Below, one piece after another: positions 1-64,000 of a stretch of DNA of 64,000 nucleotides. Made by a program: the position numbers and the translations under genes. The DNA lies in NCBI GenBank assembly GCA_039908345.1, contig JAMOBD010000002.1:1-64000 (forward strand). The letters run 5' to 3'. The stretch is from Magnetospirillum sp. WYHS-4 (lineage in GTDB: Bacteria; Pseudomonadota; Alphaproteobacteria; Rhodospirillales; GLO-3). How positions within the stretch are numbered: the first letter of the stretch is position 1; every line of letters starts with the position of its first letter. Below the pieces are notes generated by a model, which searched no databases, was not told the origin of the DNA, and saw nothing but the letters and a program-made list of their open reading frames with translations.

Positions 1-2433
1 GATCGACAGCAGGAACTGGCGGAAGGTGGCGGCGTCCATGGGGCGGCCGAACAGGTAGCCCTGGACGTAATCGCAGCCGTGGGTGCGCAGGAAGGCCAGT
101 TGCTCCAGGGTCTCGACGCCCTCGCCCACCACCTTGAGATCCAGGCTGTGGGCGAGCGCAATCACCGCCGCCGCCAGACGGGCATCGTCGGGATCGGTGG
201 TCACGTCGCTGACGAAGGACTTGTCGATCTTCACCGTATCCAAGGGGAACTTGCGCAGGTAGCTGAGCGAGGAATAGCCGGTGCCGAAATCGTCCACCGA
301 CAGCCCCAGCCCCGCCGCCTCCACCTGATGCAGCCAGTCCACCGACTCCCGGGTGTCGCCCATGATGAGGCGTTCGGTGATCTCGAAGGTCACCGCATCG
401 GGGGGCAGGCCGGATTCCTGCAGGATGGCGACCGTGCGCATCGCGGTCAGACCGCGCTTGACCTGGATACTGGACAGGTTGACCGATAGCTTGAACAGCG
501 GCAGTCCCTCGTCCCGCCAAGCACGCACCTGCTTGAAGGCATCCCGCATGATCCAGTCGCCAATCTCCAGGATCACGCCGGTGTCTTCCGCCACCTGGAT
601 GAAGTCCGCCGGCATGATCAGGCCACGTTCGGGATGGCGCCAGCGCACCAGGGCCTCGGCACCGGACAGCTTCTCGGTCTCCGTGTCGATGATCGGCTGG
701 TAGTGGATTTCGAATTCGTTCCGGTGCAGGGCATGGCGAAGGTCGTGTTCCAGCGTCATGCGGGTCAGCGCCTGCTCGTCCATCTCGGGAGTGAAGAACC
801 GGTATCCGTTGCGCCCCGATTCCTTGGCCTTGTACATGGCCATGTCGGCGTTGCGCAGCATGGTCGCCGGGTCGGGCGCATCATTGGGATAGATGGTTAT
901 GCCGATGCTGGCGCCGATGAAGGCTTCGTTGCCGTCCAACTGGAAGGGCTTGCCGATGCTTTCGACGATCTGTTCGGCCACCACGGCGGCGTCCGACCCA
1001 CGATGGATTTCGCGCAGAATGACGGTGAATTCGTCGCCACCCAGGCGGGCCACGGTATCGGCCTCGCGCACACAGCCCAGCAGGCGTTTGGCCGCCTTCT
1101 CCAACAACATGTCGCCGAAGGCATGGCCCAGGGTGTCGTTGACCACCTTGAAGCGGTCCAGATCGATGAACAGCAGGCCCACCATGGTGCCTTCGCGGCG
1201 CCCGGTGATGACCGCGCGGCTCAAGCGGTCAAGGAACAAAGTACGGTTGGGCAGGCCGGTGAGCGCGTCGTAATTGGCCTGATAGCGGATGCGTTCCTCG
1301 TCCTGCTTGCGCTTGGTGATGTCGCTGAAGACCGCGGCGTATTCCAGGACCTTGCCGTCGCCGTCGCGGATCGCCGTGATCGACAGCCACTCGGGAAAGA
1401 CCTCGCCGGTCTTGCGGCGATTCCAGATCTCGCCCTCCCAGTGGCCGACGTCGTTGATGTGGTGCCACATCTGCCGGTAGAACTCGGCGTCGTGCCGGCC
1501 CGAGCTGAGCATGTTGGGAGTCTTTCCCACCACGTCGTCGGGCATGTAGCCGGTTACGCGGGTGAAGGCCGGGTTCACCGCCTTGATGTTGTTGTGGGCA
1601 TCCGACACCATGATGGCTTCGTTGGTGGTCTGGAAGACCGTCGCAGCCAGGCGCAGGCCTTCTTCCGCCTGCTTGCGCTCGGTGATATCGCGGATGACCA
1701 GTTGCACCGCCGGCCGCCCCTCGAAGACGATGGGGCTACCGCCGACCTCGACCGGGACCATCACGCCATCGTAGCGCTGCAGGGCCTCCTCGCGGTAGGA
1801 GGCCTCGCCAATCGCATCGGGAGGGTCTGTCAGGGGACTGGTGCCATCCACCGCGAAGGCGGACTCGGGATGGATCAAGCCCGCCACGGGCCTTCCCACC
1901 AGATCGTTCGCCTTCGCCGCCGCCAGAAGCCTTACCGCCTGCCGGTTGGCGAAGACGACAATCCCGTCGCGGTGCGCCAGGATGGCGTCGGGGGACAGTT
2001 CGACCAGACCGCGGTAGCGGTCCTCGCTTTCGCGCAACGCCTGCTCGGTGGCCTTGCGCTCGATGGCATAATAGATGGTCCGCCGGATCAGGTTCTCGTC
2101 GCCCTGGCCCTTGACCAGGTAGTCCTGGCAGCCTTCCTGGACGGCGCAGAGGCCCACCTCCTCGTCGTCGAGGCCGGTGAAGATGACGATGGGCAGGCCG
2201 GGCGCCGCCTTGCGCACGGCACGCACCGTGTCCATGCCATGAGAATCGGGCAGAGACAGGTCAAGCAGCACGGCGTCGGTAGGCTTGTCCCGGACATGGT
2301 CCAGCGCCGCCGCCAGGGTCTCCGCCCAGGTCACTTGGAAACCGCCCACGTCCTGCAGCATCACCTGAATCAGGCGCGCGTCGCCGGGATTGTCTTCCAC
2401 CATCAAGAGCCTGATTGCCGGCTTGTGCAGCAT
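1..2433 (-). CDS. REC-PAS-PAS-GGDEF-EAL signalling protein (3' end outside window)
   Basis: Cyclic di-GMP turnover protein reading leftwards off the window start, so the end of the EAL domain is missing. The N-terminus is a receiver ([11 protein letters not shown]; phospho-Asp in VLLDLSLPD; conserved Lys in YLVKGQG). Two PAS/PAC units follow, then a cyclase domain with intact GGDEF ([10 protein letters not shown]) and an RxxD inhibitory site five residues before it (READ). The EAL domain keeps EALVRW and [13 protein letters not shown]. Both halves therefore look catalytically able, but net direction cannot be read from sequence. The start ATG lies 9 bp after the stop of the upstream receiver gene, so the two are probably one operon and a phosphorelay pair. 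Confidence 0.93.
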
Positions 2434-2442
2434 GGCCGGCCT

Positions 2443-2889
2443 TTACCGGGGCACCACGGTGACGACCCGAAGCCAGAAGGCCCCCAACGTCTCCAGGGCC
2501 TTGGCGAACTGGTCGGCATCGGAAGGCTTGGCAATGTAGGCGTTGGCGTTCTTGAGATAGGTCTCCATCACCGCCGCGTCGGAATCGAGAGTGCCCAGCA
2601 CCACCACCGGCAAGCGGTGGTTCAGGGAGTCGTTCTTGATTTCGGACAATACGTCGCAGCTTTGCGAGCACTCGGGCATGGCAATATCGAGAATCACCAG
2701 ATCGGGGCGCGGACGCCCCTTGAACTCCCCCTCCTGGCGCAGGAAAGCCAAACCGTCGCGCTCGCAATGAACCGTATGGACCGTATGGGGAATGCCGCTC
2801 TTGCCAAGCGCCTCGGCGATCATCCGCGCATTCGCGGGATCGTCTTCGATGACCAGAATTTCGATGGGCCTGCCTTGGCTGCGCAGCAT
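2443..2889 (-). CDS. single-domain response regulator (REC)
   Basis: A 148-aa stand-alone receiver. The acidic pair is in VIEDDPANAR, the phosphoacceptor Asp in VILDIAMPE, and the conserved Lys in AYIAKPSD. There is no output domain, so it probably works by protein contact or as a phosphate sink. It lies directly upstream of the REC-PAS-PAS-GGDEF-EAL gene on the same strand and is likely cotranscribed and functionally paired with it. It is divergent from the molybdopterin oxidoreductase gene, with about 130 bp between them. Confidence 0.88.
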   Translation of the reverse strand: MLRSQGRPIEILVIEDDPANARMIAEALGKSGIPHTVHTVHCERDGLAFLRQEGEFKGRPRPDLVILDIAMPECSQSCDVLSEIKNDSLNHRLPVVVLGTLDSDAAVMETYLKNANAYIAKPSDADQFAKALETLGAFWLRVVTVVPR

Positions 2890-3021
2890 GCCTTGACCAT
2901 CCTTGGAATGCGTCCATCGGTTCTATCGGGTCGCGGCCCCCAAGTCCAGCTTTAGCCCGCCTGCCAGGCATGTTGAAATCCCCCTTCAGGCGTTCTAAGC
3001 CTTGGCGGAAGGAGAAAAGCT

Positions 3022-5097
3022 TTGCCTGCGTCCCGCCGCCCCGATCTGCGCCCGCCCACCGACGGCCTTGTGCGTTGCGTCTGTCCGCACGATTGCGCCG
3101 ACACCTGCGGCGTGCTGGCCCATGTGCGAAGCGGGCGGCTGGTCAAGGTGGAAGGAGACCCCGACCATCCGGTGACGCAGGGGTTCCTTTGCCGCAAGCT
3201 ATCCCCCGCTCCGCAGCGGGTCTACGGCGGCGAGCGCCTCGCCACACCCTTGCGCCGCTGCGGTCCCAAGGGAAGCGGCGAATTCGAGCCGCTTTCCTGG
3301 GAAGCCGCCATCGCCGAGATCGCCGCGCGCTGGAAAGCCATCATCGCCAAGGACGGGCCGCTCGCCATCCTGCCCTTCTTCGGATCGGGCACCGAGGGGC
3401 TGGTGCACGGCGAGATTTCCGGCAAGCGGTTCTTCAACCGCCTGGGAACCCTGCAGCCGATTCGCACCATCTGCACCCGGGCCGGCCGAACCGGCTACAA
3501 ACATACCATGGGCACCAACGTGGGCGCCGACCCGACGGCCCTGGAAGGCATCGATCTGGTCGTCGCCTGGGGCCTGAACGCCGCTTCGACCCATATCCAC
3601 CAGCATCCCTTCTTCCGGCAGGCGGCGCGCCGGGGCGCCCGCTTCGCCGTGGTCAATCCCCTGGCGGTGGCAGGGGCCGAAAAGGCCGACCTGTTCCTGC
3701 GCCCCCGTCCCGGCACCGATGGCGCCCTGGCGCTCGCCATGATGAACGTCATCGTGGCCGAGGGACGCCACGACCAGAACTTCGTTACCCGTTTCACCCA
3801 CGGTTTCGAGGCCTTCCGCGAACGTCTGGCCGACTATCCGCCCGAGAAGGTGGCGACCATTGCGGATATCCCGGCCGAGGAGATCCGCGCCTTCGCCCGT
3901 CTCTACGCCGCCCATCCCCGATCCTTCGTCTTCGTCGGGCCAGGCTGCCAGCGCCACAGCAACGGCGGCATGGCGTTGCGCACCCTGGCCTGCCTGCCGG
4001 CGCTGACCGGGGCGCTGGCCCACAAGGGCGGTGGCCTCTATTTTCCGACCAGCACGGTCTTCCCCGCCGACTTCCACCCCTTGACCGGCGACGAGCTGCG
4101 CCCCAATCCGGCGGCGGGCTACAACATGATCCACCTGGGTCGCATGCTGGAAGACGGCCGCAGCCGCAGCCTCTACGTCTGCATGGGCAATCCGGCGACC
4201 GTTCTCTACGACCAGAATCGGCTGCGCCGGGGCTTGGCCCGCGAGGACCTGTTCACCGTGGTGCACGACATCTACCCGACCGACACGGCGCGCTTCGCCG
4301 ATATCGTGCTGCCTTGCACCACCCAGTTCGAACAGGCCGACCTGCTGTTTTCCTACTACCAGCCGAGCCTGCTGCTCACCCGCCCGGCCATCGCACCGGT
4401 GGGGGAGGCGCGTTCGAACCAAGCGGTGTTCAATGCCCTGGCTGCGGCGATGGACTTCGACGATCCCTGCTTCCGCCAGGACGAATGGGACGCCATCGAG
4501 GAAATCCTCGGCCTGCCCGCCTTCGGTGGCCTGGACCGGGAGGCGCTGCTGGATAAGGGCTGGGCACCGGTGTCCTACGACGACGCGGCGTCCTGTGTCG
4601 CCAAGGGATGGTTCCCGACGGCCAGCGGCAAGGTGGAACTTTGGTCGTCAAGCCTGGAATCCCTCGGCTTGGACCCCCTGCCCCACTGGCGGCCTCCCCA
4701 CGAAAGCCGGGAAGGCTCGCCCGACCTGTTCGCCAGCCATCCCCTGGCCTTCCTGACGCCGTCGGCCCATTCCATCCACAATTCGAGCCAGGGATTCGCG
4801 CCCGGATTCGCGCCGGACGAGAAGGAGCCACGGCTCCATATCCACCCGGCGGACGCCGAACCGCGCGGCATTCGGGACGGCGACCGGGTCAGAGTGTTCA
4901 ACGGACGCGGCGAATGCATCCTCAAGGCCCGGGTTTCCGAATTCACGCGACCGGGCGTAGTGGCCAGTCCCGGCCAATGGTGGGACCGTCTTTACGCCAA
5001 GGGCTCGCCCAACCACACGACATCCGACACGCCGGCCGACATGGGTGGCGGTTCGTCGTTCAATTCCAATCTGGTCGAGGTGGAACGGAACCCTTGA
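3022..5097 (+). CDS. molybdopterin-dependent oxidoreductase, DMSO reductase family
   Basis: A 691-aa catalytic subunit with an N-terminal 4Fe-4S site: Cys21, Cys25 and Cys29 in CPHDCADTC, and Cys57 in QGFLCRK. Molybdopterin oxidoreductase and dinucleotide-binding domains follow. Cys151 (TICTRAGRTGY) is a reasonable but unproven Mo ligand. No twin-arginine leader is seen, so it is probably cytoplasmic, and no partner Fe-S or membrane subunit gene is adjacent. The substrate cannot be told from sequence. The start is TTG, chosen because a GGAAGGAG Shine-Dalgarno sits 7 nt upstream and the Fe-S motif follows immediately. The family resembles generic 'anaerobic dehydrogenase' proteins. Confidence 0.88.
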   Translation: MPASRRPDLRPPTDGLVRCVCPHDCADTCGVLAHVRSGRLVKVEGDPDHPVTQGFLCRKLSPAPQRVYGGERLATPLRRCGPKGSGEFEPLSWEAAIAEIAARWKAIIAKDGPLAILPFFGSGTEGLVHGEISGKRFFNRLGTLQPIRTICTRAGRTGYKHTMGTNVGADPTALEGIDLVVAWGLNAASTHIHQHPFFRQAARRGARFAVVNPLAVAGAEKADLFLRPRPGTDGALALAMMNVIVAEGRHDQNFVTRFTHGFEAFRERLADYPPEKVATIADIPAEEIRAFARLYAAHPRSFVFVGPGCQRHSNGGMALRTLACLPALTGALAHKGGGLYFPTSTVFPADFHPLTGDELRPNPAAGYNMIHLGRMLEDGRSRSLYVCMGNPATVLYDQNRLRRGLAREDLFTVVHDIYPTDTARFADIVLPCTTQFEQADLLFSYYQPSLLLTRPAIAPVGEARSNQAVFNALAAAMDFDDPCFRQDEWDAIEEILGLPAFGGLDREALLDKGWAPVSYDDAASCVAKGWFPTASGKVELWSSSLESLGLDPLPHWRPPHESREGSPDLFASHPLAFLTPSAHSIHNSSQGFAPGFAPDEKEPRLHIHPADAEPRGIRDGDRVRVFNGRGECILKARVSEFTRPGVVASPGQWWDRLYAKGSPNHTTSDTPADMGGGSSFNSNLVEVERNP

Positions 5098-5136
5098 TCT
5101 TCGCCGGGCAAGCGGGTGAGGACGGAGGGGCATGGC

Positions 5137-5232
5137 ATGGCTTTGCGTTTCGTTCCGATCCCGGCCGTCCTGCTGGCCGCACTCGCCTGGGCGGGGAATT
5201 TTCTCGAAGAGAGCGACCGACGGGATATGTAG
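5137..5232 (+). pseudogene. truncated 5' end of an EamA/DMT-type transporter gene
   Basis: A strong GGAGGGG ribosome site precedes an ATG that opens a 31-codon frame starting MALRFVPIPAVLLAALAWAG and then NF. The hydrophobic first helix ending in AWAGNF is typical of the start of EamA-family permeases. After NF the sequence turns into unrelated residues and a stop, exactly where remnant transposase DNA begins. I read it as a transporter gene cut off after its first helix by an IS insertion followed by deletion. With so few residues the family call is tentative. Confidence 0.45.
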
Positions 5233-5254
5233 CAAAGTGTAGAGCGAGGGCTCC

Positions 5255-5397
5255 TGGTGAGCCTGCTTGCCGTTGGCCGCCCAGCCGTCGCGGCGCAACT
5301 GCGCGGCGATCTGCCAATAGCCGCAGGCCCGGTGTGCCAGCGCCAGGCGCTGGATGGTGTCGCGCAGCGCGGTCTCTTCCACCCGTGGCGCCTTCAC
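5255..5397 (-). pseudogene. IS3-family transposase (orfB) fragment
   Basis: On the minus strand about 45 codons read TALRDTIQRLALAHR, ACGYWQIAAQLRRDGW and NGKQAHQ. This matches the HTH_21 region of IS3-type orfB proteins, commonly written YGYRRIxAxLRRxGWxVNxKRV. The catalytic DDE part is absent and the frame runs into unrelated sequence after KQAHQ. Its 5' end abuts and slightly overlaps the hlyD-like stop codon. It is dead and serves only as a marker of past insertion between the oxidoreductase and secretion loci. Confidence 0.55.
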
Positions 5398-6776
5398 CGC
5401 TCGCGGAACGACTCGCTGATCGAGCTATATACCGGCTTCAGCAAATACTGCAGCAGGGTCTTCTTGCCGGTGGTAATGTCGGCCTGAACCGTCATGCCGG
5501 GGAGAACCCGATTGCGTTCGGGGTCGAAGCCGACGTAGTTCCTGTCCAGGGACACTACGCCCCGGTAATAGGGCTGGTTCTTATCCTTCTCGTCGAGAAA
5601 GGTTGAAGCCGAGATATCCTTCAGCTCCCCGGTAATGCCGCCGTAGCGCGCGTAGTCGTAGGTCGTCACCTTGACCTTCACCGGCTGGCCCACCCGTACA
5701 TGGCCGACGTCCCGGGTGGAAATCTTGGCTTCGACGATCAACTCCTTTTCCAAGGGCACGATTTCCAACGCCACGCCGCCCGGCGGAATGACACCGCCGA
5801 CCGTGTGGGTCTTCATGCCCTTGACCACCCCACGCACCGGTGCCCGGACCTCCAGGCGCCGAACCCGGTCGTCGAGCTTGGCGAGGGATTCGTTGACCTG
5901 GGCAAGTTCCGCAGTCACCGTTCCCATTTCGACCATCGCCGTTTCACGCAAGGTCGTATCGAGTTCGAGGAGCTTCTGGGTGGCCTCGTTAAGGGATTCG
6001 AATGCCCGCGACCGCTCGGACTGCAGCTTGGACAACTCGCCCTGCTGGACGTTCAACTCGCGCTTGATGTCGAGGTACAGTACTTTGGTGGTAAGCCCCT
6101 GTTTCAGCAGGCTATCCCGCAGCCGGAATTCCTCCTGCAACAACGACACGCCTTGGCGAAGGGTGGCCTCCCGGTCCCTCAGCAAGGAAATATCGGACTT
6201 TTTCTGTTCGAGTTGCTTCAGCAGGACCTCGCGCCGGTTGTCGCGCGACGCGATCTGGCTTTCGTAGATGGACTGCTGGTCCAGGATCAGGCTGGGATAT
6301 TTCTGAGCTTCCGGAATCTTGGAGAAGTCGGGCTTCACGCCCGCGCCGACCGATCGCAGGCGTTCGGCTTTCAGCCCCAGCCCGATCGCGCGGGCGCGCA
6401 TCTGCTCGTGCTCCGAATAGGCGGCCTGGGGATCCATGCGCAGCATCGGCTGGTCGCGCTCCACCAGATCGCCATCCTGGACGATGATCTCCTTGATTAT
6501 TCCGCCCTCCAGGTGCTGGACGGACTGGATCTGGCCGCTGGGAACAACCTCGCCCTGGGCGACCGCGACTTCCTCGACTTCGGTGATCGCCGCCCATCCC
6601 AGAAAGGCCGCCACCACCGTCGAGATGGTGAGGGTCGCGACCCGGATCAGGCCCGACGACCCGCCTTCCTCCAGCAGCACCGACTGGGCGAGGAACCGGC
6701 TCTGCCGGTCGCCGCGCTTGACGGGGGCAAGTGGCGGCGGCGCATCCACCTTGACGATATCTTGACCCAACGGCAT
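5394..6776 (-). CDS. type I secretion membrane fusion protein (HlyD family)
   Basis: A 460-aa periplasmic adaptor linking an inner-membrane ABC exporter to a TolC-like channel. It has a cytoplasmic N-terminus, one membrane helix at about residues 43-63, a lipoyl half (QSVQHLEGGIIKEI), a long alpha-hairpin rich in Arg, Glu and Leu, and a beta-barrel end. It closes with LLKPVYSSISESFRER, the normal C-terminus of type I secretion adaptors, so it is complete. The ATG overlaps the stop of the upstream ABC gene (ATGA), implying coupled translation. No outer-membrane channel gene is in this operon; the tolC gene at 27.6 kb is a possible partner. Confidence 0.9.
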   Translation of the reverse strand: MPLGQDIVKVDAPPPLAPVKRGDRQSRFLAQSVLLEEGGSSGLIRVATLTISTVVAAFLGWAAITEVEEVAVAQGEVVPSGQIQSVQHLEGGIIKEIIVQDGDLVERDQPMLRMDPQAAYSEHEQMRARAIGLGLKAERLRSVGAGVKPDFSKIPEAQKYPSLILDQQSIYESQIASRDNRREVLLKQLEQKKSDISLLRDREATLRQGVSLLQEEFRLRDSLLKQGLTTKVLYLDIKRELNVQQGELSKLQSERSRAFESLNEATQKLLELDTTLRETAMVEMGTVTAELAQVNESLAKLDDRVRRLEVRAPVRGVVKGMKTHTVGGVIPPGGVALEIVPLEKELIVEAKISTRDVGHVRVGQPVKVKVTTYDYARYGGITGELKDISASTFLDEKDKNQPYYRGVVSLDRNYVGFDPERNRVLPGMTVQADITTGKKTLLQYLLKPVYSSISESFRER

Positions 6777-9055
6777 CACAGGAAATCCTTCGGCATTTGA
6801 GCGCGCACCTCGGCCGCCGGGCCGAAGGCGCGCAGGTGGCCGCCGTCCAACCAGATGATCAAGTCGGCGATCTTCAAGTGGCTGGGACGGTGGGTGACGA
6901 TGAAAGACGTGGTCTGCCCCTTCATTTCCTCCACCCGGCGCATGAAAAGCTTGTCGCTGTCGAAATCGAGGTTGTTGCCGGGCTCGTCGAACAGCATGAC
7001 CGGCGACCGCTTCAGGTAGGCCCGCGCCAAGTTGAGGCGCTGCATGAAGCTGGCGGGCATCTGGGATTGCCCGGTGTCGCCGATGCGCACTTCGAACCCG
7101 CTGCGCTTCCACTTCCCGGAGCCTTGCTCCATGGCCAGGATGTCCTGCAGAACGCCCGCCTGATCCGCCGCCCAATGCAGATCGGCATCGGTGGCGGTGG
7201 GTACCGCCAATCGCATGTTCTGGGCGATAGTACCATAGAAGAACTGGGGAACCTGCGGAGCATAGGCCAATGTATAGCGCAACTCGATGGGGTCCATCTG
7301 GCGGATGTCCATGTCGTCCAGGCGAATTCCGCCCGCCTGGGCACCATACATTCCGATCAGAAGCTTGAGGATGGTCGACTTACCCGAGCCGTTGCCGCCC
7401 ACGACGCAGACCACTTGACCGGGTTCCACATCGAAGCTGACGCCAACCAGCGCCGGATCGCTTTCCGGCGAGTAGCGAAGGGACACGCGGCTGAAGGTCA
7501 CCCGCCCCCGGATGCGGCGTACCGGGCGCACTTCGGCGCCCGTTTGGCGTTCCGCTTTCAGGTTCATCAGGTTATTGATCTGGTTGATACTGGATCGCAC
7601 CTGGGTCAGCCGGGTCAAGGTAAGGAACCCGGTCTGTAGCGGGGCCAGGACCCGCCAGACCAGCATCATCGATGCCACCAGCCCGCCCATGGTCATGCTG
7701 GCATCGAAAACCTTGAAGACACCGTAGGCTACCGTCGAGGTTCCGGCACTGATCATCAGGACATGGGAAATGGTGTTGTTGATGGCCGATATCTCGGCGG
7801 TACGGTAGCCGGCAAGGGACGCCTTGGCCGATAGGTCGCGGTAGCGCGCCAACCAGATCCGCTCGGCCCCGCAGTACTTGATCGCGCGCATGCTGTTCAG
7901 GGCCTCGATCGAGAACTCCTGCTTGCGCGATCCATAGCGCGCCCCTTTCGACACGGCTTGGCGCACGAACGGTGCCATGACCGCGCCGCAGATCACGAAC
8001 AACACCACCATGATCACCGGCACCACGGCGACGGACCCGCCCAGCGAGGCGATCACCGCGATGAAGATGATGACGAAGGGAGCTTCGAAGAACACCAACG
8101 CCATGGGCCCGGTGAAGAATTCGCGCACGTTTTCGAAATCCTTGATGCGCGCCACCTGGGCGCCGATGGCGGCGCGTTCGGTGAAGGCGGGCGGCAGGAA
8201 GAGTATCTTCTGGAACACCGAGCTGCCGACCAATGTATCGAGCCGGGCCCCGACGAAGGCCAGTATCTTGGCCCGCAAGCCCCGCAACACCATGTCGCAG
8301 GCGATGGCGATGCCGACACCGATGGAAAGGTAGGCCAGCGTTCCCATGGAACCGGTGGCGATCACCTTGTCGTAAACGGCCATGATGAACAACGGCGTCA
8401 CCAGAGCCAGGAGATTCAGGATGAAGGTCAGGCCGAACGCTTGGTATACCAATGGGACGAAGCGGTCGGTGACGCTTTTGAACCATCCGGTTCGTGTCTG
8501 GTGGACGAGGTCCTCCTCGTCGATGCGGGTGAAGAAGTAGGCCGTGCCCGGCAGCGAACGGCGGGGCACCACATCGAACTGCGCCTTTCCTCCATCGAAG
8601 ACCCGAATCCCGTCCTTCTCCAGTCCCAGCAGCACCAAGGCCTCGCCGTCACGGGGCAGGAACAGGCACGGCATGTTGCGCGGGTCGATCCGCCCCAGGG
8701 AGATGTCGAGGGGCCGGCTCTCGAAATGCAGATGGGCGAGGATGTTTCGAAAGGAGGTGATATCCAGTGAGTCGATGAAATGCGGCACGGACTCGGCCAC
8801 GTGGCGCGGATCACCCCGCCAATTCAACGCTTCCAGCAGCGGCGCAACGCAAGCCGCCAGATCGGTGGCGACCTTGAGATGCGACAGCCCAACCGCAACC
8901 CGGCCACCGGTCGCCACCGCAGGCGTCGGCGGAAGTGGCGACGCCGCGGCGGGCAGAGGCGCCGAACCGCCAAGCCCCTGACCGTAAGACGGCTGGGCGC
9001 CGCCGGACTGTGGCGCCGCTTCGTCGGCCTCGATCTTGGACAAGAGCGACGACAT
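6776..9055 (-). CDS. ABC exporter subunit with C39-like N-terminal domain
   Basis: A 759-aa type I secretion ABC permease/ATPase. Residues 1-50 are Pro/Ala/Gly-rich and disordered. About 57-180 resembles the peptidase-dead C39-like domain of RTX exporters and lacks a catalytic Cys-His pair. The membrane domain (about 200-480) and ATPase follow. Walker A is GGNGSGKST (553-561), Walker B VMLFDE (686-691), and the H-loop His is at 722. The signature segment is SQMPASFMQR instead of LSGGQ, so ATP hydrolysis at the composite site may be altered. The gene starts 5 bp after a 63-aa ORF and overlaps the adaptor gene downstream. It probably pairs with the second ABC subunit upstream as a heterodimer. 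Confidence 0.9.
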   Translation of the reverse strand: MSSLLSKIEADEAAPQSGGAQPSYGQGLGGSAPLPAAASPLPPTPAVATGGRVAVGLSHLKVATDLAACVAPLLEALNWRGDPRHVAESVPHFIDSLDITSFRNILAHLHFESRPLDISLGRIDPRNMPCLFLPRDGEALVLLGLEKDGIRVFDGGKAQFDVVPRRSLPGTAYFFTRIDEEDLVHQTRTGWFKSVTDRFVPLVYQAFGLTFILNLLALVTPLFIMAVYDKVIATGSMGTLAYLSIGVGIAIACDMVLRGLRAKILAFVGARLDTLVGSSVFQKILFLPPAFTERAAIGAQVARIKDFENVREFFTGPMALVFFEAPFVIIFIAVIASLGGSVAVVPVIMVVLFVICGAVMAPFVRQAVSKGARYGSRKQEFSIEALNSMRAIKYCGAERIWLARYRDLSAKASLAGYRTAEISAINNTISHVLMISAGTSTVAYGVFKVFDASMTMGGLVASMMLVWRVLAPLQTGFLTLTRLTQVRSSINQINNLMNLKAERQTGAEVRPVRRIRGRVTFSRVSLRYSPESDPALVGVSFDVEPGQVVCVVGGNGSGKSTILKLLIGMYGAQAGGIRLDDMDIRQMDPIELRYTLAYAPQVPQFFYGTIAQNMRLAVPTATDADLHWAADQAGVLQDILAMEQGSGKWKRSGFEVRIGDTGQSQMPASFMQRLNLARAYLKRSPVMLFDEPGNNLDFDSDKLFMRRVEEMKGQTTSFIVTHRPSHLKIADLIIWLDGGHLRAFGPAAEVRAQMPKDFL

Positions 9056-9060
9056 GCCCC

Positions 9061-9252
9061 CTACCCTTTTCTCGACTCGCCGCCACCCATGGGGAAGCGC
9101 GGCTTCTTCAGTCTATCGGGCAGCATGACGACCCGGCCGGCCGCCATGATTCCACCGATTTCGGCGGCGGCCGCGGCCGGCAGGTCGCCACCGCTCCCGC
9201 CTGCACCGGCCGGAATGTCGATGGCCTCGATCTTCAACAGATCCATTCTCAT
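9061..9252 (-). CDS. 63-aa protein coupled between the two ABC genes, function unknown
   Basis: A small ORF whose ATG overlaps the stop of the upstream ABC gene (ATGA) and whose stop lies 5 bp before the next ABC gene. This spacing argues strongly that it is translated. The first half is Ala/Gly-rich (IPAGAGGSGGDLPAAAAAE) and the second half basic (LPDRLKKPRFP). There is no signal peptide, membrane helix or Cys. I do not recognise the family. It could be an exporter accessory piece, a secreted peptide or a linker subunit; position favours an exporter role, but nothing in the residues proves it. Confidence 0.62.
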   Translation of the reverse strand: MRMDLLKIEAIDIPAGAGGSGGDLPAAAAAEIGGIMAAGRVVMLPDRLKKPRFPMGGGESRKG

Positions 9253-10988
9253 GACGGTCTGACCTCGATGATGGGACCGCCAACCGGCGCCGCCGGCGGT
9301 TCCTGCGGTACACGCGGCACGAGAACCCCGGCCTGGAGGTCGTAAACCTGATCGGCCAGCTTGAGCAGGGACGGGCGGCAGCTTACCAGGACAAGGGTCA
9401 CCCGGCCCTTGAGCTGTTCCAGGAGGTTGCGCAGCATGGTATCGCCCGCGCCGTCCATGGCCGTATTGGCTTCGTCGAACAGAACCAGACGTGGACGGTC
9501 GACCAAGGCGCGGGCAATGGCGATGCGCTGCTTGATACCGCGCGGCAACGAGTCGCTGCCGCCTTCTCCGACCTTGGTGTCGTAGCCATAGGGCATGTGC
9601 GAGACCACGTTGTCCAGCCCCAGGTAGCGGGCGATCTCCAGAGCGCCTTCCTCGCGATCCGGACGGAACATGGTGATGTTCTCCAGGAGCGTACCGTTGA
9701 ACAGCGCCGCCTCCTGCGGAAGGTAGCCGATCTGGGAACGCACGCTTACCGGATCGAACTCGGAAAGATCGAGGCCATCGATCAGGACTTGGCCTTCCAC
9801 CGGCTTCAGAGCCCCCATAAGCAGGTACAATAGCGTCGTCTTGCCGCTGACGTTACCGCCCGAGATGCCGATCGCCTCGCCTTGCCGGATGCGCAAGGAT
9901 ACGTTCTTGACGATATCGGGCATCATGTCGCCGTCGCGGGTCTTGCCGTAGTTGAAGGTCACGTTGCGCAATTCGATATCGCCCGACAGCTGCGGGAATT
10001 CGGGCAGGCCGCGCTGGGATTCCGGCTTGATCTCGAACAGGCCATGGACGCGCTCGCGCGCCAAGCGGATGGTTTGATAGCGCGTCCACATGCCGACCGC
10101 CTTCTGCAGCGGGGACATCGCCCGGCCAGCCAGCATGGTGCAGGCCGCCAAGCCTCCCACGGTCAGGCTCCCGTCGATCACCAGGGTCGACCCGAAGCCC
10201 ACCACCGCGAATTGGGTCAACTGGGAGAAGAGGGACCCGACGGACAGGGCACGGGCGCTCTGCAGGGCGACGTCATGGTTCCAGGTGGCACAGCCTTCCT
10301 GAAGGCGTTCGTAGCGGCGGAGCATCTGCTCCTCCATCGCCATGCTCTTCAGGGTATGGATATTGCCCAGGACCTCGATGATGAAGTTGAAGCGGCGGTC
10401 GTCGGCGGTCGAACGCCCCTCCAGGGCCGCGCGCAGCTTCTTGCCGACCATAAGGGCAGACAGCAGGAAGGCCAGGCCGATGACGATGGGCACCCAGGCC
10501 AGCCAACCGGCCAGGTAGGCCATGACTCCGATGAACAGCACGGCGAAGGGTAGATCCAAGAGGTTGAGGATCGCCTGGCCGGAATAGAACTCCCGCAAGG
10601 TGGTCAAGGCCTGCAGGCGCTCCAGATGGGCGCCGGAGCCCTGACGTTCGTACTCCACCAGATTGGCGTTGAGCAGCCGGTCGACGGCACTGCACCCCGC
10701 CAAGTGATCGAAGCGCGCGCCCATCCAGGCGCTGACGAAGGACCGCGCGACCCGCAGGATGCCCTCCAGGATCAAGGCGCTTCCCACGCCGATGATCAGC
10801 AAAGACAGGGTCCCGGCCGCATTGTTGGGAACGATGCGGTCGTAAATCTGTAGCAGGACCAAGGGCATGGCCAGAGAGAGGATATTGATGAAAAAGGTGG
10901 AAAGCACCATATCCATCATACCGCCAGGCATGACGGCCAGCGTCCGCAGCTGCATAGGACTCGATCCGGTAGCGCTACCCTTGGCCAT
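9249..10988 (-). CDS. ABC exporter subunit, transmembrane plus ATPase, degenerate motifs
   Basis: A type I secretion-like ABC protein of 579 aa from the chosen ATG (MAKGSATG). An in-frame ATG 25 codons upstream has AGGA touching the start, so it is less likely. There is no C39-like domain. The membrane domain spans about 25-300. Walker A is GGNVSGKTT (377-385), Walker B LVLFDEA, the signature DSLPRGIKQR in place of LSGGQ, and the H-loop His is replaced by Cys537 (VSCRPS). It therefore looks like the less active half of an asymmetric heterodimer with the 759-aa subunit. It leads a four-gene coupled set ending in the HlyD adaptor. Confidence 0.87.
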   Translation of the reverse strand: MAKGSATGSSPMQLRTLAVMPGGMMDMVLSTFFINILSLAMPLVLLQIYDRIVPNNAAGTLSLLIIGVGSALILEGILRVARSFVSAWMGARFDHLAGCSAVDRLLNANLVEYERQGSGAHLERLQALTTLREFYSGQAILNLLDLPFAVLFIGVMAYLAGWLAWVPIVIGLAFLLSALMVGKKLRAALEGRSTADDRRFNFIIEVLGNIHTLKSMAMEEQMLRRYERLQEGCATWNHDVALQSARALSVGSLFSQLTQFAVVGFGSTLVIDGSLTVGGLAACTMLAGRAMSPLQKAVGMWTRYQTIRLARERVHGLFEIKPESQRGLPEFPQLSGDIELRNVTFNYGKTRDGDMMPDIVKNVSLRIRQGEAIGISGGNVSGKTTLLYLLMGALKPVEGQVLIDGLDLSEFDPVSVRSQIGYLPQEAALFNGTLLENITMFRPDREEGALEIARYLGLDNVVSHMPYGYDTKVGEGGSDSLPRGIKQRIAIARALVDRPRLVLFDEANTAMDGAGDTMLRNLLEQLKGRVTLVLVSCRPSLLKLADQVYDLQAGVLVPRVPQEPPAAPVGGPIIEVRPS

Positions 10989-11197
10989 GCCAAACCTGCT
11001 TCCGCGGTCACTTTCAGGTCCAGGCGAACCTGCGTCCGCACACGCGGACACATCTCCCCCCATTCCTAAGTACCGCCCCGGCCTTTAAGAAACAGTTAGC
11101 GCTTGCCGGCCCCACCGGGCAACCCACCAAGAACGATGGAAAACCGAAGATTTCCGTCGGAAATGGGACATCAGGGTACGCGGAGCCAGACCCTCGG

Positions 11198-11953
11198 TCA
11201 ACGTCCGGGCGAATCGAGGGGCATCTGCAGGTCAAGCTCGGCGACGATCGGTCGGGCCATTTCCAGCGCCCGCGCCCGCGGCGTACCGGCAGGCAAGCGA
11301 GGATCGTAAAGGGTCCGCAGCAGGATACGGTCGGGCCGCGAGAGCGCCCGGAGGCGGTCCTTGTCGCTGAACACGGAAGGCCGCAGATCGTCGCTGTCGT
11401 TAGGCAGACCCAGAGCCTGCGTGAATTCCTCCAGAAGGCAGGCGTCCAGGTGATCGGGGTTGCGTTCGACGTTGGCCACGATCACCGCCTTGACGAAGGT
11501 CTCCGGCGGCTTGCGGAAGGACAGGAAATAGCATCCCCCGGATGCCGCCATGCGGCCTACCAGGGCCGGATCGACGTTGGGAAGCTGAATCTTGTCCATC
11601 TCGTCGCGCTTGACGAAGACCAGGTCGATGTCGGCTTGCCGGTCCTTTTGGGCAGCGCCGCCGAAGACGTCGAACTTCAGGCGCGTCAGATTGGCGATTT
11701 CGCGCAGATGCTTGACGAACATCCGGACATGGTCGTCGGTGTACCTCCCCCGCAGCCCGACCGAAATCTCGCGGTCGGTCGGCCATTTGGCAACCACCTT
11801 GGCGGCCAGGGACTTGTCGACCTCCGCCCCGAAGACGATGGTGTCGAAATAGCGCAGGATCTCGTCGACGCCAGGCTTGCCGCCCGCCGGATCGGCCTGC
11901 GCGGCACCGGCCATGAAGACCAGCAGGAAGACCGAAAGAAGACGGCGGATCAT
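11198..11953 (-). CDS. exported DUF2927-type protein
   Basis: A 251-aa protein with a clear signal peptide (MIRRLLSVFLLVFMAGAAQA). The mature part carries the conserved block of DUF2927 proteins: LEEFTQALGLPNDSDD, then RPSVFSD and LLRTLYDPRL. The biochemical role of the family is unknown; the LEExTQ segment faintly recalls metalloprotease helices but lacks an HExxH. Its ATG overlaps the stop of the upstream exported-protein gene (ATGA), so the two are one operon. It lies 209 bp before the ABC exporter operon on the same strand, and a link to it is possible but unproven. Confidence 0.75.
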   Translation of the reverse strand: MIRRLLSVFLLVFMAGAAQADPAGGKPGVDEILRYFDTIVFGAEVDKSLAAKVVAKWPTDREISVGLRGRYTDDHVRMFVKHLREIANLTRLKFDVFGGAAQKDRQADIDLVFVKRDEMDKIQLPNVDPALVGRMAASGGCYFLSFRKPPETFVKAVIVANVERNPDHLDACLLEEFTQALGLPNDSDDLRPSVFSDKDRLRALSRPDRILLRTLYDPRLPAGTPRARALEMARPIVAELDLQMPLDSPGR

Positions 11954-13050
11954 GGCTTGGCTCCCTTGCCGTTGAGCAGTATCCAGGACTTGAACGCCGC
12001 CTCGGCCATTGGCCAGTAGGTCTGGAATTCCTTCTGCGGCGCCTGGTAGGACAGGATGTGCGCCACCGGTCCGTCGGGACGCGGCAGCACGATGGTCGTC
12101 TGGCGGTGGCGTTGGCCCTGGTTCAGATATTCGACAAGGAACTGCAGGCCTTCGATGCGTACGCCGGCCTTGTCGTAGACCCAGGCTCCCTCCCCCAGGT
12201 AGATGGTGGACAGTGCCGGCTGTTCCAACTGCTGCTTGAGGCCGCCGTACACGGCCTCGGCGGCCTCGGCGGGGGTCGCGGCGGCGGGGGGGCGCACGTT
12301 CTGGATCGTGATGCCGACCGCCTCGTCGCGGGCCCCTTCCCGTCCTCCCAGCGCGACCGAATAGGAGGTGGGCCGGCTGACCGCCCAATCGCGCGGAAAA
12401 TCCAGTTTGTAGCCCAGCGTCTCGTCGCGGAAGCTCTGGGTGGCGGGGCCCACACCCACAGCGGGGCCGGGCCGCTTTCCCGGGCCGGCCGCCATTTCCT
12501 CCGGAGCCGGCTGGAAGGTCGCCAGGATATCGTCTAGGGCGGGCAGCAGGCTGTCGAATATGTGGGGCATCGCCAGGAACATGATGACGAAATCGGTGCG
12601 GGCGCCCCGGACGATCAAGACCTTGATCCGCGCCCCCGGCCCCTCGTAGGTGGCCCCTCGGGCCGGCAACCCTGCCACGGCGGCGTCGGACTCGCGTAGC
12701 TTGCGTTCCCAGGGCTTGCCCGGCCCCAGGAACTCCCGCTCCAGGCGAACGATCATGGCCGGAAGAGGGACGCCCGGACTGGCGTCGTTGGTTTGGATGT
12801 TGAGAATATAGTTCCGCTTCGAGCGGATCACCGTATCCGCCCGCGGCCCGCTCTCCGAAATCCGCGACTGTCGGTCGGGCATCAGGAAATAGAGTCCGTG
12901 GGGGTGATGGTACGGCCCTTTGTGGAGACGCTCGGACACCTTCGGCGGTACCGACGGGTAGGTATCCCACGGATTATCCGCAAACGCCGACGCGGCCCAC
13001 AGGACCGCCGCCATCGCCAGGCCAACGCTGTTGCGCAACAGTTGCCGCAT
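11950..13050 (-). CDS. exported protein of unknown function
   Basis: 366 aa, with a signal peptide (MRQLLRNSVGLAMAAVLWAASAF, cleaved near ADNP). After a Pro-rich start it appears to contain two similar halves. The first runs from about residue 35 (YHHPHGLYFLMP) and the second from about 205 (DETLGYKLDFPRDW, AVSRPTSYSVAL). Each half begins with a phrase like 'xYxLxFPxxW', as in surface or lipoprotein domains that open with a mature-form beta strand. I do not recognise a named family. It is translationally coupled to the DUF2927 gene. The start was chosen because the signal peptide begins there. Confidence 0.7.
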   Translation of the reverse strand: MRQLLRNSVGLAMAAVLWAASAFADNPWDTYPSVPPKVSERLHKGPYHHPHGLYFLMPDRQSRISESGPRADTVIRSKRNYILNIQTNDASPGVPLPAMIVRLEREFLGPGKPWERKLRESDAAVAGLPARGATYEGPGARIKVLIVRGARTDFVIMFLAMPHIFDSLLPALDDILATFQPAPEEMAAGPGKRPGPAVGVGPATQSFRDETLGYKLDFPRDWAVSRPTSYSVALGGREGARDEAVGITIQNVRPPAAATPAEAAEAVYGGLKQQLEQPALSTIYLGEGAWVYDKAGVRIEGLQFLVEYLNQGQRHRQTTIVLPRPDGPVAHILSYQAPQKEFQTYWPMAEAAFKSWILLNGKGAKP

Positions 13051-13139
13051 GCCGCCCCCGCTTTCGGGGATCGGACCATAGCACGAAACCAGAATTCTGC
13101 TATAGTCGGCCGCGCGATCAACCAGGGCAGGCCAGGACG

Positions 13140-13664
13140 ATGACCAATACCGCATGGATTTCGATCTCCTGCCAGGACCGGGTAGGGCTAGTGGCGGAGA
13201 TCGCCGGACGGATTTTCGACCTGGGCGGCAATCTTGGAGATACCACCTTCTCGGTGCTTGGCGAAGGGGCGGAGTTCACCTCGCTCTGCGACTTTCCGGC
13301 CTCGGTCGCGCCGGGGGCGGTGGAAGCCGAACTCAAGACCCTGCCGGAACTGGACGGCGCCCAGGTCTCGGTGCGCCATTTCGATCTGGCCCCCGTGCAT
13401 GGCCCGGCCGGCCAAGTGACGCATCGCATCGCGGTGAGCGGTGGCGACCGCCCCGGTTTGGTGGCGCGGCTCTGCGAGGTCTTCGTGCAGTTTCACGCCA
13501 ACATCGTTCGTCTGCATGCCGAGAAGATTCCAGGCCCCGGCGGCGGCCAATATGTGGTCAACATGGCGGTCAACATACCGCCCGATGCCACCCAGCGCTG
13601 CCTGGCCACCATCGCCAACACGGCTGGCGAGCTGCGCCTCGACTGCCACTGGGAAGCCGTCTAA
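13140..13664 (+). CDS. tandem ACT-domain protein, GcvR-like
   Basis: A 174-aa protein made of two ACT domains. The first begins ISISCQDRVGLVAEIAGRIF and the second VSGGDRPGLVARLCEVF; both have the DRxGLV turn used to bind amino-acid ligands. The layout matches the glycine cleavage repressor GcvR and related regulatory proteins, which have no DNA-binding domain of their own. It is probably a cytoplasmic amino-acid-sensing regulator, but its target is not visible here. A TATAGT hexamer about 35 bp upstream may be the -10. Its stop overlaps the stop of the convergent methyltransferase gene by 4 bp. Confidence 0.8.
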   Translation: MTNTAWISISCQDRVGLVAEIAGRIFDLGGNLGDTTFSVLGEGAEFTSLCDFPASVAPGAVEAELKTLPELDGAQVSVRHFDLAPVHGPAGQVTHRIAVSGGDRPGLVARLCEVFVQFHANIVRLHAEKIPGPGGGQYVVNMAVNIPPDATQRCLATIANTAGELRLDCHWEAV

Positions 13665-14575
13665 ACGGGCTTGTGCGCCACCGCCGCCATCGAAGCGGTG
13701 GCACCCAGGCGATCCTGCAGGAGGACCAGCGGCAGCGCCGCCAGCATCAGGGCGGGATAGATCGCCGACCGGCCGCCCTTCACGGACAGGCCGGCCTTGT
13801 CGGCCAACCAGTTCTGCCAACCCATGGCCCAGCCGAAAATCTGTGGCGTATTCTCGATGGCGATGCCGGCGAACCCGACGCCTTCCAGCAGGATGGCTGC
13901 ATTGGCACCGGAAAACAGGTAGGTGTGCCGGGGAAAATGGATGCCGCCCCACCAGCGCCCGAGCAGCCGGAAATCGAGGCAGGCGGTGTTGGGCATCTCG
14001 ATGTAGGCGTGCCCGCCGGGCTTGAGCAGTTCGAGGACCCTCGCGAGGAGAGCCCGCGGGTCGGCCACGTGCTCGACCACGTGATTGAGCACGACCAGAT
14101 CGAAGGACCCGGCCCGAAGCGGCGCCTCGTCCAGGCCGCCCAGGACGATGTTGCGGCCCAGCGCACGTCCGGCCGCCACGGCGGAAGCATCGGTCTCGAC
14201 CCCGGTCACCGTCCAGCCGGGCATGGCCGCCTGCATCTTGGCGACCAAGTGCCCGGCCGAGCACCCCACGTCCAGCACCGCCGCCGCCGGTCCCGCGAGT
14301 TGGGCGAAGCGGCGGATCAGGCGCCGGTCGTAAAGCCCCGCCAAGCGGCTGCGCAGCGACCTTTCGGTCGCCAGGCGGGTATTGGCATAGTCCGGGGTGT
14401 AGAAGGTCAGCAGGGTCTCCGGGGCGGGCATGGGATCGAGGCGCAGAAGCCCGCAGTCCGGACATTCCACGATGTCGAGGGCGGGCAGCGCCAAGCCGTA
14501 TTCCAGGTCGTGCATTCCGCGATGGCGAAGGCGCCAGCGGCGCGATCCGCAGACGATGCAAGAGACGTCGGTCAT
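13661..14575 (-). CDS. class I SAM-dependent methyltransferase with N-terminal zinc-ribbon-like motif
   Basis: 304 aa. Two Cys pairs at the start (CIVCGS and CPDCG) form a zinc-ribbon-like element, followed by a Methyltransf_23-type fold: motif I VLDVGCSAGHLV, acidic residue in GVETDA, and LNHVVEHV with LKPGGHAYIEMP. A hydrophobic helix near the C-terminus (YPALMLAALPLVLLQ) suggests membrane contact. Such proteins often sit with surface glycan or lipid genes, but here it is alone, between the ACT gene and the cation exporter. The substrate is unknown. Confidence 0.82.
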   Translation of the reverse strand: MTDVSCIVCGSRRWRLRHRGMHDLEYGLALPALDIVECPDCGLLRLDPMPAPETLLTFYTPDYANTRLATERSLRSRLAGLYDRRLIRRFAQLAGPAAAVLDVGCSAGHLVAKMQAAMPGWTVTGVETDASAVAAGRALGRNIVLGGLDEAPLRAGSFDLVVLNHVVEHVADPRALLARVLELLKPGGHAYIEMPNTACLDFRLLGRWWGGIHFPRHTYLFSGANAAILLEGVGFAGIAIENTPQIFGWAMGWQNWLADKAGLSVKGGRSAIYPALMLAALPLVLLQDRLGATASMAAVAHKPV

Positions 14576-14643
14576 GCCCCCAGACTAGCGGGATATGCCT
14601 CGCTTGGCGAGCGCTCTCGGGGACCGCCTGGCCGACAGGCCGC

Positions 14644-15579
14644 TTACCGGAATACGACGCGCCGTTCCTGGACGCCTTGCGGGTCCTCGTGGATGAGCAC
14701 CTCGGCGTTCGGATAGGCGGCTTCGATCTTGTACATGACCTGCTCGGCGATCTCGTGCGCCTCGGCCAGGGTCAGGTGGCCGGGCATTTCCAGGTGCAAT
14801 TGCACGAAGGCCCGCATCCCTGCCAGCCGGGTGCGCAGGTCGTGCATGCCGATGACGCCGGGATGGCCGACCACCAGTTCGCGGATATTAAGGCGATCGG
14901 CTTCCGGCATCTCCCTGTCCATCAGGTGGTCCAGGGAATCCCGCCCGATCTTCCATGCGCCATGCAGGATGTAAGCGACGATGGCCAGGGCGAAAAGCGG
15001 ATCGGCCACTCCCCATCCAAACTGGGCCACCAGGACCAGGGATACGGCCACGCTGGCATTGACCAGCAGGTCGGTCTGATAGTGCAGCGAGTCGGCCGCC
15101 ACGGCCACCGAACCGGTCCGCTTGACCACCGATTTCTGGAACAGGACCAGGACAAGGGTCAGCAGGATGGACAGGCCCATGACCGCCAAGCCCACCGTGG
15201 TATTATCCACCGCCCGCGGATGGGCCAGCCGCTCGCCAGCCTGCAACAGCAGGAATACTCCCGATCCGCCTATGAACGCCGCCTGCCCGAGGCCGGCCAA
15301 AGGTTCGGCCTTTCCGTGGCCGAAGCGGTGGTCTCGGTCGGCCGGCTGCAGGGAATGGTGCACGGCCATCAGATTGACCAGGGAGGCGGCGACGTCGAGG
15401 AAGGAATCGATCAGGGTGGACAGAAGGGCCACCGAATCGGTCATCATCCAGGCGGAGAATTTGGCGGCGATCAGCGTTGTCGCGACCCCGACCGAGGCGT
15501 AGGTGGCGGCCCGCATGAGCCGTGCCTGGCCCGCATCGGGGGCGGGCGGCGCGACGTTCTGGGGTTCGGCGCTTCTCAT
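14644..15579 (-). CDS. cation diffusion facilitator, FieF/YiiP-like
   Basis: A 311-aa divalent metal/proton antiporter of the inner membrane. The transport-site residues match the FieF pattern: Asp58 and Asp62 in DSFLD (helix 2), and His166 and Asp170 in HYQTD (helix 5). There are six membrane helices and a cytoplasmic C-terminal domain with the HDLRTRLAG and HEDPQG segments that bind regulatory metal. Fe2+, Zn2+ or Cd2+ are likely substrates, and sequence alone does not separate them. The ATG overlaps the pdxH stop (ATGA), so both are in one operon. Confidence 0.9.
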
Positions 15580-16169
15580 GGAAACAGCGACTCCGCGGTC
15601 CAGCCGGATTGGCCCCGAGTATACACCACCCGGTCATGCAGGCGGAACGGCTTGTCTTCCCAGAACTCGATAAGTTCGGGGACGATGCGAAAGCCAGACC
15701 AGAAGGGTGGCCGGGGGACCGGGCCGAAGCCGAATCTGGCGGTGAATTCGGCGACCCGTCGTTCCAATTCGAACCGGCCTTCCAGGGGCCGCGACTGCTT
15801 GGAGGCCCAGGCCCCGATCTGGCTCAGGCGCTGGCGGGAAGCGAAATAGGTGTCGGCTTCCGTATCTTCCACCCTTTCCACAGGGCCTTCGACCCGCACT
15901 TGGCGGCGCAGGCTCTTCCAATGGAAGCAGAGTGCCGCCTGGGGATTGACGGCCAATTGCCCACCTTTGCGGCTTTCCAGGTTGGTGTAAAAGGTGAAAC
16001 CGCGGTCGTCGACGTCCTTCAGCAGCACCATGCGGACGCTGGGCCGGCCCTGTTCGTCGGCGGTCGCCAAGGCCATGGCGTTGGGATCGTTGGGTTCGGC
16101 CTTCCCGGCCTCGGCCAGCCATTCCCGGAAACGGGAAATGGGGTTCGCGGGATCGGTGACAGTCATCAC
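15576..16169 (-). CDS. pdxH: pyridoxamine 5'-phosphate oxidase
   Basis: A 197-aa FMN enzyme that oxidises pyridoxamine or pyridoxine 5'-phosphate to pyridoxal 5'-phosphate. The recognisable run [20 protein letters not shown], followed by KGGQLAVNP and the FMN/substrate segment [12 protein letters not shown], is diagnostic. Length is slightly short for the family but complete. The start is GTG-ATG; the second codon (16166) is an equally good start. It is divergent from the glycine-zipper lipoprotein, with 150 bp shared upstream DNA, and is coupled to the cation exporter downstream. Confidence 0.95.
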
Positions 16170-16319
16170 TTTTCTGCCATAATGGGGGGGCTAAATCAGG
16201 ATCGAGAGTTTCCAGACGGAACGAACGTCCTCTTGGGCCATCCGTGCTTCCTGGTGTAAGGTAAGGAAGGTTCGTCCCGGCCGAATGTCAAGAACCACGC
16301 AACCGGAGATTCAGTCGTC

Positions 16320-16796
16320 ATGATGCGCAAGCCTATCGTAGCCCTCGCCCTGGCGGGCTTTTTCCTCGCCGGCTGCCAGAGCATGCAGGACAACCCCAAG
16401 CAGACCATGGGCACATTGGCTGGTGCCGGTCTCGGTGCGCTGGCCGGCTCGCAGGTCGGCGGCGGCAAGGGCCAGATGGTCGGAATCGCCATCGGCACCC
16501 TGGCCGGCGCCTTCCTGGGAAGCGAAATCGGCAAGTCGCTGGACAACGCCGACAAGGCGATCATGCAAAAGACCAGCAGTCAGGCCTTGGAATCCACCCC
16601 GAGCGGCGTCGCCTCGGCTTGGCGCAACCCCGACTCGGGCAATTCCGGCACCATCACGCCCACCCGCACCTACCAAACGGCCCAGGGCGAGGACTGCCGC
16701 GAGTTCGAGAACAGCGTCACCGTCGACGGCCGCACGGAAAAGGCCATGGGACGGGCCTGCCGGCAGGCCGACGGCACTTGGCGGATCGTCCAGTAA
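16320..16796 (+). CDS. glycine-zipper 2TM lipoprotein (17-kDa surface antigen type)
   Basis: 158 aa. The signal peptide ends in a lipobox (LAGC, Cys19). Residues about 30-75 are a glycine zipper (GTLAGAGLGALAGSQVGGG, then IAIGTLAGAFLGSEIG), and the C-terminal part resembles the RT0821/Lpp0805 surface antigen family (DCREFENSVTVDGR). It is expected in the outer membrane or periplasm, where related proteins affect envelope integrity. The gene is followed 39 bp later by a DnaJ-like gene on the same strand. Confidence 0.86.
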   Translation: MMRKPIVALALAGFFLAGCQSMQDNPKQTMGTLAGAGLGALAGSQVGGGKGQMVGIAIGTLAGAFLGSEIGKSLDNADKAIMQKTSSQALESTPSGVASAWRNPDSGNSGTITPTRTYQTAQGEDCREFENSVTVDGRTEKAMGRACRQADGTWRIVQ

Positions 16797-16835
16797 TGGC
16801 CTTGCACGAGTCCGGAATCCCAGGGGGTCTCGCCT

Positions 16836-17705
16836 ATGCGAGACCCCTATGAGGTTCTTGGCGTTGCCCGCAACGCCAGCCAAGAAGAAATCAAGAAGAC
16901 CTTCCGCCAGCTCGCCCGCGAGCTGCATCCCGACACGGACCCCGACAATCCCTGGGCGGAAAGCCGGTTCAAGGACATTACGGCCGCCTACGACCTGCTG
17001 TCCGATCCCCAGACACGGGCCGCTTACGACCGCGGCGATGTCGACGCCAACGGCAACCGCAAGGCGCGGCGCGCTCCACCCGGCGCCGGCACCAAGGCCA
17101 AGCGGCCCTTCGACGACTTCTTCCGCCAGCGTTCGGCCCGCGATAAGGCGGGCATCAAGGTGCGCGGCGCCAATGTCGATTACCAGTTGAAGATCGATTT
17201 CCTGGAAGCCGCCCGCGGAACCGTCAAGCGGGTCGGCATGACCACCGGCAAGCATCTGGAGGTGCGCGTCCCGCCCGGCACCCGCGACGGGCAGATGTTG
17301 CGTCTCAAGGGCCAGGGCATGCCGGGGCTTGGCGGGGCGGAACCCGGCGACGCCCTGATCGAGATTTCCGTCGCCCTCCATCCCCAGTTCACCCGCAAGG
17401 ACGACGACCTTCACAGCAACCTGCCGGTCACTCTGGCCGAGGCCCTGCTGGGTACCAAGGCGGAAGTAGCGACCGTCGACGGCCCGGTGGTGGTAGGCAT
17501 CCCGGCCGGCTCGAACACCGGAACCATGCTGCGGCTCAAGGGCAAGGGACTGGAGCACGCGGGCGGCGAGGGCCGCGGCGACCATTACGTTACTCTCCAG
17601 GTGGTGCTGCCCGCCAAGCCCGACGACGACCTCGTGGCCTTCGTCAAGAAGTGGTCGGCAAAACACCCTTACGAAGTCCGCCCGCGCAAGGTGACGGCGG
17701 AATAG
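16836..17705 (+). CDS. DnaJ-class chaperone, CbpA-like
   Basis: 289 aa. A J-domain occupies residues 1-70 with the catalytic HPD motif (ELHPDTD). A basic linker (KARRAPPG) follows, then two DnaJ C-terminal substrate-binding domains (VRVPPGTRDGQMLRLKGQG and GIPAGSNTGTMLRLKGKG). There is no zinc-finger Cys cluster, which separates it from DnaJ and places it with CbpA/DjlA-type co-chaperones for DnaK. An AGGGGG ribosome site lies 8 nt before the ATG. It is convergent with the RND pump gene, with only 16 bp between stops. Confidence 0.88.
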   Translation: MRDPYEVLGVARNASQEEIKKTFRQLARELHPDTDPDNPWAESRFKDITAAYDLLSDPQTRAAYDRGDVDANGNRKARRAPPGAGTKAKRPFDDFFRQRSARDKAGIKVRGANVDYQLKIDFLEAARGTVKRVGMTTGKHLEVRVPPGTRDGQMLRLKGQGMPGLGGAEPGDALIEISVALHPQFTRKDDDLHSNLPVTLAEALLGTKAEVATVDGPVVVGIPAGSNTGTMLRLKGKGLEHAGGEGRGDHYVTLQVVLPAKPDDDLVAFVKKWSAKHPYEVRPRKVTAE

Positions 17706-17721
17706 ACCGGGTTCCGCCGTT

Positions 17722-20700
17722 CTATTTCCCCGGCAGCGGCCCCCCGTCGTCGCGGAAGACCACGTAGAGCGCCGGAATCACCAGCAGGGTAAGCGCCGTC
17801 GACGAAGCCAGGCCGAAGACCATGGAAATCGCCAGGCCCTGGAAGATGGGGTCGGCCAAGATGAAGGCGGCGCCGATCACGGCGGCCAGCGCCGTAAGGA
17901 AAATCGGCTTGAAGCGGATGGCTCCAGCTTCCAGCAGGACCTCGCGCAGCGGCCGGCCATGGTTTTCGGGATGGCGGACGAAGTCGACCAGCAGGATCGA
18001 ATTGCGCACGATGATGCCGGCCAAGGCGATGAAGCCGATCATCGAGGTTGCGGTGAAGGGCGCCCCCAGCAGCCAGTGGCCGAACACGATGCCGATCAGG
18101 GTCAGGGGAACCGGCGTCAGGATGACCAGCGGCAGGCGGAAGCTGCCGAACTGCCCGACCACCAGGAAGTAGATGCCCAGCAGGGCGAAGGCGAACGCGA
18201 TCCCCATGTCGCGGAATGTGACGTAGGTGACCTCCCATTCGCCGTCCCACAGCAAGGTGACCTTCGATTCGTCCAAGGGCTGGCCGGCGAAGCGGATTTC
18301 CGGCGGCCCGCCCGGTCCCCAGTCCAGGGTCTTCAGGACCTCGCCCACCGCCAGCATGCCGTAGAGCGGCGCCTCGAAGCGACCGGCCAGTTCGGCGGTC
18401 ACCACCTCGGCGGCGCGGCCGTTGTGGCGGAACAGGGGATAGGAGGCTCTTTCGCGCTTCAGGCGCACCACGTCGCCCAGTTCCACCACCCGCCCCGAAT
18501 CGCCCGCCTCGCCGGGGGCGGGAACGGGGGTGGCGAGCAGGCGTTCGCCCAGGGCCAGGCCTTCCTTGGGCAGGCGGACGGCGATCTCGACCGGGTTCAC
18601 TCCGCCGCCCCGGTGCGAATAGCCCACCGACACCCCGCCCAGCAGGGCTTGCAGGGTATCGTAGAGCGCCTGTTCCTGCACCCCGTGGAATTCCATGTTC
18701 TCCTGGTCGATTTCCAGGCGCAGGCGTTCCGCCGGCTGGCCCATGAAGTCGTCCACGTCGACCACGAAATCGACCTTGCGGAAGGCGTCCTTCACCTTGC
18801 GGGCGGCGACGCGGCGTACCTCCTCGTCGGGGCCGTAGATCTCGGCCAGCAGGGTCGCCAGCACCGGCGGTCCGGGCGGCACCTCGACCACCTTCAGGAC
18901 GGTGCCTTCCGGCAGATCCAACCCGGCCAACAGGCGACGGACTTCCAGGGCCACCGCGTGGCTCTTGCGGTCGCGGCGGTCCTTGGGCGTCAGGTTGAGC
19001 TGCAAGTCGCCCATCCAGGGCTTGTCGCGCAGGTAGGTATGGCGGATCAGGCCGCTGAAGTTGAAGGGCGAGGCCGTCCCCGCGTAAGCCTGCATGTGCA
19101 CCAGTTCGGGCAGGCCGCGCAGGCGGCCGGCGGCGGCCATCAGGACCCGTTCGGTGTCTTCCAGGCTGGAACCTTCCGGCAGGTCGGCCACCACCTGGAG
19201 TTCCGACTTGTTGTCGAAGGGCAGCAGCTTCACCGTCACGTGCTTGCTGGCGAAGGGCAGCAGCGAGACCAGGGTCAGGCCGGCCACCGCCAGCAGAAAC
19301 GCCAGCGCCCGGCCCCGCCCCACCAGCAGGGGCCCGGCCACCTTCAGATAGAAGCGCCCCAGCGCGCCGATCTCGTGATGGCCTTCCGGCTGCGGCTTGC
19401 GGCCGTCGACGCCGGGCAGGTCGCGGCCCCGGCAGCCGATGCGGCAGAGCAGCCAGGGCGCCAGGATCACCGCCACGAAGAAGGAAAACAGCATGGCCGC
19501 CGATGCGTTGGCCGGAATGGGGCTCATGTAGGGCCCCATCAGGCCGGAAACGAACATCATGGGCAGCAGGGCGGCGACGATGGTGAGCGTCGCGACGATG
19601 GTCGGATTGCCGACCTCGGCCACCGCTTCCACCGTGGAATCGAACAGGCGGACGTTGCCGCCTTCCTTCCAGCGCCGGACGATGTTCTCCACCACCACGA
19701 TGGCGTCGTCGACCAGGATGCCGATGGAGAAGATGAGCGCGAACAGGCTTACCCGGTTCAGCGTGTAGCCCATCAGCCAGGCGGCGAACAGGGTCAGCAG
19801 GATGGTCGTCGGCACCACCACCAGCACTACCAGCCCCTCGCGCCAACTGAGCGCCAGGGTGACGAGGGCGACGATGGACAGGGTGGCCAGAAGCAGGTGG
19901 AACAGCAGTTCGTCCGATTTCTCCTTGGCCGTGTCGCCGTAGTTGCGGGTGACCAGCACTTCGACGCCCGGCGGCACCAGGTGGCCCTGGACGGAGGCCA
20001 GGCGCTGAAGAGCCTCCTTGGCCACCAGCACCGCGTTGGCGCCCTGGCGCTTGGCGATGGCGAGCGTAACGGCGGGCACCGGCCCTTCGTCCTTGCCCAG
20101 ATGCCAGACCCGGTCCTCGCCCGGCTCCGCCCCCACCACAACGGTCGCCACGTCGCGCAGATAGACCGGCCGGCCGTCGCGGGCGGTAATCAGCAGCAGG
20201 CCGATGTCGGGCATGCCTTGCAGAGTCTGCCCGGCCAGCACGGGCAGGCTGCGGCCGCCGTCGCGCAGGTTGCCGACCAGGAAGGAGCGGTTGGCGTTCC
20301 TCACCTTCTCGACCACCTGGTTCAGGGTGACGCCGTAAAGGGACAGGCGTTCCGGGTCCGGCTCGACGCGGATCTGGTCGTGGCGGCCGCCGACGATGAA
20401 GGTCAGGCCGACGTCCTTGACCTTGACCATCTCGTGCAGCAGTTCCTCCGCCACATGATAGAGGCCGTTGTCGGTCCAGCGGTCCGCGTGGCCGGCCTGC
20501 GGCTTGAGCGTCAGGGTGACGATGGGCACGTCGTCGATGCCGCGCCCGACGATCAAGGGTTCCGGGATGCCCATGGGCAGCCGGTTCAGGTTGGCGCGGA
20601 TCTTCTCGTGCACCCGGACCATGGCCCGTTCCTGGCGCGTGCCCACCTGGAAACGGGCGGTGACCAGGACGCGGTCGTCCTCGGACTGGGAATAGACGTG

Positions 20701-20949
20701 CTCCACCTCGCCGATGCCCTTGACGATGTCTTCCAAAGGCTCGGTGACCAGTTCGATGACATCGGCCGCCTTCAGGCCGTCGGCGCGCACCAGGATATCG
20801 ACCATGGGCACGCTGATCTGGGGTTCCTCCTCGCGCGGCAGGGCCAACAGGGCCAGGATGCCGATCGTGATCGCCGTCAACAGGAACAGCGGCGTCAAGG
20901 GCGAGCGGAGCGTGGCGCGGGCGATGGACCCGGAAAGACCCAGTGTCAT
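17722..20949 (-). CDS. RND efflux transporter, inner-membrane subunit
   Basis: A 1075-aa proton-driven pump of the AcrB/HAE superfamily: twelve membrane helices and two large periplasmic loops. In helix 4 the segment GILVDDAIVVVENI supplies the paired Asp of the proton relay. The usual RND phrases LPREEEPQISVP and VSGLMGPYM are present. The substrate is unknown. It follows the adaptor gene by 12 bp. No outer-membrane factor is encoded nearby, so it must borrow one. The upstream divergent DUF2892 gene and shared palindrome point to regulated expression. Confidence 0.92.
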   Translation of the reverse strand: MTLGLSGSIARATLRSPLTPLFLLTAITIGILALLALPREEEPQISVPMVDILVRADGLKAADVIELVTEPLEDIVKGIGEVEHVYSQSEDDRVLVTARFQVGTRQERAMVRVHEKIRANLNRLPMGIPEPLIVGRGIDDVPIVTLTLKPQAGHADRWTDNGLYHVAEELLHEMVKVKDVGLTFIVGGRHDQIRVEPDPERLSLYGVTLNQVVEKVRNANRSFLVGNLRDGGRSLPVLAGQTLQGMPDIGLLLITARDGRPVYLRDVATVVVGAEPGEDRVWHLGKDEGPVPAVTLAIAKRQGANAVLVAKEALQRLASVQGHLVPPGVEVLVTRNYGDTAKEKSDELLFHLLLATLSIVALVTLALSWREGLVVLVVVPTTILLTLFAAWLMGYTLNRVSLFALIFSIGILVDDAIVVVENIVRRWKEGGNVRLFDSTVEAVAEVGNPTIVATLTIVAALLPMMFVSGLMGPYMSPIPANASAAMLFSFFVAVILAPWLLCRIGCRGRDLPGVDGRKPQPEGHHEIGALGRFYLKVAGPLLVGRGRALAFLLAVAGLTLVSLLPFASKHVTVKLLPFDNKSELQVVADLPEGSSLEDTERVLMAAAGRLRGLPELVHMQAYAGTASPFNFSGLIRHTYLRDKPWMGDLQLNLTPKDRRDRKSHAVALEVRRLLAGLDLPEGTVLKVVEVPPGPPVLATLLAEIYGPDEEVRRVAARKVKDAFRKVDFVVDVDDFMGQPAERLRLEIDQENMEFHGVQEQALYDTLQALLGGVSVGYSHRGGGVNPVEIAVRLPKEGLALGERLLATPVPAPGEAGDSGRVVELGDVVRLKRERASYPLFRHNGRAAEVVTAELAGRFEAPLYGMLAVGEVLKTLDWGPGGPPEIRFAGQPLDESKVTLLWDGEWEVTYVTFRDMGIAFAFALLGIYFLVVGQFGSFRLPLVILTPVPLTLIGIVFGHWLLGAPFTATSMIGFIALAGIIVRNSILLVDFVRHPENHGRPLREVLLEAGAIRFKPIFLTALAAVIGAAFILADPIFQGLAISMVFGLASSTALTLLVIPALYVVFRDDGGPLPGK

Positions 20950-20961
20950 GGCGTCCCGCCC

Positions 20962-21993
20962 CTACCGGGTCCCGGCTGCCAGGACGTCGCCGTCCTTCAG
21001 GCCGGAAAGGATTTCAAGGCCGCCGTCCAGCATGCGGCCGGGCTGGACCACCGCCTCGCGGCCGTCCTTCAGGCGCACGAAGCTGACGCCGTAGCGCTGG
21101 AAGACATAGGCGGGCGGCACCAGGATGGCTTCGCGTTCCCCGGCGGACACGAAGACCTGCACCCGCTCGCCGACGAAGAAGTCGCCCAGGTCGGGAACGG
21201 TCACGTCGGCCACCACGCGGCCCTGGCGGATTTCCGGATAGACCTGCCGCACCAGGCCGGACTTGCGGGGCTCCCCCCCGTCGGCGGCGGTGGCGCCCAG
21301 GCCGCGTTCGCCCACCAGGACGGTATCTCCCATCTTGACGAAGCGGGCATGGCGTTCCGGCAACTGGACGCGCAGGATGTAGGTGTTGGCGGCGATGGTT
21401 GCCACGGTTTCGCCCGGCATGACCACGGAATTCCGCGAGACGGGCACCCGGATCACCCGGCCGGGCGCCGGTGCGAGGATGGCGCCTTCGTCCTTCTGTT
21501 CCTCGATGACCTTGCGCTCGGCGCGTAGCGCGGCGAGGTTGCGGGTCGTCACCTCGAACTTGCTCTGCGCCTCGTCCAGGCGGGCCTGCGGAATGGTACC
21601 CGAGGCCTTCAACTCACGCGCCCGCGCCAGGGCCGTCTCGGCTAGGTGGCGTTCGGATTCCAGGGAGGTACCCCGGGCCTCCAAAGCATCCATGCGCAGC
21701 TTCAGCTTGGCGTCGATGACCCGCGCCAGCGGCTGCCCGGCCTCCACTTGGCTGCCCTCGTCGATCAGCAACTCGGACAGCACCCCCTCGATCCGGCTGC
21801 GCGCCGCCACCATGTCCACGCTTTCCACCGTCGCCATCACGGCCTTCAGGTCCTGGACCGTGCGCCTGGCGACCGGCCATTCGTCGGCCGCCTTCACCCG
21901 GGCTACGGCGAACACCGCCCCGCCCACCAGGACGAGAACGGCCACCGCGACCTTGAGGATCAGCAGCTTGAGATGGTAAGGCAGGTTCTTCAT
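20962..21993 (-). CDS. RND efflux periplasmic adaptor (HlyD/AcrA type)
   Basis: 343 aa from ATG 21993, chosen because AAGGGG lies 5 nt upstream and the membrane anchor starts there (LLILKVAVAVLVLVGGAVFA). Lipoyl halves (SRIEGVLSELLIDEGSQVEAG and APAPGRVIRVPVSRNSVV) flank an alpha-hairpin. The C-terminal barrel ends with LEILSGLKDGDVLAAG, typical of MFP subunits. First gene of a two-gene operon with the RND pump. Its promoter region holds the 22-bp palindrome described separately. Confidence 0.9.
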   Translation of the reverse strand: MKNLPYHLKLLILKVAVAVLVLVGGAVFAVARVKAADEWPVARRTVQDLKAVMATVESVDMVAARSRIEGVLSELLIDEGSQVEAGQPLARVIDAKLKLRMDALEARGTSLESERHLAETALARARELKASGTIPQARLDEAQSKFEVTTRNLAALRAERKVIEEQKDEGAILAPAPGRVIRVPVSRNSVVMPGETVATIAANTYILRVQLPERHARFVKMGDTVLVGERGLGATAADGGEPRKSGLVRQVYPEIRQGRVVADVTVPDLGDFFVGERVQVFVSAGEREAILVPPAYVFQRYGVSFVRLKDGREAVVQPGRMLDGGLEILSGLKDGDVLAAGTR

Positions 21994-22024
21994 GATGGCC
22001 CCTTGACGGAACATTAGGGTGCGC

Positions 22025-22046
22025 TAAATTAGGCTAGACTAATGTA
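22025..22046. promoter_or_regulatory. 22-bp palindromic operator candidate
   Basis: The sequence reads TAnATTAGnCTAGnCTAATnTA, with complementary arms and a mismatch at every sixth position. It lies 32 bp before the adaptor start (minus strand) and 74 bp before the DUF2892 start (plus strand), so one dimeric repressor could control both. Regular spacing and AT-rich arms fit winged-helix regulators such as the ArsR family. No regulator gene is adjacent. Confidence 0.55.
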
Positions 22047-22119
22047 ATAGGTCTCGCCCGGTTTGCCCAGGGGGACCTGCTCAAAAACCCGTGAATTGAT
22101 GATAGGACAGGAGAAACGG

Positions 22120-22323
22120 ATGTCCATCGATCGTTTGGTGATGGCCTTCGCCGGCATCGCCATCCTGCTCAGCGTCGCGCTGTCGCAGTTGCACCATGTC
22201 TACTGGCTAGGCTTCACGGCCTTCGTGGGCCTGAACCTCTTCCAGGCCGCCTTCACCGGCTTCTGCCCGCTGGCCAAGATCCTCAAGAAGCTGGGCTTCA
22301 AGGAAGGCCCGGCGTTCTGCTGA
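22120..22323 (+). CDS. DUF2892 small membrane protein (YgaP-like membrane domain)
   Basis: 67 aa with two membrane helices ([18 protein letters not shown] and [18 protein letters not shown]), followed by [14 protein letters not shown], the signature of DUF2892 and of the membrane part of the rhodanese YgaP. The conserved Cys in GFCP and the final Cys may matter for sulfur chemistry. The start was chosen for the ACAGGAGA ribosome site 6 nt upstream. It is divergent from the RND operon and shares the palindromic operator. In other proteobacteria such proteins are often sulfide- or thiol-responsive; that role is inferred here. Confidence 0.85.
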
Positions 22324-22330
22324 CCGCCCG

Positions 22331-23218
22331 CTAGAGCGCGTTGACATTCAGCGGGTCCAGATAAAGGCACTGACCAGGGAGAGGATGGACAGGAAGGCCC
22401 TTGGGGTCTGTTCGTAGCGGGTAGCGATGCGTCGGAAGTGCTTGATTTTGAGTAAGAACCGCTCGACGAGGTTGCGCTCGCAATAGAGGGCGTAGTCGCA
22501 GGGAACCTGGGGCGAGGTCTTTCTGGGCGGGATGACCGGAACGGCCTCCTGGGCTCGGATGGCGTCGCGGAAATCGGCGGAATCGTAGCCCTTGTCGCCG
22601 AGAACGTATCCAGCGGGAAGATCGACGATCAGGGGCTTGGCCTGGGTGAAGTCGCTGACCTGCCCCGGCACCCACTCGTGCGTCGAGCCGTCCTGGTGCA
22701 GCATCATGCCGGGCAGGGCGCGCCGCTCCCGCTTGCGCCGGTGCGCCCCGCGCCGGGAAGCCTTGGCCTTGCGGCCCTGGGCCTGGAGCGCCAGCCGCGT
22801 CCAGTTGTAGCTGTGCGGAAATCCGTGCTCCGCCACCAGCTTCTCGTGGAAATGCTTGACTGTGAAATCCCAATACCGCGTGTCGTACAACTCCAGCATC
22901 CCCATCACCCGGTCCACCGGAACTCGACGGGCCGATATCTTGCCCAGCCGGCCGTCAAGAAGGCCTTCCGCCCCCTCCGCCTCGTACCGGTCCCGCCAGC
23001 GCCGGAACGTCCGCTCGCTCATCCCCAGAACCTCCGCCGCCTCCGCCTGACGCAACTCCCGCCGCTCCACGCGGCCGTAAATCTCCGCGAACTTCATTCG
23101 CCGTATCCCTTGCAACACCTCCGTCCGTCTCATCGCCGGCCCCCTTCCTTGGACGGCCGACTTAAACCGGACAGATCACGTGTTACCTACGGCGGTCATA
23201 TCATCTGTTAGCGACACA
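22331..23218 (-). mobile_element. composite IS remnant: ISNCY-type left part fused to IS5-type right part
   Basis: The block between the DUF2892 gene and the DGQHR gene. Its right edge carries two similar motifs, TAACAGATGATATGACC and TAACACGTGATCTGTCC (minus strand), that look like transposase-binding repeats of an ISNCY-type element. Its left edge (CTAGAGCGCGTTGACATTC) looks like an IS5-group end. No matching terminal inverted repeats bound the whole, so it is probably not mobile as a unit. Edges are approximate. Confidence 0.6.
22348..23133 (-). CDS. chimeric transposase: ISNCY N-terminus, IS5 C-terminus
   Basis: An uninterrupted 261-aa frame of two unrelated parts. Residues 1 to about 152 match ISNCY-type transposases: helix-turn-helix AEAAEVLGMSERTFRRWRDR, then FTVKHFHEKLVAEHG and LPGMMLHQDGS. 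From about 155 it becomes the end of an IS5-group transposase: GQVSDFTQAKPLIVDLPAGY, GDKGYDS, PPRK, and the Y-R-K-type ending ERNLVERFLLKIKHFRRIA. The join falls near WVPGQ, a dipeptide shared by both. Each part lacks the other's catalytic residues, so activity is unlikely. The frame is intact, so the fusion could be recent or could yield a stable protein. Confidence 0.75.
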   Translation of the reverse strand: MRRTEVLQGIRRMKFAEIYGRVERRELRQAEAAEVLGMSERTFRRWRDRYEAEGAEGLLDGRLGKISARRVPVDRVMGMLELYDTRYWDFTVKHFHEKLVAEHGFPHSYNWTRLALQAQGRKAKASRRGAHRRKRERRALPGMMLHQDGSTHEWVPGQVSDFTQAKPLIVDLPAGYVLGDKGYDSADFRDAIRAQEAVPVIPPRKTSPQVPCDYALYCERNLVERFLLKIKHFRRIATRYEQTPRAFLSILSLVSAFIWTR

Positions 23219-23294
23219 GGTCATTATCGACGGTTGCGATCCAAACACTGGCCTTGTAATATTGATCGAAAGACATGGAGGGGGGGGGCGTAGG

Positions 23295-25607
23295 ATGCAT
23301 ATCTCAAACAACAAGACCAAACAGGAATTCCTAACCCCGCCACCGAGTGACGCGCACACGCTCAAGAGTGAATTCAACGAGCGGCGCAAGGAGTTCCAGG
23401 AGAAGCGCATCCCCATTGGCGAAATTGAGGGATACCTTGAGAAAGGTTGGCACCTGCAAAAACAAGATGCCAAGCATGCCAAGGTGAAGCGTCGCAAGCC
23501 AATCGATGAAAGACTGGAGAACCGCTTCTGGTGTTCAATGTATCGCCTTGGATACAATGAGCTTAATTCGGGCAGAAGCTACAACATACTCGTCTCTAAG
23601 TCTGGAGAGCCGCCAATCTACAAGCAGATTGACGTGTTTGCGAAGGATGACGAGACAGTCATTGTGGCCGAGTGCAAGTCTTGCGAGACCCCAAAGCGCC
23701 GGAACCTCAACAAGGATCTGGATCAGTTCATTGCACTCAAAGGCCCAATTGCCACCACCATCAAGCGGCATTACGGAGCGGGGTTCAAGCCGAAGATTCT
23801 TTGGTTCTTCGTGACGGAGAATGTGATCTGGTCAAAGCCGGACATCGAAAGGGCGCGTCAGAACCGTATCCATGTTATGCGCGAAAGTGAGTACCGCTAC
23901 TTCAGCCAAATCATTGACCACCTGGGCTCGGCAGCAAGGCCACAGTTCCTTGCTGAGTATCTCGGCGGCGTACCCGTTCCTGAGATGGAAAACAGGACTA
24001 CTCCCGCCATTCGCGGCACTCTAGGCGGCAATAAGTTTTATGCATTTGTTGCTACCCCGGAGCAGTTGCTCAAGATCGCCTTCGTGAACCATCGAGCGCT
24101 CAATGACCCGGATGGCGCACCCACGTACCAACGCCTTATACTCAAGAATAGGCTTAAACAGATCTCACGGTATCTTGGAGGCGGCGGTTTCTTTCCCAAC
24201 AGCATCCTCATGAACTTCAAGGATCGTATGCGCTTCGACCCTATGGCGAACCCTGGAGATTGGCCCGTACAGTTCGGAATGCTTTATCTCCCGAACAAGT
24301 ACAAGTCGGCATGGATAGTTGACGGCCAGCATCGTTTGTATGCCTTCAGCGAGCTAGAGGAGCAACGCAAGAAGGAACACCTGATTGTCGTGGCCTTCGA
24401 GAAGTTGCCTGAGGCGAAGGAGGCCAACCTGTTCGTGACAATCAACCACGAACAGAAGCGCGTACCCAAGAACTTGCTCGATGAGCTGGAGGGCGAGCTC
24501 AAGTGGGGCTCGGATATCCCCAAAGAGAGAATTGGAGCCATAGCTTCCCGCTTGGTCGCACTTGTGAACAGTGACAACTCCAGTCCGTTCTATCAGCGCG
24601 TAGCCACTCCCGGTATCAAGCAAACCGATGAGGTGCCGCTCACCGTTCCGGAGTTTAAGATCGGGCTCCTGGCCACCGACCTTCTCGGATCTGAGATCCT
24701 CAGAGGAAAGCAGTACAAGCATGGTCCGCTTTGCGGTGAGGATGACAAGGCAACCCTGGACAAAGCGGCAGACGCTCTGAATGGGTACTTTGGCCTGCTT
24801 TACGAAGCACACCCTGATCGGTGGCAGAAGGGCAAGCAGGGATACTTGTGCTCAAACATCTCGGTGGGTGGGCACATTCGGCTACTCAGCGCACTGATCA
24901 ACTACGTACAGGAAAAAACCAAGCAAAATCCCTTGCAGCTTGAGGGCATGGAACTGGTCGATCAGCTCAGGCCATACCTTCAGCCTGTTCTCGACTACAT
25001 TGCCAACGCGACTGACGAAGAATACGGCAACCGCTTCAAGCCGAAATTCGGTTCTGGCGGCGCGGTCGAGCACTACTATAAGCTATGCGAGTCAGTTGCG
25101 TCAGAAACGAAGGACTTTGAGCCAAGCGGTTTCTCTGAATGGCGGCGGAAAGCGAGTGAAGATGACACGAAGTTTGCCGACGACGCCGTGAAGCGACTTC
25201 AGAAACTAATCCATGACGTCGCCATTTCCATCCTCAGGAAGGCGCATGGGGACAAGTATCTTGAATCTTCTGTTGCCAACGACCAGATAATGATAAAGGC
25301 CTACGCTCGACAGCTAGAGGCTAAAAAGAAAGGAGAAGATAACGATATCGATGTCTATTTTGATCTTCTCGAGTTCAAAGAAATAATTGAGCACAAGAAT
25401 AACTGGCCGATCTTCAAGGAAGTATTTGACATCGAGATGCCGGGCGACAAGGGGCACGCAAAGAACCTCCGCTGGCTCGTGGAGTTGAACACCGCTCGGC
25501 GTGTGAGTGCACATCCTGCAGGAAACCGGAACTACAAGCCGGAGGACGTAACGTTTCTTCGTTGGCTTGACGGAGAGTTGCGTGCACGTGCGGGGGCACA
25601 GGCATGA
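23295..25607 (+). CDS. PD-(D/E)XK-like / DGQHR / HEPN-like fusion protein, probable defence effector
   Basis: 770 aa, clearly lower in GC than its surroundings. Around residues 105-130 the pattern KQIDVF...IVAECKS (Asp113, Glu126, Lys128) fits a PD-(D/E)XK nuclease core. The middle (about 240-480) is a DGQHR domain: IVDGQHRLYAF (343-347) and FVTINHEQKRVPKNLLDEL, as in DndB and related DNA-modification regulators. The last 70 residues contain WPIFKEVF...LRWLVELN..ARRVSAH (R735 to H740), like the Rx4H motif of HEPN RNase domains. The ATG was chosen over an upstream TTG because a GGAGG tract precedes it. The stop overlaps the methylase start (ATGA), so the two are coupled. Function is inferred from domains only. 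Confidence 0.8.
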   Translation: MHISNNKTKQEFLTPPPSDAHTLKSEFNERRKEFQEKRIPIGEIEGYLEKGWHLQKQDAKHAKVKRRKPIDERLENRFWCSMYRLGYNELNSGRSYNILVSKSGEPPIYKQIDVFAKDDETVIVAECKSCETPKRRNLNKDLDQFIALKGPIATTIKRHYGAGFKPKILWFFVTENVIWSKPDIERARQNRIHVMRESEYRYFSQIIDHLGSAARPQFLAEYLGGVPVPEMENRTTPAIRGTLGGNKFYAFVATPEQLLKIAFVNHRALNDPDGAPTYQRLILKNRLKQISRYLGGGGFFPNSILMNFKDRMRFDPMANPGDWPVQFGMLYLPNKYKSAWIVDGQHRLYAFSELEEQRKKEHLIVVAFEKLPEAKEANLFVTINHEQKRVPKNLLDELEGELKWGSDIPKERIGAIASRLVALVNSDNSSPFYQRVATPGIKQTDEVPLTVPEFKIGLLATDLLGSEILRGKQYKHGPLCGEDDKATLDKAADALNGYFGLLYEAHPDRWQKGKQGYLCSNISVGGHIRLLSALINYVQEKTKQNPLQLEGMELVDQLRPYLQPVLDYIANATDEEYGNRFKPKFGSGGAVEHYYKLCESVASETKDFEPSGFSEWRRKASEDDTKFADDAVKRLQKLIHDVAISILRKAHGDKYLESSVANDQIMIKAYARQLEAKKKGEDNDIDVYFDLLEFKEIIEHKNNWPIFKEVFDIEMPGDKGHAKNLRWLVELNTARRVSAHPAGNRNYKPEDVTFLRWLDGELRARAGAQA

Positions 25608-26473
25608 TCTCACAGCCGTCCGGAATCGTCATACCCTTCCTGAAGTGGGCCGGTGGGAAAAGGTGGTTCTGTGAGCACCACCCGGGCCTCTTGCCGAAGT
25701 TTTCCGGAAGGTACATTGAACCGTTTGCGGGGAGCGCAGCCCTCTTCTTCTCCGTGAAGCCGGATCGCGCATTGCTCACTGATTTGAATGCTGAACTCGT
25801 AATCACTTACCGCGCCGTACGTGATGAGCCAAGAAAGGTTCGCGAGTTGCTGGAACTTCATCACCGCCAACATAGCAGGGAGCACTACTACAACACTCGC
25901 TCCGCAAAACCCATTAATCCAACGGAACTAGCCGCGTGGTTCATCTATCTCAATCGCACCTGTTGGAACGGCCTCTATCGGGTTAACCTTAAGAACGAGT
26001 TCAATGTACCTATTGGCACCAAGACTAAGGTCGTTCTCGATACGGATAACTTTGATGCCGTCTCAAACGCACTGAAGCGCGCAGATATCTGGCAGTCCGA
26101 CTTTGAGAACACTATCGACATCTCTGGCGATGGAGACTTCGTGTTCGTTGACCCGCCATACACCGTTAAACACAACCTTAACGGTTTCATCAAATACAAC
26201 GACAAGATATTCTCGTGGGCCGACCAAGTGCGCCTGCGCGACGCCATTGCTAGAGCGACCGAGCGTGGTGCGCTGGTTATGGTGCTAAACGCAAACCATC
26301 AGTCCATCCGTGAACTATATGCGGACCTTGGCGTTCAGCAGCCGCTAACCCGTGCTAGCGTTTTAGCAGCGGATGCCACGTGCCGATCTCGGGTAGAGGA
26401 ACTTGTCGTGCGGTGTTGGCATCAGCTGCCTGAAACCTCGCCCTCGGTTATGGCAGTGAATGCTCATTCATGA
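25604..26473 (+). CDS. DNA adenine methylase, Dam/D12 class
   Basis: 289 aa, an N6-adenine methyltransferase of the D12 group. The SAM-binding N-terminus reads FLKWAGGKRWF, the second SAM motif IEPFAGSAALFF, and the catalytic DPPY is in FVFVDPPYTV. The size and motif order match Dam. The recognition site cannot be predicted. Translationally coupled to the upstream nuclease/DGQHR protein and equally low in GC; the pair was probably acquired together, with this enzyme marking self DNA. It ends 26 bp before a strong terminator hairpin shared with the tRNA genes. Confidence 0.92.
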   Translation: MISQPSGIVIPFLKWAGGKRWFCEHHPGLLPKFSGRYIEPFAGSAALFFSVKPDRALLTDLNAELVITYRAVRDEPRKVRELLELHHRQHSREHYYNTRSAKPINPTELAAWFIYLNRTCWNGLYRVNLKNEFNVPIGTKTKVVLDTDNFDAVSNALKRADIWQSDFENTIDISGDGDFVFVDPPYTVKHNLNGFIKYNDKIFSWADQVRLRDAIARATERGALVMVLNANHQSIRELYADLGVQQPLTRASVLAADATCRSRVEELVVRCWHQLPETSPSVMAVNAHS

Positions 26474-26496
26474 CGAGAACCGACATTCCTACAGCA

Positions 26497-26536
26497 GAAA
26501 AGAGCCCGCCGGTTTCCCTGGCGGGCTCTTCGTTTT
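26497..26536. terminator. bidirectional intrinsic terminator
   Basis: An 11-bp perfect stem (AAGAGCCCGCC / GGCGGGCTCTT) with a 9-nt loop and T-rich tracts on both sides (CGTTTT on plus, TTTTCTG on minus). It can end the tRNA transcript on the minus strand and the methylase transcript on the plus strand. Confidence 0.85.
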
Positions 26537-26610
26537 GGCTCCGGCGGTAGGATTCGAACCTACAACCCTGCGATTAACAGTCGCATGCTCTACCGTTGAG
26601 CTACGCCGGA
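26536..26610 (-). tRNA. tRNA-Asn (GTT)
   Basis: A 75-nt cloverleaf with encoded CCA. The acceptor stem is TCCGGCG/CGCCGGA, the anticodon loop CTGTTAA (GTT), and the T-arm GTTCGAATC. It follows tRNA-Cys by 8 bp and probably shares its promoter. Confidence 0.97.
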
Positions 26611-26618
26611 TCAGAAGC

Positions 26619-26692
26619 TGGAGGCGCGGGCCGGAATCGAACCGACGTACAAGGATTTGCAGTCCTCTGCATAACCACTCTGCCACCGCGCC
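26619..26692 (-). tRNA. tRNA-Cys (GCA)
   Basis: A 74-nt cloverleaf with encoded CCA. The acceptor stem is GGCGCGG/CCGCGCC, the anticodon loop CTGCAAA (GCA), the T-loop GTTCGATTC, and the discriminator base is U, as expected for tRNA-Cys. First gene of the two-tRNA transcript. Confidence 0.97.
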
Positions 26693-26722
26693 ACGCGCCC
26701 CGGTTAGCCGCGGCGGGACCGG

Positions 26723-26751
26723 ACATTAGTCGCAGAGTCCTCCCTGGTCAA
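26723..26751 (-). promoter_or_regulatory. sigma-70-type promoter for the tRNA pair
   Basis: On the minus strand, TTGACC is followed after 17 bp by TAATGT, ending about 30 bp before the mature 5' end of tRNA-Cys. Position and spacing fit a housekeeping promoter. Not tested. Confidence 0.5.
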
Positions 26752-26802
26752 GAATATGAATCCGGCTCCCGGCGCTCTTTTTTCGCCCGCTTGCAAACGT
26801 GA

Positions 26803-26830
26803 TTGTGTTCCCCGCGCCGCCGCCTAGAAT
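26803..26830 (+). promoter_or_regulatory. promoter candidate for pcm
   Basis: TTGTGT and TAGAAT separated by 16 bp, ending 36 bp before the pcm start codon. The -10 is a good match and the -35 is weak. Confidence 0.35.
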
Positions 26831-26866
26831 GAGCACGGTTTTTCTAGGCCCATTCCGGAGGACGCC

Positions 26867-27514
26867 ATGGACTACGCCGCCGCCCGCCGCTACATGGTGG
26901 AAAGCCAGCTCCGCACCAACCGGGTGAACGATCCGCTGATCCTCGCCGCCATGGCCGCCGTACCGCGCGAGGCCTTCGCCCCCGAGTCGGCCAAGGCTCT
27001 GGCCTACCGCGATGAGGCCCTTCCTTTGGGACACGGCCGCTTCCTGATGGAACCCTTGGCCTTGGCCCGCCTTCTCCAGGCGGCAGGAATCCGCGAAACC
27101 GACGTAGTGCTTGAAGTAGGATGCGGCACCGGCTACGGCGCGGCCGTCATCGCCCGTATCGCCAATGCCGTGGTCGCCTTGGAATCGGACCCGGCACTGG
27201 CGGCTCTTGCCGGCCGCATCTTGGCCGATCAACACGCCGCGTCGATAGTGGTGGCCGAAGGCCCTCTGGAATCCGGCTACCCCCGCCAGGCACCTTACGA
27301 CGTCATCGTGATGGGCGGGGCTGTTGCCGATATTCCGCGCGCGATCCAGGAACAGTTGGCGGAAGGCGGGCGCCTGGTGGCTATCCAACAGCAGGGAGTC
27401 GGCAAGGGAATCCTGCTATCGCGCCATGGGTCGACCTTCGCCCGGCGCGAGTTATTCGAATTGGGCGCCCCGCCCTTGCCTGGATTCGCGCAGAAAGCGG
27501 CTTTCGTCTTCTGA
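26867..27514 (+). CDS. pcm: protein-L-isoaspartate O-methyltransferase
   Basis: A 215-aa cytoplasmic repair enzyme that methylates damaged L-isoaspartyl residues using SAM. It shows the family start (ARRYMVESQLRTNRVND), substrate loop, motif I VLEVGCGTGYGAAVIAR and the acidic ALESDP. Many alphaproteobacteria keep pcm next to tolC and a PopZ gene, as here. A CCGGAGG ribosome site lies 6 nt before the ATG. Confidence 0.92.
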   Translation: MDYAAARRYMVESQLRTNRVNDPLILAAMAAVPREAFAPESAKALAYRDEALPLGHGRFLMEPLALARLLQAAGIRETDVVLEVGCGTGYGAAVIARIANAVVALESDPALAALAGRILADQHAASIVVAEGPLESGYPRQAPYDVIVMGGAVADIPRAIQEQLAEGGRLVAIQQQGVGKGILLSRHGSTFARRELFELGAPPLPGFAQKAAFVF

Positions 27515-27650
27515 TGACGGGTAAAAACTGGAATTCGGTCCCAAAGATCGTATTTACAAAGTGATTCCATATTATGTATCTTTCGAAATCGCTGGATACA
27601 GTATTTTGAAGGACATGACGGTTGGCGGACGGGAAGGAGCGAGCATCTTG

Positions 27651-29045
27651 ATGGGTTGGCGGGGGGCATTGATCGGCGGCGTTGCGTCCGTGGCTCTGCT
27701 GGGGCCGGGATGGGCCTGGGCGCAATCCCTGGAGGAAGCACTCGTTTCGGCCTACGCCAACAATCCCACCTTGCAGGCCCAGCGCGCCAAGGTGAGGTCC
27801 ACGGATGAAGGCGTGCCGCAAGCGTTGGCCAACTGGCGTCCCAAGATTTCCGTCGATGGCAGCGTCGCCAGCCAAGCCTATTACAACTACGCCGCCACCG
27901 CGGGAACCACCGCCTACGGCCAGCATCGGGACCCGAAGTCGGTCGGCGCCAGCCTGACCCAATCCCTTTTTCGCGGCTTCCGCACCCTCAACGAGACGGA
28001 TCGTGCCGAACTGAAGGTGCTGGCGGAACGGGCCCGGCTGGCTTCCACCGAACAGGACATCCTGAGCAAGGCGGCGACGTCTTACCTGGATGTGGTGCGC
28101 GAGCAGGCCACATTGGAACTCAATCGCGGTAACGAACAGGTGCTGCGCCGCCAACTCGAAGCCGCGCGCGACCGCTTCCGGGTCGGCGAGATTACCCGCA
28201 CCGACGTCCATCAGGCGGAAGCCCGTGTCGCCAAGGCGCAGGCGGATCGCATCCAGGCGGAAAACAATTTGGAAGCCTCGCGGGCGACCTACGCCAACTA
28301 TGTCGGCGAGGCAGCCGGAAAGTTGGCTCGCCCCGGCATGCCGACCGATCTTCCCGTCAGCAAGGACGAGGCACTCAAGGTCGCGACGGTTGCCTATCCC
28401 CTGGTCCAGGCAGCGGAACTCGATTCGGCCGCCTCCGACAAGTATGTCGACGTGGTGCGGGGCGAACTGATGCCCAGTCTCGATTTGTCGGCCAAGGCCA
28501 GCAAGGACTACGACTCTTCGGCCGAAGACAATCGCATCAACACCCTGGAAGGCAAGCTGACCCTCACGGTTCCCCTCTACGAGAAGGGGTCCGTTTATTC
28601 CCGCCTGCGCGAAGCCAAGCAACTCGCCGCTCAGGATCGCCACAAGACCGACAAGGAACGTCGCGACGCGCGGGAAAAGGCCGTCCGCGCTTGGGAACAG
28701 CTTGAGTCGGCCAGGGCCCGCGTCGATTCCTATGGCGCCCAGATCCGGGCCTCCGAGATTGCACTGGAAGGCGTGGAAAAGGAAGCTGCCGTCGGTTCGC
28801 GCACCGTTCTTGATGTTCTGGACGCCGAACAGGAAGTCCTGGATGCCAAGGTCAACTTGGTGAAGGCCCAGCGTGACGAACTGGTGGCCATCTTCGACCT
28901 CAAGGCCGCCATGGGGCAATTGACGGCAGAAAAGCTCAACCTGCGTGCCGCCATCTACAATCCGCTGGCCCATTACAACGAAGTCAGGGATAAGTGGTTC
29001 GGCGGATCGAGTTCCGGCGACATCAGCGACAAACCGGTCAAATAG
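27651..29045 (+). CDS. tolC: TolC-family outer membrane channel
   Basis: 464 aa with a signal peptide (GALIGGVASVALLGPGWAWA, cut before QSLEEAL). The mature protein has the repeated helical-barrel pattern: SLEEALVSAYANNPTLQAQR, SQTLFRGFRT-like (SLTQSLFRGFRTLNE) and the second-half motif VGSRTVLDVLDAEQE. It forms the trimeric exit duct for type I secretion and RND pumps and could serve both systems in this window, neither of which has its own channel gene. The start was chosen at the signal peptide with GGAG about 11 nt upstream. Confidence 0.9.
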   Translation: MGWRGALIGGVASVALLGPGWAWAQSLEEALVSAYANNPTLQAQRAKVRSTDEGVPQALANWRPKISVDGSVASQAYYNYAATAGTTAYGQHRDPKSVGASLTQSLFRGFRTLNETDRAELKVLAERARLASTEQDILSKAATSYLDVVREQATLELNRGNEQVLRRQLEAARDRFRVGEITRTDVHQAEARVAKAQADRIQAENNLEASRATYANYVGEAAGKLARPGMPTDLPVSKDEALKVATVAYPLVQAAELDSAASDKYVDVVRGELMPSLDLSAKASKDYDSSAEDNRINTLEGKLTLTVPLYEKGSVYSRLREAKQLAAQDRHKTDKERRDAREKAVRAWEQLESARARVDSYGAQIRASEIALEGVEKEAAVGSRTVLDVLDAEQEVLDAKVNLVKAQRDELVAIFDLKAAMGQLTAEKLNLRAAIYNPLAHYNEVRDKWFGGSSSGDISDKPVK

Positions 29046-29143
29046 TAGGGGGGAAGACTGGATCAGGCGTTTGCGGCACGGGCGATCTGTTGTACCGTAT
29101 CGCGACAGCCCACCTGGGGGGCGGCCGGCCAGCCACGGAATCG

Positions 29144-29893
29144 ATGATCGACAAGGCGGGACAAACCAACGGCGAAGCAGATGGAGGGCAAGAGCCCTCG
29201 ATGGAGGATATTCTCGCCTCCATCCGCCGTATTCTGGCCGAAGACACCGAAGAGGAGCCGAAGGCTCCTCCTCCTCCACCGCCTCCGCCGCCGCCGCCGC
29301 CTCCTCCACCGCCTCCGCCGCCGGAACCGGAAGAGGAAGAACTCGACATGGCTGCGGCCATGGCGCAGATGGCGGCTGAAATTCAGCCGGAACCTGAGCC
29401 GGAGCCTGAGCCACTTCCGGAACCTGAGCCCGAGCCGCTCATTGAGCTGATGGAGCCAGAGCCAGAGCCGGTATTCGTGCCTCCTCCGCCTCCGCCTCCG
29501 CCTCCGCCGCCTCCGCCGCCGCCTCCGCCTCCGCCTCCGCCGCCTCCTCCGCCGCCGGCCTTCGTCATGCCGGTGGAGCCAGAGGATATCCTGGAATTGA
29601 CGGCAGCCATGGTAGCCGCGCCCGAGCCCATGGCGATGCCCCACATCATGTCGGAAACCACCGCCAAGCGGTCGACCGACGTGTTGTCGGACTTGGCCAA
29701 GGCGATCCTGAATCAGCGCGACCTTGCCATCAATGCCGGCAAGGAAGGCGTCACCCTCGAGGGGATCGTCCGCGAGATGCTGCGGCCCATGCTCAAGGAA
29801 TGGCTGGACCGCAACCTGCCCTATCTCATCGAGCGGTTGGTGAAGAAGGAAATCGACCGCATGATTAACCGGGCGGAGCGCCTGGAGGAATAA
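29144..29893 (+). CDS. popZ: PopZ polar organizing protein (DUF2497)
   Basis: 249 aa. The N-terminus has the conserved PopZ helix (SMEDILASIRRILAED). The C-terminal 75 residues are the oligomerisation domain (LSDLAKAILNQRDLAI...MLRPMLKEWLDRNLP...LVKKEIDRMINR). Between them lies an acidic, Pro-rich linker with one run of 19 prolines (codons at 29267-29323) and one of 26 (29480-29557), plus EP repeats. PopZ forms condensates at the cell pole and tethers ParB/centromere and cell-cycle regulators. The start was chosen because it opens the conserved N-terminal helix. The stop codon coincides with the first base of a dispersed repeat. Confidence 0.9.
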   Translation: MIDKAGQTNGEADGGQEPSMEDILASIRRILAEDTEEEPKAPPPPPPPPPPPPPPPPPPPEPEEEELDMAAAMAQMAAEIQPEPEPEPEPLPEPEPEPLIELMEPEPEPVFVPPPPPPPPPPPPPPPPPPPPPPPPPPAFVMPVEPEDILELTAAMVAAPEPMAMPHIMSETTAKRSTDVLSDLAKAILNQRDLAINAGKEGVTLEGIVREMLRPMLKEWLDRNLPYLIERLVKKEIDRMINRAERLEE

Positions 29894-30029
29894 TACCGGC
29901 TCCCCCTCGAAATGATCGTTGGCCGGTATCGAGCGGCCATTGCGGCCGCGGCCAAGCCGCCAAAGGCGGCGCCCGGCAAGGGACAAGAAAGAATATACCA
30001 GCCGGTCAAGTCATTGGCCGGTTGGAATG
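29891..30029 (+). repeat. dispersed repeat, copy A
   Basis: Starts at the popZ stop codon (TAA-TACCGGC). An inverted pair ATACCGGC/GCCGGTAT (29893-29900, 29922-29929) opens it. The body CGTTGGCCGGTATCGAGCGG, then CCATTGCGGCCGCGGCCAAG, ends near AAGTCATTGGCCGGTTGG. The same order of blocks occurs at 49.75-49.89 kb on the other strand, with divergence in the middle. It fills the gap before the convergent GGDEF gene. Confidence 0.75.
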
Positions 30030-30066
30030 ATGCCTCCCGCTCCGGTCGGAACGACGCGTCGGCGGA

Positions 30067-31224
30067 TCACCCGCTGCCCGGCAAGATTTCCTCGCCACAA
30101 CAAGAGATGGATCGGGCTTTTCCCGCCTTTTTCGCCTGGTACATGCGCTGGTCGGCCAGTTCCACCAGCTTGGGCCAGTCGCCGATTCCGTCCGCCTTGC
30201 GTTCGGCGACGCCGATGCTGGCGGTCAGCAGGCCACCGTCGGGCCGATTGCCCAGCCAGTCCTGCATAATGCGCCGCAGGACCAAGCGCACACCGTTGGC
30301 GTCGGTATTGGTCAGCACCACGACGAATTCCTCGCCCCCCCATCGAACGATGATGTCCGACAGGCGTAGCTTGGCCCGGAGTGCGTTGACCAGGGTGCGC
30401 AGGGCCGCGTCCCCTTCCTCGTGTCCGTAGCGATCGTTGATGGACTTGAAGTTGTCCAGGTCGAAAAACGCAATGGCGAAGGGGGAGTCGTGCCTTTCGG
30501 CAACCCGGTATTGCAGATCGATGATCTCGCCGCCCGATCGCCGGGTAAAAACGCCGGTCAAGGGATCCTGGCTCGCCCGGCTGACCAGGGCAATCATGTA
30601 GTTGAGTTGGCCGGCCCCGGCCAAGGCGCCGACACCGAAGATCAGTCCCAGCAGCCACATGTTGCCGATGTAGGTCGGCCAGGAAAAGCCCGTCCCGGCG
30701 AATGCCGCCCCAACCGCAGCCAGGACCATGACCGGCGACGCATAGAGCAGCGCCTCCAGGATGGTCAGCGGAAAGACGCTGAGGCCGGCGATGGCGACAA
30801 AAGGAAGCAAGGCATACAAGGCGGCGACGATGGCCGCCAATCCGTCCAGCGGGACGCCGTGAAACAGAGGAATCGACACCAGATAGAAAAGGGGAGGATT
30901 CACCAGCATGGCGGTCAACATCAGGAAGGCGTTGCGCTGGGTCTTCTCGAATTCCCAGGGCCACGCCAGCGCCAGAAAGACAGCGCTGGAAAACAGCCGG
31001 ATACCCCCCAGGATTCCCCAGGCTGGCCAAGCGAAGGCCACGGCATCCACAAGAATCCACAAGGGCGTCAACACCGCGAAGACAGCGGATACCAACTGCA
31101 CGCGACTGATGACGATGGCGGCCCGGTGGCGCTGCAGATAGGGCGAATGCTCGCGCGCCCAAAGCAGACTGACCATCTGGCTGCGAGTAATGCCCAGCGA
31201 CCCCACCAGCTGCTTGAGGTGCAT
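30067..31224 (-). CDS. membrane-bound diguanylate cyclase (GGEEF), paralogue 1
   Basis: 385 aa. About six membrane helices (residues 35-205) with no recognised sensor fold, then a cyclase domain starting DPLTGVFTRRSG. The active site is GGEEF (VRWGGEEFVVVL), and an RxxD inhibitory site (RLSD) lies five residues before it, so it should make c-di-GMP and be feedback-controlled. It is clearly paralogous with the gene at 32346-33509 along its whole length. The start was placed at MHLKQL, where a run of G lies 7 nt upstream. Confidence 0.9.
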   Translation of the reverse strand: MHLKQLVGSLGITRSQMVSLLWAREHSPYLQRHRAAIVISRVQLVSAVFAVLTPLWILVDAVAFAWPAWGILGGIRLFSSAVFLALAWPWEFEKTQRNAFLMLTAMLVNPPLFYLVSIPLFHGVPLDGLAAIVAALYALLPFVAIAGLSVFPLTILEALLYASPVMVLAAVGAAFAGTGFSWPTYIGNMWLLGLIFGVGALAGAGQLNYMIALVSRASQDPLTGVFTRRSGGEIIDLQYRVAERHDSPFAIAFFDLDNFKSINDRYGHEEGDAALRTLVNALRAKLRLSDIIVRWGGEEFVVVLTNTDANGVRLVLRRIMQDWLGNRPDGGLLTASIGVAERKADGIGDWPKLVELADQRMYQAKKAGKARSISCCGEEILPGSG

Positions 31225-31344
31225 CCGTAGCCCCCCCATCCCTAACCCCGGACTTTCCTCTAATTCCTATCTGGTGGCATTCGACAACGACGAAGCCCCT
31301 GCGTCAAGTGGGGGAATTACCGCGAATTCCTATAGCCGTCCAAC

Positions 31345-31525
31345 GCGGCTTCTGGTATCACCCGGCCACCTTCCGGTGCCCGCGCGAGCGGGAGAATCGG
31401 GAACGCGGTGAAATTCCGCGACGTGCCCAACGCTGTAAGGGGGACTCTCCGGCGACATGCCACTGGCCACAAGGCCGGGAAGGCGTCCGGAGCGGGGCGA
31501 TCCCAAGCCAGAAGACCGGCCGGAA
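31345..31525 (+). ncRNA. cobalamin riboswitch
   Basis: The leader of bluB contains the class-I cobalamin pattern: GGCTTCTGGT at 31347-31356, the core GGGAACGCGGTGAAATTCCG and ACGTGCCCAACGCTGTAAGG, a GCCACTGG block, and the B12 box AGCCAGAAGACCGGCC at 31507-31522. When bound to adenosylcobalamin it should reduce bluB expression, fitting a gene for the lower ligand of B12. It ends about 60 bp before the bluB start. Boundaries are approximate. Confidence 0.92.
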
Positions 31526-31583
31526 GGGAAGTCCGATCCGCGCGGACAGCGGAACGGATGCACCCATCGCAAGGGGACCCCCG

Positions 31584-32342
31584 ATGGACACCCAGACCAA
31601 AGTTCTGCCCGCTGCTCCATACTCCGCCGCCGACCGCCGCGCGCTCTACCGCACCATCCTGGAACGCCGCGACGTGCGCAGCGAGTTTCTGCCCGACCCG
31701 ATCCCCGACGAAATCCTGGGTCGCCTGCTCACCGCCGCCCATCACGCGCCATCGGTCGGCTTCATGCAGCCCTGGAGCTTCATCCTGATCCGCGAGACGG
31801 AAACCAAGCGTCATATCCATGACCTGTTCCTCAAGGCCAACGCCGATGCCGCCTTGATGTTTCCCGAGGACAAGCGCCAGACCTACCGCTCCCTCAAGCT
31901 GGAGGGAATCATGGAAGCGCCGCTGAACCTATGCATCACCTGCGACCGCGACCGTGCCGGCCCCGTGGTCATCGGGCGCACCCATATCCCGGCCATGGAC
32001 CTGTTCAGCAGCGTCTGCGCCGTGCAGAACCTCTGGCTGGCGGCCCGCGCCGAGGGACTGGGCGTCGGCTGGGTGAGTATCCTGGACGCGGACGGCCTGC
32101 AGGAGGCACTCGCCATTCCGCCCCGCGAAGTTCCCGTGGCCTACCTCTGCCTGGGCAGGGTCAGCGGCTTCCATGCCCAGCCGGAATTGGCCAGCGCGGG
32201 CTGGCGGTCACGCCTGCCGCTCGCCGACTTGATCCATTTCGACGGCTGGGGACGGCGCGACGCGACCGCACCGCTGCTCGACCGCCTGCGAAGCGATCAG
32301 CAGGCAGTGGCCGAAGGCCTTTTCCTGGAAACGAGGGTGTAG
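31584..32342 (+). CDS. bluB: 5,6-dimethylbenzimidazole synthase
   Basis: A 252-aa flavin-destructase of the nitroreductase fold that turns reduced FMN into the B12 lower ligand. BluB features are RRDVRSEFLPDPIPDE, the HHAPSVGFMQPWSF flavin loop, and LWLAARAEGLGVGWVSI. An AAGGGG site lies 7 nt before the ATG. It is preceded by a cobalamin riboswitch, confirming a B12-biosynthetic role. No other cob genes are nearby; it stands between two GGDEF paralogues that read on the opposite strand. Confidence 0.96.
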   Translation: MDTQTKVLPAAPYSAADRRALYRTILERRDVRSEFLPDPIPDEILGRLLTAAHHAPSVGFMQPWSFILIRETETKRHIHDLFLKANADAALMFPEDKRQTYRSLKLEGIMEAPLNLCITCDRDRAGPVVIGRTHIPAMDLFSSVCAVQNLWLAARAEGLGVGWVSILDADGLQEALAIPPREVPVAYLCLGRVSGFHAQPELASAGWRSRLPLADLIHFDGWGRRDATAPLLDRLRSDQQAVAEGLFLETRV

Positions 32343-32345
32343 GCG

Positions 32346-33509
32346 TCAGGTCATCTCCGCGCCGCCGCAGACGACGGCGCGGGCCTTGCCCGCCTTCTTG
32401 GCCTGGTACATGCGCTGGTCGGCCAGTTCGATCAGCTTGTTCCAGTCGTTGATCCCGTCGGCCTGCCGCTCGGCGATGCCCAGACTGGCGGTCAGCGGCA
32501 GGCCGTCTGGCCGCAGGCCGAACCATTCGTCGAGCATGCGCCGCAGCACCAAGCGCACACCCTGGCAGTCGATGTTCCCCAGAACCACGACGAACTCCTC
32601 GCCCCCCCAGCGCACGATCACATCACCGCGCCGCAGCTTGTTCTTGAGGCCCGCGACCAGGACGCGAAGCGTCGCGTCGCCCGCCTCATGGCCGTAAACG
32701 TCGTTCACGGACTTGAAGTTATCGAGGTCCACGAACAGGACGGCGAAGGGGGTATCCTGGCGCATCGCCATGCGAAACTGCAGGTCGATGATCTCGGCCC
32801 CCGACCTCCGGGTGAAGACGCCGGTCAAGGGATCCTGGCTCGCCCGGCTGACCAGGGCGATCATGTAGCGCAGTTGGCCCACCCCCGACACCCCACCAAC
32901 CCCAAGAATCAGGGCCAGGAGCCAGAGCTTGCCGATGTAGGCGGGCCATGTGAAGTCGATAGCGAAGGCGGCGCCCACGGCGGTAAGGATCACCACCGGC
33001 AGTGCGAAGGCCACCGCCTCGGCGATGGTCAGGGGAAATACCGCCAGGCCGGCCACCATGACGAAAGGCAGCAGGGCGTAGAGTGCCGCCACCACCTCCC
33101 CCACAGGACCGAGCGCCACCCCTCCGAACAAAGGCAGCGCGGCTAGGTAGAACAGCGGCGGATTGACCAGCATGCCGGCCAGCATGACCATGGCAAGACG
33201 GGGTGTGCGGTCGATCTCCCAAGGAATCGCGAGCACCGCGAAAAGCAGGCTGGAAAAGACGCGCACCCCCGCCAATACGCCCCAGGCCGGCCAAGGCAGA
33301 ACCAGGGCGTCAACCAAAATCCACAGCGGCGTGAGGATGGCGAAGGCGCCGGACACCAGCCGCACCCGGTCGACGATCACTGCAGCCCGATGCCGCTTCA
33401 GGTAAGGGGAATGGCCGCCCCCCGACATCAGGTCGCGCAGGGTGTCGCCGACCAGAAGCGGGGCGGCCAAATCGCGCAGATGGCCGGTCAGGTGCCGGAG
33501 AGTCGTCAT
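32346..33509 (-). CDS. membrane-bound diguanylate cyclase (GGEEF), paralogue 2
   Basis: 387 aa with the same layout as the gene at 30067-31224: six membrane helices, then GGEEF (VRWGGEEFVVVLG) with RxxD inhibitory site RRGD. Long identical stretches (LTPLWILVDA, VNPPLFYL, MIALVSRASQDPLTGVFTRR) show a duplication, with bluB now between the copies. The ATG overlaps the stop of the MFS gene (ATGA), so it is cotranscribed with that transporter. Its stop lies 3 bp from the convergent bluB stop. Confidence 0.9.
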   Translation of the reverse strand: MTTLRHLTGHLRDLAAPLLVGDTLRDLMSGGGHSPYLKRHRAAVIVDRVRLVSGAFAILTPLWILVDALVLPWPAWGVLAGVRVFSSLLFAVLAIPWEIDRTPRLAMVMLAGMLVNPPLFYLAALPLFGGVALGPVGEVVAALYALLPFVMVAGLAVFPLTIAEAVAFALPVVILTAVGAAFAIDFTWPAYIGKLWLLALILGVGGVSGVGQLRYMIALVSRASQDPLTGVFTRRSGAEIIDLQFRMAMRQDTPFAVLFVDLDNFKSVNDVYGHEAGDATLRVLVAGLKNKLRRGDVIVRWGGEEFVVVLGNIDCQGVRLVLRRMLDEWFGLRPDGLPLTASLGIAERQADGINDWNKLIELADQRMYQAKKAGKARAVVCGGAEMT

Positions 33510-34726
33510 GCCCGTTCCACCCCCAGCACCACCGCCTCGCGCCGCTCGCCGGGCAGCAATAGGGCGAACAGGAAGGCCAAGGAGGCCAGGACGGCCAGCA
33601 CCGTGAAAAGCGCCGAAAAACCGCCGGTGGCGTCGTAGAGCATCCCTTCCATCTTCACCCCTAGGCCGGCCACCCCGAAGGCCAGGACGAACTTGAGCCC
33701 GAAGGCCAAGCCCCGCCAGCGGCTGGGAGAATAGCGGGCGATCAGGGCGTTCTCGGCCGGCAGCAGCCCGACGTTGGCCGAAACCATGGCCATGGCCAGC
33801 CCCACCAGAGGCAGCCCCACCATCGACCCGGCCAGAACCAGCAAGGGCACCTGGGCCAGCAGGGTCCCGATGTAGATGGTCTTCAGCGGATAGCGGTCGG
33901 CCAGCCAGCCGGCCGGCACCTGGAGCGCGCCCGCCACCAGATAGACCAGCGCCACCCCCATCGATGCCCCGAGCACGCCCCCGGCATCCGTCACCAGGCG
34001 TTCGGTGAAGATCTTGGGCAGGCCCGACTGGGTGGCCTGATAGATCAGGCCGGTACAGATCATGGTCAGCGACATGACCAGGAAAGCCCGCACCTGATCG
34101 CGCCGCGAAGCCGGCGGGTCGGTGCGGCGATCCTGCGCCGACTCGACAATGATCCCCCGGCGCAGCATTGCCAGGAAAACGACGCCGGTGGCCACCATCG
34201 CCACCGACGGCGCCAAAAAGGCCATCCGCCAGCCGAACAGATCGGTGAGCAAGCCGGCCGACAGCGCCGCCACGGCTGGCCCGACGCCGCCGAAGATGCC
34301 GTTGATACCCAGCGCCGCCCCCCGGTTGACCGCATGCTTGATCAGCCAGGCGATTCCCACCGGATGGTAGATGGACCCGAACAGGCCCGTCACCGCCAGT
34401 GCCGCCATGACCTCGCCCGGCGTGCCCGCCAAGCCCGCCAGAAACAAGCCGAATCCGGTGCCCAGGAAGAAGGCGGCCATCATGCCGGGGGCACTCCAGC
34501 GGTCGCTGAGCCAGCCGGCAAGGGGGGCGCCCAGGCCATAGAGCAGGTTGCCCACCACGATCAGCCCCACCGTCTCGCCGTGGCTGAGGCCCCATTCCCT
34601 TTCCAGGGCCAAAGCGACCACAAAGAAGATCGGCGCCCCCAGATGGGAATATAGGTGCCCCAGGCAGGAAAATGCCAGAATCAGGCGGGACGACGCGGGG
34701 ATGGTAGAGGACGATGGAGTCTGCAT
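33506..34726 (-). CDS. MFS transporter, Fsr-like
   Basis: A 406-aa twelve-helix major facilitator protein. The GWLSDRW loop between helices 2 and 3 and WLADRYPLKTIY in the second half are the usual MFS repeats. The overall look (SRLILAFSCLGHLYSHL, GIAWLIKHAVNRGAALGING) is like the fosmidomycin-resistance/CynX group. The substrate is unknown. It is coupled to the downstream diguanylate cyclase gene. The 253 bp upstream to era holds no gene; it has a 14-bp perfect palindrome at 34763-34776 (GCTTGGCGCCAAGC). Confidence 0.85.
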   Translation of the reverse strand: MQTPSSSTIPASSRLILAFSCLGHLYSHLGAPIFFVVALALEREWGLSHGETVGLIVVGNLLYGLGAPLAGWLSDRWSAPGMMAAFFLGTGFGLFLAGLAGTPGEVMAALAVTGLFGSIYHPVGIAWLIKHAVNRGAALGINGIFGGVGPAVAALSAGLLTDLFGWRMAFLAPSVAMVATGVVFLAMLRRGIIVESAQDRRTDPPASRRDQVRAFLVMSLTMICTGLIYQATQSGLPKIFTERLVTDAGGVLGASMGVALVYLVAGALQVPAGWLADRYPLKTIYIGTLLAQVPLLVLAGSMVGLPLVGLAMAMVSANVGLLPAENALIARYSPSRWRGLAFGLKFVLAFGVAGLGVKMEGMLYDATGGFSALFTVLAVLASLAFLFALLLPGERREAVVLGVERA

Positions 34727-34762
34727 GATCCGAACTCTGCCACCTTGCGGGGCGCCCTACAA

Positions 34763-34776
34763 GCTTGGCGCCAAGC
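34763..34776. promoter_or_regulatory. 14-bp perfect palindrome upstream of the MFS gene
   Basis: GCTTGGCGCCAAGC, 37 bp before the MFS start codon on the minus strand. Possible operator or hairpin; the rest of the 34727-34979 gap shows nothing recognisable. Confidence 0.3.
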
Positions 34777-34979
34777 CCTACGCCAAACATCCTATACGCG
34801 ACCGTTGTACGGCCCGGAGACCATGCCAAGGTTCCATCGTCCCGCGCTCAAAGTGCTCGCAGGGACTCTGGCAACGTAATCGCTGTTTTCCAGAATCGGC
34901 GGGCGACTACAGTTGGCGAACATCGGACCATTCCCGTGTCCGCATCCGTGCCCTGGTCCCCTGCCGCGGTCGGGTCGGG

Positions 34980-35879
34980 TCAGGCGTCGAAGTCGAGACC
35001 CCAGGGGCGGTAGCGGTCGGGATCGTCGCCCCAGGCTTCGCGCACCTTGACGAACAGGAACAGATGCACCCGCTGTTCCAGGATCTCTTCGAGTTCGTGC
35101 CGAGCCGCCTCGCCGATGGCTTTGATCTGGCTGCCGCCCTTGCCCAGCACGATAGCCTTCTGGCCGTCCCGTTCGACGAAGATCACTTGGCGGATGGCGA
35201 TGCTGCCGTCGGCCTTGTCCTCCCAGTCCTCGGTTTCCACGGTCGCCGCGTAGGGCAGTTCCTGACGCAGCCGCAGATAGAGCTTTTCGCGAGTGATCTC
35301 CGCGGCCAGCATGCGCAGTGGCATGTCGGAAACCTGGTCCTCGGGAAAGAGCCAAGGGCCTTCCGGCACGCGGCGGGCCAGTTCGGCCACCAGATCGGGC
35401 ACCCCATCGCCGGTTTCGGCCGAAATCATGAAGATGGATTCGAACAGCCCCTCGGCCGACAGGTTCTGCGCCAAGGCCAACAGAACCGGCTTCTTGACCA
35501 GATCCACCTTGTTGAGCGCCAGGATCACCGGACGACCGCCCTTGGCCTCGGTCTTGAGGCGCTCGACCACGGCGCGCGTATCGTCATCCAGGCCCGCCTT
35601 GGCGTCGACCAGCAGCAGCACCGCATCCGCGTCCCCCGCCCCGCCCCAGGCGGCGGCGACCATGGCGCGGTCCAGACGCCGTTTGGGCCGGAAGATGCCG
35701 GGTGTATCGACGAAGACGACCTGCGCCTCGCCTTCCAGTACGATCCCCAACACCCGGGTGCGGGTGGTCTGAACCTTGGGGGAAACGATGGAGACCTTCC
35801 CCCCCACCACGCGATTCATCAGGGTGGACTTGCCCACGTTGGGCGCCCCCAGAATGGCGACGAAACCGCAACGGGTCAT
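34980..35879 (-). CDS. era: ribosome-assembly GTPase Era
   Basis: 299 aa. The G1 loop is GAPNVGKST (11-19), G3 DTPG (VDTPGIF), G4 NKVD, and a C-terminal KH domain carries VIFVERDGQKAIVLGKGGSQ. It binds 16S rRNA 3' end and helps 30S maturation. It overlaps the rnc stop (ATGA) in the lepB-rnc-era operon. The recO gene that often follows is absent here. Confidence 0.97.
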   Translation of the reverse strand: MTRCGFVAILGAPNVGKSTLMNRVVGGKVSIVSPKVQTTRTRVLGIVLEGEAQVVFVDTPGIFRPKRRLDRAMVAAAWGGAGDADAVLLLVDAKAGLDDDTRAVVERLKTEAKGGRPVILALNKVDLVKKPVLLALAQNLSAEGLFESIFMISAETGDGVPDLVAELARRVPEGPWLFPEDQVSDMPLRMLAAEITREKLYLRLRQELPYAATVETEDWEDKADGSIAIRQVIFVERDGQKAIVLGKGGSQIKAIGEAARHELEEILEQRVHLFLFVKVREAWGDDPDRYRPWGLDFDA

Positions 35880-36571
35880 GCCTTGCCCTCCTCGGCCAGG
35901 ATTCGCAACAACGCTTCGGCGGCCGCCTGTTCGGCGGCCCGCTTGGCCGGACCGCTCCCCGGAGTGGGCGGCATCCCCTCGACTTCCACCACAACGACGA
36001 ACAGGGGCGCATGGTCGGGACCGGAACGTTCCATCTCGCGGTAGGCCGGCAGCGGCAAACCACGGCCCTGGGCCCATTCCTGCAACGTCGTCTTGGCATC
36101 CTTGGGCGGCCGCAGGTCCTCGGCCAGCAAGGGAGCCCAGAAGCGACGCACGAATCCTTCCGCCGCCGCCAGCCCGCCATCCAAGTAGAGGGCGCCGAGC
36201 ACCGCCTCGCAGCCATCGGCGAGAATGGTCGGCTTATCGCGCCCGCCCGTTTCCGCCTCGCCGTGCGCCATGGTGAGGTGCTCGGCCAAGCCGATGGTTT
36301 CCGCCACCCGGGCCAGGGCCTCGCGGCGCACCAGGGCCGTATGGCGGCGGGCCAGGGCACCTTCCTCCTCATCGGGGAAGCCCTCGTAGAGCATGGCGGC
36401 GATCACCAAGCCCAGCACCCGGTCGCCCAGGAATTCCAGGCGCTCGTTGGTGTCGGTGCGGCGGTCGCGGTTGCGCAGACTGCTGGCATGGCGCAACGCC
36501 AACCCCAGCAGGTCGCGCCGCGCGAAGTGATGGCCGAGAATGGATTCCAGGGTGGCGATCCGGTCGCCCAT
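35876..36571 (-). CDS. rnc: ribonuclease III
   Basis: A 231-aa double-strand RNase acting in rRNA processing. The signature ERLEFLGDRVLGL holds the metal-binding acidic residues, and the downstream DGCEAVLGALYLDGG supplies the rest. The C-terminal dsRNA-binding domain ends GPAKRAAEQAAAEALLRIL. Starts 2 bp after the lepB stop, with GAGTAGG as ribosome site, and overlaps era. Confidence 0.97.
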   Translation of the reverse strand: MGDRIATLESILGHHFARRDLLGLALRHASSLRNRDRRTDTNERLEFLGDRVLGLVIAAMLYEGFPDEEEGALARRHTALVRREALARVAETIGLAEHLTMAHGEAETGGRDKPTILADGCEAVLGALYLDGGLAAAEGFVRRFWAPLLAEDLRPPKDAKTTLQEWAQGRGLPLPAYREMERSGPDHAPLFVVVVEVEGMPPTPGSGPAKRAAEQAAAEALLRILAEEGKA

Positions 36572-36573
36572 AC

Positions 36574-37308
36574 CTACTCGATACCCGAAAACAGGCGACC
36601 GAAGCGGATGGTGCTGCCCCACTTCCAGAATTCCCAGAAGCTGCCATCCACCGAGAAGAACATGAAGACCGCCTTGCCGATCAAATTCTCCCGCGGGATG
36701 TAGCCGACTTCGGCCAGAAAGCGACTGTCGGCGGAGGCATCGCGGTTATCGCCCATACCGAAGTAATGGCCCTCGGGCACCTGATAGACGGGCGTGTTGT
36801 CCATGGGCCCCTGATCGCTGACCTCGAGGATCAGGTGGCGGCGGCCGTTAGGCAGGGTTTCGACGAACCGCGCCGTGCGCAACATGTTGCCGTAGGGGTC
36901 GCGGGCGCTATGGTCGGCAAGGCGCTCGCGCTGCACCGGCTGGCCGTTGATATGCAGGATGCCGCCGATCATCTGGAGGCGATCGCCCGGCAGGCCGACG
37001 ATGCGCTTGATGTAGTCGGTCCTGTTGTCGCTGGGCTTCTTGAAGACTACCACGTCGCCGCGCTCGGGCTCGGAAAACAGGATTCTTCCGGAGAACAGGG
37101 GCAGGCTGCCCGGCAGGGAATGCTTGCTGTAGCCGTAGGAGAACTTGGAAACGAACAGATAGTCGCCCACCAGCAGGGTCGGGATCATCGAGCCCGAGGG
37201 GATATTGAAGGGCTCGTAGGCCACGGTGCGGATGGCCAGCGCGATGGCCCCGGCCCAAAGGATGGTCCGGACCGTCTCGGCGAAGCCTCCTCCAGTCTCC
37301 CTGGGCAT
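36574..37308 (-). CDS. lepB: signal peptidase I
   Basis: 244 aa, membrane-anchored serine protease that removes signal peptides. One N-terminal helix (TILWAGAIALAIRTVAY), catalytic Ser40 in PSGSMIPTL, and general-base Lys101 in DYIKRIVGLPGD. The GDNRDASADSR box is present. First gene of the lepB-rnc-era operon, the standard alphaproteobacterial order. Confidence 0.97.
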   Translation of the reverse strand: MPRETGGGFAETVRTILWAGAIALAIRTVAYEPFNIPSGSMIPTLLVGDYLFVSKFSYGYSKHSLPGSLPLFSGRILFSEPERGDVVVFKKPSDNRTDYIKRIVGLPGDRLQMIGGILHINGQPVQRERLADHSARDPYGNMLRTARFVETLPNGRRHLILEVSDQGPMDNTPVYQVPEGHYFGMGDNRDASADSRFLAEVGYIPRENLIGKAVFMFFSVDGSFWEFWKWGSTIRFGRLFSGIE

Positions 37309-37407
37309 GAGCGATGTTCTCTGACGGGGGAATGATTCGATTGGAAACCCGCCCGTGGGCGGGACGGCCCGATCAAGCCAGCACCGGCCCTCCCTGTCAA
37401 GGCGCTT

Positions 37408-38616
37408 TCACGCGAAAACGAAGGGCATCCCTGTGTCTTTGCGGTAGGCGTCGCCGCCCACCACGCGGTCGGGGGCGGTGCCTTGCCGGGCCTCGATCAG
37501 AACTGCCTCGATCCGCCGGTCGGCCAAGCGGTAGCGGCCTTCCAGGGCCAAGTCGCCCAGGCTCGCGCAGGGATCGCCGAAGACCTCGCCGTAAAGGCCG
37601 GTCATCATGCCGTAGCGGCTGGCCATCAAAGTGTTGCAGGCTCCCTTCGCCGCCGCCATATCGGCCGCCCCCCGCATATGCAGGCTGGTGACCAGCATCA
37701 CCGAAACCGCATGCAGCACGTCGTAGCGCACATGCGCGCTGAAGACTTCCACGTGATGGCGGCTGAGCGGCAGCTTCTCGCGCCGGCCGACCCGGATCAG
37801 GCCCCCCAGCAACAGGCTGAAGAATTCCGGCACCCCCCACTCCATGCCCAGTCCCACCGACGCCAGGGATTCCAGGGGCGAAAAGGCCGGATGCCCGGCC
37901 ACCAGGCGCTGGGTCAGCACGTTGTCGGCCACCGCGGGCAACATCGGCACGTCCTGGGCGGCGGGAGGAATCCCCAGGCCCTCGAACAACTGGCGGTACA
38001 TGGCGATGTGGGTATGGGCGGAAAACAGCCGGGAAAGCGGCGGATAGTCGTCCAGGGAATGGCCCCCCACCCCGTATTCGTCGGCCACCAGTTGCGCCAG
38101 GGCGACCTGGGTGATCTCCGACAGGCGCTCGTTCAATTCGCCGAAAGGCATCGCAGTGAGACCATGGAAACGCCCGATGGCCAAGGCCACGCACTGGCGG
38201 GTGTTCTTGATCTGATTGAAGTAGTGGCAGGCGAAGGCCCTGACTTGGCTGGGGGCGACGCGTCCCTCGAAAACCCGAAGAAAGAAGGGATGGCGCCAGA
38301 CCGGATGGGCCATCACGTGGTCGTGCAGGTCGAGAAACATCTCCCCCAGGGCCCCCTTGCGGAACAGCGCGACATCGCGAAAGGGATGGCCCGCGGGCAC
38401 ACGATCGCGTAGCGCGCCGAACAGCCGGTGCAGGTCCGCCCCCTCGGCCTCCGCCTCCGCCACCACCCGGATGAAGTCGCTCCGCTGGCTGGCACGGAAG
38501 GCCTCCAGGACCTCCTCCGCGCTCAGGTCCAGCAGGTCGGGCAGCGGATGCACCTCGGGCGGCAGAACGGACCGCCCCTTCTCGATGACGACAAGATCGG
38601 AATAGGGCTTGTTCAT
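37408..38616 (-). CDS. iron-containing redox enzyme, haem-oxygenase-like fold
   Basis: 402 aa. The central part looks like the haem-oxygenase-like diiron (PqqC/TENA-related) group: HPVWRHPFFLRVFEG, CHYFNQIKNTRQCVA, DEYGVGGHSLDDY, GMEWGVPEFFSLL and HHVEVFSAHVRYD provide conserved His and Glu. The N-terminal 100 residues have no clear match. Members of this group cleave or oxidise diverse small molecules, so the substrate is open. It stands alone between lepB and the divergent thrH gene. Confidence 0.75.
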   Translation of the reverse strand: MNKPYSDLVVIEKGRSVLPPEVHPLPDLLDLSAEEVLEAFRASQRSDFIRVVAEAEAEGADLHRLFGALRDRVPAGHPFRDVALFRKGALGEMFLDLHDHVMAHPVWRHPFFLRVFEGRVAPSQVRAFACHYFNQIKNTRQCVALAIGRFHGLTAMPFGELNERLSEITQVALAQLVADEYGVGGHSLDDYPPLSRLFSAHTHIAMYRQLFEGLGIPPAAQDVPMLPAVADNVLTQRLVAGHPAFSPLESLASVGLGMEWGVPEFFSLLLGGLIRVGRREKLPLSRHHVEVFSAHVRYDVLHAVSVMLVTSLHMRGAADMAAAKGACNTLMASRYGMMTGLYGEVFGDPCASLGDLALEGRYRLADRRIEAVLIEARQGTAPDRVVGGDAYRKDTGMPFVFA

Positions 38617-38770
38617 GTCTTCGTCATAGGACGGCCCCGGCATTCCCGAAAGCTGCCATTAACCCCTATAGTAGACATCGAATCGTTTTCCCGTCCCCAA
38701 GCCTCTTCGCTGTTGACGACGGCCGCCCGCTGCATTACGCGATGCCCAGGGAACTTGTCGGAGAGATGCC

Positions 38771-39388
38771 GTGGAAATCGTCTGCCTGGACATGGAAGGG
38801 GTGCTCGTCCCCGAAATCTGGATCAATTTCGCCGAGCACACCGGCATCCCCGAGCTGCGTCGCACCACCCGCGACGAACCGGACTACGACAAGTTGATGC
38901 AAGGCCGCCTGAAGATCCTGGACGAACACGGCCTGAAACTCCCCGACATCCAAGGTGTCATCCGCCGCATGGGCCCCATGGACGGGGCCCGTGATTTCCT
39001 GGACGGCCTCAGGAAGGACTACCAGGTGGTGATCCTCAGCGACACCTTCTACGAATTCGCCATGCCGTTGATGGAGTTGCTGGGCATGCCGACCCTCTTC
39101 TGCCACAAACTGGAGGTGGACGGCGTCGGCCGGGTCACCGGCTACCGCATCCGTCAGCAGAACCACAAGCGGGAGGCCGTGCGTCACTTCAGGGAACTGA
39201 ACTTCCTCACCATCGCGGCGGGCGATTCCTACAACGACACCGCCATGCTGGCGGAAGCCGATTTCGGCATCCTTTTCCACGCGCCGGAAAACGTCATCCG
39301 CGAATTCCCCCAGTTTCCGGCCGAAACCACGTTTCCTGGCCTGCGTGGGCGCATCGATGCCACGGCTGATCGGTTGCGCCGTTCCTGA
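38771..39388 (+). CDS. thrH: ThrH-type phosphoserine phosphatase / homoserine phosphotransferase
   Basis: 205 aa, HAD superfamily. It follows Pseudomonas ThrH closely: EIVCLDMEGVLVPEIWI (Asp7 nucleophile), GLKLPDIQ, QVVILSDTFYEFAMPLM, AAGDSYNDTAMLAEA and FHAPENVIREFPQFPA. ThrH dephosphorylates phosphoserine and can move the phosphate to homoserine, linking serine and threonine synthesis. The start is GTG; the nearer ATG at 38766 is out of frame. GGAGAG lies 6 nt upstream. Confidence 0.93.
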   Translation: MEIVCLDMEGVLVPEIWINFAEHTGIPELRRTTRDEPDYDKLMQGRLKILDEHGLKLPDIQGVIRRMGPMDGARDFLDGLRKDYQVVILSDTFYEFAMPLMELLGMPTLFCHKLEVDGVGRVTGYRIRQQNHKREAVRHFRELNFLTIAAGDSYNDTAMLAEADFGILFHAPENVIREFPQFPAETTFPGLRGRIDATADRLRRS

Positions 39389-39423
39389 TGGTCTTGATCG
39401 ATCGACAACGAGGAGTATTCCCC

Positions 39424-40047
39424 ATGAAGGCAGTCGCGTCCGCCGTCGGCTTGTTCCTGGCAATGGCTTCCGGCGGCACCATGGCGGCCGATCCCGCCCC
39501 CTATGCCTTCGGGCCCTTGCGCCTCGGCATGGCACTGGAGGACTTCCGACAGGCGACGCCCACCACCGCCGACCAGAAGATCTTTTGCACCGGGGACAAG
39601 GCCGACCCGCAAATCGAGATGCCCCAGGTCTTCCCACTCACGCCCGAAATGGCTGCCGCCGGAGCCGTTCGCTGCGCCTTCTTCGGTCGTGAGGCGGACG
39701 GCAAGATGCGTCCCCTCCAGGCCGATCTGGCCGATGTTCCGGCAACCTTCTGGGCGCTCTTCTTCTCCGAGGGCAAGGGCTCCCCGCACCGGCTCGTGCA
39801 GATCAATCTCTGGATCCCGACGCCGGCCTACGGCGGGGTGGTGGACCTGTTCAGGTCCCGCTACGGCTTTCCCGTGACCCAGCACGCCAAGGCAACCATC
39901 TGGGACAACGGCCCCAGCGAGATCGTTGCCAGCTTCGAGGACCCAACGGACGCCAGCGCCCCGATCTTCTTCATCCACAAGGCGCTGCAGCAGACCTTCG
40001 CCAAACGGGTCGCCCCGCCCAAGGACAGCAAGCCGAAGAAGAAATAG
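39424..40047 (+). CDS. exported protein of unknown function
   Basis: 207 aa. A signal peptide (AVASAVGLFLAMASGGTMA) precedes a mature domain beginning PYAFGPLRLGMALEDFRQA. Two Cys (FCTGD, RCAFFGRE) could pair. The C-terminus is Lys-rich (KDSKPKKK). The 'xFGxLRLGMxxxDxR' opening is seen in several small exported proteins of unclear role; I do not recognise the family. GAGGAG lies 8 nt before the ATG, which follows the thrH stop by 35 bp. Convergent with the pentapeptide-repeat gene. Confidence 0.75.
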   Translation: MKAVASAVGLFLAMASGGTMAADPAPYAFGPLRLGMALEDFRQATPTTADQKIFCTGDKADPQIEMPQVFPLTPEMAAAGAVRCAFFGREADGKMRPLQADLADVPATFWALFFSEGKGSPHRLVQINLWIPTPAYGGVVDLFRSRYGFPVTQHAKATIWDNGPSEIVASFEDPTDASAPIFFIHKALQQTFAKRVAPPKDSKPKKK

Positions 40048-40053
40048 GGGGCA

Positions 40054-40581
40054 TCAGCGGCATTCCCCGACCGAGCCTTCGGCGCAGACGCGACCATCGG
40101 TCCAGATCGCGTTGCCCAGATGGGCGCCCGCCAAGTTCGCTTCGTCCAGACGCGCGCCCTTCAGGTTGGCCGCCATCAGGATGGCCCCTTGAAGGTTGGC
40201 GCCACGAAGGTCGGCCCCGCTCAGGTTGGCCTGCACCAGATTGACCCTGGGCAGGTTCGCTCCCTTCAGGTTGGCGTTGTTGAGCAGGCTAGCGAACATG
40301 TGGGCCCCTTCCATATCCGCCCCCTCCAGATTGGCACTGTCAGCCCTGATGACCTGGAGATCGGTGAAACGCAGCTTGGCCCCCTTCAGGTTCGCCCGAT
40401 CCAGGATCGCCGCCCGGTAGGACCCCTCGTCGAGGTCCCGGCCGCTGCCGTCGACGCCGGCCAAGTTGGCAAACATGCAGGTCGCCTCCCGCTCCAGCTT
40501 GCACCCCACCGGAGATGCCTGGACGTCCTCCGTCCCGAGGCCCGTCAATACCACCGCCGCCGCGATTGACATGAACCGCAT
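40054..40581 (-). CDS. exported pentapeptide-repeat protein
   Basis: 175 aa with a signal peptide (MRFMSIAAAVVLTGLGTEDVQA). From about residue 36 it is built of A(N/D)LxG-type pentapeptides (ANLEGADMEGAHMFASLL, ANLKGANLPRVNLVQANL, ANLQGAILMAANLKGARL), forming a right-handed beta helix. Three or four Cys near the ends may form disulfides. Role unknown. Upstream, AT-rich DNA (40582-40660) contains an inverted repeat AATACC/GGTATT at 40615-40640. Confidence 0.88.
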   Translation of the reverse strand: MRFMSIAAAVVLTGLGTEDVQASPVGCKLEREATCMFANLAGVDGSGRDLDEGSYRAAILDRANLKGAKLRFTDLQVIRADSANLEGADMEGAHMFASLLNNANLKGANLPRVNLVQANLSGADLRGANLQGAILMAANLKGARLDEANLAGAHLGNAIWTDGRVCAEGSVGECR

Positions 40582-40614
40582 GATACTCTCCTTTGTTATT
40601 ATCTAATATTATAA

Positions 40615-40640
40615 AATACCTGGAAACACCCCAAGGTATT
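40615..40640. promoter_or_regulatory. inverted repeat in AT-rich intergenic DNA
   Basis: AATACCTGG and CCAAGGTATT form an imperfect palindrome separated by about 7 bp, 34-59 bp upstream of the pentapeptide-repeat gene in DNA much richer in A/T than its surroundings. Could be an operator or part of the promoter. Confidence 0.3.
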
Positions 40641-40800
40641 CTTGATTATCACTATGGGGACGATGGTCGTCGGGAGCAATAGAAAGAATGGAACAACGCC
40701 CCTGCCCAAATCCGCGGACGCCCCAACGAACCTCTTTCGGAATGCCCAGGCTCTCGGGTATGGTGGCCAAAATAGGGATTGCGCCAGGGAGACGAAGCGC

Positions 40801-41826
40801 GTGCGTCAGGAGGCCGGCCCAGAGCCGCGGCAATATGACGGAAAAGCGATGCCGGTCTACGCGGCTGTCGATCTTGGAACCAACAACTGCCGCATGCTGA
40901 TCGCCCAGCCGCGTTCGTCGGGTTTCAAGGTGGTCGGCTCCTTCTCGCGTGTCGTCCGTCTGGGCGAAGGGCTGGTTTCCAGCGATCGCCTGTGCGATGC
41001 CGCCATCGACCGCGCCGTCGAAGCCCTGGCCGTCTGCGCCCAGCGCATGCGCGAGCGCCGTGTGCGTCAGGTTCGCTGCGTCGCCACCGAGGCCTGCCGC
41101 CGCGCCGCCAACACTCCGGACTTCCTGGCCCGCGTCCGCGAGGAAACCGGCCTGAACCTGGAAACCATCACGCCGGAAGAAGAAGCGAGCCTCACCCTGA
41201 TGGGCTGCGTCGCGCTGCTGGACCGAGCCCTGCCCAACGCGCTGGTCTTCGACATCGGCGGCGGCAGCACCGAAATCACTTGGCTGGACCGCCAGGCCGA
41301 CGGCTGCCTCCACACCCAGGGGTTCCTGTCCCTGCCCTTCGGCGTCGTGTCCCTGACCGAGCGCTATGGCCATGATCGCCTGCATCCCGACCAGTTCGAG
41401 TCCATCGTCGAATCCATTGCCATCGCCCTGGCAGAATTCGATGCCCGCCACGGCATTTCGGCGGCGGTGCGCGATGGCCGGGTGCAAATGATGGGGACAT
41501 CCGGCACCATGACCACCCTGGGTGGACTCTATCTGGACCTGCCGCGCTACGACCGTTCGCGGGTCGACGGCCTGGACATGGAGGTGGAGGCCGTGCGCTC
41601 GCTCAGCCACCGCTTGGCCACCCAGTGCTGCGCGGAACGAGCCCGCCATCCCTGCATCGGCCAGGCCCGCGCCGATCTGGTGGTGGCCGGCTGCGCCATC
41701 CTGGAAGCCATCTGCCGCCACTGGCCCGTCGCCTCGCTCAGGGTCGCCGACCGCGGCATCCGCGAGGGACTGCTGCTCCGCATGATGGGCCGCGGCCCGC
41801 GGGGCGTCTGGCCGGGGGACGCATGA
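40801..41826 (+). CDS. Ppx/GppA family phosphatase
   Basis: About 341 aa. ASKHA fold: phosphate-1 loop AAVDLGTNNCRMLIA, FDIGGGSTEIT and GTSGTMTTLGGL. Acts on polyphosphate or pppGpp; the short length (no C-terminal HD domain) is like alphaproteobacterial Ppx-like proteins. I placed the start at GTG 40801 because GGGAG lies upstream and related proteins carry a short basic N-terminal extension; ATG 40849 is the alternative. Its stop overlaps the rlmE start (ATGA). Confidence 0.85.
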   Translation: MRQEAGPEPRQYDGKAMPVYAAVDLGTNNCRMLIAQPRSSGFKVVGSFSRVVRLGEGLVSSDRLCDAAIDRAVEALAVCAQRMRERRVRQVRCVATEACRRAANTPDFLARVREETGLNLETITPEEEASLTLMGCVALLDRALPNALVFDIGGGSTEITWLDRQADGCLHTQGFLSLPFGVVSLTERYGHDRLHPDQFESIVESIAIALAEFDARHGISAAVRDGRVQMMGTSGTMTTLGGLYLDLPRYDRSRVDGLDMEVEAVRSLSHRLATQCCAERARHPCIGQARADLVVAGCAILEAICRHWPVASLRVADRGIREGLLLRMMGRGPRGVWPGDA

Positions 41827-42512
41827 CCCGAAAATCCGGCACCGGGACCGGCGGCCGCGGCCTGACCGAAAGGGTCCGCACAGCCAAGAAGCGTTCCATC
41901 TCGTCCACCCTCTGGCTGGAGCGCCAGCTCAACGATCCTTACGTCGCCGAAGCCAAACGGCAAGGCTACCGGTCGCGCGCCGCTTTCAAGCTGATCGAAC
42001 TGGACGACCGCTTCCATATCCTCAGGGCCGGTCTTCGAGTGGTGGACCTGGGGGCCGCGCCGGGCGGATGGACCCAGGTAACGGTGGAGCGAGTCAAGGG
42101 CGCCCCGGTGGTCGCCCTCGACATCGACGAGATGCCGCCCGTTCCCGGCGCCAGGGTGCTGCTTGCCGATTTCCTCGACGATGCCGCCCCGGCGTTGCTG
42201 CACGAAGCCTTGGGCGGTCCGGCCGATCTGGTCTTGTCCGACATGTCGCCACCCACCACCGGGCACGCTGCCACCGACCACCTGCGCATCATGGCCTTGG
42301 TGGAAGCCGCCCTGGAATTCGCCGTCGAGACCCTGGCGCCGGGTGGCGCCTTCGTCGCCAAGGTCTTTCAGGGCGGAACCGAGCACCAACTCCTGGCCCA
42401 CATGAAGCGCCTGTTCGATTCCGTCCGCCACGCCAAGCCGCCGGCCAGCCGGAAAGGCTCGGCGGAGGTCTACGTGGTCGCCATGGGATTCAAGGGCAGG
42501 AAGCTGGCGTGA
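41823..42512 (+). CDS. rlmE: 23S rRNA 2'-O-ribose methyltransferase (U2552)
   Basis: A 229-aa FtsJ/RrmJ enzyme acting on the 50S subunit. It has a basic N-terminal arm (TAKKRSISSTLWLERQLNDP), DPYV..AKRQGYRSRAAFKL, motif I VVDLGAAPGGWTQV, and the catalytic D (SDMSPPTTGH) and K (FVAKVFQGG). Coupled to the ppx-like gene, a common alphaproteobacterial pairing. Confidence 0.95.
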   Translation: MTRKSGTGTGGRGLTERVRTAKKRSISSTLWLERQLNDPYVAEAKRQGYRSRAAFKLIELDDRFHILRAGLRVVDLGAAPGGWTQVTVERVKGAPVVALDIDEMPPVPGARVLLADFLDDAAPALLHEALGGPADLVLSDMSPPTTGHAATDHLRIMALVEAALEFAVETLAPGGAFVAKVFQGGTEHQLLAHMKRLFDSVRHAKPPASRKGSAEVYVVAMGFKGRKLA

Positions 42513-42588
42513 GCCCGTTGCGATGGCCGCAGCTTTCTGCCATTATCCGCCCCTTCGCAAGACCCAACCCTGAAGGTGAGACCGAAGA

Positions 42589-42876
42589 ATGGGAAGCTTC
42601 AGCATCTGGCATTGGCTCATCGTCCTCGTGGTGGTCCTGGTGCTTTTCGGCGGCGGCGGGAAGATCAGCCGCCTGATGGGCGACTTCGGCAAGGGCCTCA
42701 AGGCCTTCAAGAAGGGTATGAAGGAAGAGGGAGCCGCCGAGGAAGGGGCCGACCAGCCGCAAGTCCTGGCCTCCAGCGCCGCCCCCCAGGTGCCGCCGGT
42801 CCAACCGGCTCAGGCCCCGCAGCCGACCCCGTCCGCATCGCAGGCGGGCCCGCAGCAGCAGCCGCCGCAGCATTGA
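42589..42876 (+). CDS. tatA: twin-arginine translocase subunit TatA
   Basis: 95 aa. One N-terminal helix ([19 protein letters not shown]), the hinge and the amphipathic helix [20 protein letters not shown], then a Pro/Gln-rich tail. It polymerises into the Tat pore. First of tatABC. Confidence 0.95.
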
Positions 42877-42920
42877 CGGCACTCTCCGGCCTGGCGGAAC
42901 CAGCCAGGAGATAGGATGGC

Positions 42921-43322
42921 ATGTTCGACGTCGGTTGGCAGGAACTGATGCTCATTGGGGTCGTGGCGCTGGTCGTCGTCGGCCCCAAGGACCTGCCCCT
43001 CGCACTGCGCACCGGCGCCAAGTGGGTACGCAAGGCGCGCGGCTTGGCGCGCGAGTTCCAGACCGGGGTCAACGAGGTCATCCGCGAGGCCGAGTTGGAA
43101 GAAATCAAGGAACAGGTCAAGAAGCAGGTCGAAGAGGTCCAGGCCTTCGACCCCGCCAAGGAGGCCGAGAAGTTCCTCGACCCCGACAGCGAACTGGCCC
43201 GTGAACTGCGCCTGATGGACGGCTCCGCCGGCATGGATGACCCGAAGCCGGCCGCAACCGAGGAAGCCGCCGGCCCCCTGCCGCCGCCGGCCGGTAACGC
43301 CGCCCCCAAGGCCGACGGGTAG
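42921..43322 (+). CDS. tatB: twin-arginine translocase subunit TatB
   Basis: 133 aa. The start MFDVGWQELMLIGVVALVVV-GPKDLP contains the conserved Glu8 and Gly-Pro hinge. An acidic/basic amphipathic helix (EAELEEIKEQVKKQVEEVQ) and a Pro-rich tail follow. It forms the substrate receptor with TatC. Confidence 0.95.
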   Translation: MFDVGWQELMLIGVVALVVVGPKDLPLALRTGAKWVRKARGLAREFQTGVNEVIREAELEEIKEQVKKQVEEVQAFDPAKEAEKFLDPDSELARELRLMDGSAGMDDPKPAATEEAAGPLPPPAGNAAPKADG

Positions 43323-43328
43323 GACGCC

Positions 43329-44168
43329 GTGGTCGAGCCCACCCTCAAGGACGAACAGGTCGTCGAGGAACAGAAGATGCCGCTGCTCGAGCATCTGCTC
43401 GAACTGCGCCAGCGCCTGCTGTGGTCGGCTCTGGCGCTGATCGGAATGTTCCTCGTCTGCTACTACTTCGCGGCCGATCTTTACAATTTCCTGGTCCACC
43501 CCCTGGCCGAGATCATGAACCAGCAGGGCGGCAACCGGCGCCTGATCTACACGGCCCTGCACGAGGCCTTCTTCACCTATATCAAGGTGGCCTTCTTCTT
43601 CGCCCTCTTTCTCGCTTTCCCCTTCATGGCGGTGCAGCTCTGGAAGTTCATCGCACCGGGGCTCTACAAGCACGAAAAGAAGGCCTTCATGCCCTTCCTG
43701 GTGGCGACGCCGGTGCTGTTCTTCATGGGCGGCGCCCTAGCTTATTATGTCGTCTTTCCCATGGCTTGGAAGTTCTTCCTGGGCTTCGAGTCGCCAGGTG
43801 GCGAAGGTAACTTGCCCATCCAGCTGGAAGCCAAGGTCGACCAGTATCTCTCCTTGGTCATGCACCTGATCTTCGCCTTCGGTCTCTGTTTCGAGTTGCC
43901 CGTCATCCTGACCCTGCTGGCCAGGGTCGGGCTGGTCACGTCCAAGGGCATGGCCGAGAAACGCCGCTATGCCATCGTCGGCGCCTTCGTGCTGGCCGCC
44001 GTCCTGACCCCGCCCGACGTCATCAGCCAGGTCAGCCTCGCCATCCCGACGATGATCCTCTACGAGATCAGCATCTTCGCCGCCCGCTTCGTCGAGAAGG
44101 AGCGGGGCGACGAACCGGACGAGGACGACGGGGACATGGACGAGGAAGCTCCCCCCGCCACCCCATGA
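43329..44168 (+). CDS. tatC: twin-arginine translocase subunit TatC
   Basis: 279 aa, six membrane helices. The N-terminal [15 protein letters not shown] has the conserved Glu-Leu-Arg receptor site; family motifs [17 protein letters not shown] and [14 protein letters not shown] follow. The C-terminus is highly acidic ([13 protein letters not shown]). Start is GTG, 6 bp after the tatB stop. Its stop overlaps the FAD oxidoreductase start. Confidence 0.96.
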
Positions 44169-45268
44169 CCGAGGCCGTGGATTGCCTCGTCGTCGGCGCG
44201 GGGGTGGTTGGACTGGCGATAGCCCGCGCGCTGGTCATGGCCGGCCGCGAAGTGGTGGTGCTGGAAGCCGCCGAGGCCATCGGCACCGGCATCAGCGCCC
44301 GTTCCAGCGAGGTTGTCCATGCGGGACTCTACTATCCGCCCGGGAGCTTGAAGGCCCGCCTCTGCGTTGAGGGCAAGCCCCTGCTTTACGCCTTCATGGC
44401 GGAACACGGGGTCGCCCACCGCCGCCCCGGCAAGCTCCTGGTCGCCACCGATGCCCGCCAGATTCCTGCCCTGGAAAAGATCGTTGCCACGGCTCGGATC
44501 AACGGAGTGGACGACCTTCAGTCCCTCGACACCGCCCAGGTCCGGGCCTTGGAGCCCGACCTGCGGGCGGTTGCCGCCGTGCTGTCGCCGTCCACCGGCA
44601 TCCTGGACAGCCACGGCTTAATGCTGGCCCTGAGGGGCGAAGCGGAGGCACAAGGAGCCATGATCGCCTTTCGCAGCCCCTTGCTGGGCGGGCGGATCGG
44701 TCCGGAGGGTATCGTCGTCCGCACGGGTGGCGAGGCGCCCATGGACTTGGCCTGCCGAGTCCTGGTCAATGCCGCGGGCCTGGGGGCGCAGGCCGTGGCG
44801 GCAAGTCTGGAAGGGCTGTCGTCCGCCCAAGTTCCGCCACGTTATCTCGCCAAGGGCAATTACTTCGCTCTGTCGGGCCGCAGCCCTTTCCGCCACCTGA
44901 TCTACCCGGTGCCTGAGGCTGCGGGACTGGGCATCCACTTGACCCTCGACCTGGGCGGCCAGGCCCGCTTCGGGCCCGACGTCGAATGGGTGGAGACGGA
45001 GGATTATCAAGTCGATCCGGCGCGCGTCTCCGGCTTCGCCCAAGCGGTGCGAACCTACTGGCCCGGCCTGCCCGACGGCGCTTTGCGGCCCGGCTATGCC
45101 GGTATCCGCCCCAAGATCCAGGCCCCTGGCGAACCAGCTGCCGATTTTCGCATCGAAGGCCCGGCCGACCACGGCATTCCCGGCCTTGTGAACCTGTTCG
45201 GTATCGAGTCGCCGGGCCTCACCGCCTGCCTGGCCATCGCCCGCCACGTCACCGGCCTTCTGGAATAA
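44165..45268 (+). CDS. FAD-dependent oxidoreductase, LhgO-like
   Basis: 367 aa, DAO fold. The dinucleotide motif [18 protein letters not shown] is followed by [22 protein letters not shown], the signature of L-2-hydroxyglutarate dehydrogenase/LhgO proteins, and by the C-terminal [17 protein letters not shown]. Probably oxidises a 2-hydroxy acid and passes electrons to the quinone pool. The ATG overlaps the tatC stop, so it is the fourth gene of the tat operon, though no Tat signal is seen. Confidence 0.86.
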
Positions 45269-45302
45269 GCATTTATTCAGAAAGGGCCACTATGCTGGCG
45301 GA

Positions 45303-46541
45303 ATGATACGGTCCGCCCTTCTTTCCCTGACCGCCGCGACGGCTCTGCTATTGGCCGCCGGCGTCCAGGCACAGCAGCCTCCATCCCAGGGGCCGGGACA
45401 GACGCGCGCCCAAGGCAAGGTCGTGCCATCCCCCAAGCCCGAACCTCCACCCATGCCGAAGGAAAGCAGCCTGTTCCTCGATCACCGCGAGGAAATGCGC
45501 CGCTTCGTCCTGGCGATCTCCCATTATGCGCGATCCCAGCGCAAGGACTTCGCCATCGTCGCCCAGAACGGCCTGGAACTGCTGAACAAACTGGAAGGGG
45601 TCGAGGAATCCAAGCCCCGCCCGGCCCCGGCCCGCGCCTACACGATGGCCCTCGACGGCATCCTGGTGGAGGGTTTCCATTATGGATACCGCCAGTTCGA
45701 CACCCCCATGCCACCCGTCCGGCGCAAGAAGACCTTGCCTTTGCTCCAGCAGGCGAAGAAGGCCGGCGTCAAGATCCTGACCGTCGACTATGCCCTCGAT
45801 TCCCTGCATGTGGACGATGCCTATCGGCAGAGCCAGGAACTGGGCTACGTCCCCTTCGTTGCGCAAGCGCGCGGGCTGGACCTCAATTTCCTGCCGCATT
45901 CGCCCAAGACGCCGGTCAACGAAAACGCGGACCATATCCTGTCGTTCCGCGATGTCCGCAATTTCGCCTGGTTGGTGGACACCACTCCCCATGGCACCGA
46001 GGCGCAGTTCGCCCTCAAGATGCATGAAACCAACTACGATCTGTTGATCGTACCGGTCTTCCATGGGCGGACGCCCTTGTCGCGACAGGCCGTGGAAACC
46101 CTGCGATACAAGAAGCTCGGCTCGCGCCGCCTGGTCTTCGCCCAGGTGAACATCGGCATGGCGGCCGCCTACGACTACTTCTGGAAGCCCGAGTGGAAGG
46201 AAGGTGCGCCGAGCTTCGTCAGCGCTTCGGTGACCGGCAATCCGGACCTCCATTGGATCGAATACTGGAAGCCGGAATGGCAGAAGATCGTCAGTGGCGA
46301 TCCCAATTCCTACATCTACGGCGTGATCGCCCAAGGGTTCGACGGCATTGTCCTGGACGGCCTGGACACCTACCAGTTCTTCGAAGGGCCGCAAAAGAAG
46401 GAAGAGGACGAAGAGGAGGAGGAAGAGATTGCCGTCAAGCCGGAGGAAGCCAAGCCCGCATCGCCGCCGCAGCAGCAGCCCACCCCAAAACCTAGCGGCC
46501 CCATGGTACTCAGCCCGGCCGCCGGGTCACTTCCGCAATGA
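45303..46541 (+). CDS. exported GH114/TM1410-like protein
   Basis: 412 aa. A signal peptide (ALLSLTAATALLLAAGVQA) and a Pro-rich linker precede a TIM-barrel-like domain resembling the MJ1477/TM1410 putative endo-alpha-1,4-polygalactosaminidase group (GH114). Late conserved segments are PEWKEG..SFVSAS, NPDLHWIEYWKPEWQKIV and QGFDGIVLDGLDTYQFFE; the Asp in VLDGLD is the best catalytic candidate. The tail is Glu-, Lys- and Pro-rich. Probably periplasmic or secreted; substrate unproven. Its last 32 bp overlap the convergent 78-aa gene. Confidence 0.7.
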   Translation: MIRSALLSLTAATALLLAAGVQAQQPPSQGPGQTRAQGKVVPSPKPEPPPMPKESSLFLDHREEMRRFVLAISHYARSQRKDFAIVAQNGLELLNKLEGVEESKPRPAPARAYTMALDGILVEGFHYGYRQFDTPMPPVRRKKTLPLLQQAKKAGVKILTVDYALDSLHVDDAYRQSQELGYVPFVAQARGLDLNFLPHSPKTPVNENADHILSFRDVRNFAWLVDTTPHGTEAQFALKMHETNYDLLIVPVFHGRTPLSRQAVETLRYKKLGSRRLVFAQVNIGMAAAYDYFWKPEWKEGAPSFVSASVTGNPDLHWIEYWKPEWQKIVSGDPNSYIYGVIAQGFDGIVLDGLDTYQFFEGPQKKEEDEEEEEEIAVKPEEAKPASPPQQQPTPKPSGPMVLSPAAGSLPQ

Positions 46542-46746
46542 CGAAGCCTTCCTCGGGCCGGTAGCGCTGGAGAACCAGGGCCCGCGCCTCCGCCTCGTTG
46601 CGCGCCGCGATGCCTTGCACATGCAAGTCCGCCCAGTTGTCACCGAACAGATTGTGGCTACGGTTTTCCTTCACCAAGGCGCGGACCTCGCGGTTATAGA
46701 CGGCAACCTCGAAAACCGCTGTGTCCTCGTTAGGCGTGCTCAACAT
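46510..46746 (-). CDS. 78-aa protein of unknown function
   Basis: The protein begins MLSTPNEDTAVFEVAVYNRE and contains HNLFGDNWADLHVQGIAARN and ALVLQRYRPEEGFVIAEVT, looking like a small alpha/beta protein. AAGGAG lies 7 nt before the ATG, a good ribosome site. The family is unknown to me. It overlaps the GH114-like gene by 32 bp in antisense. Upstream (46747-46953) is AT-rich non-coding DNA with a perfect palindrome. Confidence 0.65.
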   Translation of the reverse strand: MLSTPNEDTAVFEVAVYNREVRALVKENRSHNLFGDNWADLHVQGIAARNEAEARALVLQRYRPEEGFVIAEVTRRPG

Positions 46747-46905
46747 GAATACTCTCCTTCGCTTGGCCCCATCCAACCAGCCTTCCCGGTCCGGAAAAGT
46801 GGGATTTCCCAAGCTAATTCTCCCTCTCGCATTCTTAATAATCGGTTACCCAAAGTCAACATGAAGTATTTTCGTCAAACAAATGCCACTCCGTCGAAAC
46901 GCACT

Positions 46906-46919
46906 GAAATAATTATTTC
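46906..46919. promoter_or_regulatory. perfect palindrome GAAATAATTATTTC
   Basis: A 14-bp perfect palindrome in the AT-rich 46747-46953 gap, about 160 bp upstream of the 78-aa gene and 35 bp past the acyP stop. Could be a regulator site; no named motif fits with certainty. Confidence 0.3.
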
Positions 46920-46953
46920 GCAGCGCACAAGATACACTCGACTACCGCTGCCG

Positions 46954-47238
46954 CTACAGGGTCGGAAGTTGTTGGAATCCGGGGCTGGAAGGCGGCGAGC
47001 TGGCATTTACCGCAATGCGGTCGACGCGGGCGGCGGGCGGACCATCCCAGCAGTCCCTGACCATGGCGTCCACGGCGTCGGCCGGACCGGAAAACAGGGC
47101 TTCCACCGAACCGTCGGCCCGGTTACGCACCCAACCGGCGAGGCCGCGCTTCACCGCCTCGCCCCGAGTCCATGCCCGATACCAGACGCCCTGGACCCGG
47201 CCTTCGATGCGCACCTGAACGGACTTCGCACCGTTCAC
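46954..47238 (-). CDS. acyP: acylphosphatase
   Basis: 94 aa. The family signature VRIEGRVQGVWYRAWTRGEA holds the phosphate-binding Arg, and GWVRNRADGSVEALFSG the catalytic Asn. Hydrolyses acyl phosphates. Start is GTG and overlaps the pccA stop (GTGA), so it is translationally coupled. No other start fits the conserved N-terminus. Confidence 0.9.
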   Translation of the reverse strand: MNGAKSVQVRIEGRVQGVWYRAWTRGEAVKRGLAGWVRNRADGSVEALFSGPADAVDAMVRDCWDGPPAARVDRIAVNASSPPSSPGFQQLPTL

Positions 47239-49226
47239 TTGAACTCCAGGATCTTCTGATCCACCGCCAAGCTGTCGCCGGACTTGGCGTGCAGGATGCC
47301 GATGGTTCCGTCCCGTTCGGCACGCAGGACGTTTTCCATCTTCATCGCCTCGATGACCGCGAGCGGGTCGCCGGCCTTGACTTCCTGGCCTTCCTTGACC
47401 GCCAGCGAGACCAGCAGGCCCGGCATGGGCGACATCAGGAAGCGGGATAGATCGGGCGGCAACTTCTTGGGCATCAGGCCTTGCAGCGCTGCCGTGGCGG
47501 CGCTCATCACCAGAGCTTCGGCCTGGGTGCCGCGATGGCGCAACCGGTAGCCCACGTTCAGACGATCCACCTGCAGGCAGGCGGGCTCGCCGTTGACCGT
47601 GGCGTGGAACAGGGGTTCTCCCACCTTCCAATCGCTGACGATGTCGAAAGTCTGGCGGTGCGTCTTCACCCGGAATCCCGCCGCCGCCGCCGCCACGGTC
47701 ACGGGATGGCTGTCGCCGCCCATGCGGACGTTCCAATCGGCAGCGACCTTGCGCTCGAATCCCGGCACTTGGCCACTGATGCGGGCTGCCCGTTCCTGGT
47801 AGGCGTAATGCATGGCGGCGGCCACCGCCACCAGCATCAAGGGATTGTCGTGGGGCACGTCGGCGGCATGGAACCCGTCCGGATACTCCTCGGCGATGAA
47901 GTTCGTCGACAAGCGCCCTTCCTCGAACCGCGGATGGGTCACCAGGGCGGCCAGAAAGCCGATGTTGTGGGAAACCCCGGTGATGAAGAACTGGTCCAGG
48001 GCATGGCGCATGTTGGCGATCGCCTCGTCGCGGTCCCTGCCGTAGGAGCACAGCTTGGCGATCATCGGATCGTAGAACATGGAAATCTCGCCGCCTTCGC
48101 AAACGCCGGTATCGACGCGCACAGAGGCCGATTCGGCGGGCGGGCGGTAGCGCACCAAGCGCCCGGTGGAGGGCAGGAAGCCGCGGAAGGGATCTTCCGC
48201 ATAGACGCGGGCCTCCAGGGCCCAGCCCTTCAGCTTGACATCCTTCTGGCGCAGCGGCAGTTCCTCGCCGGCCGCCACCCGGATCATCTGTTCCACCAGA
48301 TCGAGCCCGGTCACCAGTTCCGTCACCGGATGCTCGACCTGCAGGCGGGTATTCATTTCCAGGAAGAAGAAGTTCCGCTGGGTGTCGACGATGAATTCCA
48401 CCGTGCCCGCCGAACGGTACCCGACCGCGCGGGCCAGGGCCACCGCCTGTTCCCCCATGGCCTTGCGGGTCTTGGCGTCGAGGAAGGGCGAAGGGGCCTC
48501 CTCCAGGACCTTCTGGTGGCGCCGCTGGATGGAGCATTCCCGCTCGCCCAGATAAAGGACGTTGCCGTGGCCGTCGGCCAGCACCTGGATCTCGATGTGG
48601 CGCGGTTCCTCGATATATCGCTCGATGAACACGCGGTCGTCGCCGAAGCTGGACTTGGCCTCGCGGGAAGCGGAGGCGAAACCCTCGCGGGCCTCCTTGT
48701 CGTTGCGGGCGATACGCATGCCCTTGCCGCCGCCACCCGCCGACGCCTTTATCATCACCGGATAGCCCACCTCCTGGGCGATCTTCACGGCATGGTCGGC
48801 ATCCTTCACCACGCCGGTATGGCCGGGGATGGTATTGACGCCGGCCTTCATGGCCAGCTTTTTCGATTCGATCTTGTCGCCCATGGCCGTGATGGCCTCC
48901 GGGGGCGGACCGATGAAGGTCACCTTCTCTTTTTTCAGGCGCTTGGCGAAGCTTGTGTTCTCGGACAGGAACCCGTAGCCGGGATGGACGGCATCGGCGC
49001 CGGTCTCCTTGATGGCGCGGACGATGTTGTCGATAACCAGATAGCTTTCGGCGGACGGCGCCTTGCCGATGAACACCGCCTCGTCGGCCATCTCGACATG
49101 CAAGGCGCGGCGGTCGGCTTCCGAGTAGACGGCGACCGTCTTGATCCCCATCTTGCGAGCCGTCTTGATAACCCGGCAGGCGATTTCGCCTCGGTTGGCG
49201 ATCAGGATCTTCTTGAACAGCGGCAT
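47235..49226 (-). CDS. pccA: propionyl/acetyl-CoA carboxylase, biotin carboxylase subunit
   Basis: A 663-aa alpha subunit. Biotin carboxylase domain (KKILIANRGEIACRVIKTA, ATP-grasp GGGGKGMRIA, EMNTRLQVEHPVTE), a linker/BT domain, and a C-terminal biotinyl domain with the attachment Lys in VIEAMKMENVL. With PccB it makes methylmalonyl-CoA from propionyl-CoA. Separated from pccB by the hemerythrin gene and a repeat. Confidence 0.94.
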   Translation of the reverse strand: MPLFKKILIANRGEIACRVIKTARKMGIKTVAVYSEADRRALHVEMADEAVFIGKAPSAESYLVIDNIVRAIKETGADAVHPGYGFLSENTSFAKRLKKEKVTFIGPPPEAITAMGDKIESKKLAMKAGVNTIPGHTGVVKDADHAVKIAQEVGYPVMIKASAGGGGKGMRIARNDKEAREGFASASREAKSSFGDDRVFIERYIEEPRHIEIQVLADGHGNVLYLGERECSIQRRHQKVLEEAPSPFLDAKTRKAMGEQAVALARAVGYRSAGTVEFIVDTQRNFFFLEMNTRLQVEHPVTELVTGLDLVEQMIRVAAGEELPLRQKDVKLKGWALEARVYAEDPFRGFLPSTGRLVRYRPPAESASVRVDTGVCEGGEISMFYDPMIAKLCSYGRDRDEAIANMRHALDQFFITGVSHNIGFLAALVTHPRFEEGRLSTNFIAEEYPDGFHAADVPHDNPLMLVAVAAAMHYAYQERAARISGQVPGFERKVAADWNVRMGGDSHPVTVAAAAAGFRVKTHRQTFDIVSDWKVGEPLFHATVNGEPACLQVDRLNVGYRLRHRGTQAEALVMSAATAALQGLMPKKLPPDLSRFLMSPMPGLLVSLAVKEGQEVKAGDPLAVIEAMKMENVLRAERDGTIGILHAKSGDSLAVDQKILEFK

Positions 49227-49301
49227 GCTACCCCCTTGGTGTCTCGGTGTGTCTTGGTGCCTTGGTGGTTCACCTTTTCCACCCTTCAGCCCTTTTCCGC
49301 C

Positions 49302-49691
49302 TCAATGATCGGCCATCCGCTTGTCGACGTTGACGATATGCTCGACCAGCCAGGGCAAAAAGCGCCGCTGCAGGGCTTGAACGAAGAAGGCGCTGCGCAG
49401 GCCCGTGACTTCGACCACCATCTCGTCGAACTGGGCGAGCAGGATTTCGTGCAGGGTCCGATGCGCGTCCAAGCGGACGCTACCTTGGCCGTGCATGAAA
49501 GCCTCCTCCCAGCGAAAGTGCCGTTCCACGTGGTCGCGGAAGTTGGCGAGCGCCATGGCGACCGTCGGACCATCGCCGCCTTCGGCGGCCAATTCCCCAA
49601 GCAGGTTCAGGGCATCGAACAGATCGGAATGCTGCTGGTCCACTTCGGGGATGCCCGTCAGCAGATTATCCGAGAGTTCCGATATCCGCAT
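49302..49691 (-). CDS. bacteriohemerythrin
   Basis: 129 aa with the diiron ligand pattern: His in VDQQHSDLF, HVERHFRWEEAFM, HRTLHEIL and the final WLVEHIVNVDK. It reversibly binds O2; single-domain forms are common in microaerobic alphaproteobacteria and may supply or sense oxygen. Lies between pccB and pccA on the same strand. Confidence 0.9.
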   Translation of the reverse strand: MRISELSDNLLTGIPEVDQQHSDLFDALNLLGELAAEGGDGPTVAMALANFRDHVERHFRWEEAFMHGQGSVRLDAHRTLHEILLAQFDEMVVEVTGLRSAFFVQALQRRFLPWLVEHIVNVDKRMADH

Positions 49692-49752
49692 AGGCCCCTC
49701 CCTCCATTGGAAGTCCCTCCCCGACCGCTTCGCCGATACGCCTGTCCCCTGT

Positions 49753-49892
49753 CATGCCAACCGGCCAATGACTTGGCCGATGGGTATCTTTATTCTTGGC
49801 CCTCGCCGGGCGCTCGCTCCGCTCGCTTGGCCGCGGCCTCAATGGCCGCTCGATACCGGCCAACGAATCCGTTCGAGTGTTGGCCGGTATCA
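49753..49892 (-). repeat. dispersed repeat, copy B
   Basis: Begins at the pccB stop codon (TGA-TACCGGCCA) and runs on the minus strand. It opens with a perfect 12-bp inverted repeat GATACCGGCCAA/TTGGCCGGTATC (49852-49863 and 49880-49891) around a 16-nt loop, which could fold as a hairpin at the end of the pccB mRNA. The rest matches copy A at 29.9 kb block by block, ending in AAGTCATTGGCCGGTTGGCATG. Confidence 0.75.
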
Positions 49893-51422
49893 CAGGGGGA
49901 TGTTCCCGTGCTTCTTCCACGGATTCTTCAGTTCCTTGTTTTTGAGCATGCGCAAGCTGCGGCAGATGCGCAGGCGCGTGCTGTGCGGCATGACGACGTC
50001 GTCGATGAACCCGCGATGGCCGACGATGAAGGGATTGGCGAAGCGCTGGCGATATTCCTCGGTGCGCTCGGCGATCTTGGCGGGATCGCCGATGTCGCCG
50101 CGGAAGATGATCTCCACCGCGCCCTTGGGGCCCATCACCGCGATTTCGGCCGAGGGCCAGGCGAAATTGACGTCGCCACGCAGGTGCTTGGAACTCATCA
50201 CGTCGTAGGCGCCGCCGTAGGCCTTGCGGGTAATCAGGGTGACCTTGGGCACGGTGGCTTCCGCGTAGGCATAAAGCAGCTTGGCGCCATGCTTGATGAT
50301 GCCGCCGTATTCCTGGGCGGTGCCGGGCAGGAATCCGGGCACGTCGACGAAGGTGACGATGGGGATGTTGAAGGCGTCGCAGAAGCGCACGAAGCGCGCC
50401 GCCTTGGTCGAGGAATCGATATCCAGGCAGCCGGCCAGCACCATGGGCTGATTGGCGACGATGCCCACCGTCGAGCCTTCCATGCGGCCGAATCCGACGA
50501 CGATGTTGCCGGCGTAGCCGGGCATCAATTCGAAGAAGTCGCCTTCGTCCACGACCTTGAGGATCAGTTCCTTCATGTCGTAAGGCTTGTTGGGATTGTC
50601 GGGAATCAAGGTATCCAGCGACATCTCCACCCGGTCGGCGGCGTCCTCGGTGGGCCGGAGGGGCGGCTTCTCGCGGTTGTTGGCGGGCAGGAAGTCGACG
50701 AAGCGGCGAAGATAAAGCAACGCCTCGATGTCGTTGGCGAACGCCCGGTCGGCGACGCCGGACTTGGTCGTATGGGTGATGGCGCCGCCCAGTTGCTCGT
50801 GGGTCACCTCCTCGTGGGTCACGGTCTTGACCACGTCCGGGCCGGTGACGAACATGTAGGAGGTGTCTTCGACCATGAAGATGAAGTCGGTCATGGCCGG
50901 GGAATAGACCGCACCGCCGGCGCAGGGCCCCATGACGATGGAAATCTGCGGAATGACGCCGGAAGCGACGACGTTGCGCTGGAACACCTCGGCATAACCG
51001 GCCAACGAAGCGACTCCTTCCTGGATGCGGGCACCGCCGGAATCGTTGAGCCCCACCACGGGGGCCCCGACCTTCATCGCCTGGTCCATGATCTTACAGA
51101 TCTTCTCGGCGTGGGACTCGGACAGCGAACCGCCCAGCACGGTGAAATCCTGGCTGAAGACGAAGACCAGCCGGCCGTTGACCGTGCCGTAGCCGGTCAC
51201 CACGCCATCGCCGGGAATGCTCTTGCTTTCCATGCCGAAGTCGCGGCAGCGATGCTCGACGAACATGTCCCATTCCTCGAAGGAGCCGGGATCGAGAAAG
51301 ACCTCGATACGCTCGCGGGCCGTCAGCTTGCCCTTGGCATGCTGGGCATCGATGTATTTCTGGCCGCCGCCTTTCCGAGCCAGGGTACGCTTCTCGTCCA
51401 GTTGCCGAATGATGTCGTGCAT
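49890..51422 (-). CDS. pccB: propionyl-CoA carboxylase, carboxyltransferase subunit
   Basis: A 510-aa beta subunit that moves the carboxyl from biotin to propionyl-CoA. The family start [20 protein letters not shown], acyl-CoA site [49 protein letters not shown] and the C-terminal KKHGNIPL are all present, so it is complete. Its stop codon coincides with the first bases of repeat copy B. No gene, RNA or repeat is visible in the 51423-51722 gap upstream. Confidence 0.95.
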
Positions 51423-51722
51423 GCAGGCTACCCCCTCCGCGTGGCACAGGCGTCGATTCGGAAATAGCATGCCGACGCCGCCCCTGCCAGAGGGAAGATA
51501 GGCCCGGAACCCTTGGAATCCCTTGATTCAGAGGTTGCTAATATTCGGCAGGTCCATATTCCGCCACGGCTCCTTGGCCAACCGAAGGCATCGACACGCC
51601 ACCGCCCCCATTCGCGTGTCCACCTTGACCATCCTCACGCTTTCGGCGTACTGAACTCTGGCGTCGGAGAATTTTTTGGTTTAGGGTCGCTTCTGCCAAA
51701 GGAACAACGGAAGATAGCAACA

Positions 51723-52157
51723 ATGCCAAAGCGGAAAAGGAAAGAATCCCCCGACCCCATCGATCGCTTCGTGGGCACCCGGATCCGCGAACGCCGGGTC
51801 GGACTGCGTATCAGCCAGACAAAGTTGGGGGAGGCCATCGGCGTCACCTTCCAGCAGATCCAGAAATACGAGAACGGAGCCAACCGGATCGGCTCCAGCA
51901 ACCTGTTCAAGGTTGCCCGCGCCTTGGGAGTCGAGGTCAGCTTCTTTTTCGAAGGCATCGACGACTACCTCAAGGACAGCAAGGCCCCGCGCGGGCCGGG
52001 GCTCGAAGACGTGCCGCAGGAAGTCCTGGAAGGCGATCCCCTGGCCTCCAGCGAGGGTATCCAGCTGGTCTACAACTACTTCCGCATCGCCAGCCCGGAG
52101 GTGCAGAAGCGGCTGTTCGACCTGGTGCGCATCCTGCACGCCAAGGGAAAGGACTAG
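51723..52157 (+). CDS. XRE-type transcriptional regulator, PraR-like
   Basis: 144 aa. After a basic start (MPKRKRKESPDPIDRFVGTR) comes a Cro/C1 helix-turn-helix (LRISQTKLGEAIGVTFQQIQ KYENG) with NRIGSSNLFKVARALGVEVSFFFEG, the pattern of rhizobial PraR and related alphaproteobacterial regulators. An acidic-aromatic C-terminal segment may help dimerise it. It is a chromosomal type of regulator, not obviously a controller of the convergent R-M gene, although their stops overlap by 4 bp. Confidence 0.85.
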   Translation: MPKRKRKESPDPIDRFVGTRIRERRVGLRISQTKLGEAIGVTFQQIQKYENGANRIGSSNLFKVARALGVEVSFFFEGIDDYLKDSKAPRGPGLEDVPQEVLEGDPLASSEGIQLVYNYFRIASPEVQKRLFDLVRILHAKGKD

Positions 52158-55100
52158 AGCCGATCCAGAGAAGACGGAATCGGCTCTCCATTCTGCCTTT
52201 GGCCGCCCGCCCTCCGGGCGGAGCGATAGTTGGCGTCCAGGCGGGGGGCGAGCAGGAGAAGGGCGGCGATGCGCCGGACCATGGCGCTCACCTCTCGGGC
52301 CTCGTCGGGGATGAGCGGCCGGCCCAGCAGGGTCTCCTCGCGGTAGGACAGCCACTTCTTGACCACCTGGTAGCCGCCCAGGGTGTAGGACCAAACCGGT
52401 TCGGGCACACCCTGCCAGACGGCCATGTCGTTCAGGTGGACGTCGCGGCAGGTCTCGCCCAGCAGAAGGATGGCGGAACCCAGGGCTTCCCTTTCGGCCG
52501 CGGACCAGGGGCGGGCGACGCTGCGGCCGGGACCCGGCATGCAGACTCCGTCCTGTCCGGCCACCCCCCAGCGCGCGCGGAGCGCCAGATCGCCAGGCCC
52601 CAAGGACCGCCCTGACCCATCCGCCGCCGCCACCAGGCCCAGGACCCGCAGGGGCGGCCGGGCCAGGCCGGGCAGCGCCGCTTCCGGATCGAGCAAGGCC
52701 GCCACCTCCCGCCCCAACGCCGCCGAATCCTCCAGACCGGCGCGGCAGGAAGGCAGGGGGATGCGGGGCCAGTCGAGGCGGGCGCCGTCGGAATTCTCCG
52801 CCTCGTAACCGGGCGCGTGCAGGACCGCCACGATATGGTGGAACAGATCTTCCGGTTTCGCTTCCAGATCGGCCAGATAGCGGGCCGCCATGGCCGACAG
52901 GTTGGGCGCCGCTTCACCGTCCAGCAAGGATTTTTCCTCGTCGCCTCTCAGATAGAGAGGGAAATAGCTGCCGCCCCGCTCCATCACATGCAGAGACCCG
53001 AGATGGCGGGCCACAAAAGGCGCGGGCTTCTCCCGCCGGGCCTGCTGGATACTGCAAAGCCAAAGGTTGGAGGCCCGCAGTTGGCGGACGTACTCGCTTC
53101 GCTTCCGGTCCAGCAAGTCGGTGTCGGGGTCCCAGTAGAGCCAGCGCCTGTCGAAGGGCCGGTACCAATAGCGGACGATGGCGCCGCCATGCCAGGCGGT
53201 TCCCGGATGGTTGGAAAAATACTCGGTTCGCTTCTCGTCGAGCAGCTTGGTGTCGGGGTCCCAGTAGAGCCAGCGATTGTCGAAAGGCCTGTAGGCGTAC
53301 CGGACGACGGCGCCGCCATCCCGCCCCCGCCGGAGAAGAAAGTCCCTGGTATCCCTGGCCTTGAAACGCCCGGTATCCTTCATGACCTGCGGGTGGAGGC
53401 GGGCCACTTCCTCGTGGGTCAGGGTCGGATCGAAGTACTGGTTCAGGCGGCGTTCCAACTGGGAACGGTCGATGGCAACCAGGAACTGATCCCGACTGGT
53501 CTTCACCCCTGGAAACGACACCGGCAAGAGGTCGGTGAGCAGGGGCCAGCGGAAGTATTCGGGGGCGGCGGCGGTGGGCTGGAAGGGCAGGCCCAGTTCG
53601 AGGACCGGCGCCACCGGGGTGTAGAGGCTCCGGCCGTCGCGCTCGGCGCCGGACGCCAGGTCCCGGCGCTTGTCCTTGCCCCAGAAATGGCGGAACAGCA
53701 CTTCCGCCGAACCGGACGGCCCGCCTTCCGGGCGTTTCTTCCGCACCATCGTCGCGATGGCCGTGCCCACCTGGATGCCTTCGCGGTTGAGATCGGTCGA
53801 AAAGATGCTGGGATCGGGCCGGCCGTCGGGGGTCAGCTTGCCGGTGCGGTACTTGTCGCCGTTCAGGCAGTCGATGCGGATGGAATCGAACGCCTCCAGG
53901 AAGCGTTCCCGCATCCCCGTGTAGGACAGCCCGTCCAGCCAGGAGTAGTTGGAAATCAGGCAGACCACCCCTTCGCCCGTCGCCTCGACGATGCGCCGTT
54001 CGGCCATACGGAAGAAGCGGACGTAAAGATCGTTCAATCCCTGCCCTTCCGGCCGGCGCACCCGGCGGGTGGTCCGGTAGGCCTCGCCCAGGGCCATTTC
54101 CTCGTCCATCGCCGCCCCGGCGAAGCCGTTGTAGGGCGGGTTGCCGATCACCACCAGAACCGGCTTCTCCCGCTTCACCCGATGGGCCCCATCCCGTTCG
54201 TTCTGCAACTCGGGAAAAGGCAGGGACCATTTGTCCCGCTCCGCCTCCTCCCACCCCGTCAGCGCGTTGGTCAGATAGAGCGCGAGCCGCGCCGGCTGGC
54301 CGTTCTGCCGGTCCTCCCAGCCGGCCAGCGACACCCCCTCGCCCTCCAGGAACAGGAGGCTCTGCAGGTAGGCCACCACGTAGGGCGCCGGCAGGATTTC
54401 GAAGCCGACCAGGCGTTCCGTCGCCGCCTTCTGCAGATCCGCCCGGATCAGGGCGTCGCCGTGCTTCGCCTTGAGCCCGTCGCGGATGCGCCTGAGCACC
54501 CCCATCAGGAACGATCCCGTCCCGGCGCAAGGGTCCAGCACGTAGACCCGTTCGTCCGCCAGCCCGTCGGCGATCCCCAGGTCTTCGCGCAACGCCCTGT
54601 CCACGCGGGCCACCATGTAGTCCACGACCTCGGGCGGCGTGTACCAAACCCCCAGGTCCTTGCGCAGGCCGGGATCGAAGGCTTCCAGGAACGGTTCGTA
54701 GAAATAGGGGACCGCGTGTTCCTCGTCGAAGACCTTGAAGAAGGCGTCCTGGTCGATGCGGCGCAGCACCCCGGCGGCGCAGGACAGCAACTCGAACATC
54801 CGCAAGGGGCCCAGGTTGCCCGGACTTCTCGCCTGCTCGAACAGCACGCCCAGGGCGGGCAGGCGATCCATCTGCCAGCTGGCCGAACCGGCGGTGAAGC
54901 TGGTCGGCACGAAGTGGTATTCGTCGGCGATCAGTTCGGGCACGATCTTGCCCGCCTCGCCCTCTTCCGCCTTCAGCCGCCAGCGCCGCCACCACAGCAC
55001 CCACGACGAGAACAGCCCGTAGAACAGGGTCTGCACATAGGTGGAATGGAAGAAATGCCGGCCCTTCTCGCCCTCGAAGCGCATGCCCAGGGTTTCTTCC

Positions 55101-55765
55101 AGCGCGCGGCGGATCAGTTCCAGGTTCTGGGGCTCCGGGTTCCCCTCCATCTGCCAGAGCGCCTCGCGGGCGTAGGAAGCCAGCAGCCAGGCCACCTCCC
55201 GCGGCCGGGAAAGCGGCGCCTCCAGCAGCATGAACCGGGCCAGGAAGGCTTCGAACCGCGCGCCGATGCGCTTCTGCGCCCCCTTGGGATCGGCGCAGAG
55301 ATCGAAGAAGTTCTCGCCGGACGGCGACAGTTCGAAATCCTCCAGCGCGATGCGCCGCCCGAAGGCGTCCTTGCCCATCACCAGCCAGCGCCGGAGGTTG
55401 GTCAGCAGGGTGAGCCCGTATTCCTCCCAATAGCGGAGCGCCTGCTCGGAATGGCGCAGGTGTTCGACCGACTCGCGGGGGGCCTTCACCTCGACCACGC
55501 CGCGATCGGGCGGCCGGTCGGGCAGCGGGGCGTCCAGGCTGGCCCCGGCCAGACTGGAATAGAGCATGAAATCGGGCCGTCCGGCCCCCCGGCTTTTCGG
55601 CTGCGACAGGCAGAAGACCGGCGGGTCCAGGCGTTGGCCCACAGTACTCAGCAACTGGTGCACCGCCGGATAGTAGGAAGCCTCATCGACCCCCGCACCC
55701 GATCGCCGCACCGCCCCAACTTCCCGAAGAAACGCCTCCAGCGCCCCCACCGATGCGGCCTCCAT
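52154..55765 (-). CDS. single-chain restriction-modification enzyme (N6-adenine methylase fused to nuclease)
   Basis: 1203 aa. Near the N-terminus RPDFMLY...GVVEVKAP gives a PD-(D/E)XK core (Asp65, Glu92, Lys94). A helical region leads to a gamma-class adenine methylase: DPCAGTGSF (411-419) and NPPY (542-545). The C-terminal 500 residues would recognise DNA. No helicase domain, so it resembles type IIG enzymes more than type ISP. Residues 821-850 and 863-892 are near copies (VRYxYRPFDxRWLYWDPDT), a 126-bp tandem duplication in DNA. No separate specificity or methylase gene is adjacent. Confidence 0.88.
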   Translation of the reverse strand: MEAASVGALEAFLREVGAVRRSGAGVDEASYYPAVHQLLSTVGQRLDPPVFCLSQPKSRGAGRPDFMLYSSLAGASLDAPLPDRPPDRGVVEVKAPRESVEHLRHSEQALRYWEEYGLTLLTNLRRWLVMGKDAFGRRIALEDFELSPSGENFFDLCADPKGAQKRIGARFEAFLARFMLLEAPLSRPREVAWLLASYAREALWQMEGNPEPQNLELIRRALEETLGMRFEGEKGRHFFHSTYVQTLFYGLFSSWVLWWRRWRLKAEEGEAGKIVPELIADEYHFVPTSFTAGSASWQMDRLPALGVLFEQARSPGNLGPLRMFELLSCAAGVLRRIDQDAFFKVFDEEHAVPYFYEPFLEAFDPGLRKDLGVWYTPPEVVDYMVARVDRALREDLGIADGLADERVYVLDPCAGTGSFLMGVLRRIRDGLKAKHGDALIRADLQKAATERLVGFEILPAPYVVAYLQSLLFLEGEGVSLAGWEDRQNGQPARLALYLTNALTGWEEAERDKWSLPFPELQNERDGAHRVKREKPVLVVIGNPPYNGFAGAAMDEEMALGEAYRTTRRVRRPEGQGLNDLYVRFFRMAERRIVEATGEGVVCLISNYSWLDGLSYTGMRERFLEAFDSIRIDCLNGDKYRTGKLTPDGRPDPSIFSTDLNREGIQVGTAIATMVRKKRPEGGPSGSAEVLFRHFWGKDKRRDLASGAERDGRSLYTPVAPVLELGLPFQPTAAAPEYFRWPLLTDLLPVSFPGVKTSRDQFLVAIDRSQLERRLNQYFDPTLTHEEVARLHPQVMKDTGRFKARDTRDFLLRRGRDGGAVVRYAYRPFDNRWLYWDPDTKLLDEKRTEYFSNHPGTAWHGGAIVRYWYRPFDRRWLYWDPDTDLLDRKRSEYVRQLRASNLWLCSIQQARREKPAPFVARHLGSLHVMERGGSYFPLYLRGDEEKSLLDGEAAPNLSAMAARYLADLEAKPEDLFHHIVAVLHAPGYEAENSDGARLDWPRIPLPSCRAGLEDSAALGREVAALLDPEAALPGLARPPLRVLGLVAAADGSGRSLGPGDLALRARWGVAGQDGVCMPGPGRSVARPWSAAEREALGSAILLLGETCRDVHLNDMAVWQGVPEPVWSYTLGGYQVVKKWLSYREETLLGRPLIPDEAREVSAMVRRIAALLLLAPRLDANYRSARRAGGQRQNGEPIPSSLDRL

Positions 55766-55869
55766 GAAACGCTCGTATACGCATTACATGTAGAGATGGG
55801 CGCCTGTCAAACAGGTCTTTGTCATTGGAGTATCAGGACAAGTTTCAGAAATCTATCCGGGTGCGGCCT

Positions 55870-56334
55870 TCACCAGGCGGTGAAGGGACGACCGACCAAG
55901 TAGGAATTGTAATAACGGGGATCGCCGGTGACTTCCTCGCCCACCCAGTCGGGTAAGACGATGGCCTCTTCCGCGTGGCTGAGTTCGACTTCGGCCAGAA
56001 TCAGGCCCCGGTTGTTTCCCTGGAACTCGTCCACCTCCCAGATCAGGCCGGCGTGGGGAATGCGGTAGCGTACCTTTTCGATCAAAGGCTTCAGACAAAG
56101 ATCGTCCAGAAGGGCCGTGGCTTCCGCCACCGGAATCGCGAACTCGAATTCGGGTCTGGTCAAGCCGGTTCCGGTTCCCTTGATGGTCAGGAAGCCCTTT
56201 TCGCCAGCCGTGCGCACCCGCACCGTGCGTTCGGCGTCGACCGCCAGGTAGCCCTGGCGGTAGGTCGTACCCCCGTCCAGCCCGCGCCAGCTTTCCTTGG
56301 CGACCAGGAACTTGCGTTCGATTTCGACACCCAT
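55870..56334 (-). CDS. CYTH-domain protein
   Basis: 154 aa from MGVEIERKF, which supplies the ExExK motif of triphosphate tunnel enzymes. Later basic and acidic strands (TVRVRTAGEKGFLTIKG, EFEFAIP, EKVRYRIP, WEVDEF, AEVELSHAEE) complete the tunnel. Bacterial members act on inorganic triphosphate or, less often, as class IV adenylate cyclases; triphosphatase is the safer guess. An ATG 5 codons upstream is possible. It is divergent from the PAS gene; a G/C hairpin (CCCCCA...TGGGGG) lies between them. Confidence 0.85.
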   Translation of the reverse strand: MGVEIERKFLVAKESWRGLDGGTTYRQGYLAVDAERTVRVRTAGEKGFLTIKGTGTGLTRPEFEFAIPVAEATALLDDLCLKPLIEKVRYRIPHAGLIWEVDEFQGNNRGLILAEVELSHAEEAIVLPDWVGEEVTGDPRYYNSYLVGRPFTAW

Positions 56335-56420
56335 AGCACCGCATTCCATTGTTTTCCCACCATTGAAGCATACCCCCATTCCCCGATAAAGTGGGGGAGA
56401 GAACATCATCGGGGTCTGGC

Positions 56421-56879
56421 ATGGGCGGGACGGAAGGTGGAGTCGAACGGAGGCTGGTTCTCCGGCTCCTCGGGCACTGGCGGGCGGCGGCCGAAGGCCG
56501 GCCTTTGCCCACCTTCGCTGCCCTGTCGGCGCGCGATCTCGAAGATATCCGGCCCGCGCTGTTCCTGCTGCGCCTGCGGCGCGACCGCGAACCCGTCGTC
56601 GAAGGCGCAGGCCGCACCCTTACCCTTGATCTCGACGGATCTCCGATCGGCTTGGCCGTCTCGGCCGTCCCGGCGGCAAGTCTGCTGGGCCAGGCGACCG
56701 CCTATTACGAACAGGTCTTGGAAAAGGGGGTCCCCATCTCGCATGGAGGAAACTTTGTTGACGCCAGCGGCTGTACCGTGAAGTTCCGCGGTATCATCCT
56801 GCCCCTGGACGATGGCAGGGGAGCCATCGGCTACCTGATCGGCGCCGCCAATTGCAAGATCCAGCCGCCGGACGCGTAG
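56421..56879 (+). CDS. PAS_5-type single-domain protein
   Basis: 152 aa. It matches the alphaproteobacterial PAS_5 group: LVLRLLGHWRAAAEGRPLPT, LEDIRPALFLLRL, and the late FRGIILPLDDGRGAIGYLIG. Members are cytoplasmic and have no output domain; the ligand is unknown. It is followed 11 bp later by a small membrane protein gene, probably in the same transcript. Confidence 0.8.
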   Translation: MGGTEGGVERRLVLRLLGHWRAAAEGRPLPTFAALSARDLEDIRPALFLLRLRRDREPVVEGAGRTLTLDLDGSPIGLAVSAVPAASLLGQATAYYEQVLEKGVPISHGGNFVDASGCTVKFRGIILPLDDGRGAIGYLIGAANCKIQPPDA

Positions 56880-56890
56880 GGGAAAGGGCC

Positions 56891-57400
56891 ATGGCCGACA
56901 CCGCCTACGAGGTCCATTCCCAGGTCGAGGGAAAGTGGCGGATGGAATCCGTCTATGACGAACGGGAACTGTCCATCGCCTCCGCCGCGATGCTGATCGA
57001 AGATCGGGCCAATATCGCCGCGGTGCGGGTGGTCGAACTCGTACCGGTCCCCGGCGGCAAGCCCAAGGGCAAAATCATCCACCGTATCGACAGGGATGGG
57101 ACCGTCCGCGCCGTACCGGCCAAACCCAAGACGGCTCCGGTCCCACGCCCGGCGGCGACACCGGTCATCCCCAATCTGCCCCGCCGCCCTATTCCGCAAC
57201 AAGCTCCCCGTCCGGCGGCCAAGCCGATCCCGTCCGTGCCGGCCAAGGACGCCGCGCGCCGCCCCCCTTCGGCCGCAGCCAAGACCAAAGCCTCGCGCAT
57301 CAGCACCCAGATCATCCTCTACATCCTGGTGATCGGGGGATTAGGTCTCGGCGCCCTGGCCGCCATCACCTTCGCCAAGCAACTGATTCGCCTGTTGTAG
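56891..57400 (+). CDS. tail-anchored membrane protein of unknown function
   Basis: 169 aa. A folded N-terminal part (YEVHSQVEGKWRMESVYDER, then VRVVELVPVPGGK) leads to a long Pro/Ala/Lys linker, then one C-terminal helix (IILYILVIGGLGLGALAAITF) and a short basic end. The first part reads like a small domain that also occurs in other alphaproteobacterial proteins, but I cannot name it. The last 60 bp, encoding the membrane helix, overlap the convergent lpxB gene in antisense. Confidence 0.7.
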   Translation: MADTAYEVHSQVEGKWRMESVYDERELSIASAAMLIEDRANIAAVRVVELVPVPGGKPKGKIIHRIDRDGTVRAVPAKPKTAPVPRPAATPVIPNLPRRPIPQQAPRPAAKPIPSVPAKDAARRPPSAAAKTKASRISTQIILYILVIGGLGLGALAAITFAKQLIRLL

Positions 57401-58522
57401 CACCGCGCGCGCCGCGCGGTCGCCTGGAGACACCCCGCCACGGCCCAGCATCGCCAAGGCCAGACCGCCGGCATCCCGTTGCGCTTGGCGGGCCGCCTCG
57501 TCATCCAGCAGACTCCGCAGTTCGTCGGCAAGCCGGTCGGGCGAGCACGCCTCCTGCAGCAGCTCGGGCACCGCGCCCCGGTCCAAAAGGATATTGACCA
57601 GGTTGACCCAGCGCACCCGGATCAGGCGCCTGGCCAGCCAGGCGGTCAGGCGGTTGACCCGATAGGCGACGACCGTGGGCGTGCCGGCCAGGGCCAGTTC
57701 CAGGGCGACCGTTCCCGATGCCGCCAGGGCCGCATCGGCAGCGGCGAAGGCGTCGTATTTTTCCGCCTGCCCGTCCACCACCACGGCCGGTACCGGCCAT
57801 GTGGCCCGTCGTACCGTCGCGGCGACGTTGGCCACCGTCGGCACCACCACCCGCAGGTCGGGATGGCTGGCACGCAGGCGTTCCAGAGTCGCGGCAAAAA
57901 CCGGCAGCAGACGCATCACCTCCCCCTGGCGGCTGCCCGGCAGGACGCAGAGCAGCGGCGCCGACGCCGGAATACCGTGGGCGGCGCGGAAGCGCGCCCC
58001 GTCGCCCCGGTCGGCCCCGCTTTCCACCACCGGATGGCCGACGAAGGTGCAGCCGAGGCCTTCACGTTCGAACCAGGGCGGTTCGAAAGGCAGAAGCACC
58101 AGAAGGTGGTCGAGGAAGCGGGCGATCTTGCGCGCCCGCCCCGGCCGCCAGGCCCAAACCGTGGGCGCCACGTAGTGGATCAGGGGAATCCCCTTGCCCT
58201 TCAACTTTCGGGCAACCCGGAACGAGAAGTCGGGAGCGTCGATGGTCACCAGGGCGGCGGGGCGCAAGCGCTCCACCTCGGCCGCCGTCTGGCGGATGCG
58301 GCGGACCAGATTGGGCAGGCGCGGCACCACCTCCGCCAGGCCCATCACCGCGAGGTCCGCCATGGGGAAAAGGCTTTCCAGCCCTTCGGCGCACATCCGC
58401 TCGCCGCCGACGCCGACGAAGCGGACGTCGGGGCGCAGCTTCCTCAGTCCCGCCATCAGACTGGCCCCCAGGGCATCCCCCGAAGGCTCGCCGGCGACCA
58501 GGAAGATCAAGGGGCCGGTCAT
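57341..58522 (-). CDS. lpxB: lipid-A-disaccharide synthase
   Basis: 393 aa, peripheral inner-membrane glycosyltransferase joining lipid X and UDP-diacylglucosamine. Family features: VAGEPSGDALGASLM, FVGVGGERM, VTIDAPDFSFRVA, HYVAPTVWAWRPGRARKIA, FVGHPVVE and LPGSRQGEV. End of the bamA-skp-lpxD-fabZ-lpxA-lpxI-lpxB run. Its 3' end overlaps the membrane-protein gene on the other strand. Confidence 0.95.
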   Translation of the reverse strand: MTGPLIFLVAGEPSGDALGASLMAGLRKLRPDVRFVGVGGERMCAEGLESLFPMADLAVMGLAEVVPRLPNLVRRIRQTAAEVERLRPAALVTIDAPDFSFRVARKLKGKGIPLIHYVAPTVWAWRPGRARKIARFLDHLLVLLPFEPPWFEREGLGCTFVGHPVVESGADRGDGARFRAAHGIPASAPLLCVLPGSRQGEVMRLLPVFAATLERLRASHPDLRVVVPTVANVAATVRRATWPVPAVVVDGQAEKYDAFAAADAALAASGTVALELALAGTPTVVAYRVNRLTAWLARRLIRVRWVNLVNILLDRGAVPELLQEACSPDRLADELRSLLDDEAARQAQRDAGGLALAMLGRGGVSPGDRAARAVLQQANQLLGEGDGGQGAET

Positions 58523-59352
58523 GGATCGACCCTGACCCCCAGAAGGAACAATCCGGCGGCATCGGCGGCGCGGGCCACGGCCTCGCCATCGACGATCAGG
58601 GCGCCGCCCGCCTCCACCGCGATGCCGCGCAATCCCGCGCCATGAGCCTTCCGAACCGTAGCGACGCCGATCGTCGGCAGGTCGGCACGGCCTTCCTGGT
58701 TGGGCTTCTTGACCTTGACCAACACGCCGCCGGGGCCTTCCCGGCGCAGGGTCCCCGCACGCTCCAGCATGGCATCGGTGCCTTCCGCCGCCTCGACCGC
58801 CAAGACAAGGCCCTGCTGGACCACCGCCCCCTGCCCCACGTCCAGCGCGCCCAGGCCCTTGGCTACCGTCACGCCGCGCGCCACGTCGGCGAGCGCCGCG
58901 TCATCCGGCCGCAAGGAGCCAAGGACCCCCTCGCCGGCCATAGAGGAAGGCAACAGACTTTCCACTCCCACCAGAGAGAAGCCTTCGGCTTGTTCCAACT
59001 CGCGGATCAGGGCCTTGAGAAGTCCGTCGTCGCCCAAGGCCATAGCCCCTGATTTCAACAGGAATTTCGCGGCCCAGGCATCGGGGCGCAACGCGGCCAG
59101 CGATGGACGCCGAATACCGCCGGCCATGACCAGTTCGGCCACCCCGGCGTCGCGCAGCAGCTTCAGGGTGGTCCCCGCCGCCCCTAGACGAACCCAGGCG
59201 TGGGGCGCTCCGGCCACGCTCGCCGGGTCGCATTGGCCTTCGAAGGCGATGACGTAATACGGCCGCCCCGAGCGCCGGCAGGCGTCGATCAGGCGGGCCG
59301 GCAGGTCGCCGCCGCCGGCCAGGATGCCCAGCTTCGCCTCAGACCCCGTCAT
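58519..59352 (-). CDS. lpxI: UDP-2,3-diacylglucosamine pyrophosphatase, LpxI type
   Basis: A 277-aa alphaproteobacterial replacement for LpxH. LGILAGGGDLPARLIDACR, VMAGGIRRPSL, GDDGLLKAL, QGLVLAVEAAEGTDAML and GVATVRKAHGAGLRGIAVEA are characteristic. Its ATG lies inside the end of lpxA (14-bp overlap) and its stop overlaps lpxB. Confidence 0.94.
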   Translation of the reverse strand: MTGSEAKLGILAGGGDLPARLIDACRRSGRPYYVIAFEGQCDPASVAGAPHAWVRLGAAGTTLKLLRDAGVAELVMAGGIRRPSLAALRPDAWAAKFLLKSGAMALGDDGLLKALIRELEQAEGFSLVGVESLLPSSMAGEGVLGSLRPDDAALADVARGVTVAKGLGALDVGQGAVVQQGLVLAVEAAEGTDAMLERAGTLRREGPGGVLVKVKKPNQEGRADLPTIGVATVRKAHGAGLRGIAVEAGGALIVDGEAVARAADAAGLFLLGVRVDP

Positions 59353-60145
59353 CCACGTGGGCGGGCAAGCAGATGCCCCGCTTGGAATCGGCGCGGATGA
59401 AGTCCAGGATGTCCATGACCGGTTCGTGGTCCTTGAACAGTTCCGCCACGTCCTCCAGACGCTCCGCCAGGGTGCCTTCCTCGGCGAAAACCAGGCGGTA
59501 GGCACGGCGCAGGTCGTGGATCTGCTCGCGCGTGAAGTTGCGCCGCTTCAGGCCGACGATGTTGAGACCCTGCAGCTTGGCCCGGTTGCCGGTCACCGAA
59601 CCGTAGGGAATGACGTCGTTCTCGATGCCCGAACAGCCGCCGATCATGGCGTGCTTGCCGATGCGCACGAACTGGTGCACGGCCGACAGGCCGCCGACGA
59701 TGGCCCAGTCCTCGATGGTCACGTGGCCGCCCAGGGTGGCGCTGTTGACCAGGATCACATGGTCGCCGATGCGGCAATCATGGGCGACATGGGCCCCCAT
59801 CATGAACAGGCAGTCGTTGCCGACCGAAGTCAGCATGCCGCCGCCTTCGGTGCCCGGGTTCATGGTGACGTGTTCGCGGATGACGTTGTTGCGCCCGATC
59901 GTCAGTTCCGAGGGTTCGCCCCGGTACTTGAGGTCCTGGGGCGGCGAGCCGATGGAAGCGAAGGGACAGACCCGGCTGTTGGCGCCGATGCGGGTGCGCC
60001 CGCCCACGACCACGTGGGAAACCAAGGAAACGCCGTCCTCAAGGACGACATGGGGACCAACCGTGCAGAATGGCCCGATGGAAACGTTCTCGCCTATTGC
60101 GGCGCCGGCATCGATCAGGGCAGTGGGGTGAATGGAAGTCGCCAT
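59339..60145 (-). CDS. lpxA: acyl-ACP:UDP-GlcNAc O-acyltransferase
   Basis: 268 aa. Hexapeptide left-handed helix (IHPTALIDAGAAIGENVSIG), catalytic His in AHVAHDCRIGDH, and the C-terminal ERLEDVAELFKDHE helical part. First step of lipid A synthesis. Follows fabZ by 4 bp. Confidence 0.96.
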   Translation of the reverse strand: MATSIHPTALIDAGAAIGENVSIGPFCTVGPHVVLEDGVSLVSHVVVGGRTRIGANSRVCPFASIGSPPQDLKYRGEPSELTIGRNNVIREHVTMNPGTEGGGMLTSVGNDCLFMMGAHVAHDCRIGDHVILVNSATLGGHVTIEDWAIVGGLSAVHQFVRIGKHAMIGGCSGIENDVIPYGSVTGNRAKLQGLNIVGLKRRNFTREQIHDLRRAYRLVFAEEGTLAERLEDVAELFKDHEPVMDILDFIRADSKRGICLPAHVDDGV

Positions 60146-60149
60146 CGGG

Positions 60150-60608
60150 CTAGCCGTCCACGATCATGGCGGTATAGGTCGCTTCCGCCATGAGCGCGCC
60201 GTCGACCCGCGCTTCGCCCTTGAACTTCCAGACCTTGCCCCGGCTGTGCTGCTTGGCGACATGGATGCGCACCGTGTCGCCCGGCCCGATGGGCTTGCGG
60301 AAGCGCGCTTCCTCGACGCTCATGAAATAGACCAGCTTGCCTTCGGCATCCGGCCCCATGGTATGGACCACCAGCACGGCGGCCGTCTGGGCCATGGACT
60401 CGATGACCAGCACACCCGGCATGATCGGCCGTTCCGGAAAATGGCCCTGGAAGAAATTATCGTTGATGGTCACGTTCTTGATGCCGACGGCGCTTTCGCC
60501 CGGCACCACGTCCACCACCCGGTCGATCAGCAGGAACGGGTAACGGTGCGGAATCATCCGCATGATGCGGTTGATGTCGATCACCTGGTTCGCATCGCCG
60601 TCCGACAT
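60150..60608 (-). CDS. fabZ: 3-hydroxyacyl-ACP dehydratase
   Basis: 152 aa, hotdog fold. [13 protein letters not shown], catalytic His in [19 protein letters not shown] with the Glu at the end, and [16 protein letters not shown]. Works in fatty acid elongation and competes with LpxA for 3-hydroxyacyl-ACP. Confidence 0.96.
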
Positions 60609-60611
60609 CCG

Positions 60612-61637
60612 TCAAGCCCCCTTCTTCTTCCTGACCATGCGTTCGATCATCGCCACGCTCTTCAGCCACTCGCGCTGCGGCATGGCGGGCGAACCGCCTA
60701 CCGTCTCGCCGGGCGCCACGTCGCGCATCACCCCGGCCTGCGCGGCGATGCGGGCGCCGCTGCCGATGGTCAGGTGGCCGGTCAAGCCGGCCTGCCCGGC
60801 CATGATGGCGAAGTCGCCCACCGTGGTGCTGCCCGAGATCCCCACCTGGGAGACGATCACGCAGTTGCGCCCCAGGCGGACGTTATGGCCTATCTGGACC
60901 AGATTATCAATTTTGGTTCCGGCGCCGATGATCGTATCGGGTCCGGCGCCACGGTCGATGGCGCAGTTGGCGCCGATCTCCACGTCGTCCTCGACGATCA
61001 CCCGCCCCAGTTGCGGCACCTTGAGATGGCCCTTCGGCCCCATGGCGAAGCCGAAGCCGTCCTGGCCGATGCTGGTCCCCGCATGGATGGTGACGCGGTG
61101 CCCCACCAGACAGCAGGCCAGGGCCACCCGGGGACCGATGCGGCAGTCGTCGCCCACCACCACCCCATCGCCGATCACGGCGTTGGCCCCGATCCGGCAG
61201 CGGGCGCCGACTTCGGCCCGGGCACCGATCGCCGCCCCGGCATCGACTTGGCAGCCGGCCCCCAGGCGGGCAGTGGGATCGACGGCGGCGACCGGGTGGA
61301 TACCCGGCACCAGGGCCGGTTCCGGGTGGAAGGCGCGCGCCACCTTGGCGTAGCCATGATACGGCTCACGGGTCACGAGGAGCGCCATGCCCGATGGCGC
61401 GAGACGCACCATGTCCGGATGGACCAGACAGGCGCCGGCGCGGCTGTTCCGGAAAGACTCGGTGTAAAGCTTGTTGTCGAGAAAGCCGACATGACGTGGC
61501 CCCGCCGTATCGAGGGGCGCCACGTCGTCGAAGGCTAGCCCGGAATCCGCGGTGCCTTCCAGCTCCGCCCCGGCGATTTCCGCCAGCTCGCCAAGAGCCA
61601 GCGGACCGGCGGAAGGAAAGAACCGCGGATCGGCCAT
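60612..61637 (-). CDS. lpxD: UDP-3-O-acylglucosamine N-acyltransferase
   Basis: 341 aa. An N-terminal uridine-binding domain, then hexapeptide repeats ([20 protein letters not shown]), catalytic His in [13 protein letters not shown], and a C-terminal helix [15 protein letters not shown]. Third acylation step of lipid A. It lies 5 bp after the skp stop. Confidence 0.96.
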
Positions 61638-61642
61638 CCGAC

Positions 61643-62266
61643 TTACTTCTGGCCTTCCTTGGCGGGCTTGGCGGCCCCGGAAGACGGCGCCGGCACAGTC
61701 ACCACCAAGCTCGGCAGCTTGGTGTCGAGGCGCTTCAGCACCTCCGCCGTCATGTCGAGCGGCTTGACCCAGAAGATCAGAGCCTCGGCCCGCATGATCA
61801 TGGTGATTTCTTCCTGCTTGGCCAAGTCCACGACGATCTCGTTAACCACGTCCTGGACCTTCTTCATGGCCTCGCCGTCGGCCTTCTCGTAGTCGCGGCT
61901 GCGGTCCTGCAGGCGGCGCTGCACGGCACCCAGTTTCTCCTGGAATTTCTTGCTCTCGTCGGCGAAAGCCTCGGGAGACAACAGGGAGCGCTTGCGCTTC
62001 AACTCCTGGTCGGCGGCGCGAAGTTGTTCCTCCTCCTTCTGGATGGTCGCCTGGAACTCGGTGCGCTGCTTCTTGATCTGCTCGCGGATGTTCTTGGCCA
62101 CCGCCGACTTGCGAAGGATTTCCTCGACATTGAGGACGGCGACCTTGACCACGGTGGGCTTGGCGGCGGCCGGAGCCGCGCCTCCCTTGTCCTGGGCCAC
62201 AGCGGGAGCGGCGAACAGGACGGCGGCGGCCAAGCCGCCCAGAATCAGTTTGGCAAAGGTTTTCAA
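61643..62266 (-). CDS. skp: periplasmic chaperone Skp/OmpH
   Basis: 207 aa. Start is TTG, chosen because AGGAGAG lies 5 nt upstream and the signal peptide [20 protein letters not shown] follows at once; no in-frame ATG exists nearby. The mature chain has the OmpH strand [10 protein letters not shown], a long coiled coil ([20 protein letters not shown]) and the closing [17 protein letters not shown]. Holds outer-membrane proteins for BamA, the gene just upstream. Confidence 0.9.
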
Positions 62267-62292
62267 GGGTCTCTCCTGCCTATAAGGCGTTG

Positions 62293-64000
62293 CTAGAACT
62301 TGGTTCCGAACTGGAACCGGAAGCTTTCGGTCTTGTCGAAGGATTCTTTGAGTATGGGAATGCCGAAGTCGATGCCGATCGGCCCCATGGGGGATGCCCA
62401 AGTAACGCCCGCACCGATGGCGGCGCGGATAGCGCCAGTATCGTTGACGACGACGTTGTCGACGCCGCCCTTGCCCGCACTGCCGGCATCCATGAAGATA
62501 TGTCCCGCCACTCCCAACTCCTCCGGAAGGCCAAGCGGGAAGGCAACCTGGGCGGAAGCCGTGTACATCCACTCGCCACCCAGCGAATCTCCCGTGGACT
62601 TGTCGCGCGGCCCGACGCCGCCGATGGCGAACCCGCGCAGGTCGTCGCCACCGACGAAATAGCGATCAATGACGCGAACGTCCTCGCTCAAGCCGACGAT
62701 ATGGCCGACGGCTCCCTTGACGGACAATATCCAGTTCTCGTGGAGTTCGTAGTACTTCGTCCCGTCGATCTTGTTGCGCAGAAAATGCGTGGTCCCCCCC
62801 AGGCCCGCGACGTCGTTGGTCAGTCTGACGACGTAGCCTTCGGTCGGCTTCACCTTGCTGTCGCGGCGGTCGTAGGCCAACCCATGGGTGACCTGCGACA
62901 TGGTCGTGGTTCCCTCCTGCGACTTGATCGCCTGGGAGGCCTTGGCGGCGACGTTGGTCATCTCGCTCTTCGCCAACGTATAGCGCCAGTTCTGCCGCAG
63001 GTTTTCGGTGATGGGATACCCGGCACGCAACGCGCCACCCGTCTTCTTGAAATCGTAGGAACTGGTATCCTGGTTGTCCTGGGTAAAGTGGAAGGCATCG
63101 ACGCCACCCGCCACCTCGCGATCCATGAAATAGGGATCGGTGAAGCCGGCGTCGATCGAGCTTCTCTTGGCCGACAGGGTGAAGTTGGACTTGAGATCAT
63201 ACCCCTTGCCCAAGAGATTGCGCTCGCGCACCCCCACATCGCCCATGGGACCGACCGCCGTCGAATAGCCGGCCCCCAGGGTCAGGGAGCCCGTCGACTT
63301 TTCCGCCACATCGACGGCAATCACGGTCTTGTCGGGCGCACTGCCCGGCAACTGCTCGACATTGACCTTCTCGAAGAAGTCGAGGTTCTGCAGACGGGTC
63401 TTGGACCGCTTCAGCTTGGCGGAATTGAACGCATCGCCTTCCACCATGCGGAACTCGCGGCGGACCACGTTGTCCACGGTGCGCATGTTGCCCGTGACAT
63501 CGATGCGTTCGACGAACACTCGCGGTCCTTCGCTCACCTCGTAGACCACGTCGATGATCCGCTTCTCGCGATCCCGGTTGATACGCGGGCGCACGTCGGC
63601 GAAGGGCAGGCCCGTGTCGCCGATGGCCATACTCAGGGTATCGAGGGTCTTGTCGATCAGCTTGGCGCTGTACCAATCGCCCGTCTCGATCTCGATCTGG
63701 TCGCGCAACATCTGCGGATCGACGTCGCGCAAGCGCACGTCCACGTCCACCTTGCCGAGCGCGTAGCGGTTGCCTTCCTCGACGGTGAAGGTGATGAAAA
63801 AGGCCTTGCGGTCCGGGGTCAGTTCGGCGATCCCCGAAACCACGCGGAAATCGGCGAACCCCTTGTCCATGTAAAAGCGGCGCAACAATTCGCGGTCGAG
63901 GGTCAGGCGGTCCGGATCGTAGGTATCGTCGGAACTGAACATGCGATACCAGCGGCTCTCCTTCGTACGGACCACCTCGCGCAAGCGGCCATCGCCGAAT
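62293..64000 (-). CDS. bamA: outer membrane assembly factor BamA (5' end outside window)
   Basis: At least 569 residues are visible, covering the later POTRA domains (GPRVFVERIDVTGNMRTVDN) and the whole 16-strand barrel. The conserved barrel loop has VRGF-type DDLRGFAIGGVGPR (VGGDDLRGF), and the chain ends in Phe (FQFGTKF) as outer-membrane barrels do. Inserts outer-membrane proteins, including LptD. Heads the skp-lpx run. Confidence 0.96.
   Translation of the reverse strand, partial: FGDGRLREVVRTKESRWYRMFSSDDTYDPDRLTLDRELLRRFYMDKGFADFRVVSGIAELTPDRKAFFITFTVEEGNRYALGKVDVDVRLRDVDPQMLRDQIEIETGDWYSAKLIDKTLDTLSMAIGDTGLPFADVRPRINRDREKRIIDVVYEVSEGPRVFVERIDVTGNMRTVDNVVRREFRMVEGDAFNSAKLKRSKTRLQNLDFFEKVNVEQLPGSAPDKTVIAVDVAEKSTGSLTLGAGYSTAVGPMGDVGVRERNLLGKGYDLKSNFTLSAKRSSIDAGFTDPYFMDREVAGGVDAFHFTQDNQDTSSYDFKKTGGALRAGYPITENLRQNWRYTLAKSEMTNVAAKASQAIKSQEGTTTMSQVTHGLAYDRRDSKVKPTEGYVVRLTNDVAGLGGTTHFLRNKIDGTKYYELHENWILSVKGAVGHIVGLSEDVRVIDRYFVGGDDLRGFAIGGVGPRDKSTGDSLGGEWMYTASAQVAFPLGLPEELGVAGHIFMDAGSAGKGGVDNVVVNDTGAIRAAIGAGVTWASPMGPIGIDFGIPILKESFDKTESFRFQFGTKF

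Follow-up and report, generated by a model that had tools for sequence, protein, structure and literature searches.

Among described systems, the MITEs with TA duplication, i.e. ERIC, RUP and Correia/NEMIS (PMC2229807), resemble the element reported here in being short, non-coding, hairpin-forming and multicopy intergenic, with inverted ends and a target-site duplication. GTAG/CGTC-tagged REPs likewise lie directly behind coding regions, and GTAG REP ends often supply the TAG stop of flanking ORFs (PMC3733652). BOX of Streptococcus pneumoniae provides a further case of genes ending inside a repeat: 36 pneumococcal genes end in a BOX that encodes the stop, without evident truncation (PMC3049150). 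The overlap of repeats and stop codons is already a known tendency in these two systems. The nearest alphaproteobacterial parallel in shape is the CIR repeat of Caulobacter and Brucella (PMC2229807, section 7), which is about 110 bp long and consists of two hairpin arms and a linker with TA ends. We found no literature on Magnetospirillum repeats.

The window, i.e. the whole stretch of 64,000 nucleotides of Magnetospirillum sp. WYHS-4 that was analysed, contains two copies of the present element, A behind popZ and B behind pccB:

28994..29893, plus strand: popZ (Pfam DUF2497, complete to position 74 of 75)
29891-30030, plus strand: copy A, whole, both repeats included; its sequence ends in GGAA and then the second T-N-A
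29891..29893, plus strand: copy A, left target-site repeat TAA, the popZ stop (sequence; PopZ of genome G001 has the same last residue)
29894..29930, plus strand: copy A, left terminal hairpin TACCGGC...GCCGGTA (sequence, alignment, folding)
29933..29982, plus strand: copy A, conserved covarying core GCGGCC-ATTGC-GGCCGC, GGCCAAG, GCCGCC-AAA-GGCGGC, CGCCCGGCAAGGG (alignment A1; covariation in 36 relatives)
29994..30027, plus strand: copy A, right terminal hairpin TACCAGCCGG...CCGGTTGGAA (sequence, alignment)
30028..30030, plus strand: copy A, right target-site repeat TGA, differing in one base from TAA on the left (sequence)
49890..51422, minus strand: pccB (carboxyl transferase, domain positions 2-493 of 493; relatives end in KHGNIPL and the stop)
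49752-49892, minus strand: copy B, whole, both repeats included (sequence)
49890..49892, minus strand: copy B, left target-site repeat TGA, the pccB stop (sequence)
49850..49889, minus strand: copy B, left terminal hairpin TACCGGCCAAC...GTTGGCCGGTA (sequence, alignment, folding)
49800..49849, minus strand: copy B, conserved core (alignment, core pattern)
49755..49790, minus strand: copy B, right terminal hairpin, ending in GGCA (sequence, alignment)
49752..49754, minus strand: copy B, right target-site repeat TGA (sequence)

The first-pass annotation had placed the starts of the two copies at TAA-TACCGGC on the popZ stop and at TGA-TACCGGCC on the pccB stop, and both were confirmed on re-reading. 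The common blocks that it described align over 115 nt with 83% identity, in inverted orientation. Its left boundary of copy A at 29891 is correct, but the copy extends to 30030 and not to 30029. The hairpin that it saw just 3' of the coding region was confirmed (folding energy of the consensus element -79 kcal/mol, z = -7.6). The repeat and the hairpin on the right side had gone unnoticed, as had the conserved core. The shared block CGTTGGCCGGTATCGAGCGG is present twice in the window as compared to 0.02 expected. A search of the 3.65-Mb draft genome for the same block, allowing up to 3 mismatches, gave 22 matches, and the reversed control gave none. By a covariance model (R1, built from 13 full copies) and a scan for ends, the total in this genome is about 25, remnants included, i.e. 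the element is not confined to the two copies first seen. Two other repetitive features were found in the window: a proline codon repeat tract (CCG/CCT) within popZ at 29249-29558, and a 103-nt direct repeat (83% identical, spacing 129) in a long gene at 53091-53322.

The element is about 134 bp long and runs from a left hairpin beginning with TACC through a conserved core to a right hairpin ending with GGTA. The consensus order is T-N-A, the left hairpin TACCGGCCAAC...GTTGGCCGGTA, the core, a purine-rich stretch, the right hairpin TACCAACCGG...CCGGTTGGTA and T-N-A; the consensus core reads GCGGCC-ATTGA-GGCCGC, GGCCAAG, a variable stem and CGCCCGGCGAGGG. The terminal sequences TACC...GGTA are inverted, and each end folds as a hairpin of its own. 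In this respect the element differs from ERIC, RUP and Correia/NEMIS, i.e. each terminal arm is its own hairpin and a covarying core joins the two. The length of the core differs among the copies, out of frame. A coding reading of the core (AAIEAAAKRAERAPGEGQ followed by a stop) was rejected, since the copy lengths would shift the frame. In the variable stem, the frequent variant GCGAGC-GGA-GCGAGC of this genome (G000) pairs incompletely, and its adjacent G-A/A-G mismatches might be sheared pairs.

The copies are flanked by matching 3-bp T-N-A repeats (TGA/TGA, TAA/TAA, TCA/TCA, TTA/TTA). The middle base agrees between left and right in 16 of 17 pairs in the genome and in 22 of 26 pairs in relatives, which over all 43 pairs corresponds to a permutation p of about 5e-6; the repeats of copy A are unequal (TAA left, TGA right). 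Where relatives lack the insert, the corresponding position holds a single native stop codon. For a TAA copy (L266 in G184) the corresponding site of G212 (L302) has a single TAA, and for a TGA copy (L275 in G175) those of G184 (L300) and G212 (L296) have a single TGA. Insertion at T-N-A with duplication, with the native stops preserved, is therefore shown directly. With a short, non-coding and multicopy sequence, inverted ends, duplications and empty sites, the element has the properties of a MITE, and it differs from ERIC, RUP and Correia/NEMIS (PMC2229807) in that three bases, T-N-A, are duplicated. The REP-like identity proposed by the first-pass annotation did not hold up, as the genome has no RAYT-type Y1 transposase (PF01797: 0 matches, controls positive) and 3-bp duplications are found instead. 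Unlike GTAG/CGTC REPs (PMC3733652), the element has TACC ends, carries no GTAG/CGTC tag at the foot of a 20-40 bp palindrome, is several times longer, has target-site duplications and resides in a genome without Y1 (RAYT).

The position of the copies relative to stop codons was tabulated genome-wide. Placement is far from random, as 19 of the 23 copies with a readable boundary adjoin a stop codon exactly, as compared to 17% expected. This expectation is drawn from the one 64-kb window of the draft genome, where 38 T-N-A stop sites stand against 191 other non-coding T-N-A sites, with genes called by our own codon model trained on the window. The enrichment has p of about 7e-12 (9e-10 with the count restricted to TGA/TCA sites), and stops are preferred about fivefold over other intergenic T-N-A sites. 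Removing the two copies found solely via the end pattern (L334 and L338) leaves 17 of 21 at stops; two of the 19 placements depend on short ORFs (L027, L334). Beyond the 19, two copies that lost the left arm (L036, L045) nevertheless begin at a TGA stop. Of the four non-stop copies, L032, L034 and L052 are located 16 to 34 nt past a stop; the fourth is L038. In terms of orientation, 17 of the 19 are sense and two (L024, L026, both TCA...TCA) antisense (p = 7e-4). Exact placement in stop codons is a further difference from ERIC, RUP and Correia/NEMIS. At one locus (L338; G000:C47:26837-27073) hemB converges with a phosphofructokinase-like gene; either gene has a copy at its stop codon, and between the two copies a terminator-like hairpin is intact.

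The stops used are 17 TGA and 2 TAA. TAG is never used although it accounts for 17 of the 57 stops of the window, so the placement rule is T-N-A and not "stop codon". Copies at stop codons also occur in relatives from the magnetotactic-bacteria group. There, at least 20 of 56 scanned rows of this type (type 1) lie at stops against a null of 14.5%; among the 56 are rows with incomplete ends, elements of another type and a small number of loci listed more than once, hence the fraction is rough and probably low. Sense and antisense copies number 13 and 7 in relatives, with no significant bias. Magnetospirillum relatives also contain a second type, TA-GAGC...GCTC-TA, which has other hairpins around the same core and duplicates TA. 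It is found at TAA/TAG stops in 27 of 59 copies, in either orientation, as compared to a null of 7%.

We note that type 2 itself supplies the G of TAG, so that truncation of the host genes had to be excluded via empty sites. The corresponding explanation, namely that the genes were trimmed and owe their stop codon to the element, also draws on two convergent genes (L035, L331) that enter the right end from the opposite strand and finish in IPTGQ and the stop. Against it, searches with the joined flanks of type 2 copies gave empty sites with native stops (L071, L268) and a native TGA (L066), and the type 1 empty sites above hold native stops as well. As the first-pass annotation had stated, PopZ and PccB end normally: PopZ has an identical end residue in G001, the only genome of the same family, and PccB ends in KHGNIPL in three relatives from the order, in which a further reading frame comes after the stop and the element is absent. 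The Pfam domains of both proteins are complete to the C-terminus. Trimming is refuted for both window copies, and we regard it as extremely improbable in general. The situation is also distinct from BOX (PMC3049150), where host and element are unrelated to the present ones and the repeat encodes the stop; here the stop is the duplicated target. Element-encoded tails, IPTGQ or PPGQ, are carried by the opposite-strand genes at L331, L035 and L334.

At the other end, the right junction GGTA-TGA contains an ATG. The downstream gene starts at this ATG at two loci (L025, L031), and the downstream start at L192 was probably regenerated in the same way. The joined flanks of L025 would read GTGA, i.e. 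an overlapping stop/start pair.

The explanation that we consider likely is that the element is a small mobile MITE whose T-N-A duplication regenerates the stop codon, and that survivors are seen at stops through loss elsewhere. The small non-autonomous element at gene ends suggested by the first-pass annotation is supported. Since TGA and TAA stops are T-N-A, the duplicated target re-creates the stop and the element starts exactly there. A transposase acting in trans, presumably of the DDE type, would insert the element at T-N-A and duplicate the three bases; at a TGA or TAA stop, the upstream gene would keep its stop before the element and a second copy would lie behind it. As GGTA-TGA re-creates an ATG, overlapping stop/start pairs could also survive, with two clear loci and a third likely one. 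Insertions elsewhere in the gene-dense genome would mostly be lost, whereas those at stops probably persist because they are harmless, and hairpins and core would then ride in the 3' end of the mRNA.

As regards the source of the transposase, none of the four DDE_Tnp_1 genes of the draft genome has the ends of the element, i.e. no autonomous element with these ends was found at the DDE_Tnp_1 loci checked. Transposases of the IS4/IS5 type were rejected as a source as their ends do not match. One DDE_Tnp_1 transposase-like gene lies in the window itself, at 22348-23133, without ends matching the element. L052 was considered as the left end of an autonomous element and rejected, its neighbours being only EamA-like and amidase-like genes and no transposase.

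Besides the lack of a matching transposase and the unequal repeats of copy A, two observations weigh against this explanation. Given the fivefold excess at stops, and given that all non-stop copies but L038 are found less than 35 nt past a stop, simple tolerance of intergenic insertion by itself is not enough. The sense bias of this genome (17:2), which relatives do not share (13:7), is not predicted by a pure neutral filter. The excess and the bias leave room for active targeting or for a role as RNA. It is conceivable, although we lean against it, that the insertion machinery itself prefers gene 3' ends or stops, e.g. via transcription-linked single-stranded DNA, so that selection would not be needed. 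The fivefold excess over other intergenic T-N-A sites, the copies lying just past stops and the sense bias all fit this, but the avoidance of TAG by type 1 and the use of TA-containing stops by type 2 argue that stops as such are not recognised, and relatives have no significant sense bias.

That the element is kept as a 3'-UTR RNA, whose hairpins would shield the end of the transcript or delay ribosomes as they reach the stop codon, appears unlikely to us, even though the hairpin is very stable with the stop codon forming part of its base, the copies are biased to the sense strand in this genome, the core covaries and ERIC elements are known to alter how stable the mRNA upstream of them is (PMC2229807). 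In relatives the antisense orientation is common, close species lack the element at several of the sites, and copies undergo decay. A function as an intrinsic transcription terminator, which the first-pass annotation had raised as a possibility and which the hairpin directly 3' of the coding region would suggest, is very improbable: in copies A and B the stem has no T-tract following it, a terminator-like site is absent from copy A and from the inside of element B, and at hemB a hairpin with a T-rich tail sits intact outside the element.

Of 297 genomes of the order, 45 have the core pattern, and almost all of these belong to the Magnetospirillum/Phaeospirillum/Telmatospirillum family; a class-wide sample of 385 genomes gave no exact match outside this order. 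This confinement is a difference from CIR. A possible likeness to CIR is that most copies of this genome have GANTC close to the left loop; in relatives it occurs in 8 of 28 copies with 4.2 expected, i.e. it does not seem to be general. In most G000 copies this GANTC (a CcrM site) is at the same left-loop position, with exchange between GACTC and GATTC; in copy B the left loop has GATTC at window positions 49865-49869, minus strand.

Among 36 distinct cores, 97.4% of the cells pair, and cells changed on both sides number 68 as compared to 18.6 in shuffles; shifting the partner abolishes the signal. This covariation shows the formation of a hairpin, which may be as RNA or as single-stranded DNA. 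With the Rfam 15 covariance models no relevant match was obtained up to E = 1, and in the papers searched the core sequence had no match in bacteria. In Magnetospirillum relatives, the core is repeated in tandem, head to tail, at L115, L193 and L209, either by itself or together with a short spacer. A bare core precedes apparently the same gene at the same place in two species (L094, L103), which suggests a conserved role there. It is possible, and we say so only tentatively, that in the core we are dealing with a hitherto undescribed module of Rhodospirillales, a structured RNA or a single-stranded DNA, which has its own selected function and is carried on T-N-A and TA mobile ends and also found alone, in tandem arrays and before genes.

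As far as the literature searched shows, these families, the duplication-based reason with its empty sites and the common core are new. The finding gives a simple and testable reason why small bacterial repeats frequently start right at stops, namely that the duplicated target is the stop. Two types with different targets follow the same rule with different stops, which comes close to a natural control experiment. The covarying core, absent from Rfam, makes a subject worth studying in Magnetospirillum.
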